A stretch of 64,000 bases of DNA. Source: Actinomycetes bacterium. Lineage in GTDB: Bacteria > Actinomycetota > Thermoleophilia > RBG-16-64-13. Where the stretch lies: the NCBI GenBank assembly GCA_024637035.1, contig JAGXFW010000016.1, positions 124,001 through 188,000 on the forward strand. Reading direction: 5' to 3'. Both the position numbers and the translations under genes were made by a program. The notes beneath the pieces are model-generated. The model was given only the letters and a program-made list of their open reading frames with translations, was not told the DNA's origin and did no database searches. Below, one piece after another: positions 1 through 64,000 of the stretch (positions within the stretch are counted from its first letter, which is position 1; every line of letters starts with the position of its first letter).

Positions 1-28
1 TGGCCGGCCACCGTCTCAGCAGCAGATG

Positions 29-1240
29 TTACTGAGGAGCGAGGACCCACGTCCCGCCTTCGATCATGACCACGGTAAGATCGTCCGGGGTCAGACCGTC
101 ATGGTCGGTGGGTGAGTAGTTGTACACGCCGTCGGGAGTGATAACACCCTTGGTCTCGTTCAGGGCCTTCTGGATGTCGGCGGCCTCAGTGCTGCCGGCA
201 CGGTTGATGGCCTCGAGCACGAGCGTCAGTCCTCCGAACGCATGTCCGGCGAAGGTGGGCGGCGGGTTGCCCGTCGCCGCGGTGAACGCCGCCACGAACT
301 GGTCGACGATCGCCTTCTGGGCCGGATCCGTGAACGATGCGGGCACGAGGAGACGGCCGGCAGGGAAGATCACGCCTTCGCCCGCGTCACCGGCCAAGTC
401 GATGAACGACTTGTTGGCGATGCCGTGGCTGCCGACGTACGGCTGCGTCATGCCGAGTTGCTTCATGTTCTTGGCGGCGATAGCGGGCCCTGGGTTGGTG
501 CCCCAGACCACTACGACGTCCGGCGACGCGCCCTTGATCTTGGTGAGCTGAGCCGTGATGTCGGTGTCCTCGTTCTTGTACGACTCGGTGGCGACGATCT
601 CGAGACCGAAGTCGGCCGCCCGGGCTGCGATGTCGGCCGAACCGGAGGCGCCGTAGGCGTTCTCATCATGGAGCACAGCGATCTTCGTGAGCTTCATGGT
701 GTTCTGGATGTAGCCGAGAGCTGCGCCGACGGCCAAGAAGTCGCGCGGCGGTGCACGCCAGGTCCAGTCGACCGGAGGATCAGTGATCTTGTTGGATGCG
801 GCGAGCGCCATCAGCGGCATGCCGGCTGCTTCGGTGATCGGCTTGATGGCCAGGGTGGAAGCCGAGATCGAGCTACCGAGGATCGCCACGACCTTGTCTT
901 GCTGGATCAGCTTGTTGACAGCCGTGACGGCTTCGGTCGGGTTGCTCTGGTCGTCCTCGATGATGATCTTGACGGGCCGTCCCAGGATGCCGACCTTGTT
1001 GATCTCGGCTTCGAGCATCACAAGCGCTGCGCGCTCAGGCTCGCCGAGCGGAGACGCCGGGCCGGTTGCCGAGACTATGGCGCCTATGACGATAGGATCG
1101 CCACTCGGGCCCGCCACCTCGGTGGTCGTGGTCTCCGCGGCGACGGTGGTCGTGGTGGTCGTTTCGCCGCACCCCGCGACCAGAAGCATCGCGAAGGCCA
1201 CCACCAGAGCGACGACCAAGACTACGTGACTTCTTCTCAT
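29..1240 (-). CDS. Branched-chain amino-acid-type ABC transporter substrate-binding lipoprotein (LivJ-like)
   Basis: Extracytoplasmic binding protein of the Leu/Ile/Val-type ABC importer family (periplasmic-binding fold type 1). The ATG at 1240 is chosen because a strong GGGGGAG Shine-Dalgarno lies just upstream; an in-frame start 69 bases earlier lacks one. The 403-residue product starts with a charged N-terminus and hydrophobic segment, then a lipobox (LLVAGC). A Thr/Glu-rich linker follows before the mature domain (IVIGAIVSATGP onward), which is typical of this family. Permease and ATPase genes are not visible and may lie left of the window. The actual ligand cannot be told from sequence: amino acids, amides and aromatic acids are all known for relatives. 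A consensus-like promoter sits about 110 bases upstream. Confidence 0.9.
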   Translation of the reverse strand: MRRSHVVLVVALVVAFAMLLVAGCGETTTTTTVAAETTTTEVAGPSGDPIVIGAIVSATGPASPLGEPERAALVMLEAEINKVGILGRPVKIIIEDDQSNPTEAVTAVNKLIQQDKVVAILGSSISASTLAIKPITEAAGMPLMALAASNKITDPPVDWTWRAPPRDFLAVGAALGYIQNTMKLTKIAVLHDENAYGASGSADIAARAADFGLEIVATESYKNEDTDITAQLTKIKGASPDVVVVWGTNPGPAIAAKNMKQLGMTQPYVGSHGIANKSFIDLAGDAGEGVIFPAGRLLVPASFTDPAQKAIVDQFVAAFTAATGNPPPTFAGHAFGGLTLVLEAINRAGSTEAADIQKALNETKGVITPDGVYNYSPTDHDGLTPDDLTVVMIEGGTWVLAPQ

Positions 1241-1303
1241 CTGTGCTCCCCCTTGTCGGCTTGCCCAATCGGGGGCCGAAGTCCACATCGCCTCGGCACC
1301 CCC

Positions 1304-1376
1304 GCGCACCTACCAGTGCGCCCCTCAAACAACTGCTACCAGCCCAACTATAGACGAGAACTCCTCTCGCCTACAA
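1304..1376 (-). promoter_or_regulatory. Promoter and leader hairpin for the LivJ-like gene
   Basis: On the minus strand TTGTAG (1371-1376) is separated by 18 bases from TATAGT (1347-1352), a good primary-sigma promoter. The leader it would produce contains a 6-bp hairpin, GCGCAC/GTGCGC, with a 6-base loop (1304-1321). Nothing else is seen between 1241 and 1430. Confidence 0.6.
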
Positions 1377-1430
1377 CGCCGGAGCCGCCCTACAGAACAG
1401 CCACGAAGATTCGACGGCGCGACGGCGGTC

Positions 1431-1835
1431 CTACTGCAGGTCGGACAGGCACTCGAAGCCCCGCTCGACCAGGATGCCTTCGACGGCGTCGGGATCGTCT
1501 ACACGAAGAACCACCGATTGCCTGGTGGTCATGTACATATACTCGATGTTGACACCCGCATTCGACAGCACGCTCACCACGTTCGCCAGATCGCGGGTGC
1601 CGGCCTTGATGGAGGCGGACACCACCCTGTTCTCGACGACCGTGAAGCCGTGGCTTCGGAGCACATCGCATGCTTCCGCGCCCCGCGAACTCAAGATGCG
1701 CACGATGCCGTAGTCGCTCACATCGGCCACCGAGAAGCCGAAGACAGGGATGTCTTCCTGCGCGAGGGCGCTCAGGAGTTCAGCGATCCTCCCCTTCTTG
1801 TTCTCGAGGAACACGGACAGCTGTCCAACGGACAC
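1431..1835 (-). CDS. Tandem ACT-domain protein
   Basis: About 134 residues comprising two ACT domains. The first begins at QLSVFLENKKGRIAE and the second around ASIKAGTRDLANVVSVLSNA. Stand-alone double-ACT proteins of this size (COG4747 type) are thought to bind amino acids and are often found beside amino-acid transport or indolepyruvate/acyl-CoA ligase genes. Here the protein sits upstream of a branched-chain amino-acid binding lipoprotein on the same strand, which fits an amino-acid-sensing role (inference). GTG at 1835 is preferred because AGGGGG lies 9 bases upstream; GTG at 1844 abuts that motif. No enzymatic residues are present. Confidence 0.8.
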   Translation of the reverse strand: MSVGQLSVFLENKKGRIAELLSALAQEDIPVFGFSVADVSDYGIVRILSSRGAEACDVLRSHGFTVVENRVVSASIKAGTRDLANVVSVLSNAGVNIEYMYMTTRQSVVLRVDDPDAVEGILVERGFECLSDLQ

Positions 1836-1882
1836 GCTCGTCACCCCCCTGCTGCGCCTCAGTGCTAGATCCGACCGCGATG

Positions 1883-1911
1883 ATTCTACGCCCGAGGTCC
1901 TCGCACCGCAA
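1883..1911 (-). promoter_or_regulatory. Promoter for the ACT-domain gene
   Basis: TTGCGG (1906-1911), a 17-base spacer, then TAGAAT (1883-1888) on the minus strand, about 50 bases before the chosen GTG start. Confidence 0.5.
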
Positions 1912-2064
1912 ACAGGTCGGGCGAGCACCCCTGTACGGCACTACAGGATTTTCGGTGGCGGGGTGTGCGCCATGCGGTACCATGGGACTCGGTCGCGGCG
2001 TCTCTCTGACGAGCCGTTCTCCCCAAGCCCAGCCAGCAAGAACAAGCAGGGAAGGTATCGATAC

Positions 2065-2535
2065 ATGGACGTGCGCAGTGCGGTGGTCGCCGATGTCCCC
2101 GCGATCCAGAGACTCATCAACGGCTACGCCGAAACGGGGGTGATGCTCCCCCGATCACTCCACTCCATCTACGGCCAGATCCGAGATCACCTCGTGGCTC
2201 TCGAAGACGGGAACGTGGTGGGCTGCGTGGCTCTCTCAGTGGTCTGGCAGGATCTGGCCGAAGTGAGATCGCTGGCCGTCGCGCAAAGCCACGCCGGACA
2301 CAGTATCGGCACGACGCTGGTGTCCAGGGCCCTGGCGGAGGCCCGGACCTTGGGCGTGAACCGCGTGTTCGTACTCACCTACATCGAGCAGTTCTTCCAT
2401 CGACTCGGGTTCCGCGGCGTGGAGAAGTCTGAGCTTCCCCACAAGATCTGGCGAGAATGCGTGCACTGCGTGCACTTCCCCGATTGCGACGAGACGGCCC
2501 TAGTGATCGATCTCGCGGACGTCACTCCGGATTGA
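2065..2535 (+). CDS. argA: Short GNAT acetyltransferase, N-acetylglutamate synthase-like
   Basis: A 156-residue GNAT-fold protein resembling the stand-alone short N-acetylglutamate synthases (COG1246) that supply the first step of arginine synthesis in bacteria without a classical ArgA or ArgJ bypass. Recognisable features are the N-terminal RSAVVADVPAIQRLINGYA segment, the MLPRSLHSIY motif, acetyl-CoA-binding residues in AVAQSHAGHSIGTTL and the C-terminal FHRLGF...PHKIWRECVHCVHFP. ATG at 2065 follows AGGGAAGG, whereas earlier in-frame starts would cover a non-coding-looking leader. It overlaps the convergent hydrolase gene by 14 bases. No arginine genes are adjacent, so the substrate rests on family resemblance; another amino-acid acetyltransferase is possible. 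Confidence 0.75.
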   Translation: MDVRSAVVADVPAIQRLINGYAETGVMLPRSLHSIYGQIRDHLVALEDGNVVGCVALSVVWQDLAEVRSLAVAQSHAGHSIGTTLVSRALAEARTLGVNRVFVLTYIEQFFHRLGFRGVEKSELPHKIWRECVHCVHFPDCDETALVIDLADVTPD

Positions 2536-3757
2536 GGGCGGCCTCTGTGTAGGTGACCGACGAATCCCAGAGGATCCACTCGGTGTATCCGAGTTCCTCG
2601 GCCGCACGGATCTGGGCCCGCACCTGCTCCGGCCCGTAGGTGACCCCGTCCAGAGAGAAATCCTGCAACCACGGGCGCACGATCGCTCCGCTGCCATCGA
2701 GCCGGCGACCGGAGTCCAGCATGGCGAACTTGACCACCTCGTACGGACTGCTGTTCGGGTCCTTAAGATTGTACGAACCCGCGTAATAGTGTGATGGGTA
2801 GACCATCGGGCTGACGATGTCTACGTTGCGGGCCACCTTCTCCACCTTCTGCCCGATGCCGAGGTCGTCCTTCACGTGCACGGTCAGACCGAACACATCC
2901 GCAGAGACCCACACGCCCCGTTTCTCCAGCCTTCCACGAGCGTACTCGAGAAAGCCGGCGATGGCGTCCTCCATGGGCCGGTCCTTGCCTGGGTAGACCG
3001 TGTCGGAGATCTTCCCGTCGCTTGGGAAGCGTACGTAGTCGAATTGTATCTCCCTGAAACCCTTGGCGGCCGCGTCCTCGGCTACATCGACAAGGTAGTC
3101 CCACACCCGTGGGTCGTATGGATTCAGGAACGAGATCCCCTTGTAGTCCTCCCACAATCCCCCGTTCTTGCTCTGCACTCCCCACTCGGGTCTCTTCTTT
3201 GCCAAACGGTCGTCCTTGAACGAGACGATGCGGGCTATCGGGATCACGTTGTGCTCGTTCAGTGCCGAGATGAAGGCGTCGATGTCCTTGATGCGTGGGT
3301 CCTCAAGACCGAGCTCGTCGGCCAACGGGATGTCGGTGTCGTATGCGAGGAACCCCAGGTCGTCCTTGACTTCGACCACCATCGCGTTGATCTCGGTGCG
3401 GTCGCAGAGGCCAAGCTGCTTCTCCAGCAGCTCTGGGGATCCCGCTATCCAGCTCGATACATGGATGCCCTTGACCGGCACGTACCTCGCATCGCGGTAC
3501 TTGATCGGGTCGAAGCCCACGGTCACCGGGTACTCTGGCTGGGCGGCCGGCGAGGATTCGACCTGGGATGCGGCGCCGCTGCCCCCGAAATGGGGGAACC
3601 CCACCTCGAAACCGCCCCCCGCCACTCTGCTGCCCACATTCCAGAACAGCGCGAACCCAGCCAGGAAAGCCACGATCGCGGCTGCCACGAGCACGATGAG
3701 GAACGGGCCGGCCGCCCGAGAGCCGCGTCTGCGGCCTGAGGTCAAGAGCGTCTTCAT
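2522..3757 (-). CDS. Membrane-anchored putative glycoside hydrolase (DUF4015 family)
   Basis: A 411-residue protein with a single N-terminal transmembrane segment (residues about 17-39) and an extracytoplasmic domain of the DUF4015 putative glycosyl hydrolase family. That family has a TIM-barrel fold. Diagnostic stretches are GIHVSSW near the domain start, INAMVVEVKDDLG, the REIQFDYVRFPSDG motif carrying likely active-site acids, and WVSADVFGL. Members are thought to act on cell-envelope or exopolysaccharide glycans, but the substrate is not established. It is divergent from a polysaccharide deacetylase gene 130 bases away, which supports a shared role in surface polysaccharide turnover (inference). 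Start ATG at 3757 has only a weak ribosome-binding site. Confidence 0.8.
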   Translation of the reverse strand: MKTLLTSGRRRGSRAAGPFLIVLVAAAIVAFLAGFALFWNVGSRVAGGGFEVGFPHFGGSGAASQVESSPAAQPEYPVTVGFDPIKYRDARYVPVKGIHVSSWIAGSPELLEKQLGLCDRTEINAMVVEVKDDLGFLAYDTDIPLADELGLEDPRIKDIDAFISALNEHNVIPIARIVSFKDDRLAKKRPEWGVQSKNGGLWEDYKGISFLNPYDPRVWDYLVDVAEDAAAKGFREIQFDYVRFPSDGKISDTVYPGKDRPMEDAIAGFLEYARGRLEKRGVWVSADVFGLTVHVKDDLGIGQKVEKVARNVDIVSPMVYPSHYYAGSYNLKDPNSSPYEVVKFAMLDSGRRLDGSGAIVRPWLQDFSLDGVTYGPEQVRAQIRAAEELGYTEWILWDSSVTYTEAALNPE

Positions 3758-3887
3758 TGCGAGCGTAGTCTAGCAGAGGGAGGCAGTAGAAGGGGCCGCC
3801 CAGGCCGAGTAGGACCGCACCGGCAGCGGGTCACCGGGCGCGGGCGAGGTGTGCGCGACTCCGGTGGGATGCTAACCTGATGGAGAT

Positions 3888-4961
3888 ATGCGTACAGACA
3901 AGATCATCCGCTTCTTCGTTGGCGCGTTCGTCGTGGGTAGTCTGCTGGGCCTGATGGGGGGCCTGCTCTTCGGAGGCCCGAGCACCGCGAACACGGCCGC
4001 CCGCGGCGACGCCGAGAGCGCCGAGCCCGCGCCGGAGCCGGCTGCGGCCCAACCTATGACACCCGAGAAGGCTCAGGCGATCGGGGCCAACGAGTTGGGC
4101 ACGATCATGGTGCTCGAATACCACAAGATCGGGAGCCCTTCCACGGAGTGGACGCGCACACCTGAGGACTTCCGCGCCGACCTCGCCTTGCTGTGGGACG
4201 AGGGATACTACCCGATCAACCTTCGCGACCTCGCCACGGGCAACATCGAGGTGCCTGCCGGCAAGACACCGGTGGTACTCACATTCGACGACTCGAGCCC
4301 GGGCCAGTACCGGCTTCTTGAGGATGGCACGATCGATCCCGACTGCGCGGTGGGTGTCATGCAGGCTGCCACGCGCGCCGGGCGATGGGCCTCGCGCGCC
4401 ACGTTTTTCGTGCTCCTCGATGTCCGACCAGCCGATCATCTCCTGTTCGGCCAGCCCGACAGCCAGTCTGAGAAGCTGCGCAACCTCGTCTCCTGGGGCT
4501 ACGAAGTCGGCAGTCACACAGTGACGCACCTCAACCTGAAGGAAGCGTCTCAGGAAGAGTCCGTGAAGCAGCTTGCGGTCTCAAAAGCGACCATCGAGAA
4601 GATCGTCGGTTCAGGCTACTCGGTGGACACCATGTCGGTGCCGTTCGGAGCATATCCCAAGGATGACTCCATTCTGGCCGCAGGCACCCATGAGGACCTC
4701 TCGTATCGCTACCTAGCGGCCGTCGAGGTGACGGGTGGGTCATCCTCTTCTCCGTACTCTACAGAGTTCGCACCGCTGCACATCCCACGCATCGTGGTCG
4801 ACGGCGGTTCGCTTCGCGCTGCGGTGCAGCGGTTCAAGGACAACCCCAAGCTACGCTACGTATCTGACGGAGACCCTTCGGCCGTCTCCTTCCCCGAGGG
4901 CGTGCCGGACGAGCTGGGTGCGGCGCTCGCGGACCTCGGTCGCCCGATCATCACGTACTAA
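3888..4961 (+). CDS. Polysaccharide deacetylase family protein (NodB homology)
   Basis: A 357-residue secreted or membrane-anchored carbohydrate esterase 4 protein. An uncleaved-looking signal anchor at residues 11-32 is followed by a Pro/Ala-rich linker and the NodB domain. Visible catalytic features are the LTFDD motif (base and metal aspartates) and SHTVTHLNL (two metal-binding His). A third conserved stretch is VPFGAYPKDD. It probably deacetylates peptidoglycan or an exopolysaccharide at the cell surface. TAACCT at 3873-3878 lies nine bases before the ATG and GGAG lies three bases before it, so translation may be leaderless or depend on a tight Shine-Dalgarno. Divergent from the putative glycosidase gene. 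Confidence 0.88.
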   Translation: MRTDKIIRFFVGAFVVGSLLGLMGGLLFGGPSTANTAARGDAESAEPAPEPAAAQPMTPEKAQAIGANELGTIMVLEYHKIGSPSTEWTRTPEDFRADLALLWDEGYYPINLRDLATGNIEVPAGKTPVVLTFDDSSPGQYRLLEDGTIDPDCAVGVMQAATRAGRWASRATFFVLLDVRPADHLLFGQPDSQSEKLRNLVSWGYEVGSHTVTHLNLKEASQEESVKQLAVSKATIEKIVGSGYSVDTMSVPFGAYPKDDSILAAGTHEDLSYRYLAAVEVTGGSSSSPYSTEFAPLHIPRIVVDGGSLRAAVQRFKDNPKLRYVSDGDPSAVSFPEGVPDELGAALADLGRPIITY

Positions 4962-4982
4962 TCGAGCGGGCGGCTTACGCCG

Positions 4983-5207
4983 TCACTCGTCGGGAGCTTC
5001 CTCCTCGAGTGAGATGACACCGGCGTGCTCCGCGACGACCAGGTTCGCCCCGCAGAGTCCGCAGTCTACCTTCCGACCCGGCTCAGCCGCACCGACCTGC
5101 AGGTTGACGTGACACACTGGGCACAGCGCGTCCACGACGGCCTCGGTTCCCTGAAGGGGCAACTTCTCACCGACGATCTCCCAAAGTGGATCGTACTTCT
5201 TAGCCAA
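4983..5207 (-). CDS. Small zinc-ribbon protein of unknown role
   Basis: A 74-residue protein with two CxxC pairs (CPVC and CGLC) about 20 residues apart, typical of a zinc ribbon, and an acidic C-terminus (SLEEEAPDE). TTG at 5207 is chosen because AGGAG lies six bases upstream; a GTG 27 bases earlier has no such signal. It converges with the deacetylase gene and is divergent from lipB. No enzymatic domain is visible. It could be a small RNA- or protein-binding adaptor, but nothing in the context fixes its role. Confidence 0.7.
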   Translation of the reverse strand: MAKKYDPLWEIVGEKLPLQGTEAVVDALCPVCHVNLQVGAAEPGRKVDCGLCGANLVVAEHAGVISLEEEAPDE

Positions 5208-5390
5208 GGGTGCTCCTCTTCTCCGTATGCTCACAGTCCGCGTCCACGGGTTCGGCCGCGGCCGCTAGAGTCTCTCACACCGTCACCGGTTCACTCAAGC
5301 GGTTCAGAGGTACACGAGCGTCTGCCGCCGGTCCAGAGCACCCCGCCATGACACTCAGCGCAATCACATCCGTCGGCGCACGCGACCCTC

Positions 5391-5419
5391 TTGGTGGCGG
5401 GAGCGAGGGGGTGTAACCT
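5391..5419 (+). promoter_or_regulatory. lipB promoter placed for leaderless transcription
   Basis: TTGGTG (5391-5396), a 17-base spacer and TAACCT (5414-5419). The ATG of lipB at 5427 is only seven bases after the -10 element, so the transcript would start at or next to the initiation codon. No Shine-Dalgarno is present. Confidence 0.6.
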
Positions 5420-5426
5420 CCTCCTC

Positions 5427-6116
5427 ATGGTCATCCCGGTCCTCGATCTGGGCCTCTGCCCCTACGAACCCGTACAGGAGCTTCAAGCCACCCTTCGAAA
5501 CGCTGTCGCCGAAGGATCGATCCCGGGCGTACTCCTCCTCCTCGAGCACGCCCCGGTCATCACTCTTGGCAGCAGGGGTTCAGAAGCCGACCTTCTGCCC
5601 GGGCTCGACCTAGGCGGCGTGAATATCCCTGTTGTGCTATCGGAGAGAGGCGGCGCTGCTACCCTTCACGCGCCCGGCCAGTTGGTGTGCTATCCGGTGG
5701 TCCGCCTCCCTCGGCAGGACCTGCGCGCCTTCGTCATGGGGCTGGAGGCGACCCTGATCGACCTTCTCTCGCCACTGGGTGTCGCGGCGGAGCGCAGACC
5801 GGGGGCGCCAGGCCTCTACGTGGGGGGCCGGAAGATCGCGTCCGTTGGCCTTCGATGCCGTCGCTGGGTGGCCAGTCACGGGACATCTCTGAACGTCACG
5901 ATCGACCTTGGGTTGTTCGACCGCATCGTCTCCTGCGGCGAGACTGGACTGTCTCAGACGAGCGTGCTTGCGGAGAAGGGTGAGGCCCCTCCGATGGACG
6001 AACTGAAGGCCTCGTACGTTGCGTCGTTCGAACGGGTGTTCCCGCTTCGGCTGGGTCCGGTGGAGCGGATCGATCACCGAGAAGTGCTACAACGACTGGG
6101 CGTGGCTCCACGCTGA
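5427..6116 (+). CDS. lipB: Octanoyl-(acyl carrier protein):protein transferase LipB
   Basis: Transfers octanoate from acyl carrier protein to lipoyl domains in the cytoplasm, the first step of protein lipoylation. The 229-residue product (family usually 210-250) shows the LEHAPVITLGSRG segment, RGGAATLHAPGQ (family usually HGPGQ), the catalytic lysine in GGRKIASVG and the catalytic cysteine in RIVSCGE. ATG at 5427 is where family homology begins (MVIPVLDLG). The partner lipoyl synthase lipA is not in the window. The promoter position suggests leaderless translation. The HAPGQ variant is mild and probably tolerated, since the catalytic Lys and Cys are intact. Confidence 0.93.
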   Translation: MVIPVLDLGLCPYEPVQELQATLRNAVAEGSIPGVLLLLEHAPVITLGSRGSEADLLPGLDLGGVNIPVVLSERGGAATLHAPGQLVCYPVVRLPRQDLRAFVMGLEATLIDLLSPLGVAAERRPGAPGLYVGGRKIASVGLRCRRWVASHGTSLNVTIDLGLFDRIVSCGETGLSQTSVLAEKGEAPPMDELKASYVASFERVFPLRLGPVERIDHREVLQRLGVAPR

Positions 6117-6154
6117 CGAGGGGCTGTCTATCGTAGCACCGCCACGGTCGGCCT

Positions 6155-6376
6155 TTAGTCGACCAGGCGGACCCGCTCTACCTCCAGACGCCTCGTCGGC
6201 TCCCCGTTCGTGACGTTCCGACGTCGCCGCAGGCAATCCGACCAAGGACTCTGGTGTGCGCGATACGTGGGGCAGGACACCTCTTCGACGCGCAGTGCGC
6301 AGAGATGCTCGACACCGAAGAAGCACGTGTCACAGGAAGGACACGGAACAGAGGCGACCGACGAGATTGCGCTCAA
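6155..6376 (-). CDS. Possible small Cys-rich protein
   Basis: A candidate 73-residue protein starting at TTG 6376 behind a good AGGGAAGG ribosome-binding site. It contains CPSCDTC, then a Cys in EHLCAL and another in SCPTYRAH, a spacing reminiscent of small metal-binding proteins, and it ends in a basic stretch. I do not recognise the family. The surrounding non-coding interval (6117-6545) otherwise holds no gene I can support; 6377-6533 shows nothing. Length and composition make a chance ORF possible. Confidence 0.4.
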   Translation of the reverse strand: MSAISSVASVPCPSCDTCFFGVEHLCALRVEEVSCPTYRAHQSPWSDCLRRRRNVTNGEPTRRLEVERVRLVD

Positions 6377-6545
6377 GCCCACCCTTCCCTGTAACGCGAC
6401 ATTGTCGAGACCCGACGGTCCACACCATAGCGACCGTCCAAGGTCGAAGCAATGGGGCGCGGGACCGCTTGTCGCAAAATGCGGGGAAACTTCGTGCCGA
6501 GCGTCGCGGGCCACGTCCCACCGTCGAGTGAAGTAGAATGGGCCC

Positions 6546-6698
6546 ATGGACAAGAAGAACGGACAAGACAAGAGCTGCAACGCCGACCGCACCCAGCGCA
6601 AGCACTGCGTGTTCTACCACGCCAAGACCGGCGTGTGCACGCGGGCTTCGAACAAGGACACCTGGCAGACGAGACTCACGTCTCAGAAGCCACAGTAG
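6546..6698 (+). CDS. Small basic Cys-containing protein, 50 residues
   Basis: ATG at 6546 opens a 50-residue reading frame rich in Lys/Arg/Gln, with three Cys residues spaced ten apart (C11, C21, C31) and the core KHCVFYHAKTGVCT. The lone aromatic cluster next to Cys suggests a tiny metal-binding or structural protein. TAGAAT (6534-6539) lies six bases before the ATG with no Shine-Dalgarno, again the geometry of a leaderless transcript. It sits just upstream of the convergent tRNA-Arg gene. No known family is recognised. Confidence 0.55.
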   Translation: MDKKNGQDKSCNADRTQRKHCVFYHAKTGVCTRASNKDTWQTRLTSQKPQ

Positions 6699-6747
6699 CC
6701 CTTCAGGCGCGTCCCGGCTGGGGCCCAGCTGCGGCGGAGAGTTCTAG

Positions 6748-6820
6748 TGCCCACGGCAGGATTCGAACCTGCGGCACCTGGCTCCGGAGGCCAGTGCTCT
6801 ATCCCCTGAGCTACGTGGGC
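6748..6820 (-). tRNA. tRNA-Arg (anticodon CCG)
   Basis: The minus strand folds as a standard 73-base cloverleaf. The acceptor is GCCCACG/CGTGGGC with discriminator A; the D arm is GCTC...GAGC. The anticodon stem CTGGC/GCCAG carries loop CTCCGGA (anticodon CCG, reading CGG), and the T arm is GCAGG-TTCGAAT-CCTGC. The 3' CCA is not encoded. It lies between the small Cys-containing gene and rnz; RNase Z matures exactly such CCA-less tRNA 3' ends. Confidence 0.96.
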
Positions 6821-6836
6821 GTCCGGGACCCAGCTA

Positions 6837-7826
6837 TTATACCGGTTCCGGCCTGCTCGGCCACTCCTCCTGCGCGTGCCTCGTTTCGGCCATGTTCAGG
6901 ATCAGCTCGGCCGGGCCCTTCTCGGGGTATGGTATGGCCAGATGGTCGAGGTCCGCGGGCAAGATGGTCCGGGGAAAGACGGCCCGCGCCTCCCTCAGGA
7001 GATCTCTCGTGCTGTGCCTGGAGCTGATGTGAGTCAGCACGAGGGTTCCTACGCCGGATGCAGCCGCGATGGACGCTGCTTCACGCGCGGTCGAGTGTCT
7101 CGTTTCCGTGGCGCGTGAGCGCTCCTCCTCCGTGAACGTGCTGTCGTGCACGAGGACGGTTGCTCCGCGAGCCAGTTCAGCCACTCCTTCACAGGGTCTC
7201 GTGTCGCCGGAGATGACCACGGTACGGCCCGATCGCGGTTCGTCCATGACCTGTTCTGGCTCGACCACATCACCCGAGGGGAGCACGAGGGATTCCCCGC
7301 ATTGCAGGCGTCGAAAGTCAGGTCCCGGGGTTACGCCCAGTTCCCGCGCCCGCTCGGGGTGGAAACGGCCGGGCCGTTCCTCCTCCACCAGAGCCCATGC
7401 AAGACTGGGAAGGCCGTGGTCGGTCCTGGTGGCGCGCATATCGAATCCATCGCCGCGCACAACTGTGCCGCCCGTCACCTCGACTATCTCGACCGGGAAC
7501 CCGAAACGTCCGAACATGCGATGGGCGATCTGGAAGATCTCCTCCGTACCGGAAGGCCCGTAGAGCTCCAGCTTCTCTTCCCGTGCCTGCAGGCTCAAGG
7601 TCTTGAGGAGCCCGGGCAGCCCCAGATAGTGGTCGCCGTGAAGGTGGGTGAGGAAGATCTTGTCGATGCGGGCCAGCCCCACCGATCGCATGAGTTGCCG
7701 CTGAGTCCCCTCACCGCAGTCCACGAGATAGCGGTCACCCCCGCGCACGATGAGGAGTCCGCTGGGTCCGCGGTCCACCGTGGGCACCGCGCCCGCTGTA
7801 CCGAGGAAGACGAGTCGCAGGTCCAA
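6837..7826 (-). CDS. rnz: Ribonuclease Z
   Basis: Zinc-dependent endoribonuclease of the metallo-beta-lactamase fold that removes tRNA 3' trailers, notably for tRNAs lacking an encoded CCA. The 329-residue protein has LGTAGAVPT at the N-terminus, VDCGEGTQRQL, the metal-binding THLHGDHYLGLPGLL motif, the exosite region and a C-terminal LTHISSRHS. Start TTG at 7826 lies three bases after the stop of the upstream Cys-rich gene, so the two are likely co-transcribed. The next gene downstream on the same strand is the CCA-less tRNA-Arg, a plausible substrate in the same transcript (inference). Confidence 0.92.
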   Translation of the reverse strand: MDLRLVFLGTAGAVPTVDRGPSGLLIVRGGDRYLVDCGEGTQRQLMRSVGLARIDKIFLTHLHGDHYLGLPGLLKTLSLQAREEKLELYGPSGTEEIFQIAHRMFGRFGFPVEIVEVTGGTVVRGDGFDMRATRTDHGLPSLAWALVEEERPGRFHPERARELGVTPGPDFRRLQCGESLVLPSGDVVEPEQVMDEPRSGRTVVISGDTRPCEGVAELARGATVLVHDSTFTEEERSRATETRHSTAREAASIAAASGVGTLVLTHISSRHSTRDLLREARAVFPRTILPADLDHLAIPYPEKGPAELILNMAETRHAQEEWPSRPEPV

Positions 7827-7829
7827 CGG

Positions 7830-8249
7830 CTACGGGTCGATCACATCGGGTCCATCGACGATACGTCGCACCGCTTCCGCGGTCACCTGATGCGGGCTCT
7901 GTAGGAACTGAGGGTTCACACAGCCGCGCCACGAGTAGTCGACCGTGTAGGCCTTCTCGACGCTGGTGCGGCACTCGGGCAGCGGAGCGCGCCTCGCTCG
8001 GAGCACGCCATAGAGATCCGCTCGGGGCGAGGCCCGATACGGCGCCAGGTCGAGCTCCGCACGGTAGACGTTCTGAATGCACCCGAAGAAGGTGGTGCCG
8101 TGGTCGGCGATGGCGTAGACGTAGCGACATCCGGACTTGAGACAGTGCCCCGGAGCCACTACCCGCTCGCAAATCACCGGACAGCCCCTGCACTCGACGG
8201 CTTCAAGCCTGCGCAGCCATTCTGGTGTGTCGTACGACGCCTCCATCAT
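7830..8249 (-). CDS. Cys-rich protein of unknown function
   Basis: A 139-residue protein with about nine Cys. The N-terminal part has ECRGCPVICERV, GHCLKSGCRYVY and a later FFGCIQNVYRAELD, and the C-terminal half contains ECRTSVEKAY and RGCVNPQFLQSP. The Cys spacing suggests bound zinc or iron-sulfur, but I do not recognise the family. ATG at 8249 is preferred: TATACT (8257-8262, minus strand) lies seven bases upstream, so the mRNA may be leaderless. It is separated from rnz by three bases and probably co-transcribed with it, which hints at RNA metabolism (weak inference). Confidence 0.7.
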   Translation of the reverse strand: MMEASYDTPEWLRRLEAVECRGCPVICERVVAPGHCLKSGCRYVYAIADHGTTFFGCIQNVYRAELDLAPYRASPRADLYGVLRARRAPLPECRTSVEKAYTVDYSWRGCVNPQFLQSPHQVTAEAVRRIVDGPDVIDP

Positions 8250-8324
8250 GCGTGGCAGTATACACGGGGCCCTCCGGAAGCAAACCGCCGGAAGCCCCAC
8301 CTGCCCGCCCCCGGCGACACTTCT

Positions 8325-9332
8325 TCACCCGCCTTCGCCCACGACCACCTCCTGTCGGGTCCCCGGCACCAGCCGCGCCACCGGGAGGCTGGCGGTGGAC
8401 GCCCAGCGACGAACGCCGGGCGAATCCACCAACCTCGCGCCTTCGCCGAAACGGACCTCCCCCGAGGTGAACACTCCCCCATGCAGCGTCGTGCCTTCGA
8501 GGCGCACGCCGAGGTCGCCGGCAAGGGCCACCCCGTACAAGTCTCCAAAGCCTGTGAGGTCCAGCGGCACGTCCTGCCCCCCCACCAACAGCACGGGGCG
8601 TTCCGGCGCCGTCCCCTGGCCCGCCCCCAATGCGGGTTTGCCCGCCCGGTCAACCTCGGCGAGGACCACTCGACTCGATGACAGGCCGGCCGCCTGCTTC
8701 AGTACGAGTAACTGCCACTGGTCGAGTGCCCACGCCCGACCAAAATCGACTTCGACCGAAGACGAACTCGGGGGGAAAGGGCTCGGCGAACGCAGGGATA
8801 CGCGTGCCGGTGCCTCACCGCCGCCCATCACCACCTCGGCAAATGTGTGGCCCTCCGCGACACTCGCGTTCGCCGCCACCAGCACACGATCCGGCAGATC
8901 GATCCCGTCGGCCGCCCGCTCCAAGCGGGCCCGCACCTCGAGGATACCGCCTTCTACCGGCACGCCGGCGAGGACGCCCAAGCTGAAAGGAGCCGCACGG
9001 GGCGACTCCTCGATCCGAGCGTACGCAAGGCCTGGCACTTCCAAGGCGCGAACGCCCGGCTGTTCGGTAGCGGCAAGGAGAACCGAGGCGAGTCCCTCAT
9101 CGGCTCGAGCCAGGGCTTGGCGACCGCGCGCGTCTTCTTCGACGAGTAGTCGCGATAGATCGGCCACTGTGGCCAGGGCGAGCGCAGTCGCGCTGAGGCC
9201 GAAACAGATCACCAGTGTCGCGAGCAGAATGGACCCACGCTGCTCCGATAGGTCACGGGGCCGAGAACATCCGTGTGTCTCATGGGCGCGTTGTGATGTG
9301 CACGCCGTCCGCCGCATCGAGCGCCCTACCAT
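8325..9332 (-). CDS. PilX-like minor pilin / pilus accessory protein
   Basis: A 335-residue protein whose N-terminus carries a hydrophobic prepilin-like helix (RGSILLATLVICFGLSATAL) after a basic leader. It lacks the canonical Phe/Glu5 pattern, as PilX/GspK-type proteins often do. The C-terminal third (LDLTGFGDLYGVALAGDL, then GTTLHGGVFTSGEV) matches the corresponding part of the plus-strand pilin at 17822-19015, so the two are paralogues. The start ATG at 9332 overlaps the upstream pilin stop (ATGGTAG), indicating translational coupling. It is the last minor pilin of the minus-strand set and probably forms part of a pilus tip complex (inference). Confidence 0.72.
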   Translation of the reverse strand: MVGRSMRRTACTSQRAHETHGCSRPRDLSEQRGSILLATLVICFGLSATALALATVADLSRLLVEEDARGRQALARADEGLASVLLAATEQPGVRALEVPGLAYARIEESPRAAPFSLGVLAGVPVEGGILEVRARLERAADGIDLPDRVLVAANASVAEGHTFAEVVMGGGEAPARVSLRSPSPFPPSSSSVEVDFGRAWALDQWQLLVLKQAAGLSSSRVVLAEVDRAGKPALGAGQGTAPERPVLLVGGQDVPLDLTGFGDLYGVALAGDLGVRLEGTTLHGGVFTSGEVRFGEGARLVDSPGVRRWASTASLPVARLVPGTRQEVVVGEGG

Positions 9333-9916
9333 CCGAAGCTCATCTCGTCCGCGACACGGAGGCGGTGCCTTCCTCCAGACGAGTCGCCGATGATGGTAGC
9401 CTCGAAGCGCACCAGGTCCACTGCGGGCGCCTTCTGCGGGTAGATGGAGCCGGCCACGGTCGAATACTCAGATATGAGCGTGAAGCTTCCCGAACTCACC
9501 CCTTCCAGCATGGTCTTGTGGTCGGAGAAGGCGAGGTGGGACAGGGTAGTGGGCAACTGCCCGGGCCACGGCCTGCGGCGGCGCATCAGCGAGCTACCGG
9601 ACACCTCCCACTCCACGATCTCGAGCGCTCCAGAGCGGGGGTCGCGGGTAACGAAGACGACCTCGGAGGTGCCGGCCTGGAGAAGGGGATTCGGCCCCAG
9701 GTCCGTCGCGCCTTCGATCGTAGCCCCCCGAAGGTCGCGCTCCAGCCTTGCGGACGCCACGCGCCATGCGCCGAAAGCGACGGACGTGTCCTGAGCGGCC
9801 GCGGCTGCTGATTGGAGGGAGATCCACAAGGGTGCCACCCCAAGCATCAGAGTGAGCGAGAGCGCCATGCACACCAGGACCTCCACGACTGTGAAGGCTC
9901 GCTCAGAAGAAGACAT
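9326..9916 (-). CDS. Type IV minor pilin (PilW-like prepilin)
   Basis: A 196-residue class III-signal prepilin. A short leader (MSSSERA) is followed by the hydrophobic helix FTVVEVLVCMALSLTLML with the conserved Glu at +5. The residue before the predicted cleavage is Ala rather than the usual Gly. The globular part has LERDLRGATIEG and a later EVVFVTRDP strand, typical of PilW/GspJ-type minor pilins. It overlaps both neighbours on the same strand and belongs to the minor-pilin operon. Assembly at the cytoplasmic membrane would need machinery encoded elsewhere. Confidence 0.8.
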   Translation of the reverse strand: MSSSERAFTVVEVLVCMALSLTLMLGVAPLWISLQSAAAAAQDTSVAFGAWRVASARLERDLRGATIEGATDLGPNPLLQAGTSEVVFVTRDPRSGALEIVEWEVSGSSLMRRRRPWPGQLPTTLSHLAFSDHKTMLEGVSSGSFTLISEYSTVAGSIYPQKAPAVDLVRFEATIIGDSSGGRHRLRVADEMSFGW

Positions 9917-10652
9917 GCGTCACAGATCCGGGTTCGAGGCGCAACGATTGCGGTTCGCCGTCGCAGGAAAGACTCACGACGCCCGGGGGCACCAACAATG
10001 TCACAACGTCTCCCGCCTCCGTAGGAGTGCTCGCCGTGCCCAGGCCGCACAGGTCGAGTCGCCCCTGGCCCGGTATCTTCAGGTGGACCAAGGCGACCGC
10101 ACCACCTTCTTCGAAACGGCCGGCGGAAGGCGCAGGCGCACCTCCCGGCGACGCTGGAGGGGCGGTGGCTGTTGCAGGCCCCAGCCTCACTCGCCAGGGC
10201 ACTCCCCAGCCCCCTCCCTCCTCGCGGGCGCGTATCGTGAGCACGACGTCGCTCGAGAGTGCGACGTCGCCTGTGGAGGCGAACCCCTTCCCAGTGGCGT
10301 CCACAGCGGATCGTCCCATGGGCCATCCGTCTACCCACCACCCGATCTCTCGTTCGCGACCGCGGGGCCCTCCTTTCACCACTACCCCGACGCCGTTTCG
10401 ATCCGGGGTCGCTCCAACAACGGTCACATCCGACCACCTCCACAGCCGTCGCTGCTCGGAATCCGCATCCCCCGCAGTAGGAGCAGTTTCGAGCGAAGCG
10501 CGCCACGAGTCGACCACGTGTTCACGGAGCCCGAGGACGGAACCGGTGAGTGGCATGAGCACGAGGGAGACCATCGTGAGGGCCGCCAAGAGTTCGATGA
10601 GCGTCGATCCACCCTCCCGCCCGCGGAGCCGCGCACAGCGCATCGCTCTCAC
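9903..10652 (-). CDS. Type IV minor pilin-like protein
   Basis: A 249-residue prepilin-like protein: basic leader RLRGREGG, then STLIELLAALTMVSLVLMPL with Glu at +5; Ser replaces the usual Phe at +1. GTG at 10652 is chosen because it overlaps the upstream stop as GTGA and follows AGGGA; ATG at 10643 is an alternative. A much longer in-frame extension exists but is only the antisense shadow of the upstream gene. The C-terminal part includes a Pro/Ala-rich loop and a disulfide-compatible Cys pair (RLDLCGLG and LSCDGEP). It sits in the middle of the minus-strand minor pilin cluster. Confidence 0.75.
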   Translation of the reverse strand: MRAMRCARLRGREGGSTLIELLAALTMVSLVLMPLTGSVLGLREHVVDSWRASLETAPTAGDADSEQRRLWRWSDVTVVGATPDRNGVGVVVKGGPRGREREIGWWVDGWPMGRSAVDATGKGFASTGDVALSSDVVLTIRAREEGGGWGVPWRVRLGPATATAPPASPGGAPAPSAGRFEEGGAVALVHLKIPGQGRLDLCGLGTASTPTEAGDVVTLLVPPGVVSLSCDGEPQSLRLEPGSVTHVFF

Positions 10653-11140
10653 CGAGATTCCCTGCGAGTGAGGCCGCTCTCCACCCGTACCACCACCCTC
10701 TGCCCTGTGCCCTCGTCGCCGAAGTACACAGAACCCGCCGAATCGGGCGCCGCCGTCACGGGCACGAAGCTCACTCGCACACCGCCGTTCAGTCGCCATC
10801 GCGATACGTTGGTGCCGAGACCTGGAGCACCACCGGCGACGAGGAACCGCACTCCCGCGTGTCCCTCGGACGCGACGGTCAGTCCTTCGGCGTCCCAAGC
10901 CACTGTGCGCCCCGTGGCCGAGCCAAGTGCGCCCATCTGTGCGACGACGGCGGCCGTCTGGCAGATCAGCGCGTTGTTGCGATTCACCTGCTGGGCGAGG
11001 GCCGCGGCCACACTCGCGACGGGTAGAGCCGCGCATAGGGCGACAAGCGCGAGCGCGACGAGGAGTTCGATGAGGGTGTGGCCCGACTGGGCCTCAAGGC
11101 TCCGTGGATGAAAGGGCGAGTGAGGATAGTGCTGCATCAT
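10649..11140 (-). CDS. GspH/FimT-like minor pseudopilin
   Basis: A 163-residue protein with prepilin signal QSG followed by HTLIELLVALALVALCAALP. It has Glu at +5 and His instead of Phe at +1, then a GspH-like body ending with strands VYFGDEGTGQRVVVRVE. First gene of a tightly overlapping minor-pilin series. ATG at 11140 is preceded at six bases by TATCGT (11147-11152, minus strand), a possible leaderless promoter separate from the major pilin promoter. Likely a priming or tip subunit (inference from the family). Confidence 0.78.
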   Translation of the reverse strand: MMQHYPHSPFHPRSLEAQSGHTLIELLVALALVALCAALPVASVAAALAQQVNRNNALICQTAAVVAQMGALGSATGRTVAWDAEGLTVASEGHAGVRFLVAGGAPGLGTNVSRWRLNGGVRVSFVPVTAAPDSAGSVYFGDEGTGQRVVVRVESGLTRRESR

Positions 11141-11277
11141 GCCCAGACGATAGATGGCGAAGACGCTTGAGGGAATCGGACTGAGGTATGAGTATGGCGG
11201 CCGGGTGGCGGCGGAGGGGGCGGGTCGTTGCGCGTGCCGGATCGTTCAGGGGCGCCGAACAAGACCTTCGCTGAAGG

Positions 11278-11784
11278 TCACCAACTGGTGACCACGCTGC
11301 CTTCGACGACCCTCACCTTGAGATAGGTGACACCGACCGTTCCCGAGACCTTCACCTGGATACCATATTTGTTGCCACTCGCGCTCACGACGGCGAGATC
11401 GAACGTGTCCCAAGCCTCCCCGTAGTAGTCCATCTCCTTGCGGTTCGCCTGGGCGACGACGGCTGCGGTCACTTGAAGCGAAGCAGCGTCCACGAGGTCG
11501 GCGCTTGAGACCCGCCACGCGAGGTCAGGCTCGATGGCCTCCAGATTCGCCACGGTCAGCACGGCGTAGTTCGGAGCGTCGACGCGGGCGCTCTCCACTA
11601 CCGTCAGAGCGTTCCTGATGGAGGACAGCGCCGCGGTGTCCTGCGCTTGGCTCCTCGTTCCAAGGTACGTGGGTATCGCGATGGCCGCAAGGACTGCGAT
11701 GATCACGATGACCACCAGCAATTCGATCAGCGTGAAACCGGTCTGATGGGCCCAGTCGGTGGTTCGCCCATGCGCCTTCGTCAC
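11278..11784 (-). CDS. Type IV major-type pilin, second copy
   Basis: A 168-residue PilA/PilE-type pilin. The leader ends HQTG, followed by the canonical helix FTLIELLVVIVIIAVLAAIAIP. The body parallels the pilin at 13450-13932: a QAQDTAALSSIRNAL helix, then LEAIEPDLAWRVSS, and a C-terminal GNKYGIQVKVSG block ending SW, so they are paralogues. GTG at 11784 is chosen for its GGGAGG site eight bases upstream. No Cys pair is present. It follows the O-antigen-ligase-like gene and precedes the minor pilin set. Confidence 0.88.
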   Translation of the reverse strand: MTKAHGRTTDWAHQTGFTLIELLVVIVIIAVLAAIAIPTYLGTRSQAQDTAALSSIRNALTVVESARVDAPNYAVLTVANLEAIEPDLAWRVSSADLVDAASLQVTAAVVAQANRKEMDYYGEAWDTFDLAVVSASGNKYGIQVKVSGTVGVTYLKVRVVEGSVVTSW

Positions 11785-11862
11785 CAACACACCCTCCCAG
11801 CGGATGCTAGATACCGCATGCGTACACAGAATATCCACGCGGCGCAACGGATATAAACAATT

Positions 11863-13245
11863 CTACCCGGGATGCGATACGGCAACCGCCTTCGGGACGA
11901 CCGCCACAACAGCCCCCGCAAGCGTGCCGAGCAGCACCCACCATACCCCATCTACCCCGATGGCGGTAACGGTTATCAGGGACTGCCCCATGTACGCGAC
12001 GGCCGCAGCCCAGACTCCCGCGAGGGGCCATCTTTCGCCTGATGACATGAATGGCGCCGAGACAACCCCCGCGCCAAGGTACAGCACCCCCAACACCAAG
12101 CCGCTGAAGAGCACCGCACCGGGAAGGCCGGTCTCCACAGCCCACTCCAGGAGAACACTGTGCGGCTTGTCGGCGACGTGGTCTGCACCCTCGGCCGCAT
12201 CGTAGTCCGCGGTCCGGTATTCTTCGAAGTGCTCTGCCATCATGTCCGGCCCGACCCCGAACAGGGGATTGTCCCGTATCATGGCAATGGCGATCCCCCA
12301 TATGGCCACGCGCCCGGCGTTCCGGTCCGCCTGGGGGTCGGCAAGGGTCTGGACGCTCTGCGCTAGCGTGGTCTGCTGGACCGGCGTTCCCACCCAGGCC
12401 ACCAGTCCCACGAGGGCCACTCCCACCACAGCGGAGATTGCGGCCCCCAGGATCAGCCGACCCAACGCCTTCGCGCGCAAGGCCGGCCACCATAAGGCCA
12501 GGAAGCCAAGCGCAAGCCCGAGCCAGGCTGCCCTCGATGCCGTAAGACCCGTCACGGCTACGCCGAGCGCGGCAGTCGCCAACCACCAGTGTCGCGATCG
12601 CCGACCCTGCTCCATCCACAAGCCGAGCGCTACCAGGGTCGCCATCATCGAGTACGCGCCAAGGAAGATGGGGTTCCCAAGCGTCGAGAACACCCTCCCC
12701 CCTTCACCGCGGAAGGGCTCCCATGTGAAGGGATCGGCACCAAGCGACTGCGCGAGCGCATAGACCATCACCGGGAGCGCCGCCACTACCAGGGCTGCCG
12801 CAACTGTGCGTCCCTCCCCGCGGGCTATATCCTCCGAAGCCGAATAGGCAAGAACGAATAGCATCGAGTTGCCTAGGAGCATGAGATACCCATCCCGACG
12901 AACTGAATTGCCGGTGACGGCGATGGCCGAATCCCCCGAGACCAATGAAGCGATCAGTCCGTCGACCACGAGCAGGCCGAGGCACCAGAGCAGGGGGCTG
13001 GAGCGGACCCTGAAACCCCCAAGCGACATCCCTTCCACAAAGATGGCGAGACCCGCCGTCAAGGCGATCACCATCACGACCTGATACTTGATGTCTCCGA
13101 ACTTGACGAAATCCAAGGGTCTCATCGCCCATATCGGGAGGCTGACAGCGGCGATGAGGAGGGCCGTGCGCACGGTAGACATTCGATCCGGGGCCACCCC
13201 GCACGAGCCGCCCGGCGCCGATGTGATTGCGTTGCTCTTGCTCAC
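11863..13245 (-). CDS. O-antigen ligase-family membrane protein (Wzy_C)
   Basis: A 460-residue polytopic membrane protein with about twelve hydrophobic segments and the Wzy_C domain. The signature region includes RVFSTLGNPIFLGAYS and, in the large loop, GVGPDMMAEHFEEY followed by KPHSVLLEWAVETGLPGAV. The family includes O-antigen ligases, polymerases and bacterial O-oligosaccharyltransferases that glycosylate pilins. Its position between two pilin genes, in a monoderm-type genome, makes pilin glycosylation the more attractive role (inference). A long palindrome separates it from the upstream major pilin gene. Start ATG at 13245 fits family length; ATG at 13182 is an alternative. Confidence 0.82.
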   Translation of the reverse strand: MSKSNAITSAPGGSCGVAPDRMSTVRTALLIAAVSLPIWAMRPLDFVKFGDIKYQVVMVIALTAGLAIFVEGMSLGGFRVRSSPLLWCLGLLVVDGLIASLVSGDSAIAVTGNSVRRDGYLMLLGNSMLFVLAYSASEDIARGEGRTVAAALVVAALPVMVYALAQSLGADPFTWEPFRGEGGRVFSTLGNPIFLGAYSMMATLVALGLWMEQGRRSRHWWLATAALGVAVTGLTASRAAWLGLALGFLALWWPALRAKALGRLILGAAISAVVGVALVGLVAWVGTPVQQTTLAQSVQTLADPQADRNAGRVAIWGIAIAMIRDNPLFGVGPDMMAEHFEEYRTADYDAAEGADHVADKPHSVLLEWAVETGLPGAVLFSGLVLGVLYLGAGVVSAPFMSSGERWPLAGVWAAAVAYMGQSLITVTAIGVDGVWWVLLGTLAGAVVAVVPKAVAVSHPG

Positions 13246-13362
13246 TACGCCCCAAGCCTCCCCGATACGGCTATCGACGCCGTGCCACTACAGCGGTTCG
13301 GCTCGGTCTCGTCCCGCTTTCTCAGGGGCGCCCTCGCGCCGAGCATCCGCTTTTCATGGTGT

Positions 13363-13406
13363 GCAGAAACCAGAGACCCTGCGATCGCAGGGTCTCTGGT
13401 TTCTGC
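13363..13406. repeat. Perfect 44-base palindrome downstream of the major pilin
   Basis: Both halves match without mismatch around a central GCGATCGC, giving an uninterrupted hairpin of about 20 bp. On the minus strand it lies 44 bases after the pilin stop and 118 bases before the glycan-enzyme gene. No U-run follows on that strand; a weak pyrimidine run follows on the plus strand. It is most likely an mRNA-stabilising or partial-termination hairpin that raises pilin mRNA above the downstream genes. Confidence 0.75.
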
Positions 13407-13449
13407 CTTCTTGCTTCCTCGTGGAACTGAGCGAATCAGATCGTACCGC

Positions 13450-13932
13450 TTACCAACCGCTGGAGAAGATGGTGCTGATTATCTTCACGAAGGTGGTGCC
13501 GCCGCCTGCGCCCTTGTTCACAACAACGCCGAACTTGTTCTCCGATTCTGACACAGTGCCGATCGCGTACGTGTTCGCCGTGCCCGAGTAGTTCACGGCT
13601 GCCGCGCTGGTCAAGGCAGTCGCGCCGATCGCCGCAGTTGTGGCTGCAGGACTCACGACGCTGAATGTCACCGACGGTTCGATCGCACCAAGCGACGTAG
13701 TCATCGCGGCACTATCAACGAACGTCCTCGAATCCACGTACTGCGATTCCATGGCCGTCATCGAGTTGCGTACGAGCGACTTGGCCGCCGCATCCTGAGC
13801 CTTCTGGCGCTGGCCAAGGAAGGTGGGGATGGCGATCGCGGCTAGGATGGCGATGATGATGATCACCACCAGAAGTTCGATGAGGGTGAAGCCGCCTTCG
13901 CCCTGCATCCTCTTGCGCATTGCCTGCAACAT
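13450..13932 (-). CDS. Major type IV pilin under a c-di-GMP riboswitch
   Basis: A 160-residue prepilin: leader MLQAMRKRMQGEGG, then the canonical FTLIELLVVIIIIAILAAIAIP helix and a small Ala/Thr/Ser-rich globular domain ending FSSGW. The start is fixed by an excellent AGGAGG site seven bases before ATG 13932. The short body, low-complexity C-terminus and strong translation signals fit the main structural subunit. It is the first gene of the minus-strand pilin set and is preceded by a class I c-di-GMP riboswitch with a spacer of about 90 bases, so its expression should respond to the second messenger. A long hairpin follows the gene. Confidence 0.92.
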   Translation of the reverse strand: MLQAMRKRMQGEGGFTLIELLVVIIIIAILAAIAIPTFLGQRQKAQDAAAKSLVRNSMTAMESQYVDSRTFVDSAAMTTSLGAIEPSVTFSVVSPAATTAAIGATALTSAAAVNYSGTANTYAIGTVSESENKFGVVVNKGAGGGTTFVKIISTIFSSGW

Positions 13933-14019
13933 GATTCCGACCTCCTTGTATAGAACACACGACCGTATCTTGCGCGACAAGCGAAAAGGCCTGCGGCGCT
14001 TTTGGCAAACCACAGACCT

Positions 14020-14106
14020 CAAGGGATCGGTGGCAGCTCAGCCGGCCTCTTGGGCCCTGGAGCTTTGCGTCCCACCCTCGCGAGTGGTTTGCCCTTTACA
14101 CCTTAT
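14020..14106 (-). ncRNA. Class I cyclic-di-GMP riboswitch (GEMM-I) upstream of the major pilin
   Basis: Read on the minus strand, the element contains the invariant GEMM core: GGTG then AAAGGGCAAACC. A P2-type hairpin CCACTCGCGAGGGTGG follows, then GACGCAAAGC. A second hairpin arm comes next (GGCC...GGCCGGCTGAGCTGCC), closing with CACCGATCC to pair with the opening GGTG. This is the c-di-GMP-I aptamer layout (Vc2 type, with GGGCAAACC and GACGCAAAGC as hallmarks). It lies within the leader of the major pilin. Downstream, GTGGTTTGCC (14004-14013) is the exact complement of GGCAAACCAC (14084-14093) in the aptamer and can form a competing helix. A short hairpin, AAAAG..GCC-GCA-GGCCTTTT, follows at about 13985-14003. 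Confidence 0.9.
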
Positions 14107-14319
14107 GACCCAAGTATTCCCGACTCGCTCGACTCTAGACAGGAAATGTTTCTTGCCTGATCTTCGTCGTCCTGCCGCTTGCGGGCGTACGTCTTCCCCG
14201 GGCCTACGTTGCACTGTATCGGCAGGATAGCCGCGGACTTGAGCGGTGTATCTACGCTCGATGGTGGGGATTGGCGCCGCGGGGTCGGGGACGTGCGTCG
14301 GCCGGCAGCCGAGTCGCCG

Positions 14320-14658
14320 TCAGCGGCTGAGGTTCTCTAGGAGGCGGGTGAGAACGAAGAGCCGGTCCTTGTTGTTGGCGATCGCCTGGTTGAACGCTTC
14401 CACATCCGCGCGAAGCTCGGGGGACTGGGTGAGCTTCCACCCTACCCCGTCCGGTTCCCCCACCAGCACGCCGCGTACCTCTAGGAGCGCGGCGGCGGCC
14501 GCCAGGTCTTCTGGGCGACGGCCCAGATCGGCGGCCATGCGGTCGAGGGTGAGGGTGGCTCCCGGATGGGCCGCAAGATAGGCGAGGATATCCCACGCCT
14601 CGAAGGAGGCGACGCACGAATCGATGAATGCGAGGAACGCTTCCCTGCTCTCGTCCAT
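14320..14658 (-). CDS. Small winged-helix-like protein
   Basis: A 112-residue helical protein. An AWDILAYLAAHPGATLTLDRMAAD segment followed by EDLAAAAALLEVRGVLV reads like a winged helix-turn-helix (MarR/ArsR-like), with a C-terminal helix ENLSR. ATG at 14658 is taken because AGTAGGA lies upstream; a GTG at 14676 is an alternative. It lies upstream of the riboswitch on the same strand, divergent from the Nudix gene. It may be a DNA-binding regulator of the neighbourhood, but this is inference from fold pattern and position only. Confidence 0.62.
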   Translation of the reverse strand: MDESREAFLAFIDSCVASFEAWDILAYLAAHPGATLTLDRMAADLGRRPEDLAAAAALLEVRGVLVGEPDGVGWKLTQSPELRADVEAFNQAIANNKDRLFVLTRLLENLSR

Positions 14659-14746
14659 CACCACGTTCCTACTCACCTCGCATATCCATATCAGTCGGTC
14701 TAGTACCCGGGCACGACTCCGGCCATTCCCAAACCAGATCGTTGCC

Positions 14747-14752
14747 TATTCT
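14747..14752 (+). promoter_or_regulatory. Possible -10 element for the Nudix gene
   Basis: TATTCT at 14747-14752 lies about 77 bases before the Nudix ATG; no clear -35 element is seen at the right distance. Confidence 0.3.
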
Positions 14753-14828
14753 AGTAAGATGATCGGCTCATGTCGAGGATTCCCCACAAGAGCGCAGCAA
14801 CGATGTCCCAGTCCGCTTCGATATCCTG

Positions 14829-15329
14829 ATGCGCCCACGACCAAACATCCGCGTGTCGGGACTCGTGCACCACGCGGGCAGGCTATTGCTGGTGCGTCAG
14901 GAAAGATCCGGCAAGGGCTACTGGCTGCTACCGGGCGGCGCTGTTGAGCGCGGTGAGACCCTGGCCGCGGCTCTCGAGCGCGAAGTCGAAGAGGAGTGTG
15001 GCCTCCGCGTGAGAGTGACCGACCCGCCTATCGGTCTCGTGGAGACCATCTCGCCGGACGAAGGACTGACCCGGCACCTGGTCCAGGTCGTGATGTTGGC
15101 GTCGCCTGTTCCACCCGACGACGAGACTCCCATAGGATCCCCCCAACCGGCGCCCCGAGATCCCATCATCCGCGCGGTTCGCTGGGTCGGGATCGAGGGG
15201 TTCCTCGGACTCGATCTTCACCCCCCCATCGCCGATCTGCTGCAAGCCTGGCTTCATGAACTCGCCACCAAGGCGACCGGCCACCCGTTGACCTTTCGCT
15301 CAGCGGGGAGACGCTGGGCTGACGAGTGA
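14829..15329 (+). CDS. Nudix hydrolase
   Basis: A 166-residue Nudix-fold pyrophosphohydrolase. The Nudix box is intact: [20 protein letters not shown] followed by ECGL, with the REVEEE metal-binding glutamates. The preceding strand pattern [18 protein letters not shown] is also typical. Substrate specificity (nucleotide sugar, ADP-ribose, oxidised nucleotide) cannot be read from the sequence. There is no strong ribosome-binding site before ATG 14829. It lies between the two pilin half-clusters but shows no obvious tie to pilus biogenesis. Confidence 0.88.
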
Positions 15330-15391
15330 CGCACCATTCGTGTTCGCCGTTCGTTCCAAAAACCGAGAAGGACTGGATCATGATCGTAGCC

Positions 15392-15397
15392 TATAGT
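15392..15397 (+). promoter_or_regulatory. Candidate -10 element upstream of the plus-strand pilin operon
   Basis: TATAGT at 15392-15397 precedes the PilV-like gene by about 180 bases; no convincing -35 is seen. I looked in 15330-15578 for a second GEMM core (GGGCAAACC or GACGCAAAG) and found none. Confidence 0.3.
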
Positions 15398-15578
15398 ACG
15401 CGTCAACGTCGGCCGCGGTTCATACTTCTCAAGAAGAGGTAGTGGTCTGCCGATAGTATGGACAAGGGCCGAGCCTGGTTCGAGTGCCCCTGCATAAGGG
15501 CAGGTATGCGGAGAGACCGGAACCGCACGAGCTTCGGCGAGGGGCATGGGTTCTCCAGAGAGGAACGGGAGCGGAGGC

Positions 15579-17090
15579 ATGATAGACATACGTTTCCGAA
15601 GCCGGCACCATAAGGGCCCAAGCGCCGGCTTCACATTGATCGAAGTCATGGTCGCGAGCCTGTTGCTCCTCGTGGTCCTCGCGGGCTTCCTGCCTTTCTT
15701 CTTGAGCGGCTTGGAGAAGTCGTCGTCCTCTCGCTTCCGGAGTGCCGCCACGAACGTAGCTCGACAGAAGCTGGAAGAGATCCGACAACTCGACTATCGC
15801 GAGATCAAGCAGAATACGGCCGCGCCCACCGATCCCACCAATCTGAGCATTATGCTCGGCACGACCTCGGTCATGCGCGGGGTCACCTACAACATCGCGT
15901 ACTCTGTCGCTAACTCCGCATCAGGCGGGGGCCAGCTCAAGAAGGTCATCGTCACCGTTTCCTGGACCGGTAAGCCGGTGGGCGATCCGGCTGTCATGAG
16001 CACGCTGATCCACCAACAGTTCCTTGGGCCTCGGTTGTCCCTGGTTGAGTTCACGCCCACCATCAACCTCACCACCGACCCGCTCGGCTCCCCCTTCGCG
16101 TTGGTGTCGGGCACCATCGTGGCCAAGTACCACGTCGCCCGCAGCGATTGGGACCTCGTGTACAAGAACCTCAACCTGTCGGGTATGACCGCCAAGAACG
16201 TCTACCTACGCTCGGCCTTCATCGACGATCAAGGGGCCTCCGTGCAACTAGGGAATCCGACGCTCGAGTACCGGATCCCGTCATCGACGCTGAAGCACAC
16301 CTTCGGCGGTGACGGGAAGGTGAACGACATCTGGTTCGAGTACACCTTCGACAGCACCACCCTCCCCGACGGTTATTGGGATGTGGAGGGTCTTGCCTAC
16401 AACGAGTTCGACCAGCCGGGCAACCTGTACAAGTTGCGCGTACGGATCGAGAAGGCCGCGCCGAATGCGGTCGCCAACCTTCTGGCTCAGGTGGCCGACG
16501 ACAAGACCATCCTTCTCACCTGGGTGCCCGGCGCCGAGCGAGACCGGGTCTCCTGGGTTCTCGAGCGCCGCAAGCGCGATACGGCGGGCACGTGGACCAC
16601 CCCTTGGGTGACCGTGACCACATTGCTCGGCATTGAAAACACCTACACCGACGTGGGGAACACGACCACGTTCATCGATCCATGGGGCACCACGGCAACG
16701 ACCAACACCTATCAGTACAGCCTCAAGGGCATCGATATCGCGGGGAAAGTGGGCACTCCGGTCACCGTGCAGCAGGAACTGCCGGCGACGGCCGTCGTGT
16801 CTACGACCACCACGACGGGCGGCACTACCACGACGGCCGCCGCGCTCTACTTCGTCACCATCAAAAACAGCGCCCCCAAGGCTTTCAACCTCACGGTGAA
16901 GGACTCGAGCAACACGACCGTCTATACCGGTCAGGTAGGGAAGAACGGTGGCATCGTGACGATCGGCAACCTCCCGCCGGGCAACTACCAGGTCACGGCA
17001 GTCGAGGTGACCAGCAAGTCGCCGCGTACGCTCTCTACGACCTTCCTGCTTCCCGCCCAGGCCGGTCAACAGGTCTGGAACATCTTCTGA
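15579..17090 (+). CDS. PilV-like prepilin with Fn3-like domain and Thr-rich linker
   Basis: A 503-residue prepilin. Leader SRHHKGPSAG precedes FTLIEVMVASLLLLVVLAG (Glu at +5). A PilV-like region follows (NVARQKLEEIRQLDY), then an extended beta-rich domain. About residues 305-410 form a fibronectin-III-like module (ANLLAQVADDKTILLTWVPG to YQYSLKGIDIAGKVG), then a TTTTTGGTTTT linker and a carboxypeptidase-regulatory-like beta domain (GNLPPGNYQVTAVEV). ATG at 15579 follows GGAGCGGAGG. Its large size and adhesin-like modules suggest a tip-located minor pilin that contacts surfaces or substrates (inference). First gene of a three-gene plus-strand pilin operon. Confidence 0.82.
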   Translation: MIDIRFRSRHHKGPSAGFTLIEVMVASLLLLVVLAGFLPFFLSGLEKSSSSRFRSAATNVARQKLEEIRQLDYREIKQNTAAPTDPTNLSIMLGTTSVMRGVTYNIAYSVANSASGGGQLKKVIVTVSWTGKPVGDPAVMSTLIHQQFLGPRLSLVEFTPTINLTTDPLGSPFALVSGTIVAKYHVARSDWDLVYKNLNLSGMTAKNVYLRSAFIDDQGASVQLGNPTLEYRIPSSTLKHTFGGDGKVNDIWFEYTFDSTTLPDGYWDVEGLAYNEFDQPGNLYKLRVRIEKAAPNAVANLLAQVADDKTILLTWVPGAERDRVSWVLERRKRDTAGTWTTPWVTVTTLLGIENTYTDVGNTTTFIDPWGTTATTNTYQYSLKGIDIAGKVGTPVTVQQELPATAVVSTTTTTGGTTTTAAALYFVTIKNSAPKAFNLTVKDSSNTTVYTGQVGKNGGIVTIGNLPPGNYQVTAVEVTSKSPRTLSTTFLLPAQAGQQVWNIF

Positions 17091-17109
17091 TGGAAGCACG
17101 GCCCACGTC

Positions 17110-17805
17110 ATGATGGCACGACTCTGCAGATCGATTCGCTCGCGGTCGGTCAATGCCGCTGGTCAAGACGGGGTCACCTTGGTGGAACTCCTCGTGGTCA
17201 TGATGCTTATGATCGTGGTCATGGGGGCCATCTTCACCGTCTGGAGTCGACTCGAGCACACCTACTTGTTCACCGAAGACGACATCCGTGCGCAGGAACA
17301 GGCGCGCATGGCGCTGGGCGAGATGGTCGAGTTCATCCGCACGGCGCGCACCCCCGCTTCTGTCACCAGCGAAGTCCTGGATGCGCCGATCCCGAAGGCC
17401 ACACCCGAAGAGATCTGGATCTGGACCGACGTCGACCGCGACGCCAGCCACACTCTCGAACTGGTGCGCTTCTACCTCAGTACAGTCGGTACCAACTCCT
17501 ACCTCCTCCGTCAGGAGTCTCCCTCCAAGGACGGCAACTTCACGTCGACCGCCGTACGTATCGTGAACGAGAACATCAGGAACGACCCGGCGGGCACCCC
17601 GATAGCCTCACCGGTGAAGCCCATGTTCAAATACTACGATTCGGGCGGTTCCCAGCTCACACCGAATGCAACGACACGTTCCGTGGACGTAACACAGATC
17701 CGCTCGATCCGGATCCACCTGATGGTCGATATCGACCCGAACAGGGCCCCGGTGGTGCACGAGTTGACATCCGTCGTCCAGCCGCGCAACTTGAGAACGT
17801 ACTGA
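17110..17805 (+). CDS. PilW-like minor pilin
   Basis: A 231-residue prepilin with leader ending AAGQDG and helix VTLVELLVVMMLMIVVMGA, Glu at +5. The body has the PilW/GspJ pattern: ARMALGEMVEFIRTART near residue 65 and a C-terminal strand IHLMVDIDPN. It starts 20 bases after the PilV-like stop and ends 16 bases before the PilX-like start, so it is co-transcribed. The ribosome-binding site is weak; the second Met is a possible start. Confidence 0.8.
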   Translation: MMARLCRSIRSRSVNAAGQDGVTLVELLVVMMLMIVVMGAIFTVWSRLEHTYLFTEDDIRAQEQARMALGEMVEFIRTARTPASVTSEVLDAPIPKATPEEIWIWTDVDRDASHTLELVRFYLSTVGTNSYLLRQESPSKDGNFTSTAVRIVNENIRNDPAGTPIASPVKPMFKYYDSGGSQLTPNATTRSVDVTQIRSIRIHLMVDIDPNRAPVVHELTSVVQPRNLRTY

Positions 17806-17821
17806 GGCAGGAGAGGCCAAC

Positions 17822-19015
17822 ATGAACCATCACGACACACATCGGAAGCCCTTCGGGGCGCGTCTGGTTCATTCGGAAGACGGCTCACTCGTGGTGATCG
17901 TCATGATGTTCGCCATGGTCTTCCTGGCGATGGGCATCGCACTGTTCTTCCTTGTAAAATCGAGCATCCTCGGTACCGAGCTCGAGTCCAAAGAAGTCAA
18001 GTCGTTCAACGTGGCGGAAGCCGGCGTCGACTACGGCATGTTGGATCTCAAGACGAAATGGCCCAGCACGACCGCCGACGCTCAGACCACCGCCAATGTG
18101 AGCGCGATAACCACAGCTCTCCGATCCGACTTCGATGCGTCGAAGTTCCGTGACCCCACCCGGTCCGCGGCCGCCGACTTCATCAAGGTGACGTACTACG
18201 ACAACACGGGCGCCAGCAACCCTCCGGCCTGGGACTCGAACGGTGACGGCTTGATGTACGTTTCCAGCGAAGCCAACGTCGACGACGACCGCCACCGCAT
18301 CATCATCCTCGCCGAACGGCAGGCCTGGCACTTGAACTTCCCCCTCATCGCCTTGTACACCAACTCGTTCGACGCCAATGGCCAAGGCCTCGACATCGCT
18401 ATCGACCCCCTGCAGACGGCGCCGCTCCCCCTCGGCGGCAGCAGCGTACCCGCGTTCTACAACAGCCAAGTAGGGGCCAAGGGTCTCGATCTCGGCACCA
18501 ACATCGTGGCGAACCCTTCAGCTGCCGGCACGTTCGACAGCTGGGTGGGCATCGGGCTCATGGGCTCGCTCAAGGCCATCGCGCAGGGCGAGGGCACCTA
18601 CTTCACGAACGCCGCCGCCGCCTCTACCCTTCTCTTCTCGGGCAACGCAAGCGGCAAGATCATCTACCTCGAGAGCCCCACCGGCGCGGTGGATATCTCA
18701 GGTAACACGCAGATAGGCTCGCGCGCGAATCCGGTGGTGCTGGTAATCGACGCGGGCACCCAGCAGATCGGGCTCGACCTAAAGGGCGGCGCCGACTTCT
18801 ACGGCATCCTCGTCATCAAAGGGGACGCCGAACTGCGCGGCACCTCGAGCATCTACGGCTCGGTGCTCGTCTCGGGCAAGATCATCAACAAGGGTAACGG
18901 GAGCTCACCTGAGATCAACTACAACGGCGACATCCTGAACTCGGTCAACCGCGCCTACACGATCGGCGTGAGCATCGTGCCGAACACCTGGGAGGAATAC
19001 ACGACTCCCAAGTAG
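17822..19015 (+). CDS. PilX-like minor pilin with beta-helix-like tail
   Basis: A 397-residue protein with an N-terminal PilX-type helix after EDG (SLVVIVMMFAMVFLAMGIAL), then a VKSFNVAEAGVDYGMLDLK stretch typical of PilX/GspK, and an extended beta-rich domain. The C-terminal GLDLKGGADFYGILVIKG block, followed by GTSSIYGSVLVSGKI, looks like right-handed beta-helix or bactofilin-like rungs. It is shared with the minus-strand gene at 8325-9332. A strong AGGAGAGG site precedes ATG 17822. Last gene of the plus-strand pilin operon, convergent with dut. Confidence 0.78.
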   Translation: MNHHDTHRKPFGARLVHSEDGSLVVIVMMFAMVFLAMGIALFFLVKSSILGTELESKEVKSFNVAEAGVDYGMLDLKTKWPSTTADAQTTANVSAITTALRSDFDASKFRDPTRSAAADFIKVTYYDNTGASNPPAWDSNGDGLMYVSSEANVDDDRHRIIILAERQAWHLNFPLIALYTNSFDANGQGLDIAIDPLQTAPLPLGGSSVPAFYNSQVGAKGLDLGTNIVANPSAAGTFDSWVGIGLMGSLKAIAQGEGTYFTNAAAASTLLFSGNASGKIIYLESPTGAVDISGNTQIGSRANPVVLVIDAGTQQIGLDLKGGADFYGILVIKGDAELRGTSSIYGSVLVSGKIINKGNGSSPEINYNGDILNSVNRAYTIGVSIVPNTWEEYTTPK

Positions 19016-19046
19016 AACGGGCCGATTCGGGCCGCTCCCTTGGAAC

Positions 19047-19472
19047 TCAGCCGGTGCTGCCGAAGCCGCTCTCGCCTCTCGTCGTGCTATCGAGGTGCGA
19101 AGCGGCTTCGAACGTGGGGACTTCCACCGCCTGCACCACGAGTTGGGCGATCCGATCACCGACGGCCACAGGGAACGGGTCGGCGCCGGAGTTGAACAGG
19201 CTCACACGCACCTCGCCTCTATACCCGCTGTCGATGAGACCGGGGGCGTTCGTGATCATGATGCCGTGACGGAACGCCAGGCCCGAACGAGGCTGCACGA
19301 ATCCGGCGAATCCCTCGGGCACGCTGAGCGCCAGTCCGGTGCCCACGTCGCGGCGCTCGCCGGGTGGGATGGTCACCGCCTCCGCGGCATGAAGGTCGGC
19401 GCCGCCGTCCCCAGGGTGGGCACGCAGAGGGAGTCTCGCTTCAGGGTGAAGCATGCTCACCTGAATCTTCAC
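19047..19472 (-). CDS. dut: dUTP diphosphatase
   Basis: Hydrolyses dUTP to dUMP and pyrophosphate, preventing uracil incorporation and feeding dTMP synthesis. The 141-residue trimeric-type dUTPase shows all five motifs: DGGADLHA, FVQPRSGLA, a long motif 3 (NAPGLIDSGYRGEVRV), GDRIAQLVV, and the C-terminal nucleotide-capping RGESGFGSTG. GTG at 19472 follows AAAGGGG. It is the last gene of the minus-strand housekeeping run, 30 bases downstream of dapL. Confidence 0.95.
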   Translation of the reverse strand: MKIQVSMLHPEARLPLRAHPGDGGADLHAAEAVTIPPGERRDVGTGLALSVPEGFAGFVQPRSGLAFRHGIMITNAPGLIDSGYRGEVRVSLFNSGADPFPVAVGDRIAQLVVQAVEVPTFEAASHLDSTTRGESGFGSTG

Positions 19473-19502
19473 GCGCGTATCCCCTTTCTCCCGAGGTCGG
19501 GA

Positions 19503-20666
19503 TCAGACTCGTAGGGAACGCTCGATGCGCTCCACCGCCTCGCGGATGCGGGCGTCTGGCGCCGTGAGTGAGATGCGCACGAAGCCTTCCCCCGCCTCAC
19601 CGTAGCCGTTGCCAGGGGTCACCACGACTCCCGCCTGATCGAGAACATGCTCCGCGAACGAGGCCGAGGAATAGCCGGCGGGCACCGGGATCCAGAGGTA
19701 GATCGTGGCCTTGGGTGAGGGAGCGTCCAGGCCGATGTGTCGAAGAGCCTCCACTAAGACGTCTCGGCGACCGGTGTACAGGGCGTTCATCTCGTCCACG
19801 AAATCCCAGGGACCGTTCAGCACGAAGGCTCCCGTCCGCTGGATGGCTTCGAACATGCCCGAGTCGAGATTGGTCTTGAGTCGCCAGAGCGGCTCGATGA
19901 TCTCTCGGTTCCCCACGGCGAAGCCGACACGCCACCCCGTCATATTGAAGGGCTTCGAGAGGCTGAAGAACTCCACGCCTATGTCCATCGCCCCCGGGGT
20001 GGCAAGGAAGCTCGGAGCCTCATAACCGTCGAACACCAGTTCGCAGTACGCGTTGTCGTGCACCACGGCGATGTCGTTCTTCGTGGCGAACGCGACCACA
20101 CGCTGGAAGAAATCGCCTTCGACTACTCCAGCGGTGGGGTTGTTCGGGTAGCTGATGAACATCAGCTTTGCTCTTCGGGCCACTTCTGGGTCGATCGCTT
20201 CGAGATCGGGGAGAAAGTCGTTCTCGGGCAACAAGGGCATGCGTACCACTTCCGCTCCTACCAGAAGCGAGGCGGCGGCGTACACCGGGTAGCCTGGGTC
20301 GGGCACGAGAACCACATCACCTGCGTCGAGTGTCGACCAGCATATGTGCGCGAGCCCTTCCTTCGAACCGAGTAGCGGGAAGAACTCCGTCACCGGGTCG
20401 ATCGTGACCCCGAACCGTCGCAATAGGTAGGCCGCTCCAGCCTCGCCGAACTCGGGCACTCCCGCGTTCGAGGGGTACTGGTGGTTGCGAGGGTCGGCGA
20501 CCTGTCGTTGCATCTCCTCGACGATGTACGCCGGCGTGGGCAGATCGGGGTCGCCGATGCCCAGGCTGATCACGTCGATGCCCGTCTTCTTCTTCTCGGC
20601 TATCTTCCGCTCGATCTCCGCGAAGAGATACGGCGGCAGACCGTCCATACGTTTCGAGAACCGCAC
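19503..20666 (-). CDS. dapL: LL-diaminopimelate aminotransferase
   Basis: PLP-dependent fold-type I aminotransferase converting tetrahydrodipicolinate plus glutamate directly to LL-diaminopimelate, bypassing the succinylase and acetylase routes. The 387-residue protein starts RFSKRMDGLPPYLFAEI. It has ISLGIGDPDLPTP, the cofactor-site stretch SYPNNPTAG, the PLP-binding lysine in FFSLSKPFNMTGWRVGF, and a C-terminal arginine region. GTG at 20666 is chosen because AGGAGG lies five bases upstream and the start then matches the family; ORF-extending starts upstream do not. dapF lies directly upstream and dapB is elsewhere in the run, so most of the DAP/lysine pathway is in this window. Confidence 0.92.
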   Translation of the reverse strand: MRFSKRMDGLPPYLFAEIERKIAEKKKTGIDVISLGIGDPDLPTPAYIVEEMQRQVADPRNHQYPSNAGVPEFGEAGAAYLLRRFGVTIDPVTEFFPLLGSKEGLAHICWSTLDAGDVVLVPDPGYPVYAAASLLVGAEVVRMPLLPENDFLPDLEAIDPEVARRAKLMFISYPNNPTAGVVEGDFFQRVVAFATKNDIAVVHDNAYCELVFDGYEAPSFLATPGAMDIGVEFFSLSKPFNMTGWRVGFAVGNREIIEPLWRLKTNLDSGMFEAIQRTGAFVLNGPWDFVDEMNALYTGRRDVLVEALRHIGLDAPSPKATIYLWIPVPAGYSSASFAEHVLDQAGVVVTPGNGYGEAGEGFVRISLTAPDARIREAVERIERSLRV

Positions 20667-20749
20667 CTGGACCTCCTTGGTCTGATCCATCCGCGAGTAG
20701 CATTGCGATCCCACCGGTCGGCGGGCCGACGTGCCGCTCGAATCGTTCC

Positions 20750-21622
20750 CTATTCTTGTTCCGCCCAGCCGAGTCGATCGAGCATCCGACGGCTGAACTC
20801 ACCGGCGAACACCGCCTCGGCTGACCCGGTCTTCACCACTTGCAGGTCGTCCGCCACCTCGATCTCGAGTGTGCCTCCCGGCAGATGCACGATCACAGGG
20901 CTCGCGGCCAACCCCAGGCGCACCGCAGCGACCCCTACCGCCGTCGCCCCGGTGCCGCAGGCCTGGGTCTCCCCCACTCCGCGCTCCCAGACCCTCATCG
21001 TGATCGATCCGTCGGATTCGGGCTGGATGAACTCCACATTGGCCCGTCGAGGAAAGATCGGGTGGGTCTCGATTCGGGGACCGATCTTCTCGATCGCGAC
21101 CGCGCTCACGTCATCCACCGGTATCACGCAGTGAGGATTGCCCACATCGACGAAGGTGAAGCGATAGGATGTGCCGTCCGCCACCAAGTCGCGCGCGACC
21201 ACCTCGTCGATCGGTTCCCACGCGGATGCGTCGATGGCATCGCTCTTCAGTCGGGCGACCCCCATATGCACCCGCACTCTGCCGTCGTCGAGCACCCGAG
21301 GCCGGATGGGGCCGGCCAGCGTCTCCACGACCACCTCTCCCGCTCCGATGATCCCGCGCTCCTGCAGATAGCGCGCGAACATCCGGATACCGTTGCCGCA
21401 CATCTCCGGCTCACTGCCGTCGGGGTTGAAGATGCGCATGCGGGCCACAGCATCTTCCATGGACCCGGTCGGGCGGCAGTGGATCAGAAGGCCGTCTGCG
21501 CCCACGCCGAAGTGCCGATCGCAGAGGAGGCTCGTCTGAACGGGTGAGGGCATCCCGGGGAGGTCACCCTCCTCGATGATGATGTAGTCGTTCCCAAGTC
21601 CCTGCCACTTGGCAAAACGCAT
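20750..21622 (-). CDS. dapF: Diaminopimelate epimerase
   Basis: Cofactor-independent epimerase converting LL- to meso-diaminopimelate for lysine and peptidoglycan. The 290-residue protein has FAKWQGLGNDYIIIEE, the first active-site Cys in SEPEMCGNGIRMFARYL, and the second in GETQACGTGA. ATG at 21622 matches the family N-terminus and follows GGAAGGGG. The reading frame extends further upstream only as a shadow of miaA. It lies four bases after the miaA stop and upstream of dapL, which supplies its substrate. Confidence 0.95.
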   Translation of the reverse strand: MRFAKWQGLGNDYIIIEEGDLPGMPSPVQTSLLCDRHFGVGADGLLIHCRPTGSMEDAVARMRIFNPDGSEPEMCGNGIRMFARYLQERGIIGAGEVVVETLAGPIRPRVLDDGRVRVHMGVARLKSDAIDASAWEPIDEVVARDLVADGTSYRFTFVDVGNPHCVIPVDDVSAVAIEKIGPRIETHPIFPRRANVEFIQPESDGSITMRVWERGVGETQACGTGATAVGVAAVRLGLAASPVIVHLPGGTLEIEVADDLQVVKTGSAEAVFAGEFSRRMLDRLGWAEQE

Positions 21623-21626
21623 GATG

Positions 21627-22616
21627 TCAGGCGCCCCTTCCCTCGATCGGCGAGGCGTCACGCGCTCGCCGCGCCTCGGCCAAGATGAGAGCCGCGCTCT
21701 CCTCGTCCGTCCGGCCGGAAACGTCAATGATAACAGCGCCTCGCAGCTTACGCAGCCACGTCCCTTGTCTGCGCACATACTTGCGTGTGGCCGCCGCCAA
21801 CCTCGCGACTGCCTCGTCTGCCGAGATCGTACCGTCTAGGTGGTTGCCGAGTTCTCGATAGCCGATCGCCCTCTCGATCCCGCGGCGCTCGATTGATGAG
21901 GGCCGTTCGGCGCGATGGGCCTTCACTTCCTCGACGGCCCCTCCATCGAACATAGACTGTGCACGATGGTCGACCCTGCGATAGAGCGCCGCCCGATCCA
22001 TCGTGAGGCCCACAAGCAGCGTGTGGTGGTGGTAGTCGGGCGCCCAGAGGTCAGCTCTGCCGGACCACGTGCGCCCCGGTGACGACATCAGTACTTCGAG
22101 CGCTCGCACCAACCGTCGAGTGTTCTCCGGATGGATGGCCTCGGCGGCCTGCGCATCGCGCGAAGCCAGCTCGCGGTGCAGCGCCGCGGGGCCTTCCCGT
22201 GCCGCCTGTTCCTCGAGGGCGCGCCGCAGATCGGGGTTCACCGGCTCCGGCGCCGACAGGGGTGCGAGTGCGGCCCTCAGGTAGAGGCCGGTGCCCCCCG
22301 CGATGACCGCCGAACCCGTGCGGGCAAGATCTTCTTCCAGTAGGGGTCGCGCCCGTCGGCCGTATTCGACGGCGCTCCATTCTTCGCCCGCGTCGATCAC
22401 GCCCACCAGTTCCTGGGCCACGCCCAGGGTCTCCTCCGGCCTGGGCTGATTGGTCAACACCGGGAATCCTCGGTAGAGCTGCATGGAGTCACAGGATACG
22501 ACCCGGGTGGCCAGCTGCTTCGCCACATGACATGCGACGGCTGTCTTCCCCACGCCGGTGGGGCCGAACAGGGCGATCACCAGCTCGGCGGGTCGTACGG
22601 CCGGCCGCTGGCTCAT
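21627..22616 (-). CDS. miaA: tRNA dimethylallyltransferase MiaA
   Basis: Adds the dimethylallyl group to A37 of tRNAs reading UNN codons; MiaB then methylthiolates the product. The 329-residue protein carries the P-loop FGPTGVGKTAVA, the SCDSMQLYRG segment, a TNQPRPEET substrate loop and a C-terminal TRKYVRRQGTWLR RNA-binding stretch. Start ATG 22616 overlaps the miaB stop as ATGA, so the two modification enzymes are translationally coupled. The long in-frame upstream extension is antisense shadow. Confidence 0.95.
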   Translation of the reverse strand: MSQRPAVRPAELVIALFGPTGVGKTAVACHVAKQLATRVVSCDSMQLYRGFPVLTNQPRPEETLGVAQELVGVIDAGEEWSAVEYGRRARPLLEEDLARTGSAVIAGGTGLYLRAALAPLSAPEPVNPDLRRALEEQAAREGPAALHRELASRDAQAAEAIHPENTRRLVRALEVLMSSPGRTWSGRADLWAPDYHHHTLLVGLTMDRAALYRRVDHRAQSMFDGGAVEEVKAHRAERPSSIERRGIERAIGYRELGNHLDGTISADEAVARLAAATRKYVRRQGTWLRKLRGAVIIDVSGRTDEESAALILAEARRARDASPIEGRGA

Positions 22617-24031
22617 AGAGCTTCGGGCGATGGACTCCGGGTGGTCGGACGGGTGGTCGTGCCGGCCCTCGAACCAGGCACGGCGGGTGATTCGCTCACG
22701 CCGGTCAGACTTGTGGATGAGGAACTTTGGATGGTCACCTCGACAAGATCTCCGGGCTCGACAGGATGGGCAGCCCTGAAGTTGACCACCTTGTGCGTAC
22801 GGGTGCGACCCATCATCGTGTCTGCGTCGCGCCGGCTGCATCCCTCCACCAGAACCTCAACACAACTTCCCACAAGCTGAGCGTTGCGCTCGGCCCCCAG
22901 GCGCTGGGTCGTCTCGACCAGACGACGCATCCTCGCTTCGAGCGTCACCGGATCGACCCGCCCGGGCAGTTCGGCCGCAGCGGTACGGCTTCGCGGCGAG
23001 TACTGGAACGTGAAGGCGCCGTCGAACCTTACTGCCTCCACGAGGCCGACCGTCTCGTCGAAATCGTGTTCCGTCTCGGAAGGGAAGCCGATGATCAAGT
23101 CGGTGGTCAGAGCGAGGCCGGGCGCCGCGGCGCGCAGACGATCGACGAGATCCAGGTAGCCTGCGCGATCGTATCGCCGTTCCATGAGGCGCAAGACCCG
23201 ATCGCTGCCCGACTGCACCGGCAGATGAAGGTGCTCGCAGACTGAAGGAAGGCCCGCCATCGCATCGATCAATGCGGGCGACACGTCCTTCGGATGGGAT
23301 GTCATGAACCGGATACGCTCGAGGCCGGAGACTTCGGAAAGGGCCTCCAGCAGCCCGGGGAAGGTACTGACCCCGCGAACGCCCAGTTCCAGTCCGTACG
23401 CGTTCACGTTCTGTCCGAGCAGCGTGACCTCCCGAACCCCCTGAGTCGCGAGTTCCGTGGCCTCGTCGACGATGTGCCCGAGGGGGCGACTCGCTTCCGG
23501 GCCTCTCACGTACGGCACGATGCAGTAGGAACAGAAGTTGCTGCATCCGGTCATGATCTGGATCCAGGCGAGTGGACCGCTCCGCCTCACCCGGGGCAGT
23601 TCGGCGCTCCAGGTGCTGGTCGACTCCTCGAACGCCCCGACTTGACGGCCCGTGACGGCCCGCTCCTCCAAGAGGGCGGGCAGAAGATGGAGGCTCTGGG
23701 GTCCGACCAGCACGTCCACATACGGGTGCTCTTGGAAGAACTCCGCCTGCCTGCTCTGAGCAAGGCACCCAGCCACGACCACCAGCCTCTGCGGATCGTC
23801 GGCCTTCAGACGCCGCGCGTGGCCAAGGTGTCCGATGAGTCGGGTGTCGGCCTTCTCTCGGATGGAACAGGTGTTGTAGAGCAGGACATCGCCCTCATCG
23901 GGCGTATCAGCCTGAGCGTAGCCCAGCCCTTGCATCAACCCTGAGATGCGCTCCGAGTCATGCTCGTTCATCTGACACCCGAAGGTGCGTAGATAGTAGG
24001 TGCGGTCGGTGCGGGAGGTGTGGAAGTGCAT
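22613..24031 (-). CDS. miaB: tRNA-2-methylthio-N6-dimethylallyladenosine synthase MiaB
   Basis: Radical-SAM methylthiotransferase acting on i6A37 of tRNA. The 472-residue protein has an N-terminal MTTase domain with Cys in RTFGCQMNEHDSE, LLYNTCSIREKA and VVAGCLAQ (auxiliary 4Fe-4S cluster). The radical-SAM triad is MTGCSNFCSYCIVPYVRG, and a C-terminal TRAM domain holds a VEVLVEGCSRRD stretch. ATG at 24031 is chosen for homology; the ribosome-binding site is weak. The gene starts just after the rny terminator and leads the miaB-miaA-dapF-dapL-dut series. Confidence 0.95.
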   Translation of the reverse strand: MHFHTSRTDRTYYLRTFGCQMNEHDSERISGLMQGLGYAQADTPDEGDVLLYNTCSIREKADTRLIGHLGHARRLKADDPQRLVVVAGCLAQSRQAEFFQEHPYVDVLVGPQSLHLLPALLEERAVTGRQVGAFEESTSTWSAELPRVRRSGPLAWIQIMTGCSNFCSYCIVPYVRGPEASRPLGHIVDEATELATQGVREVTLLGQNVNAYGLELGVRGVSTFPGLLEALSEVSGLERIRFMTSHPKDVSPALIDAMAGLPSVCEHLHLPVQSGSDRVLRLMERRYDRAGYLDLVDRLRAAAPGLALTTDLIIGFPSETEHDFDETVGLVEAVRFDGAFTFQYSPRSRTAAAELPGRVDPVTLEARMRRLVETTQRLGAERNAQLVGSCVEVLVEGCSRRDADTMMGRTRTHKVVNFRAAHPVEPGDLVEVTIQSSSSTSLTGVSESPAVPGSRAGTTTRPTTRSPSPEAL

Positions 24032-24051
24032 CACTCGTGAGGAGTCATGGC

Positions 24052-24085
24052 GAAAGGCCGGGTGCACCAGAGCACCGGGCCTTTC
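24052..24085 (-). terminator. Intrinsic terminator after rny
   Basis: A 14-bp stem with one mismatch (GAAAGGCCCGGTGC paired with GCACCCGGCCTTTC) and a 6-base loop lies 15 bases after the rny stop, with CTTTC on its 3' side. It separates rny from miaB. The U-run is short, as is common in high-GC genomes. Confidence 0.75.
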
Positions 24086-24099
24086 GTCAGGATCCCTCT

Positions 24100-25641
24100 T
24101 TACTTCGCGTAGTCCACCGCGCGGCTCTCGCGGATCACGGTAACCCGGATCTGCCCGGGGTAGTCGAGTTCCTGCTCTATCTCCTTCGCGATCTCACGAC
24201 AGAGGAGGACAGCCAGGTCGTCGTCGACCTCGTCCGGCTTCACCATCACCCTGATCTCACGCCCCGCCTGGATGGCATACGACTTCTCGACACCCTTCTT
24301 CGATTCGGCGATGCGCTCCAGATTCTCGAGGCGCTTCACATAGGTCTCCAGCGTCTCCCGGCGCGCGCCCGGCCGGGCTCCTGAGACCGCGTCAGCCGCG
24401 GCCACCAGAACCGCCTCGACGGTCTGCGGCTCCACATCGTTGTGGTGCGCCTCGATGACGTGCACGATCGCTTCAGACTCACCGTAGCGTCGGGCAAGAT
24501 TGGCACCGATGACCGCGTGGGACCCCTCGACCTCATGGTCGACGGCTTTCCCGAGGTCGTGCAGGATGCCCGCCCTCTTGGCCAGCTTGGGATTGGCACC
24601 GAGCTCCGCGGCCATCAGGCCGGCGAGATGACCGACCTCGAGCGAATGCTTCAACACGTTCTGCCCATAGCTGGTGCGATACTTGAGGCGCCCGAGCAAC
24701 CTGACCAACTCGGGGGCAAGACCGTGGATGTCGGCCTCGAAGGTGGCCTGTTCCCCGGTTTCCTTGATGTCGTTCTCTACTTCGTCTCGAGCCTTCGAGT
24801 ACATCTCCTCGATCTTGGCAGGATGGATCCTCCCGTCTGCCACCAGCTTGGTGAGAGTAAGGCGGGCGATCTCGCGCCGTACGGTGTCGAACCCGGACAG
24901 CACGACCGCTTCCGGCGTGTCGTCGATGATGAACTCGATCCCCGTGAGGTTCTCGAGCGTGCGTATGTTGCGTCCCTCGCGTCCGATGATCCTGCCCTTG
25001 AGGTCGTCGGAAGCCAACTGCACCACGGATACGGTGGTCTCAGCCACGTGGTTGGCCGCAGTCCTCTGGATGCACAACGACAGGACGTTCCGAGCGCGGC
25101 GGTCACCTTCGCGCTTCGCCTCTTCTTCGACCGCGCGCACCATCTTCGCCATGTCGTGCCGTACCTCGTCCTCCGCGCCCTTCAACAGAAGCTCCCTGGC
25201 TTCCGTCTGGGTAAGTCCCGACACGGTCTCGAGGGTTCGAGCATGCTCTACCTTGAGAGTCTCTACCTCTTCTTGAGTTCTGCGCAAGTGTGCGTCGCGG
25301 TCGGCCAGCGACTGCTCCTGCCTGCCGACCTCCTTCTGCTTCTCGTCGAGGGCTTCATCGCGCTGCAAGACCCGTTTCTCCAGTTGGGTCAATTCATTCC
25401 TGCGCTCCCTCAACTCCACTTCGGTCTCGGTACGAAGGCGGTGCAACTCATCCTTGACCTCGAGCTGAGCTTCCTTCTTGGTTGCTTCTGCCTGTCGATC
25501 GGCGGCTTCGAGAACCTTCTTAGCCTCTTGCTCGGCGGAGCTGATCTTGGCCTCGCCAACGTATTTGCGAAGAAGGTATCCGGCTGCCACACCGACAACG
25601 GACATACCCAGGGCCAAGAAGACCCACAATCCGTTGTTCAT
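24100..25641 (-). CDS. rny: Ribonuclease Y
   Basis: Membrane-anchored endoribonuclease that starts bulk mRNA decay in many Gram-positive bacteria. The 513-residue protein has an N-terminal transmembrane segment (residues 5-25) and a long charged coiled coil (about 30-200). A KH domain follows ([20 protein letters not shown]), then an HD domain with [12 protein letters not shown] and the HH of [14 protein letters not shown] at 25641 follows GGAGA. It has its own promoter and a leader of about 310 bases, and ends in a terminator. Confidence 0.96.
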
Positions 25642-26030
25642 CGATTCTCCAGTCCATGTCGCGGGACGGCTGCTGATGCGCACATATCTCGTCCGACGAT
25701 GGAGGTCGGTTCTTGGCATAGAGAAAGCCGAGCGTCGCCCGGCCATCGGAAGGTCCTATCGTTCTTCTCGCGCTCTTCGAGCTATCAGCGATCCGCGGTG
25801 GCGTAACCAGGGGAATCTGGCCAACCGCACCCCTCAAGAGGTTCTAGAATCGATTCCTGTCGATGACCTCTGCCACAATATCGCTGATTACCAGGAACAT
25901 CTATCGCTACGAGTGGACCTAGCCGAACCAGTGCCAACCCTTCGTCGGTACATGGGTCAGTCTACCGGTTCTGTGAGAAAAGTGTCAAGGAACCTGTGGA
26001 TATCTTGCGTCTCTTCCCCGCCCATATTCC
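25642..26030 (-). other. Long untranslated leader of rny; no gene seen
   Basis: From the rny start to the recX stop there are about 390 bases. Reading frames here on both strands lack ribosome-binding sites and homology. The region contains the rny promoter (25959-25988) and, if transcription starts there, a leader of about 310 bases. No known riboswitch core was recognised. Confidence 0.55.
25959..25988 (-). promoter_or_regulatory. Strong promoter for rny
   Basis: TTGACA (25983-25988, perfect -35), an 18-base spacer and TAGACT (25959-25964) on the minus strand; predicted transcription start near 25952. Confidence 0.75.
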
Positions 26031-26765
26031 TCAGGACGAGCCCTCCGGGTCCTGCTCGACCGCCTTGATCACCGCGTCGATGACGCCGCCTTGGTACCCT
26101 CGCCGGGCCAGGAACCCCACAGCTCGGCGGCGGGCTGCGACTGGGTCGGTGAGCATCAGCCGGCCGAACTTCCTCCTCACGAGCGCCTCAAGTTCCGCGA
26201 CCTCCCTCTGCGCAGAGTCGGGGGACGTATCGAGGCCCTCGTTCAGGGCGCACTCGATGATATCCGGAGAGACTCCCTTGAGCCTGAGCTCAGCGCGGAT
26301 GCGACGCGGGCCCAGGGACCTCCGACGCGATGATCGGACATAGCCCGCTGTGAAGCGGACGTCGTCGATGTACCCAAGGTCCTCGAGCCACCCCGCCACA
26401 CGCTCGACGGTCCGTTCGCTGTATCCGTACCGGGCGAGCCGGTTGCACAGCTCGGCCCGAGACCTTTCTCTCGCCTCGAGGAAGCGCAGGCCGCGCCCCC
26501 TCGCCTGGCTGATCTCCGCCTCCGCTCGCAGCCGCTCAAGCTGCTCCTCATCGACGATCGACCCGGGGCCCAAGCCGAGTTCCGCGGCGATCTGGGACGG
26601 CACGACGAGGGTCGCGCCACCCTCGAAGGCCACCTTGACTCGTTCGCCGTCCGCCGGCCGCGACCTCACCGCCTCGACAACGGCTGGTGCCTCGATATCG
26701 TCGACGGGTCGGGGGTCACGTCCTCTACCGTGCCGACCCGGGCGATTAGAGAACGCGGCGGTCAA
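26031..26765 (-). CDS. recX: Regulatory protein RecX
   Basis: Modulates RecA filament growth by direct binding. The 244-residue protein has an N-terminal extension with a VKVAFEGGATLVVPSQIAAE stretch and then three-helix RecX repeats: RSRAELCNRLARYGYSE, VERVAGWLEDLGYIDD, and GPRRIRAELRLKGVS, with a C-terminal KFGRLMLTDP repeat. The start TTG at 26765 lies one base after the recA stop, so expression depends on recA transcription, as is usual. Confidence 0.9.
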   Translation of the reverse strand: MTAAFSNRPGRHGRGRDPRPVDDIEAPAVVEAVRSRPADGERVKVAFEGGATLVVPSQIAAELGLGPGSIVDEEQLERLRAEAEISQARGRGLRFLEARERSRAELCNRLARYGYSERTVERVAGWLEDLGYIDDVRFTAGYVRSSRRRSLGPRRIRAELRLKGVSPDIIECALNEGLDTSPDSAQREVAELEALVRRKFGRLMLTDPVAARRRAVGFLARRGYQGGVIDAVIKAVEQDPEGSS

Positions 26766-26766
26766 A

Positions 26767-27828
26767 TCATTCGGCGGCCGCGGGGGCGACCTCGACCGCC
26801 GGCGGATTCTCGACCTGTGCTTCCACCTCGACCTCAGGCTCGACCTTCGGCTTATGTTGAGCGAGGATCTCGGAGCGTAGCTTCTCGAGTAGGGGTCGAT
26901 CGGCCTTCAGAAACTGCTTCACGTTCTCCCTGCCCTGACCGAGGCGCAGATCGCCATAGCTGTACCACGCGCCGCTCTTCTGGATGATCTTGTGCTCGAC
27001 TGCCATGTCGAGCACCTCGCCCTCGACCGATATGCCGAAGCCGTACATGATGTCGAATTCCGCCTGCTTGAAGGGCGGTGCTACCTTGTTCTTGACCACT
27101 CTCACACGGACGCGGTTGCCCACGGCCTGATCGCCGTCCTTCAGCGTCTCGATACGACGGATATCCAGCCGGACTGAGGCGTAGAACTTGAGGGCCCGGC
27201 CCCCCGGCGTGACCTCGGGATTGCCGAACATGACCCCGACTTTCTCGCGCAACTGATTGATGAAGACAGCCGTGGTCTGGGTCTTGTTGATGGTGCCGGC
27301 CAATTTCCTGAGCGCCTGACTCATGAGCCGAGCCTGAAGGCCCACGTGAGAATCACCCATCTCACCCTCGATCTCAGCGCGAGGCGTGAGGGCGGCGACA
27401 GAATCGATCACGAGGATATCGAGAGCCCCACTGCGGATGAGCAGTTCAGCGATCTCCAAAGCCTGCTCACCGTTGTCGGGTTGGGAGAGCAGAAGATCAT
27501 CGACCATGACGCCGATCTTCCTGGCGTACATGGGATCCATCGCGTGCTCGGCATCGATGAAGGCGGCTTTTCCACCCGCCTTCTGGGCTTCCGCGATCAT
27601 GTGGAACGCGAGCGTCGTCTTGCCGCTCGATTCCGGGCCGAAGACCTCTACCACCCGACCACGCGGGACTCCGCCGACGCCGAGCCCCAGATCGAGACCC
27701 AATGATCCGGTGGATATCGCAGCGACGCGGACCGAGGCCGCTTCGTCGCCCATCCTCATGATCGCGCCCTTACCGAACTGACGTTCGATCTGGCTCACCG
27801 CCATGTCTAGGGCTTTGTCCTTCTCCAC
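26767..27828 (-). CDS. recA: Recombinase RecA
   Basis: ATP-dependent strand-exchange recombinase and SOS co-protease. The 353-residue protein has the Walker [21 protein letters not shown], Walker [11 protein letters not shown], the L1/L2 DNA-binding loops ([20 protein letters not shown] and [20 protein letters not shown]) and an acidic C-terminal tail. GTG at 27828 is chosen: GGAGG lies four bases upstream and the start then matches other RecA proteins. An ATG at 27855 overlapping the thpR stop is the alternative. No intein. No LexA box was recognised; the gene appears to be read through from thpR. Confidence 0.97.
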
Positions 27829-27851
27829 GTTTCCTCCCAGCCTCGTTTGGC

Positions 27852-28406
27852 TCATCCTCGACTCAGTGCGATACGTTCGACGACCGTGTAGACAGGGCCG
27901 CCCCGCTTCAATTCGCTTTGATACAGGCACATGGACTCTACCGAGAACACGCCCCTGGGTACATCGGACATTGGTCCCACATCGATCGGCGGTCGCGCGC
28001 GAGCGATCGTCAGGTGGGGACAGAATCCCCGAGCCTCCCGCCCCATCACCTCGACAGCTTCCAACCGGTTCATCAACACCTCGTACAGCTTCTCGATCAC
28101 ACGATCGGGATCACTGAACCCGATCGCGGCCACCCGTGCCCGTCTTCGTGTCGGGAGGAACAGCATGCCGTCAAACTCTGGAACGCCACCGGCGGCGTCT
28201 TCGAGCCCTGCCACGGCAAGCCGGGCGACGTCCGCCTGCGCCTTCGACACCTCGCCGATGAAGGCCAGCGTGACGTGAAGACGCTCTACAGGAGTCTTTC
28301 GCCACCCGACCTCATCTGGCAACCACGTTTGGACCTTGGTGACCACATCGACGATGCTGTCTGGCACGGGCAGACCCACGAACAATCGGACTCTCTCAGC
28401 CTCCAC
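27852..28406 (-). CDS. thpR: RNA 2',3'-cyclic phosphodiesterase ThpR
   Basis: 2H phosphoesterase (formerly 2'-5' RNA ligase) of about 184 residues. The two catalytic HxT motifs are visible: [12 protein letters not shown] in the first half and [11 protein letters not shown] in the second. GTG at 28406 lies ten bases after GGAGGAG; a GTG at 28433 is possible. The gene overlaps pgsA upstream and recA's alternative ATG downstream, in the pgsA-thpR-recA order seen in many Gram-positive genomes. Confidence 0.9.
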
Positions 28407-29043
28407 CTCTGGCTTTCTCCTCCACTTCGTCACAACCCGCCGTTGGCCCCGGGGGCTCCCCGGATGCCTTTTCGGGCACGTACAGGCGCTCGCGCGCCTT
28501 GACGAAGTAGTCGATGCCGCTCCATAAGGTGAGAACGACCGCGACCATCACCAGGTACCACGAAATGCGCCTACCGGCGAGTTCCACCGCCGGGTCGAGT
28601 ATCACCGCAAGGATGGCGAGCATCTGGCTGGCCGTCTTCGCCTTGCCCCACTTGCTCGCCGGGATGACGACTGCCTCAGCCGCCGCCACCATCCTGAGCC
28701 CCGACACCGCGAACTCGCGTGCAATGATCACCATAGCAATCCACGCGGACAGCTTCTGCAGTTCGATGAGTGCCAACAACGCGGCCGAGACCAACAGCTT
28801 GTCGGCGAGCGGGTCCAGGAACGCTCCGAGCACGGTGACCTGGCGGCGTCTGCGCGCGAAGTACCCATCGAGAGAATCGCTGGCTGCCGCCAACACGAAG
28901 ACCAGCGCGGCGAGCAGAGCGCTCAGCTCGTGTGCGCGGGCCTCATCCGCGGCGAGCGGCAGACTCCCCAGAAGGAACACCATGAAGACCGGAATGAGAA
29001 GTATCCGGAAGATGGTGATGGAGTTAGGCAGGTTCAATCGCAT
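28396..29043 (-). CDS. pgsA: CDP-diacylglycerol-glycerol-3-phosphate 3-phosphatidyltransferase
   Basis: Integral membrane CDP-alcohol phosphotransferase making phosphatidylglycerophosphate. The 215-residue protein has about five transmembrane segments and the family signature DSLDGYFARRRRQVTVLG followed by FLDPLADKLL, which provides the metal-binding Asp residues. ATG at 29043 follows GGAGCCGG and overlaps the rimO stop by 20 bases. Its substrate CDP-diacylglycerol is made by CdsA, encoded at 60363-61190. Confidence 0.92.
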   Translation of the reverse strand: MRLNLPNSITIFRILLIPVFMVFLLGSLPLAADEARAHELSALLAALVFVLAAASDSLDGYFARRRRQVTVLGAFLDPLADKLLVSAALLALIELQKLSAWIAMVIIAREFAVSGLRMVAAAEAVVIPASKWGKAKTASQMLAILAVILDPAVELAGRRISWYLVMVAVVLTLWSGIDYFVKARERLYVPEKASGEPPGPTAGCDEVEEKARGGG

Positions 29044-30394
29044 CCGGCTCCGCCACCAGGTCGTGTCCGATCGCCTCAACGACGACCGCTTGTACCCTGT
29101 CCCCCACTGCCGCGCGCGGGGGCGGCTGCCCCACCAGGTACGTCACACCGTCCACATCTGGCGCCTGGGCGCGCGTGCGTCCGATGGCCACCGTACCCTC
29201 GGGAGTGTCAGCGTCAGCCGGAGCGTCGATCAGCACCTCGACCCGTTCCCCTAGGCGTGCCCTGCAAGCGTGCTCGGCCGACTCGGCGAGTATAGCACTG
29301 ACATACGACATCCTCTGCCGCACGACCCGGGCCGAGGGTCTCTTGCTCAGGGTCGCCGCCGGGGTGCCTTCCTCCGCACTGAACGCGAAGGCGCCGGCGT
29401 GATCGAACCGCGCCGCCCGCATGAAATCGGCCAGCGCCTCTACGTGTTCCTCCGTCTCACCCGGGAAGCCGACGATGAACGTGCTGCGCACGGACACGTC
29501 CGGCATGATGCTCCTGGCCCTCTCGAGCAGGCGCAGATATGCCGTCGCGTCACCGCGACGTCCCATCGCTCTGAGAATGTCCCGGTGCGCATGCTGGAAG
29601 GGGATGTCGAGGTATCGGCACAGCTTCGGATACCCGGCCATCGCCGTCAGGAAGCGGTCGTCGACATGCTCAGGTTGCAGATACATGAGACGCACCCGGA
29701 GTACGCGTTCGTCCTCAGAGATGAGCGCCACAAGGTCCAGCAGATCCATCCCGTCGGCATGCCAGAGTGTCGTGTCCTGGCCTACTAGAACAAGTTCCCG
29801 AGCCCCCGTGTCGAGCGCTCCCTCAACCTGCTCGATGACCTCATCGGGGGCGAGAGAGTGGTACGGCCCCTTGATGTTGGGGATGGCACAGAAACTGCAC
29901 AGGTGATCGCACCCGTCGCTTATCTTGACGTATGCGTGGGCGGAGAGCGGGCCAGACCCACTGCTTGTCTGGTCGGACGCGGGAATCACGGATCCAACGG
30001 CGTCGCTTTCCCGCCCGACCGCGGCCCCGGCCTCGGCCTGCAAGATCGCAGTCAGCGCTCCGAGTTCAGTCAGACCGTACCAGCCGTGTACTTCCGGGAG
30101 CCCCTCCTCCAATTCGGCCCGATACCGTTCGACCAGGCACCCCATCACGTGAAGCCGCGCCGTTGGATACGCCGCGGCCGCCTCGAGGATCGCCCCGATC
30201 GATTCTTTGCGGGCATCTTCTATGAAGCCGCAGGTGTTGAGCAGTACGTGACTGGCTTCTAGGGGTTCCTCGACCACGCGGATACCCTCGCTGGCAAGGC
30301 GACGTGTCAGGGTCCGACTGTCGGCCTCGTTCTTCGGGCATCCCAGCGTGATGATGTGAACGCCCGGAGCCGTGGTCAACGGCCGCGGGTTCAT
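29024..30394 (-). CDS. rimO: Ribosomal protein S12 methylthiotransferase RimO
   Basis: Radical-SAM enzyme that methylthiolates the conserved Asp of ribosomal protein S12. The 456-residue protein has the N-terminal MTTase Cys residues (ITLGCPKNEADS, LLNTCGFIEDAR, HVMGCLVERY), the radical-SAM motif SDGCDHLCSFCAIPNIKG and a C-terminal TRAM domain (ERVEVLIDAPADAD). The CxxxCxxC environment and short linker match RimO rather than MiaB, which is encoded separately in this window. Start ATG overlaps the preceding stop as ATGA. Confidence 0.93.
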   Translation of the reverse strand: MNPRPLTTAPGVHIITLGCPKNEADSRTLTRRLASEGIRVVEEPLEASHVLLNTCGFIEDARKESIGAILEAAAAYPTARLHVMGCLVERYRAELEEGLPEVHGWYGLTELGALTAILQAEAGAAVGRESDAVGSVIPASDQTSSGSGPLSAHAYVKISDGCDHLCSFCAIPNIKGPYHSLAPDEVIEQVEGALDTGARELVLVGQDTTLWHADGMDLLDLVALISEDERVLRVRLMYLQPEHVDDRFLTAMAGYPKLCRYLDIPFQHAHRDILRAMGRRGDATAYLRLLERARSIMPDVSVRSTFIVGFPGETEEHVEALADFMRAARFDHAGAFAFSAEEGTPAATLSKRPSARVVRQRMSYVSAILAESAEHACRARLGERVEVLIDAPADADTPEGTVAIGRTRAQAPDVDGVTYLVGQPPPRAAVGDRVQAVVVEAIGHDLVAEPDAIEPA

Positions 30395-30597
30395 TCGTCC
30401 CGCCTGATCCCCGTCTCAGTCACAAGGAAGTCGCCATACGGCTCCGGGACCTCGAGCAATCGCCCATCGACGTAGAGCACGATGACCGATGGGTCACCGA
30501 TTCGGAACCACAGCCGTTCGGGGCTCGAGTAGGTCAACTCCTCACCTTCGGTGAGGGTGCCGGAGTAGAGAAGTACGCCCGTCGGCGGATCCCTCAC
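30391..30597 (-). pseudogene. rodZ: C-terminal RodZ (DUF4115) fragment, frameshifted from the upstream gene
   Basis: The 68 codons here encode GVLLYSGTLTEGEELTYSS, FRIGDPSVIVLYVDGRLLEV and a polar end, the second half of the RodZ periplasmic DUF4115 domain. The first half (LVLRVVQNRCWVVIR) is at the end of the upstream frame, one base out of register, so the pieces join naturally across 30590-30600. A GTG at 30597 could give an independent start but lacks a ribosome-binding site. Either a true frameshift, a programmed one, or a sequence error. Confidence 0.75.
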
Positions 30598-31186
30598 GTA
30601 TCACGACCCAGCAGCGGTTCTGTACGACCCGCAGGACGAGGTCGAGGGTGTCTGGCGATTGATCCACCGGGGGGTCGGCTGCGGCATCGGTGACGGCCAC
30701 TGCGACGCCCGCTACAGCCTCATCCGATGCGTCGCCGCTCCCGCCGACGGTGGCTGTTGTCTGAGTCGTCGAGACACTCGCCGGATCGATGGTCGCCGGA
30801 CCCTCATCGCGTCCTCTGAAAGCCAACGCCAATATCACGATGATGACGAGCGCCACGATCGCTACCATCACGTAGTTCGGCTGACGACGCGGGGACCTCG
30901 TCCGTGGCCCGGAAGAAGTACGCATGGGTTGCCGAACGGCATCGTGGCCATCGGGGCTCCTCTGGGCGACGTACTCCGATACCAGTACGTCGGAATCGAG
31001 TCCCAGATAGTCAGCGTAGGTGCGAAGAAAGGCCTTCACGAATGTCGACCCCGGCATTGATTCGAAGTCATCCTGCTCGAGTGCGAGCAGGTACCTGCCG
31101 CGGATCTTCAGAATGTCCTCTACGTCCTTAAGACTCTTGCCCTGACGGATGCGCGCTTCACGCAGGGTATCGCCGATCTCGAACAT
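30542..31186 (-). CDS. rodZ: RodZ-like cytoskeletal membrane protein, C-terminus frameshifted
   Basis: RodZ links MreB to the cell-wall elongation machinery. The 214-residue frame has an N-terminal Xre-type helix-turn-helix (GDTLREARIRQGKSLKDVED to FLRTYADYLGL), a basic juxtamembrane stretch, one transmembrane segment (NYVMVAIVALVIIVILALAF, residues about 105-125) and a Thr/Asp-rich linker. It reaches the first DUF4115 strand (RVVQNRCWVVIR) and then runs out of frame into HPHRR and a stop. The rest of DUF4115 is in the next frame (30391-30597). ATG at 31186 overlaps the mnmH stop (TGATG). If the shift is real, the tail would be lost but the cytoplasmic MreB-binding domain kept. Confidence 0.85.
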   Translation of the reverse strand: MFEIGDTLREARIRQGKSLKDVEDILKIRGRYLLALEQDDFESMPGSTFVKAFLRTYADYLGLDSDVLVSEYVAQRSPDGHDAVRQPMRTSSGPRTRSPRRQPNYVMVAIVALVIIVILALAFRGRDEGPATIDPASVSTTQTTATVGGSGDASDEAVAGVAVAVTDAAADPPVDQSPDTLDLVLRVVQNRCWVVIREGSADGRTSLLRHPHRR

Positions 31187-32280
31187 CAACGGGGGTCTCG
31201 ACCTTCGGTCAGCGGCTCGAGGAGCCGGGCGAGGCGCAGTGCATCATCTGCGACGTCGTCGCTCACGTTGAAGTCAAGGGCGAAGTCTCTCCCCGAGATG
31301 GAGGAACGTTGATAGAGAGGATCATAGTATGACTCAAGAAGTCCCTGCACGACGTCGTAGAATCTACCATCATCGAATGCCTCTCTCAAGGCGGCGGTGA
31401 TCGGCGAAGAGAGCCGTGCGCCGATGGAGTCGAGGCCCTGTCGGAACCGCGACACATCCGCAGCGTCCCACGTGCCGGGCGAATACTCCTCCATGATCCG
31501 CTCTGCACGCTTCTCGAGAGACGACGACACCAGCACAGGGATCCCGCCGCGGACGAGCTCGCCCACGGAACGAGGAAGAAACAACCGCCCGATCCTGCCA
31601 CCCTCGCCCTCAACCACCATGTACTCCCCTTTAGGGCGCAGCAAGGCCTCGAGGAGCAGGGCGTCGAAGTCGTTCTGGGTGCGGAGCCCAGGCTGGTTCA
31701 GACCGCCGAGGAGGGATCCTCGGTGCAAGGCCAGGCCCTCGAGATCGAGCACCCACGGTCGACGGCACTCTACAGCGACGTCGACGAGCGCGCGAAGCAG
31801 CGCCGTCTTCCCCGACCCGGTGTGACCGTAGAGCGTGAATACCGGACGGTCCGGCTTCCACACCTCGAGATCGTCCAGCACCGTTCTGCGGTACGCCTTG
31901 TAGCCACCTTCCACCTGAACGGCATACACTCCCACCAGGGCCAGCAGGAGAACGGCGTTCCGGCTGCGTTCTCCCCCGCGCCAGCACATCACCGCAAGGC
32001 GCCGACCTCTCGCTGCCAGGGCGCGAAGGGTGCGCAGGTAGTTGGGCAAGCCGCCACTGATCAGATCGACCGCGATCATGCGCGCCTGCTGGGCTCCCTG
32101 CTCGCGATACGCGGTTCCGACCGATGCCCTCTCGACGTCGCCAAGCAGTGGAAGGTTCAAGGCCCCCGGCACGTGACCCTCAGCGAACTCGCGGGGCGAT
32201 CTCACGTCCACGAGCACGTAGGAGCCGTCGACCGCCTCCCTGACCGAGATGGAGGCTACGGAAAGAGGTTCGACCCTCAC
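31186..32280 (-). CDS. mnmH: tRNA 2-selenouridine synthase
   Basis: Exchanges sulfur for selenium in 2-thiouridine-34 of tRNAs using selenophosphate (geranylated intermediate). The 364-residue product matches the Escherichia coli enzyme length. It has a rhodanese domain (YVLVDVRSPREFAEGHVPGA and the catalytic Cys in AVMCWRGGERSRN) followed by a P-loop domain (LYGHTGSGKTALLRAL). GTG at 32280 overlaps the permease stop as GTGA; the much longer in-frame upstream stretch is antisense to the permease. Its presence implies a selenophosphate synthetase elsewhere. The position between a nucleoside-type importer and rodZ is unusual. Confidence 0.93.
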   Translation of the reverse strand: MRVEPLSVASISVREAVDGSYVLVDVRSPREFAEGHVPGALNLPLLGDVERASVGTAYREQGAQQARMIAVDLISGGLPNYLRTLRALAARGRRLAVMCWRGGERSRNAVLLLALVGVYAVQVEGGYKAYRRTVLDDLEVWKPDRPVFTLYGHTGSGKTALLRALVDVAVECRRPWVLDLEGLALHRGSLLGGLNQPGLRTQNDFDALLLEALLRPKGEYMVVEGEGGRIGRLFLPRSVGELVRGGIPVLVSSSLEKRAERIMEEYSPGTWDAADVSRFRQGLDSIGARLSSPITAALREAFDDGRFYDVVQGLLESYYDPLYQRSSISGRDFALDFNVSDDVADDALRLARLLEPLTEGRDPR

Positions 32281-33251
32281 TGCTTCGAGTACGGCTTGCC
32301 GATCGCGTTCGGCGGAACCGCGCGACCCATCGCTCCGGCGAGGACCACGATCGTGAGCACATACGGCAGCATCAAAATGAACTCCGGTGGCAGGTCGATC
32401 ACCTGGGTACGCAGCTTCAGCGATTCCGCGAAACCGAACAGCAGAGAAGACAACCACGACCCCAGCGGCGTCCACTTGCCGAAGATATTGGCCGCCAGGG
32501 CGATGAAACCACGACCGCGGGTCATGTTCTCCGAGAATTGGGAGACCGACTCCAGAGAAAGGTTGGCGCCTGCCAGGCCGCCCAGCGCACCCGAGATCAG
32601 CACGCCCAGGTAGCGGATACGATACACCGAGACCCCCACGGTATCCGCCGCCTTCGGATGCTCCCCCACGGCCCGCATGCGCAAGCCGATCGGCGTGCGG
32701 AAGAGCACGTACTGCCCCCCGATGGCGATGACGATAGCCATATACACGATCGGCGTGTGATCGAACAACACTGGGCCCAGGAAGGGGATCTTCGACAGCA
32801 ACGGGATGGGTATCGGGTCGAATGACGCGACGCGGGGTGTGGCACCGGCCACCCCGAACAGCGCCTGCGTGAGGAACCCGGTCGCCCCCAGGGCGAAGAT
32901 GTTGAGGGCGGCGCCTACTACCACCTGGTCGGCGCGCAGGTGGACGCTGCCCACTCCATGGAGCGCCGAGAACAGCATCCCCATGGTCACCGCTCCGAGG
33001 ACCCCTATCCAGGGAGCGACCGATTCGGAGAGACCCCAGCTGTTCAAGGCGTAGTAGGAGAACAGGGCGCCCGAGAAGGCGCCGACCAGCATGATGCCCT
33101 CGAGAGCGATGTTCACCACACCAGTGCGCTCGCAGAACGCTCCCCCGATGGCGGCGAGTGCCAGAGGCGTCGATATGCGCAGCATCGCCTGATAGGTGGA
33201 AGGATCCCGCAGGATGTCGAGCACCACTTGGAAGACGTGTCCGAGATCCAT
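32277..33251 (-). CDS. ABC transporter permease, BMP/nucleoside type (second subunit)
   Basis: A 324-residue polytopic permease of the branched-chain/BMP permease family, the shorter of the paired subunits. It contains TPLALAAIGGAFCERTGVVN, NIALEGIMLVGAFSGA, a coupling-helix stretch GLRMRAVGEHPKAADTVG and LPYVLTIVVLAGAM. Such pairs with a double ATPase and BMP lipoprotein import purine nucleosides or related compounds. Its start ATG overlaps the stop of the first permease, and its stop overlaps the mnmH start. Confidence 0.9.
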   Translation of the reverse strand: MDLGHVFQVVLDILRDPSTYQAMLRISTPLALAAIGGAFCERTGVVNIALEGIMLVGAFSGALFSYYALNSWGLSESVAPWIGVLGAVTMGMLFSALHGVGSVHLRADQVVVGAALNIFALGATGFLTQALFGVAGATPRVASFDPIPIPLLSKIPFLGPVLFDHTPIVYMAIVIAIGGQYVLFRTPIGLRMRAVGEHPKAADTVGVSVYRIRYLGVLISGALGGLAGANLSLESVSQFSENMTRGRGFIALAANIFGKWTPLGSWLSSLLFGFAESLKLRTQVIDLPPEFILMLPYVLTIVVLAGAMGRAVPPNAIGKPYSKQ

Positions 33252-34399
33252 CAGGCCACCGCCCCCTCGTCACCTGAGGAGAGTGCGAGTGCCTGGGCAG
33301 CCGCCTGGCGTTTGGCCCGCCTTCGGCCGAAACCCTTCACGATCTCTTCCGCCGCCACCAGGAAGATGATGACGCCTGAGAGCACGTCGACGATGTCGAT
33401 AGGGATGTCGGCGGCGAGTTGCATCCCGGCGCCGCCGTTGGTGAGCGCGCCGAAGAGCAGAGCCGCGGGGATCACCCCAAGCGGATGGTTCTTGGCGAGG
33501 AGGGCCACGGTGATACCGGTGAACCCGTAGCCGGCCGAAAAACGGTCGAACACCCGATGATGAAGGCCCAATATCTCGACCGTACCAGCCAGGCCGGCAA
33601 GCGCCCCCGAGATGAGCAGCGACACGACGATGCTCCTGCTGACACGGACCCCGCCGGCCTCTGCGGCGAATGGGTTGGAGCCAACGGCCCGCACGCTGAA
33701 ACCGAGGGAGGTGCGCGTGAGCAGGTACCAGATGAAGACGGCGACCGCGATGGCGATGAACACGCCGATATGCAGACGGGTGGGGCGCCCGAACAGAAAC
33801 GGGAACACCTTGTCGAGAGTGAGAAGATCAGCTTGTTCCGTGATCCTGTTCGATGCGGGGATCGTTGATCGGGGATCCATCAGGACGTTCTTGACCAGAT
33901 AGGACGTCAGATACAGGCCGATCCACGACATCATCATGGTCGTGATGACCTCGTGGGCCCCCGTGGTGGCCTTCAGCACCCCCGGCAGCAACGCCCAGAG
34001 AGCTCCCATGACAGACCCTGTGACCAGAAGAATGGGGACCGTCAGTATCATCGGCAGGTGGATGAGTGTGCCCAGCCACCCGGCGAACAGACTACCGACG
34101 AGCAGCTGTCCCTCCGCGCCGATGTTGAAGAGACCACACCTGAATGCGAAGGCCACGGCGAGGCCGGTGAACACCAGCGGCACAGAGTTGAGGATGGTGA
34201 CGGTGATGTTGAACTCAGAAAGGAATGCGTAGCGGAAGAGGCCGCCGTACCCTTTGATCGGATCGAAACCGAAGGCGATCATGATGATCGCGCCGATGAT
34301 CAGGGCGATGACGACGCTGCCGACCGGCTGCGCGATTGCGAACCCGAGACGCCGGGCTCGGACACCTAGGGACGGGCGGACGATCACCGCGCTACCCAT
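33251..34399 (-). CDS. ABC transporter permease, BMP/nucleoside type (first subunit)
   Basis: A 382-residue permease with about ten transmembrane helices. Family marks are FRCGLFNIGAEGQLLVG, GAHEVITTMMMSWIG, and the cytoplasmic GFSVRAVGSNPFAAEAGG loop that contacts the ATPase. ATG at 34399 follows GGAG...AAGGA and overlaps the end of the ATPase gene. The basic Ala/Arg-rich C-terminus is cytoplasmic. Confidence 0.9.
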   Translation of the reverse strand: MGSAVIVRPSLGVRARRLGFAIAQPVGSVVIALIIGAIIMIAFGFDPIKGYGGLFRYAFLSEFNITVTILNSVPLVFTGLAVAFAFRCGLFNIGAEGQLLVGSLFAGWLGTLIHLPMILTVPILLVTGSVMGALWALLPGVLKATTGAHEVITTMMMSWIGLYLTSYLVKNVLMDPRSTIPASNRITEQADLLTLDKVFPFLFGRPTRLHIGVFIAIAVAVFIWYLLTRTSLGFSVRAVGSNPFAAEAGGVRVSRSIVVSLLISGALAGLAGTVEILGLHHRVFDRFSAGYGFTGITVALLAKNHPLGVIPAALLFGALTNGGAGMQLAADIPIDIVDVLSGVIIFLVAAEEIVKGFGRRRAKRQAAAQALALSSGDEGAVA

Positions 34400-35957
34400 T
34401 CCTTCGGCTCCCACCGGTCATGGCAAGTCCTATCTCTTCGCGCACGGCGTCGTCACCAGAGACCTCGAGGGCGATCGCGCCCTCGTAGAGCACGAGGATC
34501 CGATCCGCGAGGGAAAGCACCTCTTCCAGCTCGTAGGAGATGAGGAGGATGGCAACCCCGTGCTCCCGCAGTTCAAGAAGCTGTCGATGTACGAACTCGA
34601 TCGCTCCCACGTCCAGACCCCGGGTGGGTTGCGCGGCCAGCAGGAGCTTGGGTCCTCGCCTGATCTCACGTGCCAGGATCAACTTCTGCTGATTCCCGCC
34701 TGAGAGAGTGGATGCGTCAACCTCCACCGAAGGGGTCTTGATGTCGAACTCCTCCACTGCCTCCCCAGCCTGCTCACGAAGGTATGAGTAATCGATGCCG
34801 AGCGGACGCGAGTACAGAGCCCGCCATTGGTTCCCCAGGAGGACGTTCTCGACCAGGTCGAAGTCGAGCACGAGCCCCCTCCTCTGGCGATCCTGCGGTA
34901 TAAGTCCGATACCTCGGTCGATGCGCTTGCGCACATCGAGTCGGCTCACGTCTTCGCCCAAGAGAAGGATCCGTCCACCGGTGTGCTTCTGAAGACCGAA
35001 GATCACTTCCTCGAGTTCGCGCTGGCCGTTCCCGTCGACGCCGGCGATACCGACGATCTCTCCCGCCCCGACGGTGAACGAGATACCGTCGATGGCAGTG
35101 AGACCGCGGTGATCAGTCGCAGAGAGGTTCTCTACCTCAAGAACCGGTTCCCCGACGGTATGGGCGGTCTTCTCGACTCGGAGCACCACCTCGCGGCCCA
35201 CCATGCGATGGGCGAGCTCTTCCTTCGTAGTGCGGGCAGTGTCGAACGTCTCTACCACCCTACCGGCGCGGATCACAGAGACCCGGTCGCTGATCTCGAT
35301 GACCTCCTCCAACTTGTGCGTGATGAAGAAGATGGACAACCCACCATCGGTGAGCGAACGGATCGTGGCGAAGAGGTCGTCGACCTCTTGGGGGGCGAGC
35401 GCGGCGGTAGGCTCGTCGAGTATGAGCACCTTGGCGCCCAAATAGAGGGCCTTCAGTATCTCCGCCCGCTGCTGCATACCGACCGAAGCGTCTTCCACGC
35501 GGCGATCGGGATCCACCGCAAGGCCGAACCGCTCAGAGAGCTCCACCAGTTTCCGCCGGGCTTCGAACAGGTCGAGAGCTCCGAACCGGGTGCGCGGCTC
35601 GTGCCCCAATACTACGTTCTCGACGATCGTGAACCGCGGGATCAACATGAAGTGCTGGTGCACCATGCCGATGCCGAGGGCGAGAGCGGCGTTCGGCGAC
35701 TTGATGCGTACTGAGTGTCCTTCGACCTCTATAACGCCTCCGTCCGGACCGTAGAGCCCGTAGAGGACGTTCATCACCGTGGTCTTGCCCGCGCCGTTCT
35801 CGCCGAGAAGAGCGTGGATCTCCCCGCGGCGGAGGTCGAGATTCACGCGGTCGTTGGCGACCACTCCCGGGAAGAACTTGGAGATCTCCGTCAGCCGGAC
35901 GACTATGTCTCCGGCATCGCCCCCAACCCTGGGAGGGCTCTCGCTTATCGCCTGCAC
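34392..35957 (-). CDS. ABC transporter double ATP-binding protein, BMP/nucleoside type
   Basis: A 521-residue fusion of two ABC ATPase modules. The first has Walker A LLGENGAGKTTVMN, Q-loop MVHQHFMLIP, the family-typical signature ASVGMQQRAEI and Walker B VLILDEPTAAL. The second has a degenerate P-loop (VDGNGQREL), signature LSGGNQQKLIL and LLLAAQPTRGLD, so only one site is likely fully hydrolytic, as in simple-sugar and nucleoside importers. GTG at 35957 has AAGGTGATC upstream. It lies behind two tandem hairpins after the binding-protein gene. Confidence 0.92.
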   Translation of the reverse strand: MQAISESPPRVGGDAGDIVVRLTEISKFFPGVVANDRVNLDLRRGEIHALLGENGAGKTTVMNVLYGLYGPDGGVIEVEGHSVRIKSPNAALALGIGMVHQHFMLIPRFTIVENVVLGHEPRTRFGALDLFEARRKLVELSERFGLAVDPDRRVEDASVGMQQRAEILKALYLGAKVLILDEPTAALAPQEVDDLFATIRSLTDGGLSIFFITHKLEEVIEISDRVSVIRAGRVVETFDTARTTKEELAHRMVGREVVLRVEKTAHTVGEPVLEVENLSATDHRGLTAIDGISFTVGAGEIVGIAGVDGNGQRELEEVIFGLQKHTGGRILLLGEDVSRLDVRKRIDRGIGLIPQDRQRRGLVLDFDLVENVLLGNQWRALYSRPLGIDYSYLREQAGEAVEEFDIKTPSVEVDASTLSGGNQQKLILAREIRRGPKLLLAAQPTRGLDVGAIEFVHRQLLELREHGVAILLISYELEEVLSLADRILVLYEGAIALEVSGDDAVREEIGLAMTGGSRRNG

Positions 35958-36013
35958 ATGATCACCTTGTGGGTATCGAGTGCGCTCGCCGGGCGCTCAG
36001 CCTGCGGTCAGAA

Positions 36014-36073
36014 GCGGCGGTCGGGTCGCACCGACCCGACCGCCGCACAGCCGGTCGCAACATCCTGCGACCG
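36014..36073 (-). terminator. Two tandem hairpins between the BMP gene and its ABC genes
   Basis: A 15-bp perfect stem (GCGGCGGTCGGGTCG with its complement, 36014-36046, 3-base loop) and an 8-bp stem (CGGTCGCA/TGCGACCG, 36052-36073, 6-base loop) lie directly after the binding-protein stop. No U-run follows on the minus strand. This arrangement fits partial termination or 3'-end protection, giving excess binding-protein mRNA over transporter mRNA. Confidence 0.6.
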
Positions 36074-36094
36074 CACCGATAGTCTCGTTGATGC

Positions 36095-37165
36095 CTAATT
36101 GACCAGTGTGTCGTCGACCAACGTCGCCGGCTCGAGTGTCCCAGCGGCCATATCGGCCTTGGCCTTCTCGATGGCATCCTTCAGGGTCTGCGGGATGATC
36201 GAATCGAAATCATGGAAGGAGGAGAGCCCCACCCCGTCGTTCTTGAGGTCGAAGACCCAGTTGCCCGCGGTGAAGTTGCCGTCCATCGCGTCCTTGACGG
36301 TCTGCATGGTGGCCTTCTGGAGGTTCTTGGTAGCCGAGACCAGGATGACCTCCGGAAGTTCGGCGGACTGGTCCACGTCTACTCCGATGGCGAAGGCACC
36401 CTTGTCCTTGGCCGCCTCGAAGACACCGAGACCCGTCTTGCCGGCCACCTGGAAGACGATGTCGGCGCCCGCGTCGTACATGGGGATGGCGGCTTCCTTG
36501 CCGGCGCTCGGATCGTCGAAGGTGTCGGTGTAGGTGAGGAGCACCTTGATGTCGGGATCGACCGATTTGACCGCTTCGATGTACCCGGCGATATAGCGGT
36601 CCACAGACGGGATCTTCATACCCGCTACCAGCCCGACGACCTTGTCGTCGTTCAGGAATTCATGCGCATCGCCCGTGAGGGTCATGTTCGCGGCCACGAG
36701 TCCGGCGAGATAGCCACACTGCTGCTCGGCGAAGAGGATCTCGCGTACGTTGGGAAGGTCATAGGGAGTGAACGTCTCATCGGCCAGATCCACATCGACC
36801 CCACCGTAGAACGTGTCGGGGTTGGCACGTGCCACCTCGGCCAGCGCGTCGGTCATGAGGAATCCCACAGCGAACACGACCTTGTTGCCGTCCTCGGTCA
36901 GGCGCGTCAGATTGGGCACGTAGTCGGTCTGCTGCTCGGACACCAAGTACGATACCTCGGCCTTGAGATCGGTCTGGGCCTGTTCGAGACCTGCCCACAC
37001 ACCATCGTTGAAGGATTTGTCGCCGAGCTTACCCACGTCCGTGGCCATGGCGGCCTTGTAGCCGTCTCCACCTGACGAATCGTCTCCGCAGCCCACGGCC
37101 AGTCCTACCAGTAGAAGCGCGGCCACGATCAGCCCGACCACCATCGACGTACGCCTACTCATCAT
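36095..37165 (-). CDS. BMP-family substrate-binding lipoprotein
   Basis: A 356-residue lipoprotein: hydrophobic signal (VVGLIVAALLLVGLAVGC) with lipobox LAVGC, then a Bmp/Med domain with DVGKLGDKSFNDGVW near the start, VGLVAGMKIPSVDRYIAG in the middle and GVDVDQSAELP. Relatives bind purine nucleosides (PnrA, NupN), which makes nucleosides the best guess for the ligand. ATG at 37165 has AGGAGG five bases upstream. First gene of the importer operon, followed by two hairpins and then the ATPase and permease genes. Confidence 0.92.
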   Translation of the reverse strand: MMSRRTSMVVGLIVAALLLVGLAVGCGDDSSGGDGYKAAMATDVGKLGDKSFNDGVWAGLEQAQTDLKAEVSYLVSEQQTDYVPNLTRLTEDGNKVVFAVGFLMTDALAEVARANPDTFYGGVDVDLADETFTPYDLPNVREILFAEQQCGYLAGLVAANMTLTGDAHEFLNDDKVVGLVAGMKIPSVDRYIAGYIEAVKSVDPDIKVLLTYTDTFDDPSAGKEAAIPMYDAGADIVFQVAGKTGLGVFEAAKDKGAFAIGVDVDQSAELPEVILVSATKNLQKATMQTVKDAMDGNFTAGNWVFDLKNDGVGLSSFHDFDSIIPQTLKDAIEKAKADMAAGTLEPATLVDDTLVN

Positions 37166-37252
37166 CCCATCCTCCTCTTTCGCCTCATCTGCGAGGCCTC
37201 TCGAGTCCCTCCTGCCAAGCGTCTTGATTCTCGCACTTCGGTGCTTCCAACG

Positions 37253-39952
37253 CTACTCTTCTTCGTACCCCTCGTCTACGTCGCTGGACGGCTGCTCGTC
37301 CGATCGGAGTCCATCGAGCACACGTTCGCGCTCACCGGGCAACACCAGGATCTGCCGGGACTTGCTGCCCTCGTGCGGCCCCACGATGCCCCGGCGCTCC
37401 AACATGTCGATCAGTCTGCCGGCCCGCGTGTAGCCCACGCGCAGACGGCGTTGCAGCATGGACACCGAAGCCGTGCCGGTCTCGAGTACCAAGGACGCGG
37501 CATCGAACAGCAACTCGTCCCGGTCGGGATCGAAGGCGTCACCCTCACGTCCCCCTTCTTCGGGGGCGGGGGGCTGGAGTAGCTCCTCCTGATATTCCGG
37601 CTGTGCCTGCCGGCGGCAGTGTGTCACCAGACGATGGATCTCTTCCTCTGTGATGAAGGCGCCTTGGATGCGCTGCAGACGGTTGGAGCCGAGCGGCTTG
37701 AAGAGCATGTCGCCCATGCCGAGCAGAGCTTCGGCTCCGTTGGTGTCGAGTATCACCCGCGAATCAGTCTGGCTCGACACCGCGAACGCGATCCGGGAGG
37801 GGATGTTGGCCTTTATCATGCCGGTGATCACATCCACCGAGGGACGCTGGGTCGCCACCACGAGGTGGATACCCACGGCCCGCGCCTTCTGGGCAAGGCG
37901 GATGATGTACTCCTCCACCTGTGCCGGCGACACCATCATCAGATCGGCCAGTTCGTCGATCACTACGACCACGTACGGCAGCGCCCGCTCTCCCCGTCGC
38001 ACCCGGGACTTGTTCGCCTCTTCCAGGTTGCGCGCCCGCTCGAGCTCCATCAACTCGTAGCGGTGGTCCATCTCTTTCACGATGTTGTGGAGCACGCCGG
38101 CGGCGTTCTTCATGTTCGTGACCACGGGCACCAGCAGGTGCGGAACGTAATCGAAGTGCGAAAGCTCGACCTTCTTCGGATCGATCAGGATCAACTTGAT
38201 CTGGTCGGGGGAAGCTCTGAGGAGGATCGACGAGATGATGATGTTGACGCACCCGCTCTTGCCGGAGCCCGTCGTGCCCGCGATCAGAAGATGTGGCAAA
38301 CGGCCGAGGTCGGTGTAGACGGCCTTCCCAGAGATGTCCTTGCCGAGCCACACCATGAGGGGTCCCGCCGTCTTCGGAAAATCTCGGTAGATGTCTCCGA
38401 GACTCACGAAGGTGGGCTTCTGGTTGGGCACCTCCACCCCCACCGCCTGCTTCCCGGGGATCGGAGCCAGGATTCGTATCTCTGTGGAAGCCAACGCATA
38501 GGCTAGGTCGTCCTTGAGACCCGACACCTTGCTCACCTTCGTGCCCGGTGCCAGTTGGAGCTCGAAGCGGGTGACCCTCGGACCCACCACCATGCCGATC
38601 ACCCGGGCCTCTACACCGAAGTCGGAGAGCGTCTCGACGAGCAGCGCGGCGGTGTCGGAGTCGGCACGTCCGTCGCCGACCGGCTGCCCCACCGTCTTCC
38701 TGAGCAACTCGGAGCCCGGTAGCAGGTAGGCCGGTGTTTCTGAGGAAACCCCGTGCCCGTCACCGTCGGCGATGCCGGGGAGCGGCCGCTGCCGTTCCGC
38801 GCGCGTAGGGGGATGTGGGTCGTGCTCGTCACGCTGAGGCGGGACGGCCTCCAAGACGCGTGGCGGAACCCCCTCCTCCTCCGTTCGCTCCACGGAGCGC
38901 TGCTGTCGGCCATCCGGCGCAGCAGGATGGCCGGTGCCGGGGTAACCCGGCTCCCCCAGCACGTAGATATCGGGGAATGCGGCCGCCCCATCCACCAGAT
39001 CACGCGCAGCCGCCGCAGTCGCGCGCACGGTGGGGGCCTCCCGGAACCCATCTGGTTCGAACTCGACACTCCCCGATGCGAGGCCGAACGTCTCCGAAGC
39101 AGCGTCTTCCGAGAGCGCGGCGCCAGCCTGATCGGCCCATCCAGGCTCCGGTGGCTGCCGGGTCGTCCGTTCAGGAAGCGTCGGCCCAGGGCCGAAGCCT
39201 GTCAAATAGGGATCGTCCAGAGGCCCGGGCCGCTCTTCCGACCGACCGTTGGCGACCCGCATGCGTCTCACTCGATCTTGCGCGCTCTCCTGGGCGACCC
39301 GTGCGGCTCTGCCCGTACCCAAGACGAAGCGGCGTATCGTCACCCCGGTGACCATGCTCGATCCCGCAGCGACGAGGAGCCAGGCGACGATAGCCACCCC
39401 CACTGTGCCCGCCAGTTCGAGGCCGGCGACATAGACGGCCTCGCCCACCCAGCCTGCCCGTACCGCGTAGGATGCGCGTACGAACGTCTGTGCCGGGTGG
39501 CCCGGCCCGAACGGGGTGAAGCCTTCGGCCACCAGGACCGCGAACCCCGCTATGAGAGCGACGACGCCCCAGAACCAGACGGAGCGCCAGGCGATCCGGA
39601 AATCGAACACCAATCGGGCCGCCACGCCGAGAAGGGCGACGGGAAGAAGGAACGCCAACCGTCCGAAGGCGGTGCGAAGGGCCCCTCCGCCCACCTCCCC
39701 GAAGAAACCGCCCGACTCGCCCACAACGAGAGCGTAGGCGAGGAAGCCAGCAGCGCCCAGACAGGCCAACGCGACGAGTTCGGTTCTATGGGCGGCCCAG
39801 GCCGCCTGCTCAGCCGGCCCATGCGATGTCGCGGTGCCCGCCGTCCGGCCGCTCCGCGGCCGAGTCGATGCCTTCGCCCTGGTATCACCGCGAGGCGCCT
39901 TCTTCGGTCGTACCTCCGTGGCATCGCCTCTCGTTGGCTTGGGCGGGCTCAC
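37253..39952 (-). CDS. ftsK: DNA translocase FtsK/SpoIIIE
   Basis: Septal DNA pump that clears chromosomes at division. The 899-residue protein has four N-terminal transmembrane segments (about residues 58-195) and a Pro/Glu-rich linker of about 280 residues. Its motor domain carries Walker A LIAGTTGSGKSGCVN, Walker B VVVIDELADLMMV and ATQRPSVDVITG. A C-terminal winged-helix gamma domain (ETGTASVSMLQRRLRVGYTRAGRLI) reads KOPS-type sites. GTG at 39952 is chosen: GGAGG lies six bases upstream and the frame before it overlaps rnj. It follows rnj closely. Confidence 0.95.
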   Translation of the reverse strand: MSPPKPTRGDATEVRPKKAPRGDTRAKASTRPRSGRTAGTATSHGPAEQAAWAAHRTELVALACLGAAGFLAYALVVGESGGFFGEVGGGALRTAFGRLAFLLPVALLGVAARLVFDFRIAWRSVWFWGVVALIAGFAVLVAEGFTPFGPGHPAQTFVRASYAVRAGWVGEAVYVAGLELAGTVGVAIVAWLLVAAGSSMVTGVTIRRFVLGTGRAARVAQESAQDRVRRMRVANGRSEERPGPLDDPYLTGFGPGPTLPERTTRQPPEPGWADQAGAALSEDAASETFGLASGSVEFEPDGFREAPTVRATAAAARDLVDGAAAFPDIYVLGEPGYPGTGHPAAPDGRQQRSVERTEEEGVPPRVLEAVPPQRDEHDPHPPTRAERQRPLPGIADGDGHGVSSETPAYLLPGSELLRKTVGQPVGDGRADSDTAALLVETLSDFGVEARVIGMVVGPRVTRFELQLAPGTKVSKVSGLKDDLAYALASTEIRILAPIPGKQAVGVEVPNQKPTFVSLGDIYRDFPKTAGPLMVWLGKDISGKAVYTDLGRLPHLLIAGTTGSGKSGCVNIIISSILLRASPDQIKLILIDPKKVELSHFDYVPHLLVPVVTNMKNAAGVLHNIVKEMDHRYELMELERARNLEEANKSRVRRGERALPYVVVVIDELADLMMVSPAQVEEYIIRLAQKARAVGIHLVVATQRPSVDVITGMIKANIPSRIAFAVSSQTDSRVILDTNGAEALLGMGDMLFKPLGSNRLQRIQGAFITEEEIHRLVTHCRRQAQPEYQEELLQPPAPEEGGREGDAFDPDRDELLFDAASLVLETGTASVSMLQRRLRVGYTRAGRLIDMLERRGIVGPHEGSKSRQILVLPGERERVLDGLRSDEQPSSDVDEGYEEE

Positions 39953-39980
39953 TGCGCGCCTCCAGACTCCCTCCGCCGGC

Positions 39981-41651
39981 TCATACTTCCACGATGATCG
40001 GCAGAACGAGCGGCCGGCGCCGGGCCTCTTTGCGGAAGAAGCGTTGCACTTCGTCGTGCACATGTGACTTCAGTATCGACGGATCGTCGATCTCCTGAGC
40101 CTCGTCGCTCGCCAGTGCGGCCAGGACCCTCTCCTTCACCTGCTGCACCACTTCCTCATTGTCTTCGGAGTGGACGAATCCCCGTAGAGCTATCACCGGG
40201 TCCGCGGCGACTGTGCCGTCTTGCGCACTGAGGGTCATCACCACGATCGCGACGCCGTCCGTGGCCAAGTGGTGACGGTCGCGCAACACCACGTCTCGGA
40301 AGTCACCCATCGCCAGACCGTCTACGAAGATCATGCCCGCCTGGACCTTCCCCGAGATCCGCGCACCCACGCCGTCCAATTCCAGGACATCGCCGTCTTC
40401 CATGATGAAGACGTTCTTGTCGAGGACGCCTACGGATCGCGCCAATCGCGCGTGCGCGTGGAGGTGCCGGTATTCGCCGTGAATGGGCACGAAGTACGTG
40501 GGCTTGACCAGATTGAGGAGCATCTTCAACTCCTCGGCGGCCCCGTGGCCTGAGACATGCACAGCCGCTTCGGAGCCGTAGATCACTTGTGCTCCGGCGG
40601 CGAACAGGCGATTGATCGTTCGGTGCACGCTGCGTTCGTTGCCGGGCACCGGCTTGGCCGAGAGAACCACCGTGTCGCCCGGCAGGATGTTGACCTGATG
40701 ATGGTCGCGAGCAGCCATGCGCGCGAGGGCGGACATGGGCTCACCCTGGCTGCCTGTGGAGATGATCACCAGCCTATCCGCCGGGATCTCAGGGACGTCC
40801 TGCGTGCGCACCATCGTACCGGCTGGGATAGTGAGAAAGCCGAGGTTGGACGCGATGTTGATGTTCTTGATCATGCTCCGCCCGACCACGGCGACCGAAC
40901 GTCCCAGCTTGGCCGCAGCGTCGAACACCTGCTGGATGCGATGGATGTGGCTGGCGAAAGAGGCGACGATCACTCGACCCTCCGCCTGCGCGAAGATGCT
41001 CTCGAGATTGCGTCCGACCGACCGTTCGGGGCGGGTGTAACCGCTGGTCTCGGCGTTCGTGGAATCCGACAGCAAGAGGAGTACCCCCTTGTGGCCGAGT
41101 TCTCCGAATCGGTGGACCGCGGTGACCCGACCGTCCACCGGAGTCTGGTCGAGCTTGAAGTCGCCGCTGTGGACGACCGTGCCCAACGGCGTGTGCAGAG
41201 CCACCCCCACCCCATCGGGGATGCTATGGCACACCTCCAGGAACTCGGCGGTGAACGCGCCCACTTTCAGGCTCCTGCCGGGCTCGATCTCGGTGAGCGA
41301 CACCTTGCCCTGCAGGCCGTGCTCTCCGAGTTTGCCGTTGAGCAGGCCTAGCGTGAGGCGGGTGCCGAACACCGGTACGTGGGGCATCTCGCGGAGCAGG
41401 AACGGAAGCGCTCCGATGTGGTCCTCGTGCCCGTGCGTCAGGATGATGCCGACGACCCGGTCCTTGTGCTCACGAAGGTACGCGAAGTCGGGGAGCACAA
41501 GGTCGATGCCGAGCATCTCGCTGTCGGGGAACATGAGTCCGGCGTCGATGACCAGGATGTCATCACCGTATTCGAACAGCGTCATGTTCTTCCCGATGGC
41601 GCCCAGCCCCCCAAGGGGGATGACGCGCAGTATGGGAGTGGTATCAGTCAA
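39981..41651 (-). CDS. rnj: Ribonuclease J
   Basis: Metallo-beta-lactamase/beta-CASP 5'-3' exonuclease and endonuclease for mRNA decay and rRNA maturation. The 556-residue protein starts RVIPLGGLGAIGKN and has the metal site ILTHGHEDHIGALPF, HSGDFKLD, the beta-CASP region with HVSGHGA, FVPIHGEYRHL and a C-terminal domain. TTG at 41651 is preferred because GGAGG lies upstream and the start then fits the family; ATG 41714 adds 21 unconserved residues. It lies just downstream of dapB, an arrangement common in Gram-positive genomes. Confidence 0.93.
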   Translation of the reverse strand: MTDTTPILRVIPLGGLGAIGKNMTLFEYGDDILVIDAGLMFPDSEMLGIDLVLPDFAYLREHKDRVVGIILTHGHEDHIGALPFLLREMPHVPVFGTRLTLGLLNGKLGEHGLQGKVSLTEIEPGRSLKVGAFTAEFLEVCHSIPDGVGVALHTPLGTVVHSGDFKLDQTPVDGRVTAVHRFGELGHKGVLLLLSDSTNAETSGYTRPERSVGRNLESIFAQAEGRVIVASFASHIHRIQQVFDAAAKLGRSVAVVGRSMIKNINIASNLGFLTIPAGTMVRTQDVPEIPADRLVIISTGSQGEPMSALARMAARDHHQVNILPGDTVVLSAKPVPGNERSVHRTINRLFAAGAQVIYGSEAAVHVSGHGAAEELKMLLNLVKPTYFVPIHGEYRHLHAHARLARSVGVLDKNVFIMEDGDVLELDGVGARISGKVQAGMIFVDGLAMGDFRDVVLRDRHHLATDGVAIVVMTLSAQDGTVAADPVIALRGFVHSEDNEEVVQQVKERVLAALASDEAQEIDDPSILKSHVHDEVQRFFRKEARRRPLVLPIIVEV

Positions 41652-41714
41652 TCTAGGAATGCCTCCATCGGGGTCGCCTCTGCGGCAGGTGAGCCGCGGG
41701 GAGTACGACCCCAT

Positions 41715-42473
41715 CTACATGATGTTCTCCAAGCCGACCACGAGTCCTTGAAGAGCGCCGACGCGTTTCACAGCCAGGACGACTCCAGGCATGAACGACT
41801 CTCGGGCCAGCGAATCGTGGCGGATCGTGAGCGTCTGCCCGATGCCTCCGAAGATGACCTCTTGGTGGGCCACCAAGCCGGGAAGGCGGACGCTGTGCAC
41901 GGGCACGGACTTCGAAAGCCCCTGCCCGTCCCATTCAGCTTCGATAAGGTCGGCGGTGCGACGTGCAGTGCCCGAAGGAGTGTCGATCTTGGCATCGTGA
42001 TGGAGTTCGATCACCTCGCACGCAACGAAATGGCGGGCCGCGGTGCGGGCGAATTCCATCATGAGCACCGCCCCGAGCGCGAAGTTGGGCGCGACCAAGG
42101 CGGGAGTGCCCTCGGTGACCGACAGCTGGGCGAGTCTGGACATGTCTTCGGGTTCGATGCCCGTCGTGCCCACGACGACCGGCCACGAGCGCTCAAGGCA
42201 CGTGATCATGTTGCCCACGACTGCGTTCGGCTGCGTGAAGTCCACCACTGCCCGCGCGGCGGCGTCGCGGACACCCTCGTTCTCCGCACGGTCGAGGGCC
42301 TCGGCCAACGTCGGGACACAGAAGGGGAGCCCGGCAACCGCGGGTGCCCCAGCGACGCCGAGGTCAGCCCCTCCTACCAGCCTGAGTCCCGGGTCGGCGA
42401 GCACGGCCGCACACACCGTGCTGCCCATGCGGCCGAGCGCTCCGCTCACAACGACGTCGATGCGGTGGCCCAC
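41715..42473 (-). CDS. dapB: 4-hydroxy-tetrahydrodipicolinate reductase
   Basis: NAD(P)H-dependent reductase producing tetrahydrodipicolinate, the substrate of DapL. The 252-residue protein has the dinucleotide loop VSGALGRMGSTV, VDFTQPNAV, VVGTTGIEPE, NFALGAVLM and the catalytic ELHHDAKIDTPSGTA. GTG at 42473 follows GGAGGAGCTC. dapA is not seen in the window. It sits between an M16 peptidase and rnj. Confidence 0.95.
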   Translation of the reverse strand: MGHRIDVVVSGALGRMGSTVCAAVLADPGLRLVGGADLGVAGAPAVAGLPFCVPTLAEALDRAENEGVRDAAARAVVDFTQPNAVVGNMITCLERSWPVVVGTTGIEPEDMSRLAQLSVTEGTPALVAPNFALGAVLMMEFARTAARHFVACEVIELHHDAKIDTPSGTARRTADLIEAEWDGQGLSKSVPVHSVRLPGLVAHQEVIFGGIGQTLTIRHDSLARESFMPGVVLAVKRVGALQGLVVGLENIM

Positions 42474-42515
42474 CTGAGCTCCTCCTGCCTGGATGTTCTC
42501 TGCGATGCGGCGACC

Positions 42516-43799
42516 CTAGCTGACCGAGTCGATCGGACTCCCCGGCACCCAGTTCTCGAAGGCAGACCGAAAGCCCGCTTCGTCGGTGCCGATGCCCGTC
42601 ACGGACAGTGCGGACGGCTCGAACAGATCCGCCGCCAACTCGAGGACCTCTTCAGCGGTGACGCTCTCCACCCGACGGGTGATCTCGTCAAGATCGAGCA
42701 GTTCCGCGCCGGTGAGAACGCCTTTGCCGAGGCGACTCATGCGACTGTTGGTGCTCTCGAGTCCAAGCAGCAGTCTGCCCTTCACGTGCTCCTTCGCTCG
42801 CTCGAGTTCATCCGCGGGCACCTCTTCCGCGACGATGCGGGTCAACTCGACCAGCACTGTCTCGATCACCGTCGCGAGGCGATCGGGTCGGCATCCGAAG
42901 TACACCCCGGCCAAGCCGGCCTCTCGGTACTGGCTGGCGAAAGAGTAGATGCTGTAGACCAGACCTCGCTTCTCCCGCACCTCCTGAAAGAGCCGAGAGC
43001 TGAGCGAACCGCCCAGAATGCTATCGAGGACGGTGAGTACGAAGCGCTTATCGTGGTTTCGAGGCAAACCTCGACCCCCCAGGCACACGTGCACCTGTTC
43101 GGTCTCCTTGACCATGAACGCCCGTCGGGGAGTGATCTGCGCCGGCGTGTGCACGGGAACCAGCCCGCTGCCGTCGGCGCGCGGATGACCCGCCAGAATC
43201 AGTCCGCGCAGTTCGTCGTGATCGACGTTCCCCGCCGCGGCCACCACCATGTCACTGAACCGGAAGTGCCGCTGGTGGTAAGCACGCACTTCGGTCTCGG
43301 TCATGCCCCCGATGGTCTCACGGGTGCCGAGGACGGCGTGACCCAGCGGGTGCGTGCCGAAGACCGTCTCCATCAGCAGATCATGGATCAGGTCTTGGGG
43401 GGAATCCTCGTACATCGCGATCTCTTCGAGGATCACCTCGCGCTCGTTGTCGAAGTCGGTGAACGTGGGCGTCAACAGCATGTCCACGAGCACGTCCATC
43501 GCTGTGGCGAGTTGGTCGTCGACGAAACGTCCGTAGACGAGCACATACTCCTTGGAGGTGGCCGCGTTCAGCTCACCGCCGAGGGTGTCGAACACCTGTG
43601 CGATGCGCTCAGCGGAGTACCGTGCTGAGCCCTTGAACAAGAGGTGTTCGATGAAGTGGGTGACACCCGTGAGTCTCCCGGTTTCATCCCGGGAGCCCAC
43701 AGGTATCCAGAAGCCGAGGCAGATCGAGCGTACGTGACCGAGTCTCTCGGTGACGAGTCGCTGCCCATTGCTCAGCTGTTCCAGTCGATAGTCTTGGAT
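42516..43799 (-). CDS. M16 zinc peptidase with a non-standard start
   Basis: Insulinase/pitrilysin-type M16 peptidase next to pnp, as in many Gram-positive genomes. The zinc site is intact: HFIEHLLFKG (HxxEH) and the distal Glu in NEREVILEEIAMYED; the C-terminal M16C domain includes PRNHDKRFVLTVLDSILGG. Homology requires the N-terminal strand (DYRLEQLSNGQRLVTERLG to FWIPVGSRDE), but no ATG, GTG or TTG occurs in frame between the pnp stop and GTG 43700. The best candidate is ATC at 43799-43797, nine bases after GGGAG, giving 427 residues. Starting at GTG 43700 would delete the first conserved strand. Alternatives are a sequence error or another near-cognate start. Confidence 0.85.
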   Translation of the reverse strand: MQDYRLEQLSNGQRLVTERLGHVRSICLGFWIPVGSRDETGRLTGVTHFIEHLLFKGSARYSAERIAQVFDTLGGELNAATSKEYVLVYGRFVDDQLATAMDVLVDMLLTPTFTDFDNEREVILEEIAMYEDSPQDLIHDLLMETVFGTHPLGHAVLGTRETIGGMTETEVRAYHQRHFRFSDMVVAAAGNVDHDELRGLILAGHPRADGSGLVPVHTPAQITPRRAFMVKETEQVHVCLGGRGLPRNHDKRFVLTVLDSILGGSLSSRLFQEVREKRGLVYSIYSFASQYREAGLAGVYFGCRPDRLATVIETVLVELTRIVAEEVPADELERAKEHVKGRLLLGLESTNSRMSRLGKGVLTGAELLDLDEITRRVESVTAEEVLELAADLFEPSALSVTGIGTDEAGFRSAFENWVPGSPIDSVS

Positions 43800-43814
43800 G
43801 GCGGGATGCTCCCG

Positions 43815-45950
43815 CTACTCGGCGCTGCCGTCCATTTTCTCGATCATGCGGAGACTGATCTTCTCCTTGCCGCCCTGCATGGCAACGTCGAGCACTTCCA
43901 CCTTGACGACCTCACCGCGCTGCACTACTTCCTCCACCGTATCGACCCGGCGTCCGGCACCCAGCTTCGAGATGTGGATGAGGCCGTCCGTGCCGGGCTT
44001 CAGGTTGACGAACGCGCCGAAGTTCGTGGTCGACACGACGCGGCCCACGATGATCTCGCCAGGCTCTATGTCCTTGACGATGCGGCGTACAGCGTCGATG
44101 CAGGCATCGCCCTGACGACCGTCAGTTGCGAAGACCTTGACCAGACCTTCATCGTCGATCTCAACGGTGCACTCGTACTCGGCTTCGAGGCCACGGATCG
44201 TCTCGCCGCCCTTGCCGATGACCGCACCGATCTTCTCTTGCTCGACCTTGATGGTCACGATGCGCGGCGCGAATTCGCGGAGCTCCGCACGTGGCACGGC
44301 GATGACTTCGGCCATCTTGTCGAGGATGCTCAGGCGGGCCACGCGGGCCTGCTCGAGTGCGTCACGCATGATGGCCGACGTCACACCCTTGATCTTGATG
44401 TCCATCTGCAGGGCTGTGATGCCTTCCCTCGTACCGGCCACTTTGAAATCCATGTCACCAAGATGATCTTCCACCCCGGCGATGTCGGTGAGGATGACGT
44501 ACTCATCCATCTCCATGACCAGACCCATCGCGATCCCGGCGACCGGCCGCGTGATAGGCACCCCGGCGTCCATCATGGCGAGTACGGACGCACACACGCT
44601 CGCCATCGAACTCGACCCATTCGACTCCAATGTCTCGGAGACAAGACGGATGGTGTACGGGAAGTCCTCACGGGTCGGCACGACGGGCAGCAAGGCGCGC
44701 TCCGCCAGGGCTCCGTGACCGATCTCACGACGGCCGGGGCCGCGCATGAACCCGGCCTCGCCCACCGAGAACGGAGGGAACTTGTAGTGGTGCATGAAGT
44801 TCTTCGAATCGTCGGCTGCGATGCTGTCCACCCGCTGTTCGTCGCGGCTGGCACCCAAGGTGAGCAGCGTCATGACCTGAGTCTGTCCACGCGTGAAGAG
44901 GCCAGAACCGTGCGTACGCGGCGTGACTCCCACTTCCGAAGCGATTGCCCGGATCTCGTCCTTCGCGCGGCCGTCGGGACGCACCTTCTCGAGCGCGATG
45001 CGCTTGCGTACGATCTCCTTCTCGACCGCATCGAACGCCTTGGCGACCGCGGCGGAGTCGACGGCGCCGTCGGTGCCGCCTTCAGCCGGAGCGAGAGCCG
45101 CTGTGACGCGCTGTTTCACGTCGGCGACGGCAGCGGAGCGCGCATGTTTCTCGAGCACCGAGACAGCTTTGAGGATATCGGACGCGTGGTTCGCCTTGAT
45201 GGCGTCGACCAGAACGGGGTCGGCCAGCTTCGGCGTGTACTCCATCATCGGCTTGCCCACTTCTGCGGCCCAGCTCGCGATACCAGCCACCTGGATCTTG
45301 ATCGCCGCGTGGCCCACATCGAGGGCCGCCAACATGTCGGCTTCACTCACCTCTGCGGCGCCGGCCTCGACCATGCTGATGGCGTCGGCCGTGCCGGCCA
45401 TGACCAGGTTGATCGGGCTCGACTCGAGATCGGCGTACGTGGGGTTGATGACCCACGCACCCTCCACCTTGGCAACGCGCACAGCCCCGATCGGGCCCTG
45501 GAACGGAGCGCTGGAGATGCTCAGCGCGGCAGAAGCGCCGAGAATCGCCAAGACGTCGTGCGGGTTGCTCCGGTCGACGGATAGCACCGTAGCCACGATG
45601 TGAGTCTCTTTGGTGAAGCCTTTGGGGAAGAGAGGCCGAATCGGGCGATCGGTGAGCCGGGCCGTGAGGATCGCCCCCTCACCCGCGCGGCCTTCCTTCT
45701 TGATGAAGCCGCCGGGGATCTTCCCCGCCGCATACATGCCCTCTTCGATGTCTACCGTGAGGGGAAAGAAGTCTACGTTCCTGTCGTTCTTCGATACCAC
45801 AGCGGTAACGAGGACCATCGTGTCGCCGGAACGGACCAACACAGCCCCATCAGCCTGCTTTGCGAGCCGTCCCGTCTCCAGGTGGATCGTCTTGTCGCCT
45901 ACCTGGATGGTCGTGGTACTGACTCCCGCCACCGCAGTCTGCTCACTCAT
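43815..45950 (-). CDS. pnp: Polyribonucleotide nucleotidyltransferase
   Basis: Phosphorolytic 3'-5' exoribonuclease of the degradosome. The 711-residue protein has two RNase PH domains (first with GRLAKQADGAVLVRSGDT, second with RGPGRREIGHGALAERALLP), an alpha-helical linker, a KH domain (IGAVIGKGGETIRGLE) and an S1 domain (VGRVVSTTNFGAFVNLKPG). ATG at 45950 follows AAAGAGA. It lies downstream of rpsO behind a terminator-like hairpin, the widespread rpsO-pnp order. Confidence 0.96.
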   Translation of the reverse strand: MSEQTAVAGVSTTTIQVGDKTIHLETGRLAKQADGAVLVRSGDTMVLVTAVVSKNDRNVDFFPLTVDIEEGMYAAGKIPGGFIKKEGRAGEGAILTARLTDRPIRPLFPKGFTKETHIVATVLSVDRSNPHDVLAILGASAALSISSAPFQGPIGAVRVAKVEGAWVINPTYADLESSPINLVMAGTADAISMVEAGAAEVSEADMLAALDVGHAAIKIQVAGIASWAAEVGKPMMEYTPKLADPVLVDAIKANHASDILKAVSVLEKHARSAAVADVKQRVTAALAPAEGGTDGAVDSAAVAKAFDAVEKEIVRKRIALEKVRPDGRAKDEIRAIASEVGVTPRTHGSGLFTRGQTQVMTLLTLGASRDEQRVDSIAADDSKNFMHHYKFPPFSVGEAGFMRGPGRREIGHGALAERALLPVVPTREDFPYTIRLVSETLESNGSSSMASVCASVLAMMDAGVPITRPVAGIAMGLVMEMDEYVILTDIAGVEDHLGDMDFKVAGTREGITALQMDIKIKGVTSAIMRDALEQARVARLSILDKMAEVIAVPRAELREFAPRIVTIKVEQEKIGAVIGKGGETIRGLEAEYECTVEIDDEGLVKVFATDGRQGDACIDAVRRIVKDIEPGEIIVGRVVSTTNFGAFVNLKPGTDGLIHISKLGAGRRVDTVEEVVQRGEVVKVEVLDVAMQGGKEKISLRMIEKMDGSAE

Positions 45951-46045
45951 TCTCTTTCATCGCCTTTCGTTCGCCGCACCCCGGGTCCCTCCCGGACGGC
46001 ATCTTATGGAGGATCGTCTCCAGCTTGTCGGCCGGAGCAACGAGA

Positions 46046-46072
46046 AAGGCGGCCCGCGGCGCGGTCCGCCTT
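46046..46072 (-). terminator. Intrinsic terminator after rpsO
   Basis: On the minus strand GGCGG and CCGCG pair with the following CGCGG and CCGCC, with a small internal mismatch, and TTTCTCGTT follows. It lies about 15 bases after the rpsO stop, before pnp. Confidence 0.65.
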
Positions 46073-46085
46073 CCCACTGGATCCC

Positions 46086-46352
46086 TTACTTCCGAAGCCC
46101 CAACTCCTTGACCACCGTACGATACCGCTCGACTTCCTGCTTCTGCAGGTAGTTGAGCAATCTGCGCCGTCTTCCCACCATCTTCAGAAGGCCACGACGT
46201 GAGTGGTGATCCTTCTTGTGGATCTTGAGGTGGGCGGTAAGGGTGTTGATCTGATCGGTGAGGATCGCTATCTGCACCTCTGGCGAACCGGTGTCGCCCT
46301 CGTGCTTCTTGAAGCGATCGATGATCTCGGTCTTACGTTCCTTGCTCAGCAT
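46086..46352 (-). CDS. rpsO: 30S ribosomal protein S15
   Basis: An 88-residue primary 16S rRNA-binding protein (family 88-89). Conserved [16 protein letters not shown], the [19 protein letters not shown] turn and the C-terminal [10 protein letters not shown] are all present. ATG at 46352 follows GGAGG; upstream in-frame extension is spurious. In many bacteria S15 represses its own mRNA through a leader structure; no such structure was confirmed here. Confidence 0.97.
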
Positions 46353-46448
46353 GCATAGCCTCCAAAGGCTCCGTGCCCCCAGTCGAGGATTCCAGGATCC
46401 AGGCCGAGAAGCAGGTGTCAATGCGCGGCGCCCGTGTGGGCGGCTCGG

Positions 46449-47411
46449 TTAGGTTACCACAACGCCGTCCTCGGGCGCCGTGGCGAAGTAGTCCCTTGCG
46501 GCTTTCACGTCTTCCGTGATGCGGCGGCGCAGTGCCGCGGGTTCGGGAAAGGTACGTTGGGCTCTGATCCAAGCCAAGAACTCCACGCGCTCAGGTCGAC
46601 CATAGAGGTCTCCGGCAAAGTCCAGGATGAAGGTCTCGACGCGCACCACATCGCCGCTTTCGAAGGTGGGGTTGGTTCCGATGCTGGTGACAGATGGGCG
46701 CACGTCTCCGGGAGCCACGGTCGTTCTCGTCACGTACACCCCGACTCCCGGCACCGCGCTCCCCGCTGGTACGCTCAGATTCGCCGTGGGCGATCCAAGA
46801 TCTCGTCCCCTGCCCGCGCCCCCCTCCACGATACCGTCGAGGGCATGTGGTCTTCCAAGCAGAAGCGCCGCGTCCTCCACCCTCCCCTCGGCGATCAGCG
46901 CTCGGATGCGAGTGCTGCTCACCGGTCTGCCGCTGGCGATCACCAACCCGATCGCCGTGACCGAGAAGCCTCTGCCCCGTCCGAACGCAAGCAGATCCTC
47001 GACCGTGCCGGAACCATGGTGTCCGAAGCGGAAGTTCTCGCCGACCAACACCTGGCGGGCATTCAAGCGCTTCGAAAGGACCAGATCCGAGAACTGCGCG
47101 GCGGTCAGGGCCGCGAAGGCGCGATCGAAGGGTAGCGCCACGACCTCGTCGACCCCAGCCTCCTCGAGTAGTGAGATCTTCTGCTCGAAGGTGCAGAGCC
47201 GAGCGGGCTGATTCTGAGGATCGAGGATCGCGCTCGGGTGCGGCTCGAAGGTGAGCACACAGGCAGTGCCCTCCATGGCGCGAGCCGCCAGGACCGCCTT
47301 TGAGACTATGGCTCGATGCCCGATATGGAAGCCGTCGAACGTGCCGATCGCCACCGAGCGTGGCGCGTCACCCCGGCGGCCCACATCTTCGATCGTTCTA
47401 TACACTCTCAT
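46449..47411 (-). CDS. ribF: Bifunctional riboflavin kinase / FAD synthetase
   Basis: Makes FMN and FAD from riboflavin. The 320-residue protein has the N-terminal adenylyltransferase domain (VAIGTFDGFHIGHRAIV, LTFEPHPSAIL, GENFRFGHHGSG, SSTRIRALI) and the C-terminal riboflavin kinase domain (GRDLGSPTANLSVPAG, VTSIGTNPTF, ETFILDFAGDLYG). ATG at 47411 is chosen over the GTG at 47438, which adds nine unconserved residues. It follows truB, the standard order. Confidence 0.95.
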   Translation of the reverse strand: MRVYRTIEDVGRRGDAPRSVAIGTFDGFHIGHRAIVSKAVLAARAMEGTACVLTFEPHPSAILDPQNQPARLCTFEQKISLLEEAGVDEVVALPFDRAFAALTAAQFSDLVLSKRLNARQVLVGENFRFGHHGSGTVEDLLAFGRGRGFSVTAIGLVIASGRPVSSTRIRALIAEGRVEDAALLLGRPHALDGIVEGGAGRGRDLGSPTANLSVPAGSAVPGVGVYVTRTTVAPGDVRPSVTSIGTNPTFESGDVVRVETFILDFAGDLYGRPERVEFLAWIRAQRTFPEPAALRRRITEDVKAARDYFATAPEDGVVVT

Positions 47412-47478
47412 CCCGCTGTTACCGCCCAGTCGACGCACGCTGGTTCCACACCAATGAATACCCCGTTCAGCGCCATGC

Positions 47479-48465
47479 TCACTCCTCGGGCACAGGGAAC
47501 ACTACACGAGGCCGAGCCCTGGTCGGTGGACCCTCGTAGAGCGCTAACAGCCGGCCGCCCGAATGCACGCTGAACAGCCCATCGGGTCCCCCCGTGAGAT
47601 CGTTGCCGTGTGACACTCGGGTAGCAGTCGGCGCGTCCACCTCGAAGGCCGGAAGGTGAGACACGCCCTCGGAGAGGGCGATGCAGGCGCCGGAGGGTGT
47701 GGCCCTGTCGCCGGATTGCTCCAGGAACTCTCGGGAGAGCACTTCGGGCTTCACGGCTCGATCGACCCGGAACCGGCCGATCTTGGTGCGGCGCAGGGTC
47801 GCGGCGTAGGCGCCCACACCCAGGATCTCTCCGATCTCCTCGGCGATGCGGCGCACGTAGGTGCCCTTGCCCGTCAGGGCCAGGAGGTCAAGACGTTGCG
47901 TATCTGCGTCGAACCTCACGGCATCGAGCCCGTACACCATCACGGTACGCTCGGGAGTGTCCACGGTCTCGCCGCGATGGGCCTTCCGGTAGAGACGCTC
48001 ACCGTCGACCTTGACCGCGGAAGTGAGCGGCACTTTCTGCTGTATCTCGCCGCGGAAGCGGTCTAGGACTCGGAGGATGGAACTCATGTCGGTGCGGCCG
48101 CCGGTGAGGGAGAGGTCTCCGGTGGGGTCTCCCGTGCTCGACACCGCTCCGAACTGCACCGTCACCTCGTACTGCTTGGGCAGATCCATCATCAACGAGG
48201 AGACGCGTGTGGCCTGGCCGAACAGCACAAGAAGGAGACCGGTGGCGAAGGGATCGAGAGTGCCGGCGTGTCCGATCTTCCCGCGGTACGCGCTCTTTGC
48301 CCGGCGGACCACGTCGTAGCTGGTCCATCCCTCGGGCTTGTCCACAAGGACGATCCGCGAGATGCCGGATGCGCGGAGATCGGCAGTCGCGGCCTTCGTG
48401 GCCTTCGCGGCGCCCGAGCTCGAAGCATCGGGGCCTGCGGCATCCCCGGGGGGTCGGCCGGTCAC
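47479..48465 (-). CDS. truB: tRNA pseudouridine-55 synthase
   Basis: Converts U55 of the tRNA T-loop to pseudouridine. The 328-residue protein has an unconserved Ala-rich N-terminal extension of about 35 residues, then VDKPEGWTSYDVV and the catalytic Asp in KIGHAGTLDPFATGLL. QQKVPLTSAVKVDGERLYRKA and a C-terminal PUA-like region follow. GTG at 48465 overlaps the nrnA stop (GTGA). The start could be further in if the extension is not translated. Confidence 0.94.
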   Translation of the reverse strand: MTGRPPGDAAGPDASSSGAAKATKAATADLRASGISRIVLVDKPEGWTSYDVVRRAKSAYRGKIGHAGTLDPFATGLLLVLFGQATRVSSLMMDLPKQYEVTVQFGAVSSTGDPTGDLSLTGGRTDMSSILRVLDRFRGEIQQKVPLTSAVKVDGERLYRKAHRGETVDTPERTVMVYGLDAVRFDADTQRLDLLALTGKGTYVRRIAEEIGEILGVGAYAATLRRTKIGRFRVDRAVKPEVLSREFLEQSGDRATPSGACIALSEGVSHLPAFEVDAPTATRVSHGNDLTGGPDGLFSVHSGGRLLALYEGPPTRARPRVVFPVPEE

Positions 48466-49445
48466 AGCCGGGTCCTCACCTCACGCTCGAGCCAAGCTAT
48501 GACCGATTCCGCGTCACCGTCCGCGGTGAAGCCGGCTGCCCGCACGTGGCCGCCGCCTCCTTCGAGGTGAGCTATCGCGGCCACGTCCACCGAGCCGTCG
48601 GTGGAGCGAAGGCTGACCTTCTGCTGTGTACCCTCATCGGACACCCGCTCCCGTACGAAGGCGGCCACCCGCACCCCCTCGATACGCCTCAACTCGTCGA
48701 TTATGCCCTCGGTGTGACGTTCATCGGCGCCTGCGGCCTCGAAATCGGCCGCACTCAAGGAAGAAGCCGCCAACGCGCCATCCAGTCGGAGCGTAAGACG
48801 GTCGAGCGCGATCCCGAGCAGGCGGGTCTTGGGAAGCGGGGTGCGCTCGTAGACGAGAGAGAACACTCGATTGACATCCACTCCTGCTTCCTGGAGGTAC
48901 GCCGCCATGCGGTGAGCTTCCGGGGTTGTGTTCGAGTACTGAAAGCGACCGGTGTCGGTCACCAGCCCCAGGTAGAGCGCCGTGCCGATGGTCGCGTCGA
49001 TGGGCAGATCGCCGGCGCGGAAGATGTTGAAGAGGATCTGGGTGGTCGAAGCAGCCGTAGGGTCGACCAGGTTCAACGTGCCATAGCCATCATTGTCCTG
49101 GTGATGGTCGATGTTGATGCAGTCTCCGGCACATTTCAGGATTGAGATGTCCAATCGGCTCGCCGACGCAGAGTCCATGATGTACACGGACGTGTTGCTG
49201 TGCAACTTGGGGAACTCGCCTCGTTCGATGTCTTCGAGACCCGGCAGGAACGAGTATTCGGGCGAGATCGGCGTATCACCGGGAAGGTACACCCGGTGAG
49301 CGACGCCCAGCTTCTGAGCCATGAGCATCAGAGCAACAACACAGCCCACGGCATCGCCGTCGGGGTTCTCGTGCGCCATGATCGTGATGTCGTGCTCCTG
49401 CGGCAATCGCAGAGCCAGATCGCTCACGCCGACCGTGCGACTCAT
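48462..49445 (-). CDS. nrnA: Bifunctional oligoribonuclease / PAP phosphatase NrnA
   Basis: DHH-family phosphoesterase degrading nano-RNA and 3'-phosphoadenosine 5'-phosphate. The 327-residue protein has AHENPDGDAVGC, YIMDSAS, the DHH motif INIDHHQDNDGYG, the LVTDTGRF segment and the DHHA1 GGGGHVRAAGF. ATG at 49445 overlaps the rbfA stop as ATGA. Part of the infB-ylxP-rbfA-nrnA-truB-ribF-rpsO run. Confidence 0.94.
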   Translation of the reverse strand: MSRTVGVSDLALRLPQEHDITIMAHENPDGDAVGCVVALMLMAQKLGVAHRVYLPGDTPISPEYSFLPGLEDIERGEFPKLHSNTSVYIMDSASASRLDISILKCAGDCINIDHHQDNDGYGTLNLVDPTAASTTQILFNIFRAGDLPIDATIGTALYLGLVTDTGRFQYSNTTPEAHRMAAYLQEAGVDVNRVFSLVYERTPLPKTRLLGIALDRLTLRLDGALAASSLSAADFEAAGADERHTEGIIDELRRIEGVRVAAFVRERVSDEGTQQKVSLRSTDGSVDVAAIAHLEGGGGHVRAAGFTADGDAESVIAWLEREVRTRL

Positions 49446-49903
49446 GAAGGGGCGCTCTCTTCGTCGAGTTCATCGCCTTCGTCTAGTTCATCGCCTTCGT
49501 CTAGTTCATCGCTTTCATCGCCTTCGGCGAGTTCGGCGGGCGGCGGCGGCAGGCGGTCGACCTCCTGGCGGATCAGCGCGGAGATACGCACTCCCCGGTC
49601 GACGCTGTCGTCGTAGACGAACTCCAGGGTGGGCGTGTTCTTGAAGTTGAGCTCATCACTGATCACGCTCTGCAGGTGGCCTTCCGCAGATCGAAGACCC
49701 TCGAGTGTCTGCTTCTTCTCTTCGTCGGTGCCGAGGATGGAGACGAAGACTCGAGCCTCGCGCACATCGTTCGTCGCCTCCACGCCGGTGATCGTGACGA
49801 ATCCTATTCGAGGGTCCTTGAGACCGCGTCCGATCGCCGTGCTCAGGACCTCGCGGAGCGCCTCGTTCACTCGGCGCGTCCGGTATCGTCGCTCATTCCC
49901 CAT
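49442..49903 (-). CDS. rbfA: Ribosome-binding factor A with acidic repeat tail
   Basis: 30S maturation factor with a KH-like fold. The core is typical (RTRRVNEALREVLSTAIGRG, FVTITGVEATNDVREARVFV, TPTLEFVYDDSVDRG), followed by an unusual acidic C-terminus of about 32 residues built from DELDEG repeats. Total 153 residues; family 110-130. It overlaps nrnA by four bases. The tail may be a flexible extension outside the conserved function. Confidence 0.94.
   Translation of the reverse strand: MGNERRYRTRRVNEALREVLSTAIGRGLKDPRIGFVTITGVEATNDVREARVFVSILGTDEEKKQTLEGLRSAEGHLQSVISDELNFKNTPTLEFVYDDSVDRGVRISALIRQEVDRLPPPPAELAEGDESDELDEGDELDEGDELDEESAPS
49462..49515. repeat. Three 18-base tandem repeats in the rbfA tail
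   Basis: Units at 49462-49479, 49480-49497 and 49498-49515 differ by only one or two bases and encode repeated Asp-Glu-Leu-Asp-Glu-Gly-like units. Being a multiple of three, copy-number change would keep frame. Confidence 0.85.
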
Positions 49904-50195
49904 CTACTTCCACCACCTCTTCAAACACCGTCGCCAGTTCCCAGTCGCCGCTATCGAGGAACCCGATGGCGGCTGACATCCGTTTCTTCAGCACCCCGAT
50001 GTTGGAAGCCGCCATCGCAAACACTACGAGAGAGCGCTGCCACTGGTCCTGGTATCCGATCTCGGTGAACGAGGCGGCGTGAGCCCCCTGAAGGCGATCG
50101 CGCACACGCCGAAGGTGTACTCGCTTGTCCTTCAGGGAGCCGGCATCACGGAAGCGTAGGTCCGCCGTGACGATACCTACGAAGCCCCGCGGCAC
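49893..50195 (-). CDS. ylxP: YlxP/DUF503 family protein
   Basis: A 100-residue DUF503 protein, conserved between infB and rbfA in Gram-positive bacteria and thought to be linked to ribosome assembly. Recognisable parts are FVGIVTADLRFRDAGSLKDK, FTEIGYQDQWQRS and FAMAASN. GTG at 50195 lies four bases after the infB stop; the upstream in-frame extension is antisense shadow. Confidence 0.88.
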   Translation of the reverse strand: MPRGFVGIVTADLRFRDAGSLKDKRVHLRRVRDRLQGAHAASFTEIGYQDQWQRSLVVFAMAASNIGVLKKRMSAAIGFLDSGDWELATVFEEVVEVDGE

Positions 50196-50199
50196 ACGT

Positions 50200-53007
50200 C
50201 TACTTCGTACGGGCAACTTCCTTGATCTCGTAGGCTTCGATGACGTCGCCTTCCTTGATGTCGTCGAATCCGTCGAGGTGCACGCCGCACTCGAAGCCCA
50301 CCAAGACCTCGCGGACATCGTCATTGAAGCGCTTGAGCGACTGCAGCCCGCCTTCGAAGACTATGCTGCCGTCGCGGACCACGCGGACACGCGCGTTCCT
50401 CGTGATCTTGCCCGACACCACGTGGCAACCGGCTATCGTCCCGATGCGTGAGGCACGGAATATCTGGCGTACCTCGACGGCGCCCAGGGCCTCCTCCACT
50501 TTGTCCGGCTCCAACATGCCGATGAGTGCCGCCTGCACATCCTCGATCGCCTTGTAGATGACCCGGTAGGTGCGGATATCGACGCCTTGCTCGTCGGCCG
50601 ATGCCTTCGCGGGCACCGATGGGCGCACGTTGAAACCGATGATGACCGCTCCCGACGCCGCGGCCAAGTTCACATCGGACTCGTTGATCCCGCCGACGCC
50701 GGAGTGGATCACGTTCACTTTGACTTCTGGGTGGCTCACGTTGGCCAGAGCTTCCTCCAACGCCTCGACCGAACCACCGACGTCCCCCTTGACGATGAGG
50801 GCGAGCTCTTTGACAGCGCCCTCTTTGAGCCTGAGGTAGAAGTCGTCGAGGGAGGTGGTCGCACGTCCCTTGGCCATCATCTCTTGACGCAAGCGAGCGG
50901 TGCGGCCTTCGGCCAATTGTCGGGCTTCGCGCTCATCCTTCACAGCCACGGCGACGTCGCCCGCCACCGGGACGCTGTTGAAACCGAGGACCTGTGCGGG
51001 TACGGCCGGCCCGGCTTCCTCAAGGGCGGCACCCTTGAAGTCCATCATGGCCTTCACCTTGCCGTAGGCTTCGCCGCTTACCAAGGCGTCTCCAACACGC
51101 AGAGTCCCTCGCTGCACGAGTACGGTCGCCACAGGACCACGGCCGATATCCAACTGCGATTCCACCACGGTGCCCGAAGCCATAGCGGTAGGATTCGCCT
51201 TGAGTTCCTGGACCTCGGTGACAAGAAGGATCATGTCCATGAGCTCTTCGAGCTTCAGACGCTTCTTCGCCGAGACTTCCACCATCACGGTGTCGCCGCC
51301 CCACTCCTCCGGCTGGAGGCCAAGGTCAGACAACTGCTGTTTGACCTTGTCTGGATTCGAGTCGACCAAGTCGATCTTGTTGATGGCCACAAGCATCGGT
51401 ACTTCCGCGGCCTTGGCGTGGTCGATCGCTTCGATGGTCTGTGGCATCACGCCGTCGTTGGCTGCCACGACGATGACGGCCACGTCGGTGACCTTCGCTC
51501 CGCGGGCACGCATGGCGGTGAACGCCTCGTGACCCGGCGTGTCGATGAACGTGACGGTGCGGTCTCCGTGGTGCACTTGGTAGGCGCCGATGTGCTGGGT
51601 GATGCCACCAGCTTCGCTCTTGACTACCTCCGTCTCGCGGATCGCGTCAAGCAGAGACGTCTTCCCGTGGTCGACGTGGCCCATGATGGTGACGACGGGC
51701 GCGCGATCGACCAAGTCGGCAGGATCATCCTCGAACACGATCTCGAGTGACTCCTCCTCCACGTGCTTGATCTCGATCTTCCGCTCGAACTCCTCGGCCA
51801 GGATCATGAGGGCTTCGTCGGGCAAAGATTGCGTGATAGTGACCAGTTCGCCCAACTTCATCATGGTCTTGATGATCTCGCCGGCTCCGATCTCCAGGGC
51901 GTCGGCGAGGTCTTTGACCATCGCGCCGCTTTGGATCTGAACGGGAGTCTCGGTGCCGGGAGCCGCCTTCTTCGGGACAGGGGCCCGCTCGGCCTCGGCC
52001 GTGAAGCCGCCGCCACGTCCGCCCTTGCTGCTCCCTTTGCCGCCACGGCGGCCTGCTTGGGAATCGATGACCACGCGGCGGCGAGTGGACGTCTCGCCGG
52101 CCTTCCAGAGGCGGCCGCCACCGGCGGTAGCGCCGTCACCCGGTCGCTTGCGAGCAGCTGTTGTCTTGTCCGCCGCGCCTCTAGCCGGTGCGGCGGGGGC
52201 GGGCGGGGCTCCGCCTCCGCGAGACATGGGAGGCCCGCCGGCCGGACGGCCGGACGGAGGCCCACCTGCGGGGCGGCCAGCTGGCGGGGCACCCGCAGGA
52301 CGACCACCGGGGCGATCGACTCGTACGGGAGGTTTGGGCTCGGGCTTGGGCGCCGGAGGGGGTGCGGGTGGCTCTTCGCCTTTGCGCCGCACGGTGCTTG
52401 AGGGCGTTACGCCCTTCCGCACGGGCACACCCGGGCCCACCACGGTGGGGATGTTGTCCAGACGGGGACCGCGCCCCTTTGCAGACCGGCGAACGGGAAC
52501 GATCTTGGCAACACGAGCCGCAGCCGCCTGCTCCGCCGCGCGTACCTCGTCGGCAGTAGCCACGATCTTCGGGCCCATCGGTTTCGGAGCGGCCGGCTTC
52601 TCAGCCGGTGCCTTCTCGACGGCAGGTGGGGCGGGGGTCTCTAGAGTCGCCGCGGGCTCCTCCTTGACCTGAGTCTCGGCCGGTTCAGCGGCCGCAACTG
52701 GAGCTTCCTGCTTGGCCTCCTGCTTCGCCTTCGGCTCGGCCTTGACCGCCGTCGCCGCCTTGGCAGGCGCAGCGGCTTTTGTCGGAGCCGCGGCCTTGGC
52801 CGGTGCCGCAGGCGCCGCCTCTTCAGTCTTCTTCCTAGCCTTGGAAGCGACCTTCGCCGAGATGGGGCTCACGCGATTTGCGTCGGCCTCCTCAATACTG
52901 GCGAGGCTGCTCTTGACCTCCACGCCGGCGGCCTGGAGCCGCTCCACCAGTTCATGCGTGGTCAGTCCTCGCTCTTTCGCCAGCTCGTAGACCCTCTTCT
53001 TCGCCAC
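50200..53007 (-). CDS. infB: Translation initiation factor IF-2
   Basis: GTPase that places initiator tRNA on the 30S subunit. The 935-residue protein has an N-terminal IF2N domain ([20 protein letters not shown]), a long Ala/Pro/Lys- then Arg/Gly-rich linker and a second IF2N-like segment. The G domain follows with [33 protein letters not shown] and NKIDL, then domains II-IV. GTG at 53007 is preferred over GTG 53013 because its spacing to AGGTGAG is acceptable. It follows ylxR by two bases. Confidence 0.95.
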
Positions 53008-53009
53008 GT

Positions 53010-53321
53010 TCACTCACCTGCCATCGGTCCGGTTGCCTCTTCCATCGATCCTCTTAGTGCCTCACCAAGTTCTTGCGATTCCGCGACGACCTTCGCGCGG
53101 AACGCCCGCTGGAAGGCCCTGCGTCGCAGCGCCCCATCCAGGCAGGCCTGACGCGGGCACAGGTAAGCCCCACGCCCCAACCTTCTCCGGTCGGTGTCGA
53201 CCACCACCCGGCGAGGCTCCGGCCCCTCTTCCAGACGGAACCTGATCAACTCATCTTGCCGAGCCCGGGTGCCGCACCCGAGGCACCGCCGTTCGGGCGT
53301 GCCGAGGGATGCCTGCCTCAC
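53010..53321 (-). CDS. ylxR: YlxR family RNA-binding protein
   Basis: A 103-residue YlxR/DUF448 protein found between nusA and infB. Visible motifs are ERRCLGCGTRARQDELIRF and GRGAYLCPRQACLDGALRR; members bind RNA or act as transcription regulators. GTG at 53321 is taken just after the nusA stop; its ribosome-binding site is weak. Confidence 0.88.
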   Translation of the reverse strand: MRQASLGTPERRCLGCGTRARQDELIRFRLEEGPEPRRVVVDTDRRRLGRGAYLCPRQACLDGALRRRAFQRAFRAKVVAESQELGEALRGSMEEATGPMAGE

Positions 53322-53334
53322 AGGCCCGTTGAGA

Positions 53335-54516
53335 TCACTCTCCGTTGTCTCCGCCCTCCGCCGCCAAAGCCTGGTGGGCGGCGATGCCGCAGAAACGACC
53401 ACCCGGCAGCGCTGCGTTCGGACAACGCTTCCCGCCACTTGTCATCGCGTGGCACCGTCCGTCGAGTACTTCGGACTCCTCGTCGCTGACCGAGTATGCC
53501 TGTTCCTCACGGGCCATCTCGGACTCCGACTTGATGTCCACCTTCCAGCCGGTGAGGCGATTGGCCAGCCGAGCGTTCTGTCCCTCTTTGCCGATCGCCA
53601 AGGGAAGTTGGTCATCGGGGACGACCACGGTAGCTTCCTTGGCAGCGTCGTCGAGGAGGACCTCACGCACGCGGGCCGGCGAAAGAGCCTTTGCGACGAA
53701 GCGCGCAGGCTCCTCGTTGAACGGGATGATGTCGATCTTCTCGCCCCGCAACTCCGATACGACCATGCGTACCCGGGAACCTCGAGGGCCCACACATGCC
53801 CCGACGGGGTCTACTCCGCTGCTGTGCGACACCACGGAGATCTTGGAGCGATACCCGGGTTCGCGTGCGACACCCACGATCTCCACCAGGCCGTCGGCTA
53901 TCTCAGGCACTTCCAGCTCGAAGAGGCGCCTGATGAGGTCGTCGCTACGTCGCGACAAGATGATCGGGGGCCCTTTCGGATTCTGTTCGACGTCCTTGAT
54001 GACGGCCTTGATGCGCATGCCGTGTTCGTAGCGCTCGGTGGGCACCTGCTCGCTCTTGGGCAGCAGACCCTCCACACGGCCGAGATCGACCAGCGTGTAC
54101 CGATTGTCGGATTGCTGCACGATACCCGTGACGATCTCACCGATCCGGGTGGAGTACTCGTTGAAGAACAGCTCCTGCTCGGCTTCGCGGATGCGTTGGT
54201 AGATGACCTGCTTGGCCGTCTGCGCGGCGATGCGCCCGAAATCCTCGGGAGTGATCTCCTCACTCGTAGCTATGGAGAAGTCTATCTCGGCTTCTTCGTC
54301 TTCGAGATCGGGCTCCTGCCCCGGAGGAAACGTGAGTTCGAACACGTGGATCTCGCCAGTATCGTTATCGATCTCGACGGCAGAGTAAGGCACCGCATGC
54401 GCGGTCTTGTTGTACGCAGAGTGAAGCGCATCCTCGAGTGCTTCGATGAGGACGTCGAAGGGGATGCTCTTCTCCTTCTCGATCTGGCGAAGGGCCTCGA
54501 TCGTTTCCTTGTTCAT
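53335..54516 (-). CDS. nusA: Transcription elongation factor NusA with a Cys/His C-terminal tail
   Basis: Pausing, termination and antitermination factor. The 393-residue protein has the N-terminal RNAP-binding domain (about 1-125, ending before RIGEIVTGIVQQSDN), S1 (about 130-200), KH1 with VDPVGACVGPRGSRVRMV and KH2 with LPLAIGKEGQNARLA. A C-terminal tail of about 35 residues reads RCHAMTSGGKRCPNAALPGG followed by RFCGIAAHQ. That tail has four Cys/His in a C-x10-C-x9-C-x4-H arrangement resembling small zinc knuckles. Most NusA proteins lack this tail. ATG at 54516 follows GGGGAG. It lies downstream of rimP. Confidence 0.93.
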   Translation of the reverse strand: MNKETIEALRQIEKEKSIPFDVLIEALEDALHSAYNKTAHAVPYSAVEIDNDTGEIHVFELTFPPGQEPDLEDEEAEIDFSIATSEEITPEDFGRIAAQTAKQVIYQRIREAEQELFFNEYSTRIGEIVTGIVQQSDNRYTLVDLGRVEGLLPKSEQVPTERYEHGMRIKAVIKDVEQNPKGPPIILSRRSDDLIRRLFELEVPEIADGLVEIVGVAREPGYRSKISVVSHSSGVDPVGACVGPRGSRVRMVVSELRGEKIDIIPFNEEPARFVAKALSPARVREVLLDDAAKEATVVVPDDQLPLAIGKEGQNARLANRLTGWKVDIKSESEMAREEQAYSVSDEESEVLDGRCHAMTSGGKRCPNAALPGGRFCGIAAHQALAAEGGDNGE

Positions 54517-54526
54517 CGCTTCTCCC

Positions 54527-54997
54527 CTATTCGAACTCGTAGACCAGATGCGCCTTGGCGATCCCGTCGATGTCCAGCTCGACTGTCTGCTGCCCGTCTC
54601 GTACCACGATCCTTTGATCGCGGACTTCGACGAGTTCACCTTGCCAGACCTTCCGACCCTCGACGGGCCCGGTGGTCTTCACATACACCTTGTTCCCGAT
54701 CTGCGCTTCAAAATGCGCGAGCTTCCGCAGTGGACGCTCCAGGCCGGGTGAACTCACTTCGAGCGTGTAGGGCCCGTCAGCATATCCGGTCCGGTCGAGC
54801 TCCTGCCCGACCAGCGCCGACACCCGTGCACAGAGCTCGTGGGTGACGCCTCCCGCAGTGTCGACATAGAGGCGCACAAGCAGATTCCGTCGATCGCCGC
54901 GAACGTCGATCGCCACCAACTCCACCTGTTCCTCACCGGCGTCGATCGCCTCTTGGAACCAGGCCTCACTCAACTCCACAACATCTACCCCATACAT
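54527..54997 (-). CDS. rimP: Ribosome maturation factor RimP
   Basis: A 156-residue 30S assembly factor with the VELVAIDVRGDRRNLLVRLYVD core, HELCARVSALVGQEL, the conserved YTLEVSSPGLERPLRK motif and a C-terminal SH3-like domain (VYVKTTGPVEGRKVWQGEL). ATG at 54997 lies immediately after a terminator-like hairpin and lacks a good Shine-Dalgarno; a GTG at 55018 inside the hairpin is possible but less likely. First gene of the rimP-nusA-ylxR-infB operon. Confidence 0.9.
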   Translation of the reverse strand: MYGVDVVELSEAWFQEAIDAGEEQVELVAIDVRGDRRNLLVRLYVDTAGGVTHELCARVSALVGQELDRTGYADGPYTLEVSSPGLERPLRKLAHFEAQIGNKVYVKTTGPVEGRKVWQGELVEVRDQRIVVRDGQQTVELDIDGIAKAHLVYEFE

Positions 54998-55002
54998 GAA
55001 GA

Positions 55003-55024
55003 AAGTGGGCACCTGCACCCACTT
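55003..55024 (-). promoter_or_regulatory. Attenuator-like hairpin at the start of the rimP-nusA operon
   Basis: A 7-bp stem (AAGTGGG/CCCACTT) with an 8-base loop is followed on the minus strand by TTCTTC and then the rimP ATG at 54997. It lies about 35-55 bases after the predicted transcription start. It could act as an intrinsic attenuator or block ribosome entry. Confidence 0.5.
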
Positions 55025-55062
55025 CTGGTCAACCGCTCGAAGTCTGATGTTACGTGTGACCG

Positions 55063-55071
55063 ATTATAGCA
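55063..55071 (-). promoter_or_regulatory. Extended -10 promoter for the rimP-nusA-infB operon
   Basis: TGCTATAAT on the minus strand combines a perfect -10 hexamer with an extended TGn motif; no clear -35 is seen. Predicted start near 55056, about 60 bases before rimP. The adjacent A+T-rich stretch carries a direct repeat of ATAGCTTC near 55096 and 55111. Confidence 0.7.
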
Positions 55072-55152
55072 CAGCGCCATATCACCCGAAAAGGCATAGC
55101 TTCAATAGCATATAGCTTCGAAAACCGGCTACCGCACCGGCCTCCCCCGGCC

Positions 55153-56865
55153 TCAGTCGGCGAGCCGCCAGAGCTCGGAGACAGCCTCAGGCAGGTCATC
55201 CAGGCTCACTTCCTGCCGACCCTGATCTCCTCTGCGAGGCTCTACCTCGACAACACCCTCAGCCGCTCGCCGCCCCACGGTCACCCGGACAGGGCACCCG
55301 ATGAGCTCGGCATCCTTGAATTTCACGCCGGGACGCTCGTCACGATCGTCCCAAAGCACCTGCCAGCCAGCCTCGCCCAAAGTCTCGTGAAGCTGAGTGG
55401 CCACACGAGTCTGCACCTCGTCCGCGGCCTGCACCTGCACGAGGTGCACATCGAACGGCGCGATGCTCTTCGGCCAGATGATGCCCTTCTCGTCGTGGCT
55501 CTGCTCGACGGCCGCGGCGGCGATCCGGGCCGGACCGATGCCATACGAACCCATGACGATGGGGATCTCGGCCCCGTCCTCGTCGAGTACCGTAGCTCCG
55601 AGGGCAACCGAGTACTTCGTGCCCAGCTTGAAGATGTTCCCCACTTCGATGGTGGGCTCCACGGTGAGCGGGGAGCCGCATTCCACGCAGGAGTCTCCTT
55701 CTTGTGCCTCGCGCAGGTCGGCGTACTCAGGGTGGATATCGCGCCCGAGCATGACGCCTAGGAGATGCGTGTGGGCCTTGTTGGCCCCCGTCACGTATGC
55801 TCGTGCGCCCCCGGGGCCGGTCGGAGCAAGGCTCTCGTCTGCGACGACGCGCACGTCGAGACCCAGCGGACCGATGAAGCCGATCTCGGCTCCAGTGGCT
55901 TCCTCCACCTCTTCGGGGTGGGCAGACCGCACCTCACGCTGGAGATGACGTTCGAGCTTGCGCTGATGCAACTCCTGATCGCCGCGCACGAGGGCCAGCA
56001 CCCGGTCTTCGCCGGCAACCACCAGCAACGACTTGATGAAAGACGAAGCCGGCAATCCCAGGAACTCCGAGACCTGCCGGATGGTACGTCGATCGGGGGT
56101 AGCTACTTCTTCGAGCACTTCAGAAACGGAGCCTTCGGGCGCGCGAGCGACGGAACGGGCGAGCTCGATGTTGCCCGCGTATCCGCACGAAGGACAGACG
56201 GCCACGCGGTCTTCCCCGGCAGGAGAGGGCGCCATGTACTCGTGAGCCTGGGCTCCGCCCATCATGCCGGGATCACTGTCGACCCGATAGAAGCGCAAGC
56301 CCGTACGCTCGAAGATCCGATCGTAGGCCTCGATGTGCTTCGCGTAGCTCGCCTCGAGGCCCGCGGCATCCGCATCGAAGCTGTAGGAGTCCTTCATCAG
56401 GAACTCACGTACGCGGAGCACCCCTCCCTTGGGACGAGTCTCGTCGCGGAACTTCAGCTGGATCTGGTACCAGATCTGCGGCAGTTCGCGATACGACCGG
56501 AGTTCCCGCGAGGCCAGCCAAGTGAACACTTCTTCGTGGGTCATCGCCAGAACCATGTCCCGGCCGCTTCGGTCCTTGAGGCGGAACATCTCCCCGCCGA
56601 TGTCGTAGTAGCGGCCGGTCTGCTGCCACACGTCGGCAGTATGGATGGTGGGCATCGACAACTCGAGAGCACCGATGGCATCCATCTCTTCACGGATGAT
56701 CCGGTTCACGCGCTCCATCACCCGCCACCCGAGCGGAAGGAAGATGTAGATGCCAGACGCGAACTGGCGAACGAACCCGCCGCGCACGAGCAGCTTGTGG
56801 CTCGCCGCTTCCGCATCCGATGGGTCTTCCTTGAGCGTGGGCATGAACAACCGAGATGCCCTCAT
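55153..56865 (-). CDS. proS: Prolyl-tRNA synthetase, bacterial type
   Basis: A 570-residue class II synthetase. Motif 1 lies around GWRVMERVNRIIREEMD, motif 2 in FRDETRPKGGVLRVREF, and motif 3 in GSYGIGPARIAAAAVEQ. The insertion (editing) domain of bacterial ProRS lies between motifs 2 and 3 and includes SFIKSLLVV and GFIGPLGLD. The C-terminal anticodon-binding domain follows (FDVHLVQVQA). A Cys pair (VCPSCG) and a second (SCVECG) may bind zinc. ATG at 56865 follows AGGAGG. It lies just before the rimP operon promoter. Confidence 0.95.
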   Translation of the reverse strand: MRASRLFMPTLKEDPSDAEAASHKLLVRGGFVRQFASGIYIFLPLGWRVMERVNRIIREEMDAIGALELSMPTIHTADVWQQTGRYYDIGGEMFRLKDRSGRDMVLAMTHEEVFTWLASRELRSYRELPQIWYQIQLKFRDETRPKGGVLRVREFLMKDSYSFDADAAGLEASYAKHIEAYDRIFERTGLRFYRVDSDPGMMGGAQAHEYMAPSPAGEDRVAVCPSCGYAGNIELARSVARAPEGSVSEVLEEVATPDRRTIRQVSEFLGLPASSFIKSLLVVAGEDRVLALVRGDQELHQRKLERHLQREVRSAHPEEVEEATGAEIGFIGPLGLDVRVVADESLAPTGPGGARAYVTGANKAHTHLLGVMLGRDIHPEYADLREAQEGDSCVECGSPLTVEPTIEVGNIFKLGTKYSVALGATVLDEDGAEIPIVMGSYGIGPARIAAAAVEQSHDEKGIIWPKSIAPFDVHLVQVQAADEVQTRVATQLHETLGEAGWQVLWDDRDERPGVKFKDAELIGCPVRVTVGRRAAEGVVEVEPRRGDQGRQEVSLDDLPEAVSELWRLAD

Positions 56866-56920
56866 CGTCTCCTCCTTGTACGGTACGAAGCCCGAATGTT
56901 CCCGTACCTGGTCGGACTGT

Positions 56921-58003
56921 TCAAGAGCCGCTGCTCGTCAACCACGTCTCTATCGCGGCGAACAGCTCGTCCACGAGACGTTCTTGGGGCACTTTGCACA
57001 AAGGACGGCCGTCGGCGAAGACCACGCCCTCCCCCTCGCCGCCCGCGATACCGAAGTCTGCCTTGCGCGCCTCCCCGGGGCCGTTCACCACGCAGCCCAT
57101 CACGGCGACCTCGAGCGGCCGGGCGAGAGTCGACAGCCGCCCCTCCATCTGGGCAAGGCGCCGCTCGACCTCCAGCGCTAGTTCCTCAAGCGCGATGCGG
57201 GTGCGCCCGCAGGTGGGGCAGGAGATGACTCTCGGGCCTCCCCTTACCAGCCCGAGACTGCTCAGTATCTCGCGGGCGACCCAGACCTCCTCCACCGGGT
57301 CCCCGGTGAGCGACACCCTGATGGTGTCCCCCACTCCGGCCGAGAGGAGCGCCCCAAGAGCCACGGCACTGCGGATGGCTCCGGCTCGGGGGGTGCCGGC
57401 CTCAGTCACCCCCAGATGCAGAGGGTACGGGATTCGCGTTGCCAGCCGGCGGTTCGCCTCGATGGTCACCAGCGGGGATGACGACTTCACCGACACCTTG
57501 ATCTCGCGGAAGTCCTGATCCTCGAAGAGGGCGCAGAACCGCAACGCGGATTCCACGAGGGCCTCGGCCGGGTCGCGCTCCTCCAGGGAGCGCAGTTCGC
57601 GTTGCAGGGACCCGCTGTTGACCCCTATGCGCACCACCGCTCCATGCGCCTTCGCCGCCTCGATGACCATGCGCACACCATCGGGACCGCCGATGTTCCC
57701 AGGGTTCACCCGGACGCCTGCCGCTCCTGCCTCTAGTGAGCCTACGGCGAGCGTGTGGTCGAAGTGTACGTCGGCGATGACGGGCACCGGCGACTCGGCG
57801 ACGAGTGCCGGTAGTGCGGCTAGAGCCTCGTGGTCGGGCACCGCCACTCGCACCAACCCGGCACCAGCGGTGGCCAAGGCCCGCACCTGGGAAAGAGTCG
57901 CTTCGACGTCGTGTGTGCGGGTGTTGGTCATCGATTGGATCACCACGGGCGCATCGCCGCCCACGAGCACCCCGCCCACATCCACCTGCCGCTCACTGAA
58001 CAC
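56921..58003 (-). CDS. ispG: 4-hydroxy-3-methylbut-2-enyl-diphosphate synthase IspG
   Basis: 4Fe-4S enzyme of the MEP isoprenoid pathway. The 360-residue protein has VVIQSMTNTRTHDVEAT, ADVHFDHTLA, GVRVNPGNIG, SPLVTIEANRRLA and the cluster Cys residues in VISCPTCGRTRI and VMGCVVNGPGEA. GTG at 58003 follows GAGGGG. It is separated by 60 bases from rseP, upstream, with dxr of the same pathway before that. Confidence 0.95.
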   Translation of the reverse strand: MFSERQVDVGGVLVGGDAPVVIQSMTNTRTHDVEATLSQVRALATAGAGLVRVAVPDHEALAALPALVAESPVPVIADVHFDHTLAVGSLEAGAAGVRVNPGNIGGPDGVRMVIEAAKAHGAVVRIGVNSGSLQRELRSLEERDPAEALVESALRFCALFEDQDFREIKVSVKSSSPLVTIEANRRLATRIPYPLHLGVTEAGTPRAGAIRSAVALGALLSAGVGDTIRVSLTGDPVEEVWVAREILSSLGLVRGGPRVISCPTCGRTRIALEELALEVERRLAQMEGRLSTLARPLEVAVMGCVVNGPGEARKADFGIAGGEGEGVVFADGRPLCKVPQERLVDELFAAIETWLTSSGS

Positions 58004-58063
58004 CGAGCGCCCCCCCTCGTGGCCGAGCGACGCTTCTTGGCTCGCGCGCCTGAAGACGCCGCA

Positions 58064-59218
58064 TCAGAACCCGAGGCTTCCGCCGAACAAGCGACCGATG
58101 TCGTTCCCCGTCGCCACGATCAGGAGCAGCAGGAACAGGGAGATACCCACCGCCGAGACGCGCTCGAACGTGCGGAGCGAAACAGCCCGCCCCAGCCCCT
58201 TCTCGATGAGGCTGAAGAGCACGTGCCCGCCGTCCAATGGCAACAACGGGAGCATGTTGAGTATCGCGAGTTGCACGCTGATGAAAGCCAAGAGACTGAG
58301 GAAGTAACCGCTCCGGAAGGCTTCTGACGAGATGGAGACTATGCCCACCGGGCCGGCGAGGCCATCGGAGCCCGTCACCGGCACGTCCCCCTTGAACATC
58401 ATACCGATGCCGTTGAACGTGATCGAGAAGAGCTCGCCCGTACGTTCGCGCGCGAACGTCAGCGACTTCACGAGACCCGGATTGACCTTCTCGCCGGACG
58501 GGCCCACTCCGAGGATGCCCGTGCCGTCTTCGCGAGAGCCGATCTCGGCTACGACCGTCACCAGCGCACCCGCTCGCTCGACTACGATGTCCGCACGCTC
58601 ACCGGCCCGACCCATGATGGCCTGCTGCACCGAGAACCAATCGTCGGTGGTGTCGCCGCCTATGCTGACGAAGCGATCTCCCACGAGCACCCCGGCATCC
58701 GCCGCGGCACTCCCCGCCTCCACTCGATCCACGACCGTGGTGGGCTCGAAGAAGCCCTGCAGGCCGACGACGAACAGCAGACAGAACGCCACCACCACGT
58801 TCATGGTGACACCCGCCACTATGAACACCACGCGTTGCCACACCGGATGGGTATAGTAGCGGCGTTCGGGGGGTGTTGCGGCGACCTCTTCGTCGCTGAT
58901 CGCGGATCGACCTGTCATCATGGACTCCGGATCGCGGGACTTGACATCCCGGCTCTCCCGCGCCGCCCGCACGCGCTCCTCGAACTCCTCGGCGTGCATA
59001 CCGGTGACCCGCACGTAGCCGCCCAAGGGCACCATCGACACGCCGTACACGGTCTCGCCCACCCGCCGACTCCACAGGTAGCGACCGAAGCCGATGCTGA
59101 ACTCCTCGACTCTCATGCCGGTGGCCTTCGCCACGATGAAGTGGCCGAATTCGTGGGCGAGTATCAGGAAGCCCACACCCACCACCGCCACCACCACACT
59201 CAGGATCGAACTCACCAT
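58064..59218 (-). CDS. rseP: RseP/RasP-type site-2 membrane protease
   Basis: Intramembrane zinc protease that cuts anti-sigma factors and signal peptide remnants. The 384-residue protein has the zinc site ILAHEFGHFIVA in the first transmembrane helix. A PDZ-like region (VEAGSAAADAGVLVGDRF) is followed by the second active-site motif NMLPLLPLDGGHVLFSL. ATG at 59218 follows GGAGGCGGGAAG and overlaps the dxr stop. The dxr-rseP-ispG order is common. Confidence 0.94.
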   Translation of the reverse strand: MVSSILSVVVAVVGVGFLILAHEFGHFIVAKATGMRVEEFSIGFGRYLWSRRVGETVYGVSMVPLGGYVRVTGMHAEEFEERVRAARESRDVKSRDPESMMTGRSAISDEEVAATPPERRYYTHPVWQRVVFIVAGVTMNVVVAFCLLFVVGLQGFFEPTTVVDRVEAGSAAADAGVLVGDRFVSIGGDTTDDWFSVQQAIMGRAGERADIVVERAGALVTVVAEIGSREDGTGILGVGPSGEKVNPGLVKSLTFARERTGELFSITFNGIGMMFKGDVPVTGSDGLAGPVGIVSISSEAFRSGYFLSLLAFISVQLAILNMLPLLPLDGGHVLFSLIEKGLGRAVSLRTFERVSAVGISLFLLLLIVATGNDIGRLFGGSLGF

Positions 59219-60366
59219 CTTCCCGCCTCCACAAGGGTCTGCGCCCACGTGCGCGCCCTGTCGTCTATCGCGACCACTTCGTCGTAATCGGTGAGAACAC
59301 CCGCCTCGACCTGCTCCAGAACGCGCGCCACCACCTCCGGTATACCCATAAACCCGATCCTCGTAGCGAGGAACGCCTGTACGGCCACTTCGTTGGCGGC
59401 GTTCAACGCACAGGTGTGGGCGTCTCCCGCCTCGCCGGCCTGCCGCGCAAGATCGAGGCAGCGGAACGTCTCAGTGTCGGGAGCCTCGAAGGTGAGCGAC
59501 CCGGCTCCGACCAGATCCAGACGAGACGTCTTGAGCCAGCCGCGATCGGGATACCGTAGCGCGTAGGCGATCGGCACTCGCATGTCGGGCTCTCCCACGT
59601 GCGCCAGGACCGCGCCGTCGACCAGGCGCACCATCGCGTGCACCAAAGACTGAGGGTGCACGACCACCTCGATGTCGCCGTACGGCACCCGGAAGAGATG
59701 GTGCGCCTCTATGACTTCCAGCCCCTTGTTCATGAGGGTGGCGGAGTCGATGGATATCTTGGCGCCCATGTCCCAGGTGGGATGGGCGAGGGCGTCTTCT
59801 GGCCTGACGCCCGCCAGACTGGCGGCGTCACGGCCCCGGAACGGCCCTCCCGATGCCGTGAGCACCAGCCGTTCGACGGCGGAATCAGCCTCGCCTGAGA
59901 GTAACTGGAAGAGAGCCGAGTGCTCGGAGTCGACGGGAAGTATCGCCACTCCCGCCCGCTCCGCCAAGCTCATGACGAAGCTCCCGCCACTCACTAGGCT
60001 CTCCTTGTTTGCCAAGGCCACGGGCCGACCCGTCTCCAGCGCGGCCACGGTAGCTTCGAGACCGGCGAAGCCCACGATCGCGTTCAAGACCAGGTCGGCT
60101 TCCACCTCCCGCACCAACTGGGCTGCGGCTCCAGGGCCCGTACGAACGCACATCTCAGGGTAGAGCGCGGGCTGCAATCCGCGTGCCGCTGCCTCATCCG
60201 CCACAGCCACATCATGTACGCCCAATGAGGTCGCCTGCGCCACGAGCTCTCCCACCCGGGTGCCACAGGAGAGCCCGACCACGGTGAGATCGGTGCCGGC
60301 GGCCACCACCTCGAGGGCCTGCACCCCGATCGAGCCGGTCGATCCGAGAATCAGCACCCTCTTCAC
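59212..60366 (-). CDS. dxr: 1-deoxy-D-xylulose 5-phosphate reductoisomerase
   Basis: NADPH-dependent second step of the MEP pathway. The 384-residue protein has LILGSTGSIGVQAL, LANKESLVSGG, the metal-binding LPVDSEHSALFQLL and HPTWDMGAKISIDSATLMNK, and the C-terminal AANEVAVQAFL. GTG at 60366 overlaps the cdsA stop as GTGA. Its products go to undecaprenyl phosphate synthesis (uppS, upstream). Confidence 0.96.
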   Translation of the reverse strand: MKRVLILGSTGSIGVQALEVVAAGTDLTVVGLSCGTRVGELVAQATSLGVHDVAVADEAAARGLQPALYPEMCVRTGPGAAAQLVREVEADLVLNAIVGFAGLEATVAALETGRPVALANKESLVSGGSFVMSLAERAGVAILPVDSEHSALFQLLSGEADSAVERLVLTASGGPFRGRDAASLAGVRPEDALAHPTWDMGAKISIDSATLMNKGLEVIEAHHLFRVPYGDIEVVVHPQSLVHAMVRLVDGAVLAHVGEPDMRVPIAYALRYPDRGWLKTSRLDLVGAGSLTFEAPDTETFRCLDLARQAGEAGDAHTCALNAANEVAVQAFLATRIGFMGIPEVVARVLEQVEAGVLTDYDEVVAIDDRARTWAQTLVEAGRW

Positions 60367-61190
60367 GGGGTTCCGCCGCTCAGAGTGACGTCGGCCAGCA
60401 GGATCACGGCTCCCCAGTACGCGGCTATGGATCCGAACAGCAGGCTATCGAAGCGGTCGAGCATGCCTCCGTGCCCGGGGAGCATGCGCCCCGAGTCCTT
60501 CCTGCCCAGATCGCGCTTGACCATCGATTCGAACAGATCGCCCCACTGACCCAAGACCCCTATGGCCAGGCCGAGTATCAAGGCTTCGCGCACGGGAAGC
60601 CACGGCGAGTAGATCTTGACCGCGAGGGCGAACAGGATGGCGCCGACGATGCCGCCGACCGCGCCCTCGACCGTCTTCTTCGGCGAGATGCGGGGAGCCA
60701 TCGGCCGCCTGCCCATCAGGCGACCCACCGCGTAGGCCCCTGTGTCACTGGTCCAGGTAGCGCCCACTACCAGCAGGGTGAGCGACATACCGTGCTCCAA
60801 TCCGCGGATCAGCAGGAGGTGCGCCAGGCCGGTGACGATCCACATCACTCCGAAGGCGGTCACGGCCATGCGACCCACCAGATGATCTCCGATCGGCCCA
60901 CCCACCCCCCACAAGAAAAGGATGAACATGCCCGCGGAGAGCGCGCCGGCCATACCGGGAAGACCATAGAAATACGTAGCGGCGAGGGCCCCGGCGGCAA
61001 TGACGTATCCCACCAGGAGATTCGGACGATAGGGGCGCACCAGTGAGTAGTACTCATGGAGAGCGGCGAGCGCGACCACGCCCAGCGCCACCGAGTAGTA
61101 GGGGCTGCCAAGGATGATCACGCCCACACCCAATGGCACGCCGAACAGCGCCACGAGGACCCGGGCCCTAAGCACGATCCTCCGCTTCAC
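60363..61190 (-). CDS. cdsA: Phosphatidate cytidylyltransferase
   Basis: Membrane enzyme making CDP-diacylglycerol for phospholipid synthesis. The 275-residue protein has about eight transmembrane helices and the signature KDSGRMLPGHGGMLDRFDSL near the C-terminus. GTG at 61190 is chosen at the family N-terminus, overlapping the uppS end by 23 bases; GTG 61175 is an alternative. PgsA (28396-29043) consumes the product. Confidence 0.93.
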   Translation of the reverse strand: MKRRIVLRARVLVALFGVPLGVGVIILGSPYYSVALGVVALAALHEYYSLVRPYRPNLLVGYVIAAGALAATYFYGLPGMAGALSAGMFILFLWGVGGPIGDHLVGRMAVTAFGVMWIVTGLAHLLLIRGLEHGMSLTLLVVGATWTSDTGAYAVGRLMGRRPMAPRISPKKTVEGAVGGIVGAILFALAVKIYSPWLPVREALILGLAIGVLGQWGDLFESMVKRDLGRKDSGRMLPGHGGMLDRFDSLLFGSIAAYWGAVILLADVTLSGGTP

Positions 61191-61956
61191 GAGCGCCGAA
61201 GCGACGGCTTCTCCCGGCGTAGTCCACCAGCGCCTGCCGGAAATCCGTCTCATCGAAATCGGGCCAGAGAACGTCGGTGAAGTAGAATTCCGAGTACGCC
61301 GACTGCCAGAGCAAGAAGTTGCTCACCCTATATTCGCCCGAGGTGCGGATCACCAAGTCGGGGTCGTGCATACGGAGGCAATACATGTGGGCGGCCAGAG
61401 CTGCCTCGTCCACGGAGGCAAGATCCACCCCAGCGGCAGCGGCGGCGCGCACCGCATCGACGATCTCGGCCCTGCCGCCGTAGTTGAACGCCACAAAGAG
61501 ATCGAGTTCCTCGTTCGAGCTGGTGACTTCCTCCACACGAGCGAACTTCTCCAAGATCGAGGGGTCCAGGCCGGCGCGTCGGGCGACGAACTCCACCCGC
61601 ACCCCGTTCTCGTGGAGACGGGATAGCTCCCGGTCGATCATCTCGTCTATCAGTCCGAGAAGCCCGCGCACCTCTTCCTCCGGGCGCGTCCAATTCTCAG
61701 TGGAGAACGAGTAGACGGTGAGTTGCCTCACCCCGAGACGCATCGCCGCTTCCACGGCGCGGATCAGGGCTTTCGTACCCTCCCTGTGTCCCATGACGAC
61801 GGGGAGCCCGCGTCGCTTCGCCCAACGACCATTTCCGTCCATGATGATGCCCACATGGAACGGCAGGCGGTCGGGAGACAAGGAAGCCATGCTTGAAGAA
61901 GAGCCTTCCCGGCTATCCCCACCTCGAAGGCCCCTGAGCCAGCCGACGATTCCCAT
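61168..61956 (-). CDS. uppS: Undecaprenyl diphosphate synthase
   Basis: cis-Prenyltransferase making the lipid carrier for peptidoglycan and glycans. The 262-residue protein has VGIIMDGNGRWAKRRGLP, MGHREGTKALIRAVEAA, FSTENWTRPEEEV, FVAFNYGGRAEI and DLVIRTSGEYRVSNFLLWQ. ATG at 61956 overlaps the frr stop (TGATG). The short N-terminal Ser-rich stretch is not conserved; MASLSPD at residue 23 is another possible start. Confidence 0.95.
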   Translation of the reverse strand: MGIVGWLRGLRGGDSREGSSSSMASLSPDRLPFHVGIIMDGNGRWAKRRGLPVVMGHREGTKALIRAVEAAMRLGVRQLTVYSFSTENWTRPEEEVRGLLGLIDEMIDRELSRLHENGVRVEFVARRAGLDPSILEKFARVEEVTSSNEELDLFVAFNYGGRAEIVDAVRAAAAAGVDLASVDEAALAAHMYCLRMHDPDLVIRTSGEYRVSNFLLWQSAYSEFYFTDVLWPDFDETDFRQALVDYAGRSRRFGAREAEDRA

Positions 61957-62513
61957 CAGACCTCGAGGATCTCCTCCTCTTTGCGTGACAGAAGCTCGTT
62001 GATGCGCTCCACGTGGGCGTCGGTGAGTTTCTGGACCTCGTCCTCGGCCCGTCGCTCATCGTCCTCGGGGAGTTCACCTTCCTTCTTCAGTTCCTTGAGA
62101 TCCTGGATCACGTCGCGGCGCACGTTCCGCACCGCGATCCTGGCCTCTTCGGACATGCCTCGCACGAGGCGGACGAGATCTTTGCGACGCTCCTCAGTGA
62201 GCGTGGGGATGTTGAGACGTACGATGTTGCCATCGACATTCGGGCTCAGCCCGAGGTCCGATTCTTGTATGGCCCGCACGACACCGTTCACGGCGGTCTT
62301 ATCGAAGACCGTGATAGCGATCAGCCGGGCATCCGGCGTGGAGAGGTTGGCGATCTGCTTGAGAGGAGTACGCGCTCCGTAGTAGTCGACGTAGATGCGG
62401 TCGAGCAGCGCGATCGAAGCCCTACCGGTGCGAACACCCCCGAACTCGGTCCTGAGTGCCTCGACGGCCCCGTCCATGCGCCGTGTGCCATCCTCAATGA
62501 GCTCCTCGACCAT
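61956..62513 (-). CDS. frr: Ribosome recycling factor
   Basis: A 185-residue RRF of usual length. It has DGAVEALRTEFGGVRTGRAS, the DYYGARTPLKQIANLSTPDAR hinge region, PTLTEERRKDLVRLVRGMSE and the C-terminal KLTDAHVERINELLSRKE helix. ATG at 62513 follows AGGAGG. Sits in the tsf-pyrH-frr-uppS order typical of most bacteria. Confidence 0.97.
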   Translation of the reverse strand: MVEELIEDGTRRMDGAVEALRTEFGGVRTGRASIALLDRIYVDYYGARTPLKQIANLSTPDARLIAITVFDKTAVNGVVRAIQESDLGLSPNVDGNIVRLNIPTLTEERRKDLVRLVRGMSEEARIAVRNVRRDVIQDLKELKKEGELPEDDERRAEDEVQKLTDAHVERINELLSRKEEEILEV

Positions 62514-62552
62514 CCTCTCCCTCCTTCCTCATGAAGCCGTGGGACCCATCGA

Positions 62553-63338
62553 TCAGGGCCGTTCGCCCCTGCCGACGCTCGCCCCGTCATCGGGCTCACA
62601 TGATACCACCGTCCCCACTCGCTCACCCCGGAGCACCCGGTTGATGTTCGACGACACGGCCATGTTGAACACCATGATGGGAAGGCAGTTGTCCATGCAC
62701 AGGGAGAGCGCCGTCGAATCCATGACTTTCAGGCCCCGTTCGAGGGCCTCGCGATGCGTGAGGCGCGGGATCAAGACGGCCCCAGGATTAAGCTCGGGGT
62801 CTGAGTCGTACACCCCGTCGTATTTCTTCTTCCCCATGAGGATCGCCTCGGCGCCGATCTCAAGGGCACGGAGTGCCGCCGCGGTATCCGTGGTGAAGTA
62901 TGGGTTGCCAGTGCCCGCGGCGAAGATCACCACTCGCCCCTTCTCGAGGTGTCGGATCGCGCGCCGGCGGATGTACGGCTCGGCGATCTCCCGCATCTCG
63001 ATGGCCGAGAGCACACGAGTGTCGACGCCAAGCTTCTCCATAGCGTCTTGTAGCGCCATCGCGTTGATCACCGTGGCGATCATGCCCATGTAATCCGCCG
63101 CGGCGCGATCCATGCCCTTCGCACTGCCGGCTACTCCGCGGAAGATGTTCCCTGCACCGACAACGACCGCAGTCTCAACACCCAGGTCGACACAACCACG
63201 GATCTCTTCGGCCACGCCGATCATGCGCTCCGGGTCGATGCCGTACACCGAATCGCCCACGAGCGCTTCACCGCTCAGTTTGAGCAGCACCCGCTTGTAC
63301 GCCGCGCCACCGCCGGAACCTTCCGCGTGCTCGGACAC
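62553..63338 (-). CDS. pyrH: UMP kinase
   Basis: Hexameric UMP kinase of the amino-acid-kinase fold, 261 residues. It has [44 protein letters not shown], the [20 protein letters not shown] region and [17 protein letters not shown] at 63338 follows AAGGGGGTCGAGG. A terminator separates it from tsf. Confidence 0.96.
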
Positions 63339-63384
63339 CCTCGACCCCCTTGCCAGTTCTTCGCTGACGTCTGCACCTACGAAA

Positions 63385-63408
63385 AGGGCGGCGCCGAAGC
63401 GCCGCCCT
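63385..63408 (-). terminator. Intrinsic terminator after tsf
   Basis: A perfect 10-bp G+C stem (GCGGCGC core) with a TTCG tetraloop and TTTTCG following on the minus strand, seven bases after the tsf stop. Confidence 0.9.
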
Positions 63409-63414
63409 GGTGGC

Positions 63415-64000
63415 TCACACCGCGTCTTGTCCTAGGACATAGCGCGAGAAGCGTCGCACCTCGATGTTCTCTCCCACCTTCGCCACCAGCTCCCGCCGCA
63501 GCGCATCGATGGTCTTGTCGGGATCCTTGACGAACGGCTGCTCGAGAAGCACGATCTGGCTGTAGAACTTGTTGAGCTTGCCCTCGGCGATCTTCTCGAG
63601 GACATTCTCGGGTTTTCCAGTCTCGCGAGCTTGGGCCTTGTAGATCTCGATCTCGCCCGCGGTCACATCTTCGGGCACGTCTTCGCGCCGCACGTATTCC
63701 GGCGCGCTGGCCGCGATGTGCATGGCAACGTCATGCGCGAAGGCGCGGAACTCCTCATTGCGTGCGACGAAATCGGTCTCGCAGTTGATCTCCACGAGTA
63801 CGCCGAGATTGCCACTGCCATGGATGTATGCGTCGACCAGGCCCTCGTTGGCGGCCCGGGCGGACTTCTTGTCGGCCGAAGCCATGCCCTTGGTCCGCAG
63901 GATCTTGACGGCTTCTTCCATGTTGCCGTCGGTCTCGGCGAGGGCACGCTTGCAGTCCATCATGCCGGCTCCGCACTTGTCGCGAAGCTCCTTCACCATC
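63415..64000 (-). CDS. tsf: Elongation factor Ts, 5' end outside the window
   Basis: Nucleotide exchange factor for EF-Tu. The visible 194 residues run from [20 protein letters not shown] through [20 protein letters not shown] to the C-terminal coiled-coil end. This is the short EF-Ts class (about 196-200 residues). The Met at 63999 is internal to the usual N-terminus, so a few residues and the start codon lie beyond 64000. It leads the pyrH-frr-uppS-cdsA-dxr run; rpsB is expected next. Confidence 0.95.

Follow-up and report, generated by a model that had tools for sequence, protein, structure and literature searches.

The closest described relatives of the leader reported here are the class I c-di-GMP riboswitches (GEMM-I; RF01051 and RF03167), with which it shares the sequence and fold of the aptamer and, likewise, a position before a gene for a surface structure, whereas its expression platform pairs with the 5′ strand of the ligand core. 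In C. difficile, class I switches such as Cd1, located before flgB, are OFF switches that act by termination (PMC6366702, PMC6200980), and the logic given for Cd1 in the portions of these papers covered, in which the ligand favours an intrinsic terminator and high c-di-GMP means OFF, is the one proposed here for the window, i.e., the 64,000-nucleotide stretch of DNA that was analysed. Cd1 precedes flgB, whereas the leader in the window precedes a pilin gene, and a fourth strand is not mentioned for Cd1 in the covered text. The leader of C. difficile pilA1 is described, in the same partial source, as a class II c-di-GMP ON riboswitch (PMC6366702); it also places a type IV pilin under the control of c-di-GMP through the choice of a terminator, but its aptamer belongs to an unrelated class and the direction predicted for the window is the opposite one. 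As outlined in the covered part of another source, the guanine riboswitch follows the same three-state OFF logic (aptamer, antiterminator, and terminator), but its antiterminator uses the 3′ strand of P1 (PMC9495366), whereas the antiterminator of the window would use the 5′ strand of the core. The covered part of a further paper (PMC8835794) held nothing decisive on the platform, and the mostly open literature surveyed, whose scope did not extend to the original GEMM papers, yielded no description of a platform with a core-strand antiterminator, which is weak evidence of novelty.

Contact residues of c-di-GMP-I have been named as G20, A47, and C92 in the covered part of a structural source (PMC4744006). 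In the window, a putative class I c-di-GMP (GEMM-I) aptamer, with c-di-GMP as its presumed ligand, occupies positions 14028..14102 of the minus strand and comprises P1 (GGUG/CACC), P2, and P3. It scores 58.7 bits with the covariance model of RF01051 (gathering threshold 35) and, narrowly, 59.7 bits with that of RF03167 (gathering threshold 59), and covariation is seen in P1 and P3 across relatives. When aligned to the RF03167 model, the consensus reads GGGACGCGAAG and the window aptamer GGGACGCAAAG; the hallmark of the c-di-GMP-I-GGC variant (RF03167) is absent, as the segment GCAAAG of the window has A at its third base where the consensus GCGAAG has G, the base to which we take the name GGC to refer. 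The window has G, A, and C at the positions that we presume to be equivalent, in Vc2 numbering, to the three contact residues, and by these the aptamer would look like an ordinary c-di-GMP-I aptamer.

The aptamer ends about 95 bases 5′ of the start codon of the gene proposed to be regulated, which codes for a type IV pilin-like protein of 160 amino acids (13450..13932, minus strand; PF07963 N_methyl, E 2.2e-7) and is preceded by a Shine-Dalgarno (SD) sequence, AAGGAGG, read from the letters at 13941..13947 of the minus strand. A putative −10 element, AAUACU, lies just 5′ of the aptamer (14113..14118, minus strand), and the similar sequences CATACT/TAGTAT occupy the −10 place in relatives; a promoter scan found nothing. 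The source genome contains 17 GGDEF matches. Around the riboswitch (window 10649-17805) lie several other N_methyl (pilin-like) genes, distributed over both strands, and an O-antigen ligase-like gene. A second GEMM-I aptamer is found elsewhere in the source genome (L001; L048; G000:C30:54060-54140, minus strand; 71.1 bits) and ends about 10 bases 5′ of a possible ATG; neither an anti-core nor a terminator was seen on reading that locus.

The original prediction held that ten bases of the aptamer core recur downstream as their exact complement, and the letters confirm it. The core strand, A (GGCAAACCAC; 14084..14093, minus strand), which comprises the ligand core and the start of the 5′ strand of P2, and the anti-core, B (GTGGTTTGCC, or GUGGUUUGCC; 14004..14013, minus strand), its conserved and putative antiterminator partner, are complementary perfectly over 10 bases and no longer. 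This is the longest perfect complement within the 175-base leader. When the leader was shuffled with its dinucleotides preserved, 29 of 2000 sequences contained a complement of at least 10 bases; when only the downstream part was shuffled, 25 of 20,000 contained a perfect 10-mer complement to A. Chance is therefore unlikely from the window alone, and it is excluded because the complement is conserved in relatives. Since A:B and the ligand-bound aptamer both need the core and the 5′ strand of P2, each would exclude the other, and this predicted mutual exclusion, conserved in relatives, is well supported at the level of sequence. The simple two-state switch that had been proposed on this basis keeps its exclusion but gives way to three helices linked through shared strands: A:B and B:C, with C:D added in relatives. 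Among 26 aligned relatives, A:B is paired in 93.4% of cells and slid versions of it in at most 43.6%. The same alignment holds no two-sided changes in A:B because the core hardly varies, so that covariation cannot prove this helix.

Covariation is found instead in the terminator. Its 5′ arm (AGGUCUGUGG; 14010..14019, minus strand) shares GUGG with B, and its 3′ arm, C (CCGCAGGCCU; 13987..13996, minus strand), pairs with the 5′ arm at 10 of 10 positions and contributes its last base as the first U of a short U-run (13984..13987, minus strand). The complete element, AGGUCUGUGG - UUUGCCAAAAGCG - CCGCAGGCCU - UUU, thus extends over 14019..13984 with a stem of 10 bp (14019..13987); its predicted energy with flanking bases is −19.6 kcal/mol. 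Aptamer and terminator are compatible with each other, and A:B excludes both, as it shares A with the former and GUGG with the latter. Many relatives have a U-run of six or seven, that of the window is short and broken, and a generic terminator scan of the window called no terminator. In the 26 aligned leaders, 98.5% of the terminator pairs are standard, 7 of the 10 pairs display two-sided changes, and none of 500 shuffles covaries as well. The loop segment UUUGCC, dispensable for the hairpin, is nearly constant, unlike the loop bases behind it, and 23 of the 26 rows have G[TA]GG, then U3-5 and GCC; this constancy is the best argument for a second partner of B. The small hairpin at 13985-14003 that had been put forward as the output of the switch did not find support, the covarying terminator being the 10-bp hairpin. 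The pairing AAAAG/CUUUU (14003..13984) can be read in the letters, yet its predicted probability does not exceed 0.04 at any of the transcript lengths tested.

Read from the sequence, the strands, their overlap, their conservation, and the covariation of the terminator point, with good probability, to a class I c-di-GMP riboswitch that acts as a transcriptional OFF switch of the type IV pilin gene; what the ligand is, which way the switch responds, and that transcription ends there in the cell we infer. With c-di-GMP bound, A would be locked in the aptamer and B would remain free to enter the terminator stem as its 5′ arm; B:C would then form, and RNA polymerase would stop at the U-run, leaving the pilin gene OFF. 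Without ligand, B would pair with A on emerging and take GUGG from the terminator, and the A:B helix so formed would allow read-through into the pilin gene.

Folding of the window leader agrees with the proposed alternative helix: A:B is the minimum-energy fold (−54.2 vs. −50.7 kcal/mol for the terminator), and in prefix folding its probability is 1.00 once B has emerged, with the terminator at 0.02 at the U-run. A two-state estimate that rests on an assumed Kd of 1 nM raises the probability of the terminator from 0.02 without ligand to 0.34 at 1 µM and 0.83 at 10 µM ligand. Among the relatives, 15 of 20 leaders are more stable at the U-run as the terminator than as A:B when no ligand is present (A:B median +3.6 kcal/mol), a comparison that leaves aside L111, L098, L134, L102, L102b, L132, L128, L130, and L137 (imperfect or shifted anti-core). 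Under a fuller constraint, A:B is favoured in 7 and the terminator in 19 of 26 leaders, several of which have shifted anti-cores that this constraint treats unfairly. Leaders that favour the terminator would need kinetic control, i.e., A:B formed before C is made.

Matches to RF03167 are present in 59 of 99 related genomes, and a subset of these matches (93 loci, 88 of them distinct) made up the first count. A pilin reading frame lies downstream in 25 of the 88 distinct GEMM loci; the anti-core GGTTTGCC occurs within 90 bases in 10 of these 25 distinct pilin-linked leaders and in none of the 63 others (Fisher p 7e-7), and the exact anti-core is absent from the remaining 15 pilin-linked leaders. 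Of 399 genomes of the class, 17 contain the ordered pattern of core, RCGCAAAG, and anti-core, each a single time, and none contains a reversed control pattern. The ordered pattern was absent from 198 genomes of a different phylum, a weak control because the number of testable aptamers in this outgroup is not shown and its centre genome has no GEMM match. A covariance model of aptamer plus terminator, R1, gave matches of at least 80 bits in three families of the class (f1, f3, and f6) and, across 396 genomes of the phylum, only in the same class as the source. R1 was built from eight terminator-bearing leaders, seven of which retain GUGGUU or more of the anti-core, so that its matches favour leaders with anti-core and terminator; the less biased counts are those of the loci found mainly by the aptamer model (10 of 25 vs. 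0 of 63) and of the ordered pattern (17 of 399). A few strong R1 matches, e.g., L135 and L136, were without anti-core or terminator when read, and the search that made A4 was run without L098, L111, and L133-L136. Two loci, L098 and L102, each carry two GEMM aptamers in a row, about 800 bases apart and each followed by a pilin frame; three of their four anti-cores lack bases of the standard form or are replaced, and the fourth aptamer (L098b) has no anti-core.

A further strand, D, follows the U-run. In the window it lies at 13971..13983 of the minus strand and pairs weakly with C; in most relatives it is found directly 3′ of the U-run and pairs with the 3′ part of the loop and with the first bases of C, as in L127 (UCCGGCCAC / GUGGCCGGA) and L121 (GGCAAGCCACG / CGUGGUUUGCC), the D of the latter being a repeat of B. 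In L121 (G085:C64), the copies alternate, with GGCAA[A/G]CCAC as the sequence of A and of C and GUGGUUUGCC as that of B and of D; D could therefore also pair with the aptamer core in this leader. The tests on D dropped L111, which is identical to L110. Compared with shuffled D (anchored arms), C:D reached p<0.05 in 22 of 28 leaders, the D stretches having been chosen after the pattern was seen by eye. The same stretches were reused in a partner swap, which controls for composition and shared motifs: own partners average −14.5 kcal/mol and permuted partners −9.4 kcal/mol, none of 20,000 permutations reaches the observed sum, and the result also stands in f6 alone and in f1 plus f3 taken together. 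C:D is poor in the window (p 0.294; swap rank 15 of 27) and in its congener (p 0.239; swap rank 7 of 27). D shifts the energies in favour of A:B in 19 of 20 leaders, the median passing from +3.6 to −2.8 kcal/mol. Polymerase has already passed the U-run when D is made, so that D comes too late to influence the decision to terminate; it may instead serve as a read-through lock or protect the leader. Tentatively, and with less than even confidence, we suggest that the pilin leaders of the three families form a network of A:B, B:C, and C:D in which the conserved D, starting at the U-run or just behind it, locks read-through, C:D trapping C and fixing the ON fold. If true, this would place an element of a riboswitch 3′ of its terminator, where the termination decision can no longer be influenced; we know of no described role for a riboswitch element in such a place. 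The covarying D poses the question of why a helix that is possible only after the decision should be selected.

Other readings of the leader would dispense with the switch, its level, or its direction. A:B could be a by-product next to a terminator that is constitutive or Rho-linked, with GUGGUUUGCC kept for another reason, e.g., as a protein site in the loop, and the missing covariation of A:B would fit this, as would the many leaders that favour the terminator at equilibrium; we nevertheless hold it to be unlikely, as the match of UUUGCC to the core is exact in three families despite changes in the remaining loop and the spacer, and B-type sequence was found only behind pilin-linked GEMM aptamers (10 of 25 vs. 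0 of 63). That the exchange of helices alters access to the pilin SD sequence, and so acts on translation, appears quite unlikely given the covarying hairpin and U-run of most leaders; moreover, the predicted exposure of the SD sequence has no consistent difference between the ON and OFF folds across 28 distinct leaders, which argues for transcription over translation. A translational switch would nonetheless suit a phylum in which translational platforms are described as preferred, in the part of the source covered (PMC12452182), and it would suit L134 (G079:C21), which keeps the anti-core, in which no terminator was found, and whose D reads CCUCUCUU, complementary to the SD region GAGAGG; this leader is possibly a translational offshoot.

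An ON switch, in which the ligand promotes pilin expression, has its precedent in the class II leader of C. difficile pilA1 as presented in the covered text (PMC6366702). For the window we regard this as very unlikely, because the terminator uses no base of the aptamer and its sole competitor is a strand that the ligand-bound aptamer displaces. As a separate observation, an ON-type platform was sought in non-pilin leaders, with the 3′ strand of the aptamer as a terminator arm, and the simple test was positive in one of six (L003), so that such a platform is not proposed for them.

The preferred reading thus remains that of a transcriptional OFF switch: the locus appears to hold a real, conserved three-state riboswitch before a pilin gene, with its OFF direction, its ligand, and termination as predictions. 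Its antiterminator would attack the ligand core itself and not P1, and its output would be a transcription terminator in a phylum that the covered part of the literature describes as preferring translational riboswitches (PMC12452182). Under this model, c-di-GMP should turn off a type IV pilin in the class of Actinomycetota concerned, opposite to the direction described for C. difficile pilA1.

Follow-up and report, generated by a model that had tools for sequence, protein, structure and literature searches.

Identity and Context of the Aptamer

The question raised by this locus is whether the minus-strand leader of a type IV pilin gene carries a riboswitch for c-di-GMP and, if so, in which direction the second messenger would drive the gene. 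Within the 64,000-nucleotide stretch of DNA that was analyzed (the window), a complete class I c-di-GMP aptamer lies at 14028-14103 on the minus strand, in the leader of the pilin gene at 13450-13932 (minus strand). A cmscan of the 64-kb window returns RF03167 (c-di-GMP-I-GGC) at 59.7 bits (E = 1.4e-11), marginally above the gathering score of 59 for that model. The initial annotation had called the element class I and proposed an Infernal check with RF01051; in a genome search that model scores the aptamer at 58.7 bits (E = 8.6e-11) against a gathering score of 35, and the class assignment holds. RF03167 and RF01051 belong to the same clan, and their scores, one bit apart, are a near-tie. Only two RF01051 matches exceed the threshold in the whole genome, and the window aptamer is one of them. 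The class II model RF01786 has no match in the window at its gathering threshold, and none at E ≤ 0.1 in 13900-14250.

Alignment to the model places P1 (AGGTG/CACC), P2, P3, and the core elements GGCAAACC and GACGCAAAG in the window aptamer, with a GNRA-type tetraloop, GCGA, closing P2. The GEMM-I hallmarks that had been recognized by eye are indeed present on the minus strand (GGGCAAACC at 14094-14086 and GACGCAAAGC at 14070-14061), as are the two hairpins and the GGTG/CACC closing helix; the span first assigned to the element, 14020-14106, contains the aptamer and is a few bases wider than it. We conclude that the reported element exists and that, as an aptamer, it is typical of an established riboswitch class.

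The gene downstream encodes a pilin of 160 aa with the N-terminus GFTLIELLVVIIIIAILAAIAIPTF, which matches N_methyl (PF07963) at 30.6 bits and TIGR02532 at 29.3 bits. Its Shine-Dalgarno sequence, AAGGAGG, can be read directly at 13947-13941 (minus strand), and its ATG at 13932 lies ∼96 nt past the end of the aptamer, in agreement with the proposed target. That this is the major pilin is plausible, given its own leader, the strong Shine-Dalgarno sequence, and the perfect inverted repeat directly after the gene (13363-13406, minus strand; 20 pairs, with a T-rich tail on the plus strand), which is likely a terminator or an RNA stabilizer. A second pilin is encoded in the window at 11278-11847. 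We note that the regions flanking the riboswitch and its pilin, 8325-13245 on the minus strand and 15546-19015 on the plus strand, hold this second pilin together with several prepilin-like genes. An O-antigen-ligase-like gene (Wzy_C) is also found nearby, and pilin glycosylation is possible.

Expected Ligand

In Vc2, the ligand is contacted by G20, A47, and C92 (PMC4744006, PMC7288161). When the window aptamer is aligned to Vc2 numbering, these positions correspond to G at 14093, A at 14066, and C at 14033, the last being the least certain of the three assignments. Because all three contacts appear to be present, we treat the aptamer as canonical class I, with c-di-GMP as the expected ligand. 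A different ligand, either 3',3'-cGAMP or a still unknown molecule recognized by the GGC variant, is suggested by the one-bit lead of RF03167 over RF01051, and we regard it as highly improbable. G20 and A47 fit c-di-GMP binders, the GGC model is also top-scoring for other aptamers that bear A47, and the genome contains 17 GGDEF matches (together with one EAL match). The GGC label is not read as a ligand call because the RF03167 consensus, as we read it, has G at the A47 position (CGCGAAg) where the window has CGCAAAG; with A47 present, the label is ruled out as evidence of a ligand change. Within the class, A47 is kept in every one of the 32 pilin-linked aptamers.

Expression Platform and Direction of Control

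The initial annotation did not describe an expression platform, and it is this element that adds a direction to the switch: modeling of the platform predicts OFF control. Two segments on the minus strand are perfect complements of one another. The first, the aptamer core strand GGCAAACCAC (14084-14093), comprises the ligand-contact strand and the 5' side of P2; the second, GTGGTTTGCC (14004-14013), is its perfect antisense, and its GTGG also caps the 5' arm of the terminator. In the minimum-energy fold of the leader, GGCAAACCAC pairs with the downstream GTGGTTTGCC, and the aptamer is destroyed. The core antisense recurs in 15 of 30 pilin leaders (families f1, f3, and f6), a level that no more than 10 of 300 shuffles attain, and it was found in none of ∼60 non-pilin aptamer leaders.

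An intrinsic terminator occupies 13979-14019 (minus strand), in which AGGTCTGTGG (14019-14010) pairs with CCGCAGGCCT (13996-13987) and is followed by UUUUCGCUU. The 10-bp stem is 99.3% paired across an alignment of 15 relatives (A1); five of its ten pairs are changed on both sides, and its covariation score is reached by 0 of 500 shuffles. A third helix, GCGCcGCAGGC/GCTTGTcGCGC (13972-13999, minus strand), pairs the terminator 3' arm with sequence lying past the U-tract in the read-through form, and it covaries as well (86% paired, six pairs with changes on both sides). Sequence, models, and covariation together show the aptamer and where it lies, the conserved antisense, and the conserved terminator, and they show that antisense pairing and terminator exclude one another.

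Computed on a transcript that ends after the U-tract, the probability of the terminator rises from 0.002 in the free window leader to 0.93 when the aptamer core is enforced. Formation of the aptamer costs 0.25 kcal/mol alone and 6.1 kcal/mol with the platform attached, and 11 of 200 shuffled platforms disfavor the aptamer as strongly. The antiterminator and terminator are mutually exclusive, and in these computations the terminator is favored once the aptamer has formed. Seven relatives clearly shift in the same way as the window.

Taken with the position of the aptamer, these data suggest to us that the leader probably acts as a class I c-di-GMP riboswitch, silencing the pilin gene (OFF control) via transcription termination. 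The OFF logic follows from the antiterminating strand pairing with the ligand-binding core itself. RNA polymerase would start just upstream, so that the aptamer is transcribed first. At low c-di-GMP, GUGGUUUGCC would pair with the core strand GGCAAACCAC, which would both dismantle the aptamer and use up the terminator 5' arm, and the pilin would be transcribed. With c-di-GMP bound, the core strand would be locked in the aptamer and the terminator 5' arm left free to form the hairpin, which would end transcription before the pilin gene. What we infer is the ligand, the direction of control, and how strong that control is in vivo.

Direction differs among known class I switches, some of which are ON switches, and each case needs its own test (PMC6366702). 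An ON switch, in which the ligand-bound form blocks termination or frees the ribosome site as for C. difficile pilA1, would accord with these precedents and with the activation of C. difficile pili by c-di-GMP; here, however, the antiterminator forms by pairing with the very strand that binds the ligand, which makes the two incompatible, and we consider an ON switch very unlikely.

Several observations weigh against the OFF reading, among them the result for the 11 shuffled platforms and the varying direction of class I switches given above. In addition, the U-tract of the window, UUUUCGCUU, is imperfect; for roughly half of the relatives the equilibrium model yields the terminator whether or not the aptamer is enforced; and the f5 and f7 pilin leaders keep the aptamer without a platform of the window type or an evident terminator. 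The imperfect U-tract and the f5 and f7 leaders would suit an aptamer that works mainly on translation, with the hairpin playing a minor part. We judge this unlikely, as the stem covaries, the same stem is followed by ∼7 U in f6 relatives, and sequestration of the Shine-Dalgarno sequence was not consistently seen in the folds inspected.

Distribution in Relatives and in the Phylum

RF01051 matches occur in 59 of 99 genomes of relatives. Within the class, five families have the aptamer immediately upstream of FTLIELL pilins, mostly with a closing helix of the AGGTG/CACC type, so the arrangement is not unusual in its own lineage. A class I switch in an actinobacterial pilin leader had been described as less expected, a view that the wider sample does not bear out: 152 of 397 sampled genomes of the phylum exceed the RF01051 cutoff, and pilins are a recurrent target, lying downstream at 9 of 50 sampled aptamer loci outside the class, in seven more families. 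We found no class I switch before an actinobacterial pilin in the open-license papers searched.

One relative carries two tandem pilin genes, each with an identical riboswitch leader (L124:401-480 and 1283-1362). The other c-di-GMP-I riboswitch of the present genome, on contig C30, precedes a gene (52-54 kb; L129:2145-3992) for a putative secreted-type glycosyl hydrolase of 615 aa, with GHL15, an Ig-domain (Big_7), and a threonine-rich linker.

Putative Promoters and a Sigma Factor Linked to pilC

No promoter emerged from a scan with the sigma-70 consensus; the conserved block upstream is of another type. At 14115-14140 (minus strand), a promoter-like block, GTCTA-N14-GGGAATA, stands at a fixed spacing 10-11 nt before the aptamer, and we take its form, GTCTA-N14-GGGNATA, to resemble SigB/SigF-type promoters. 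It is common to the f1, f3, and f6 pilin leaders, where 21 of 32 score at least 9/11, a score reached by 2.3% of shuffles and 2 of 60 non-pilin leaders.

A candidate for the cognate sigma factor lies on the same contig. The pilB-pilT-pilC cluster, whose PilB has an MshEN domain, is located at C33:62-66 kb, and directly after pilC is a sigma gene (C33:61254-62099; L130:5254-6099), ∼62 kb before the start of the window. Its best NCBIfam match is SigBFG at 182.6 bits, which is below the cutoff of that model. Relatives at least 48% identical are found in f1, f3, and f6, with PilC immediately upstream in 21 of 22 loci examined, and the order pilT-pilC-sigma is conserved over the three families (relatives L224-L244). 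In 11 f3 and f6 genomes, the riboswitch is at most 250 nt downstream of the sigma gene. Of the scanned genomes that have the riboswitch-pilin leader, 19 carry the GTCTA promoter, and 17 of these encode the pilC-linked sigma; 4 lack the promoter, and none of the 4 encodes this sigma (Fisher p = 0.0017, a value inflated by shared ancestry). No pilC-linked sigma was found in the open-license papers searched.

The f5 and f7 pilin leaders carry TAAAG-N14/15-GCCGATA in place of the GTCTA block, as do many further c-di-GMP-I leaders in the actinobacteria. Across 141 actinomycetotal leaders, 51 score at least 10/12 (shuffles, 1-2%). This is the flagellar/WhiG consensus used in PMC8325347, the same study that reports control of type IV pili by RsiG-(c-di-GMP)-WhiG in Rubrobacter; the word "riboswitch" is absent from it. 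WhiG/FliA-type promoters were seen upstream of aptamers at L136, L161, L165, L166, L169, L195, L079, L112, L127, and L001, and the C30 riboswitch has a WhiG-type promoter as well. WhiG itself is encoded beside rpsB at C33:189.3 kb (L201; 269.7 bits), just outside the window. A DNA-pattern search for the RsiG motif gave no credible gene, because the c-di-GMP motif EREVSKTRRIIHAKLD has Q changed to H in this genome; the Pfam model PF22802 located a single-motif RsiG of 91 aa at C33:58.5 kb (L213:1465-1740), ∼5 kb from pilT.

We are evenly divided on whether these elements form a two-level pilus module, in which a dedicated SigB/F/G-type sigma encoded after pilC would drive GTCTA-N14-GGGNATA and the resulting pilin transcript would begin with an OFF riboswitch of the c-di-GMP-I type. 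Elsewhere in the actinobacteria, WhiG-type promoters would feed the same kind of riboswitch; if WhiG is held by c-di-GMP-RsiG, as in Rubrobacter, c-di-GMP would act twice on one transcript. No description of such a two-level module was found in the literature searched.

If these predictions hold, c-di-GMP silences the pilin through RNA across a large, mostly uncultured part of the Actinomycetota, and control by c-di-GMP at the level of RNA, of the sigma factor, and of PilB (MshEN) would meet at one machine. The sigma-promoter-riboswitch arrangement yields concrete, testable predictions. New here are the OFF control predicted for a pilin gene, the covarying antisense-to-core platform, and the linked sigma/promoter system, all functional steps being predictions.

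Comparison with Known Systems

The closest parallels come from C. difficile. Cd1, before flgB, shares the aptamer class (GEMM-I, RF01051) and a motility or surface target, and the functional class I switches of that organism are terminator-based OFF switches, a logic like that predicted for the window (PMC6366702). The window differs in that its target is a type IV pilin and its host is an uncultured actinobacterium, and it may also differ in its antiterminator, which is directly antisense to the core strand of the aptamer. Cdi-2-4 (class II), before pilA1, is likewise an RNA switch for c-di-GMP whose terminator lies immediately upstream of a type IV pilin gene (PMC6366702), but it belongs to the other aptamer class, and the sign predicted for the window is contrary to this well-known case: pilA1 is turned ON, the window pilin OFF. 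The c-di-GMP-I-GGC family (RF03167) shares the overall fold and gives the best Rfam score by its one bit, and differs in the A47 position noted above. Rubrobacter RsiG-WhiG also places pilus genes under c-di-GMP, in a class reported to be sister to Thermoleophilia; its route is a sigma factor, whereas that of the window is RNA, and the promoter of the window pilin is not of the WhiG type.
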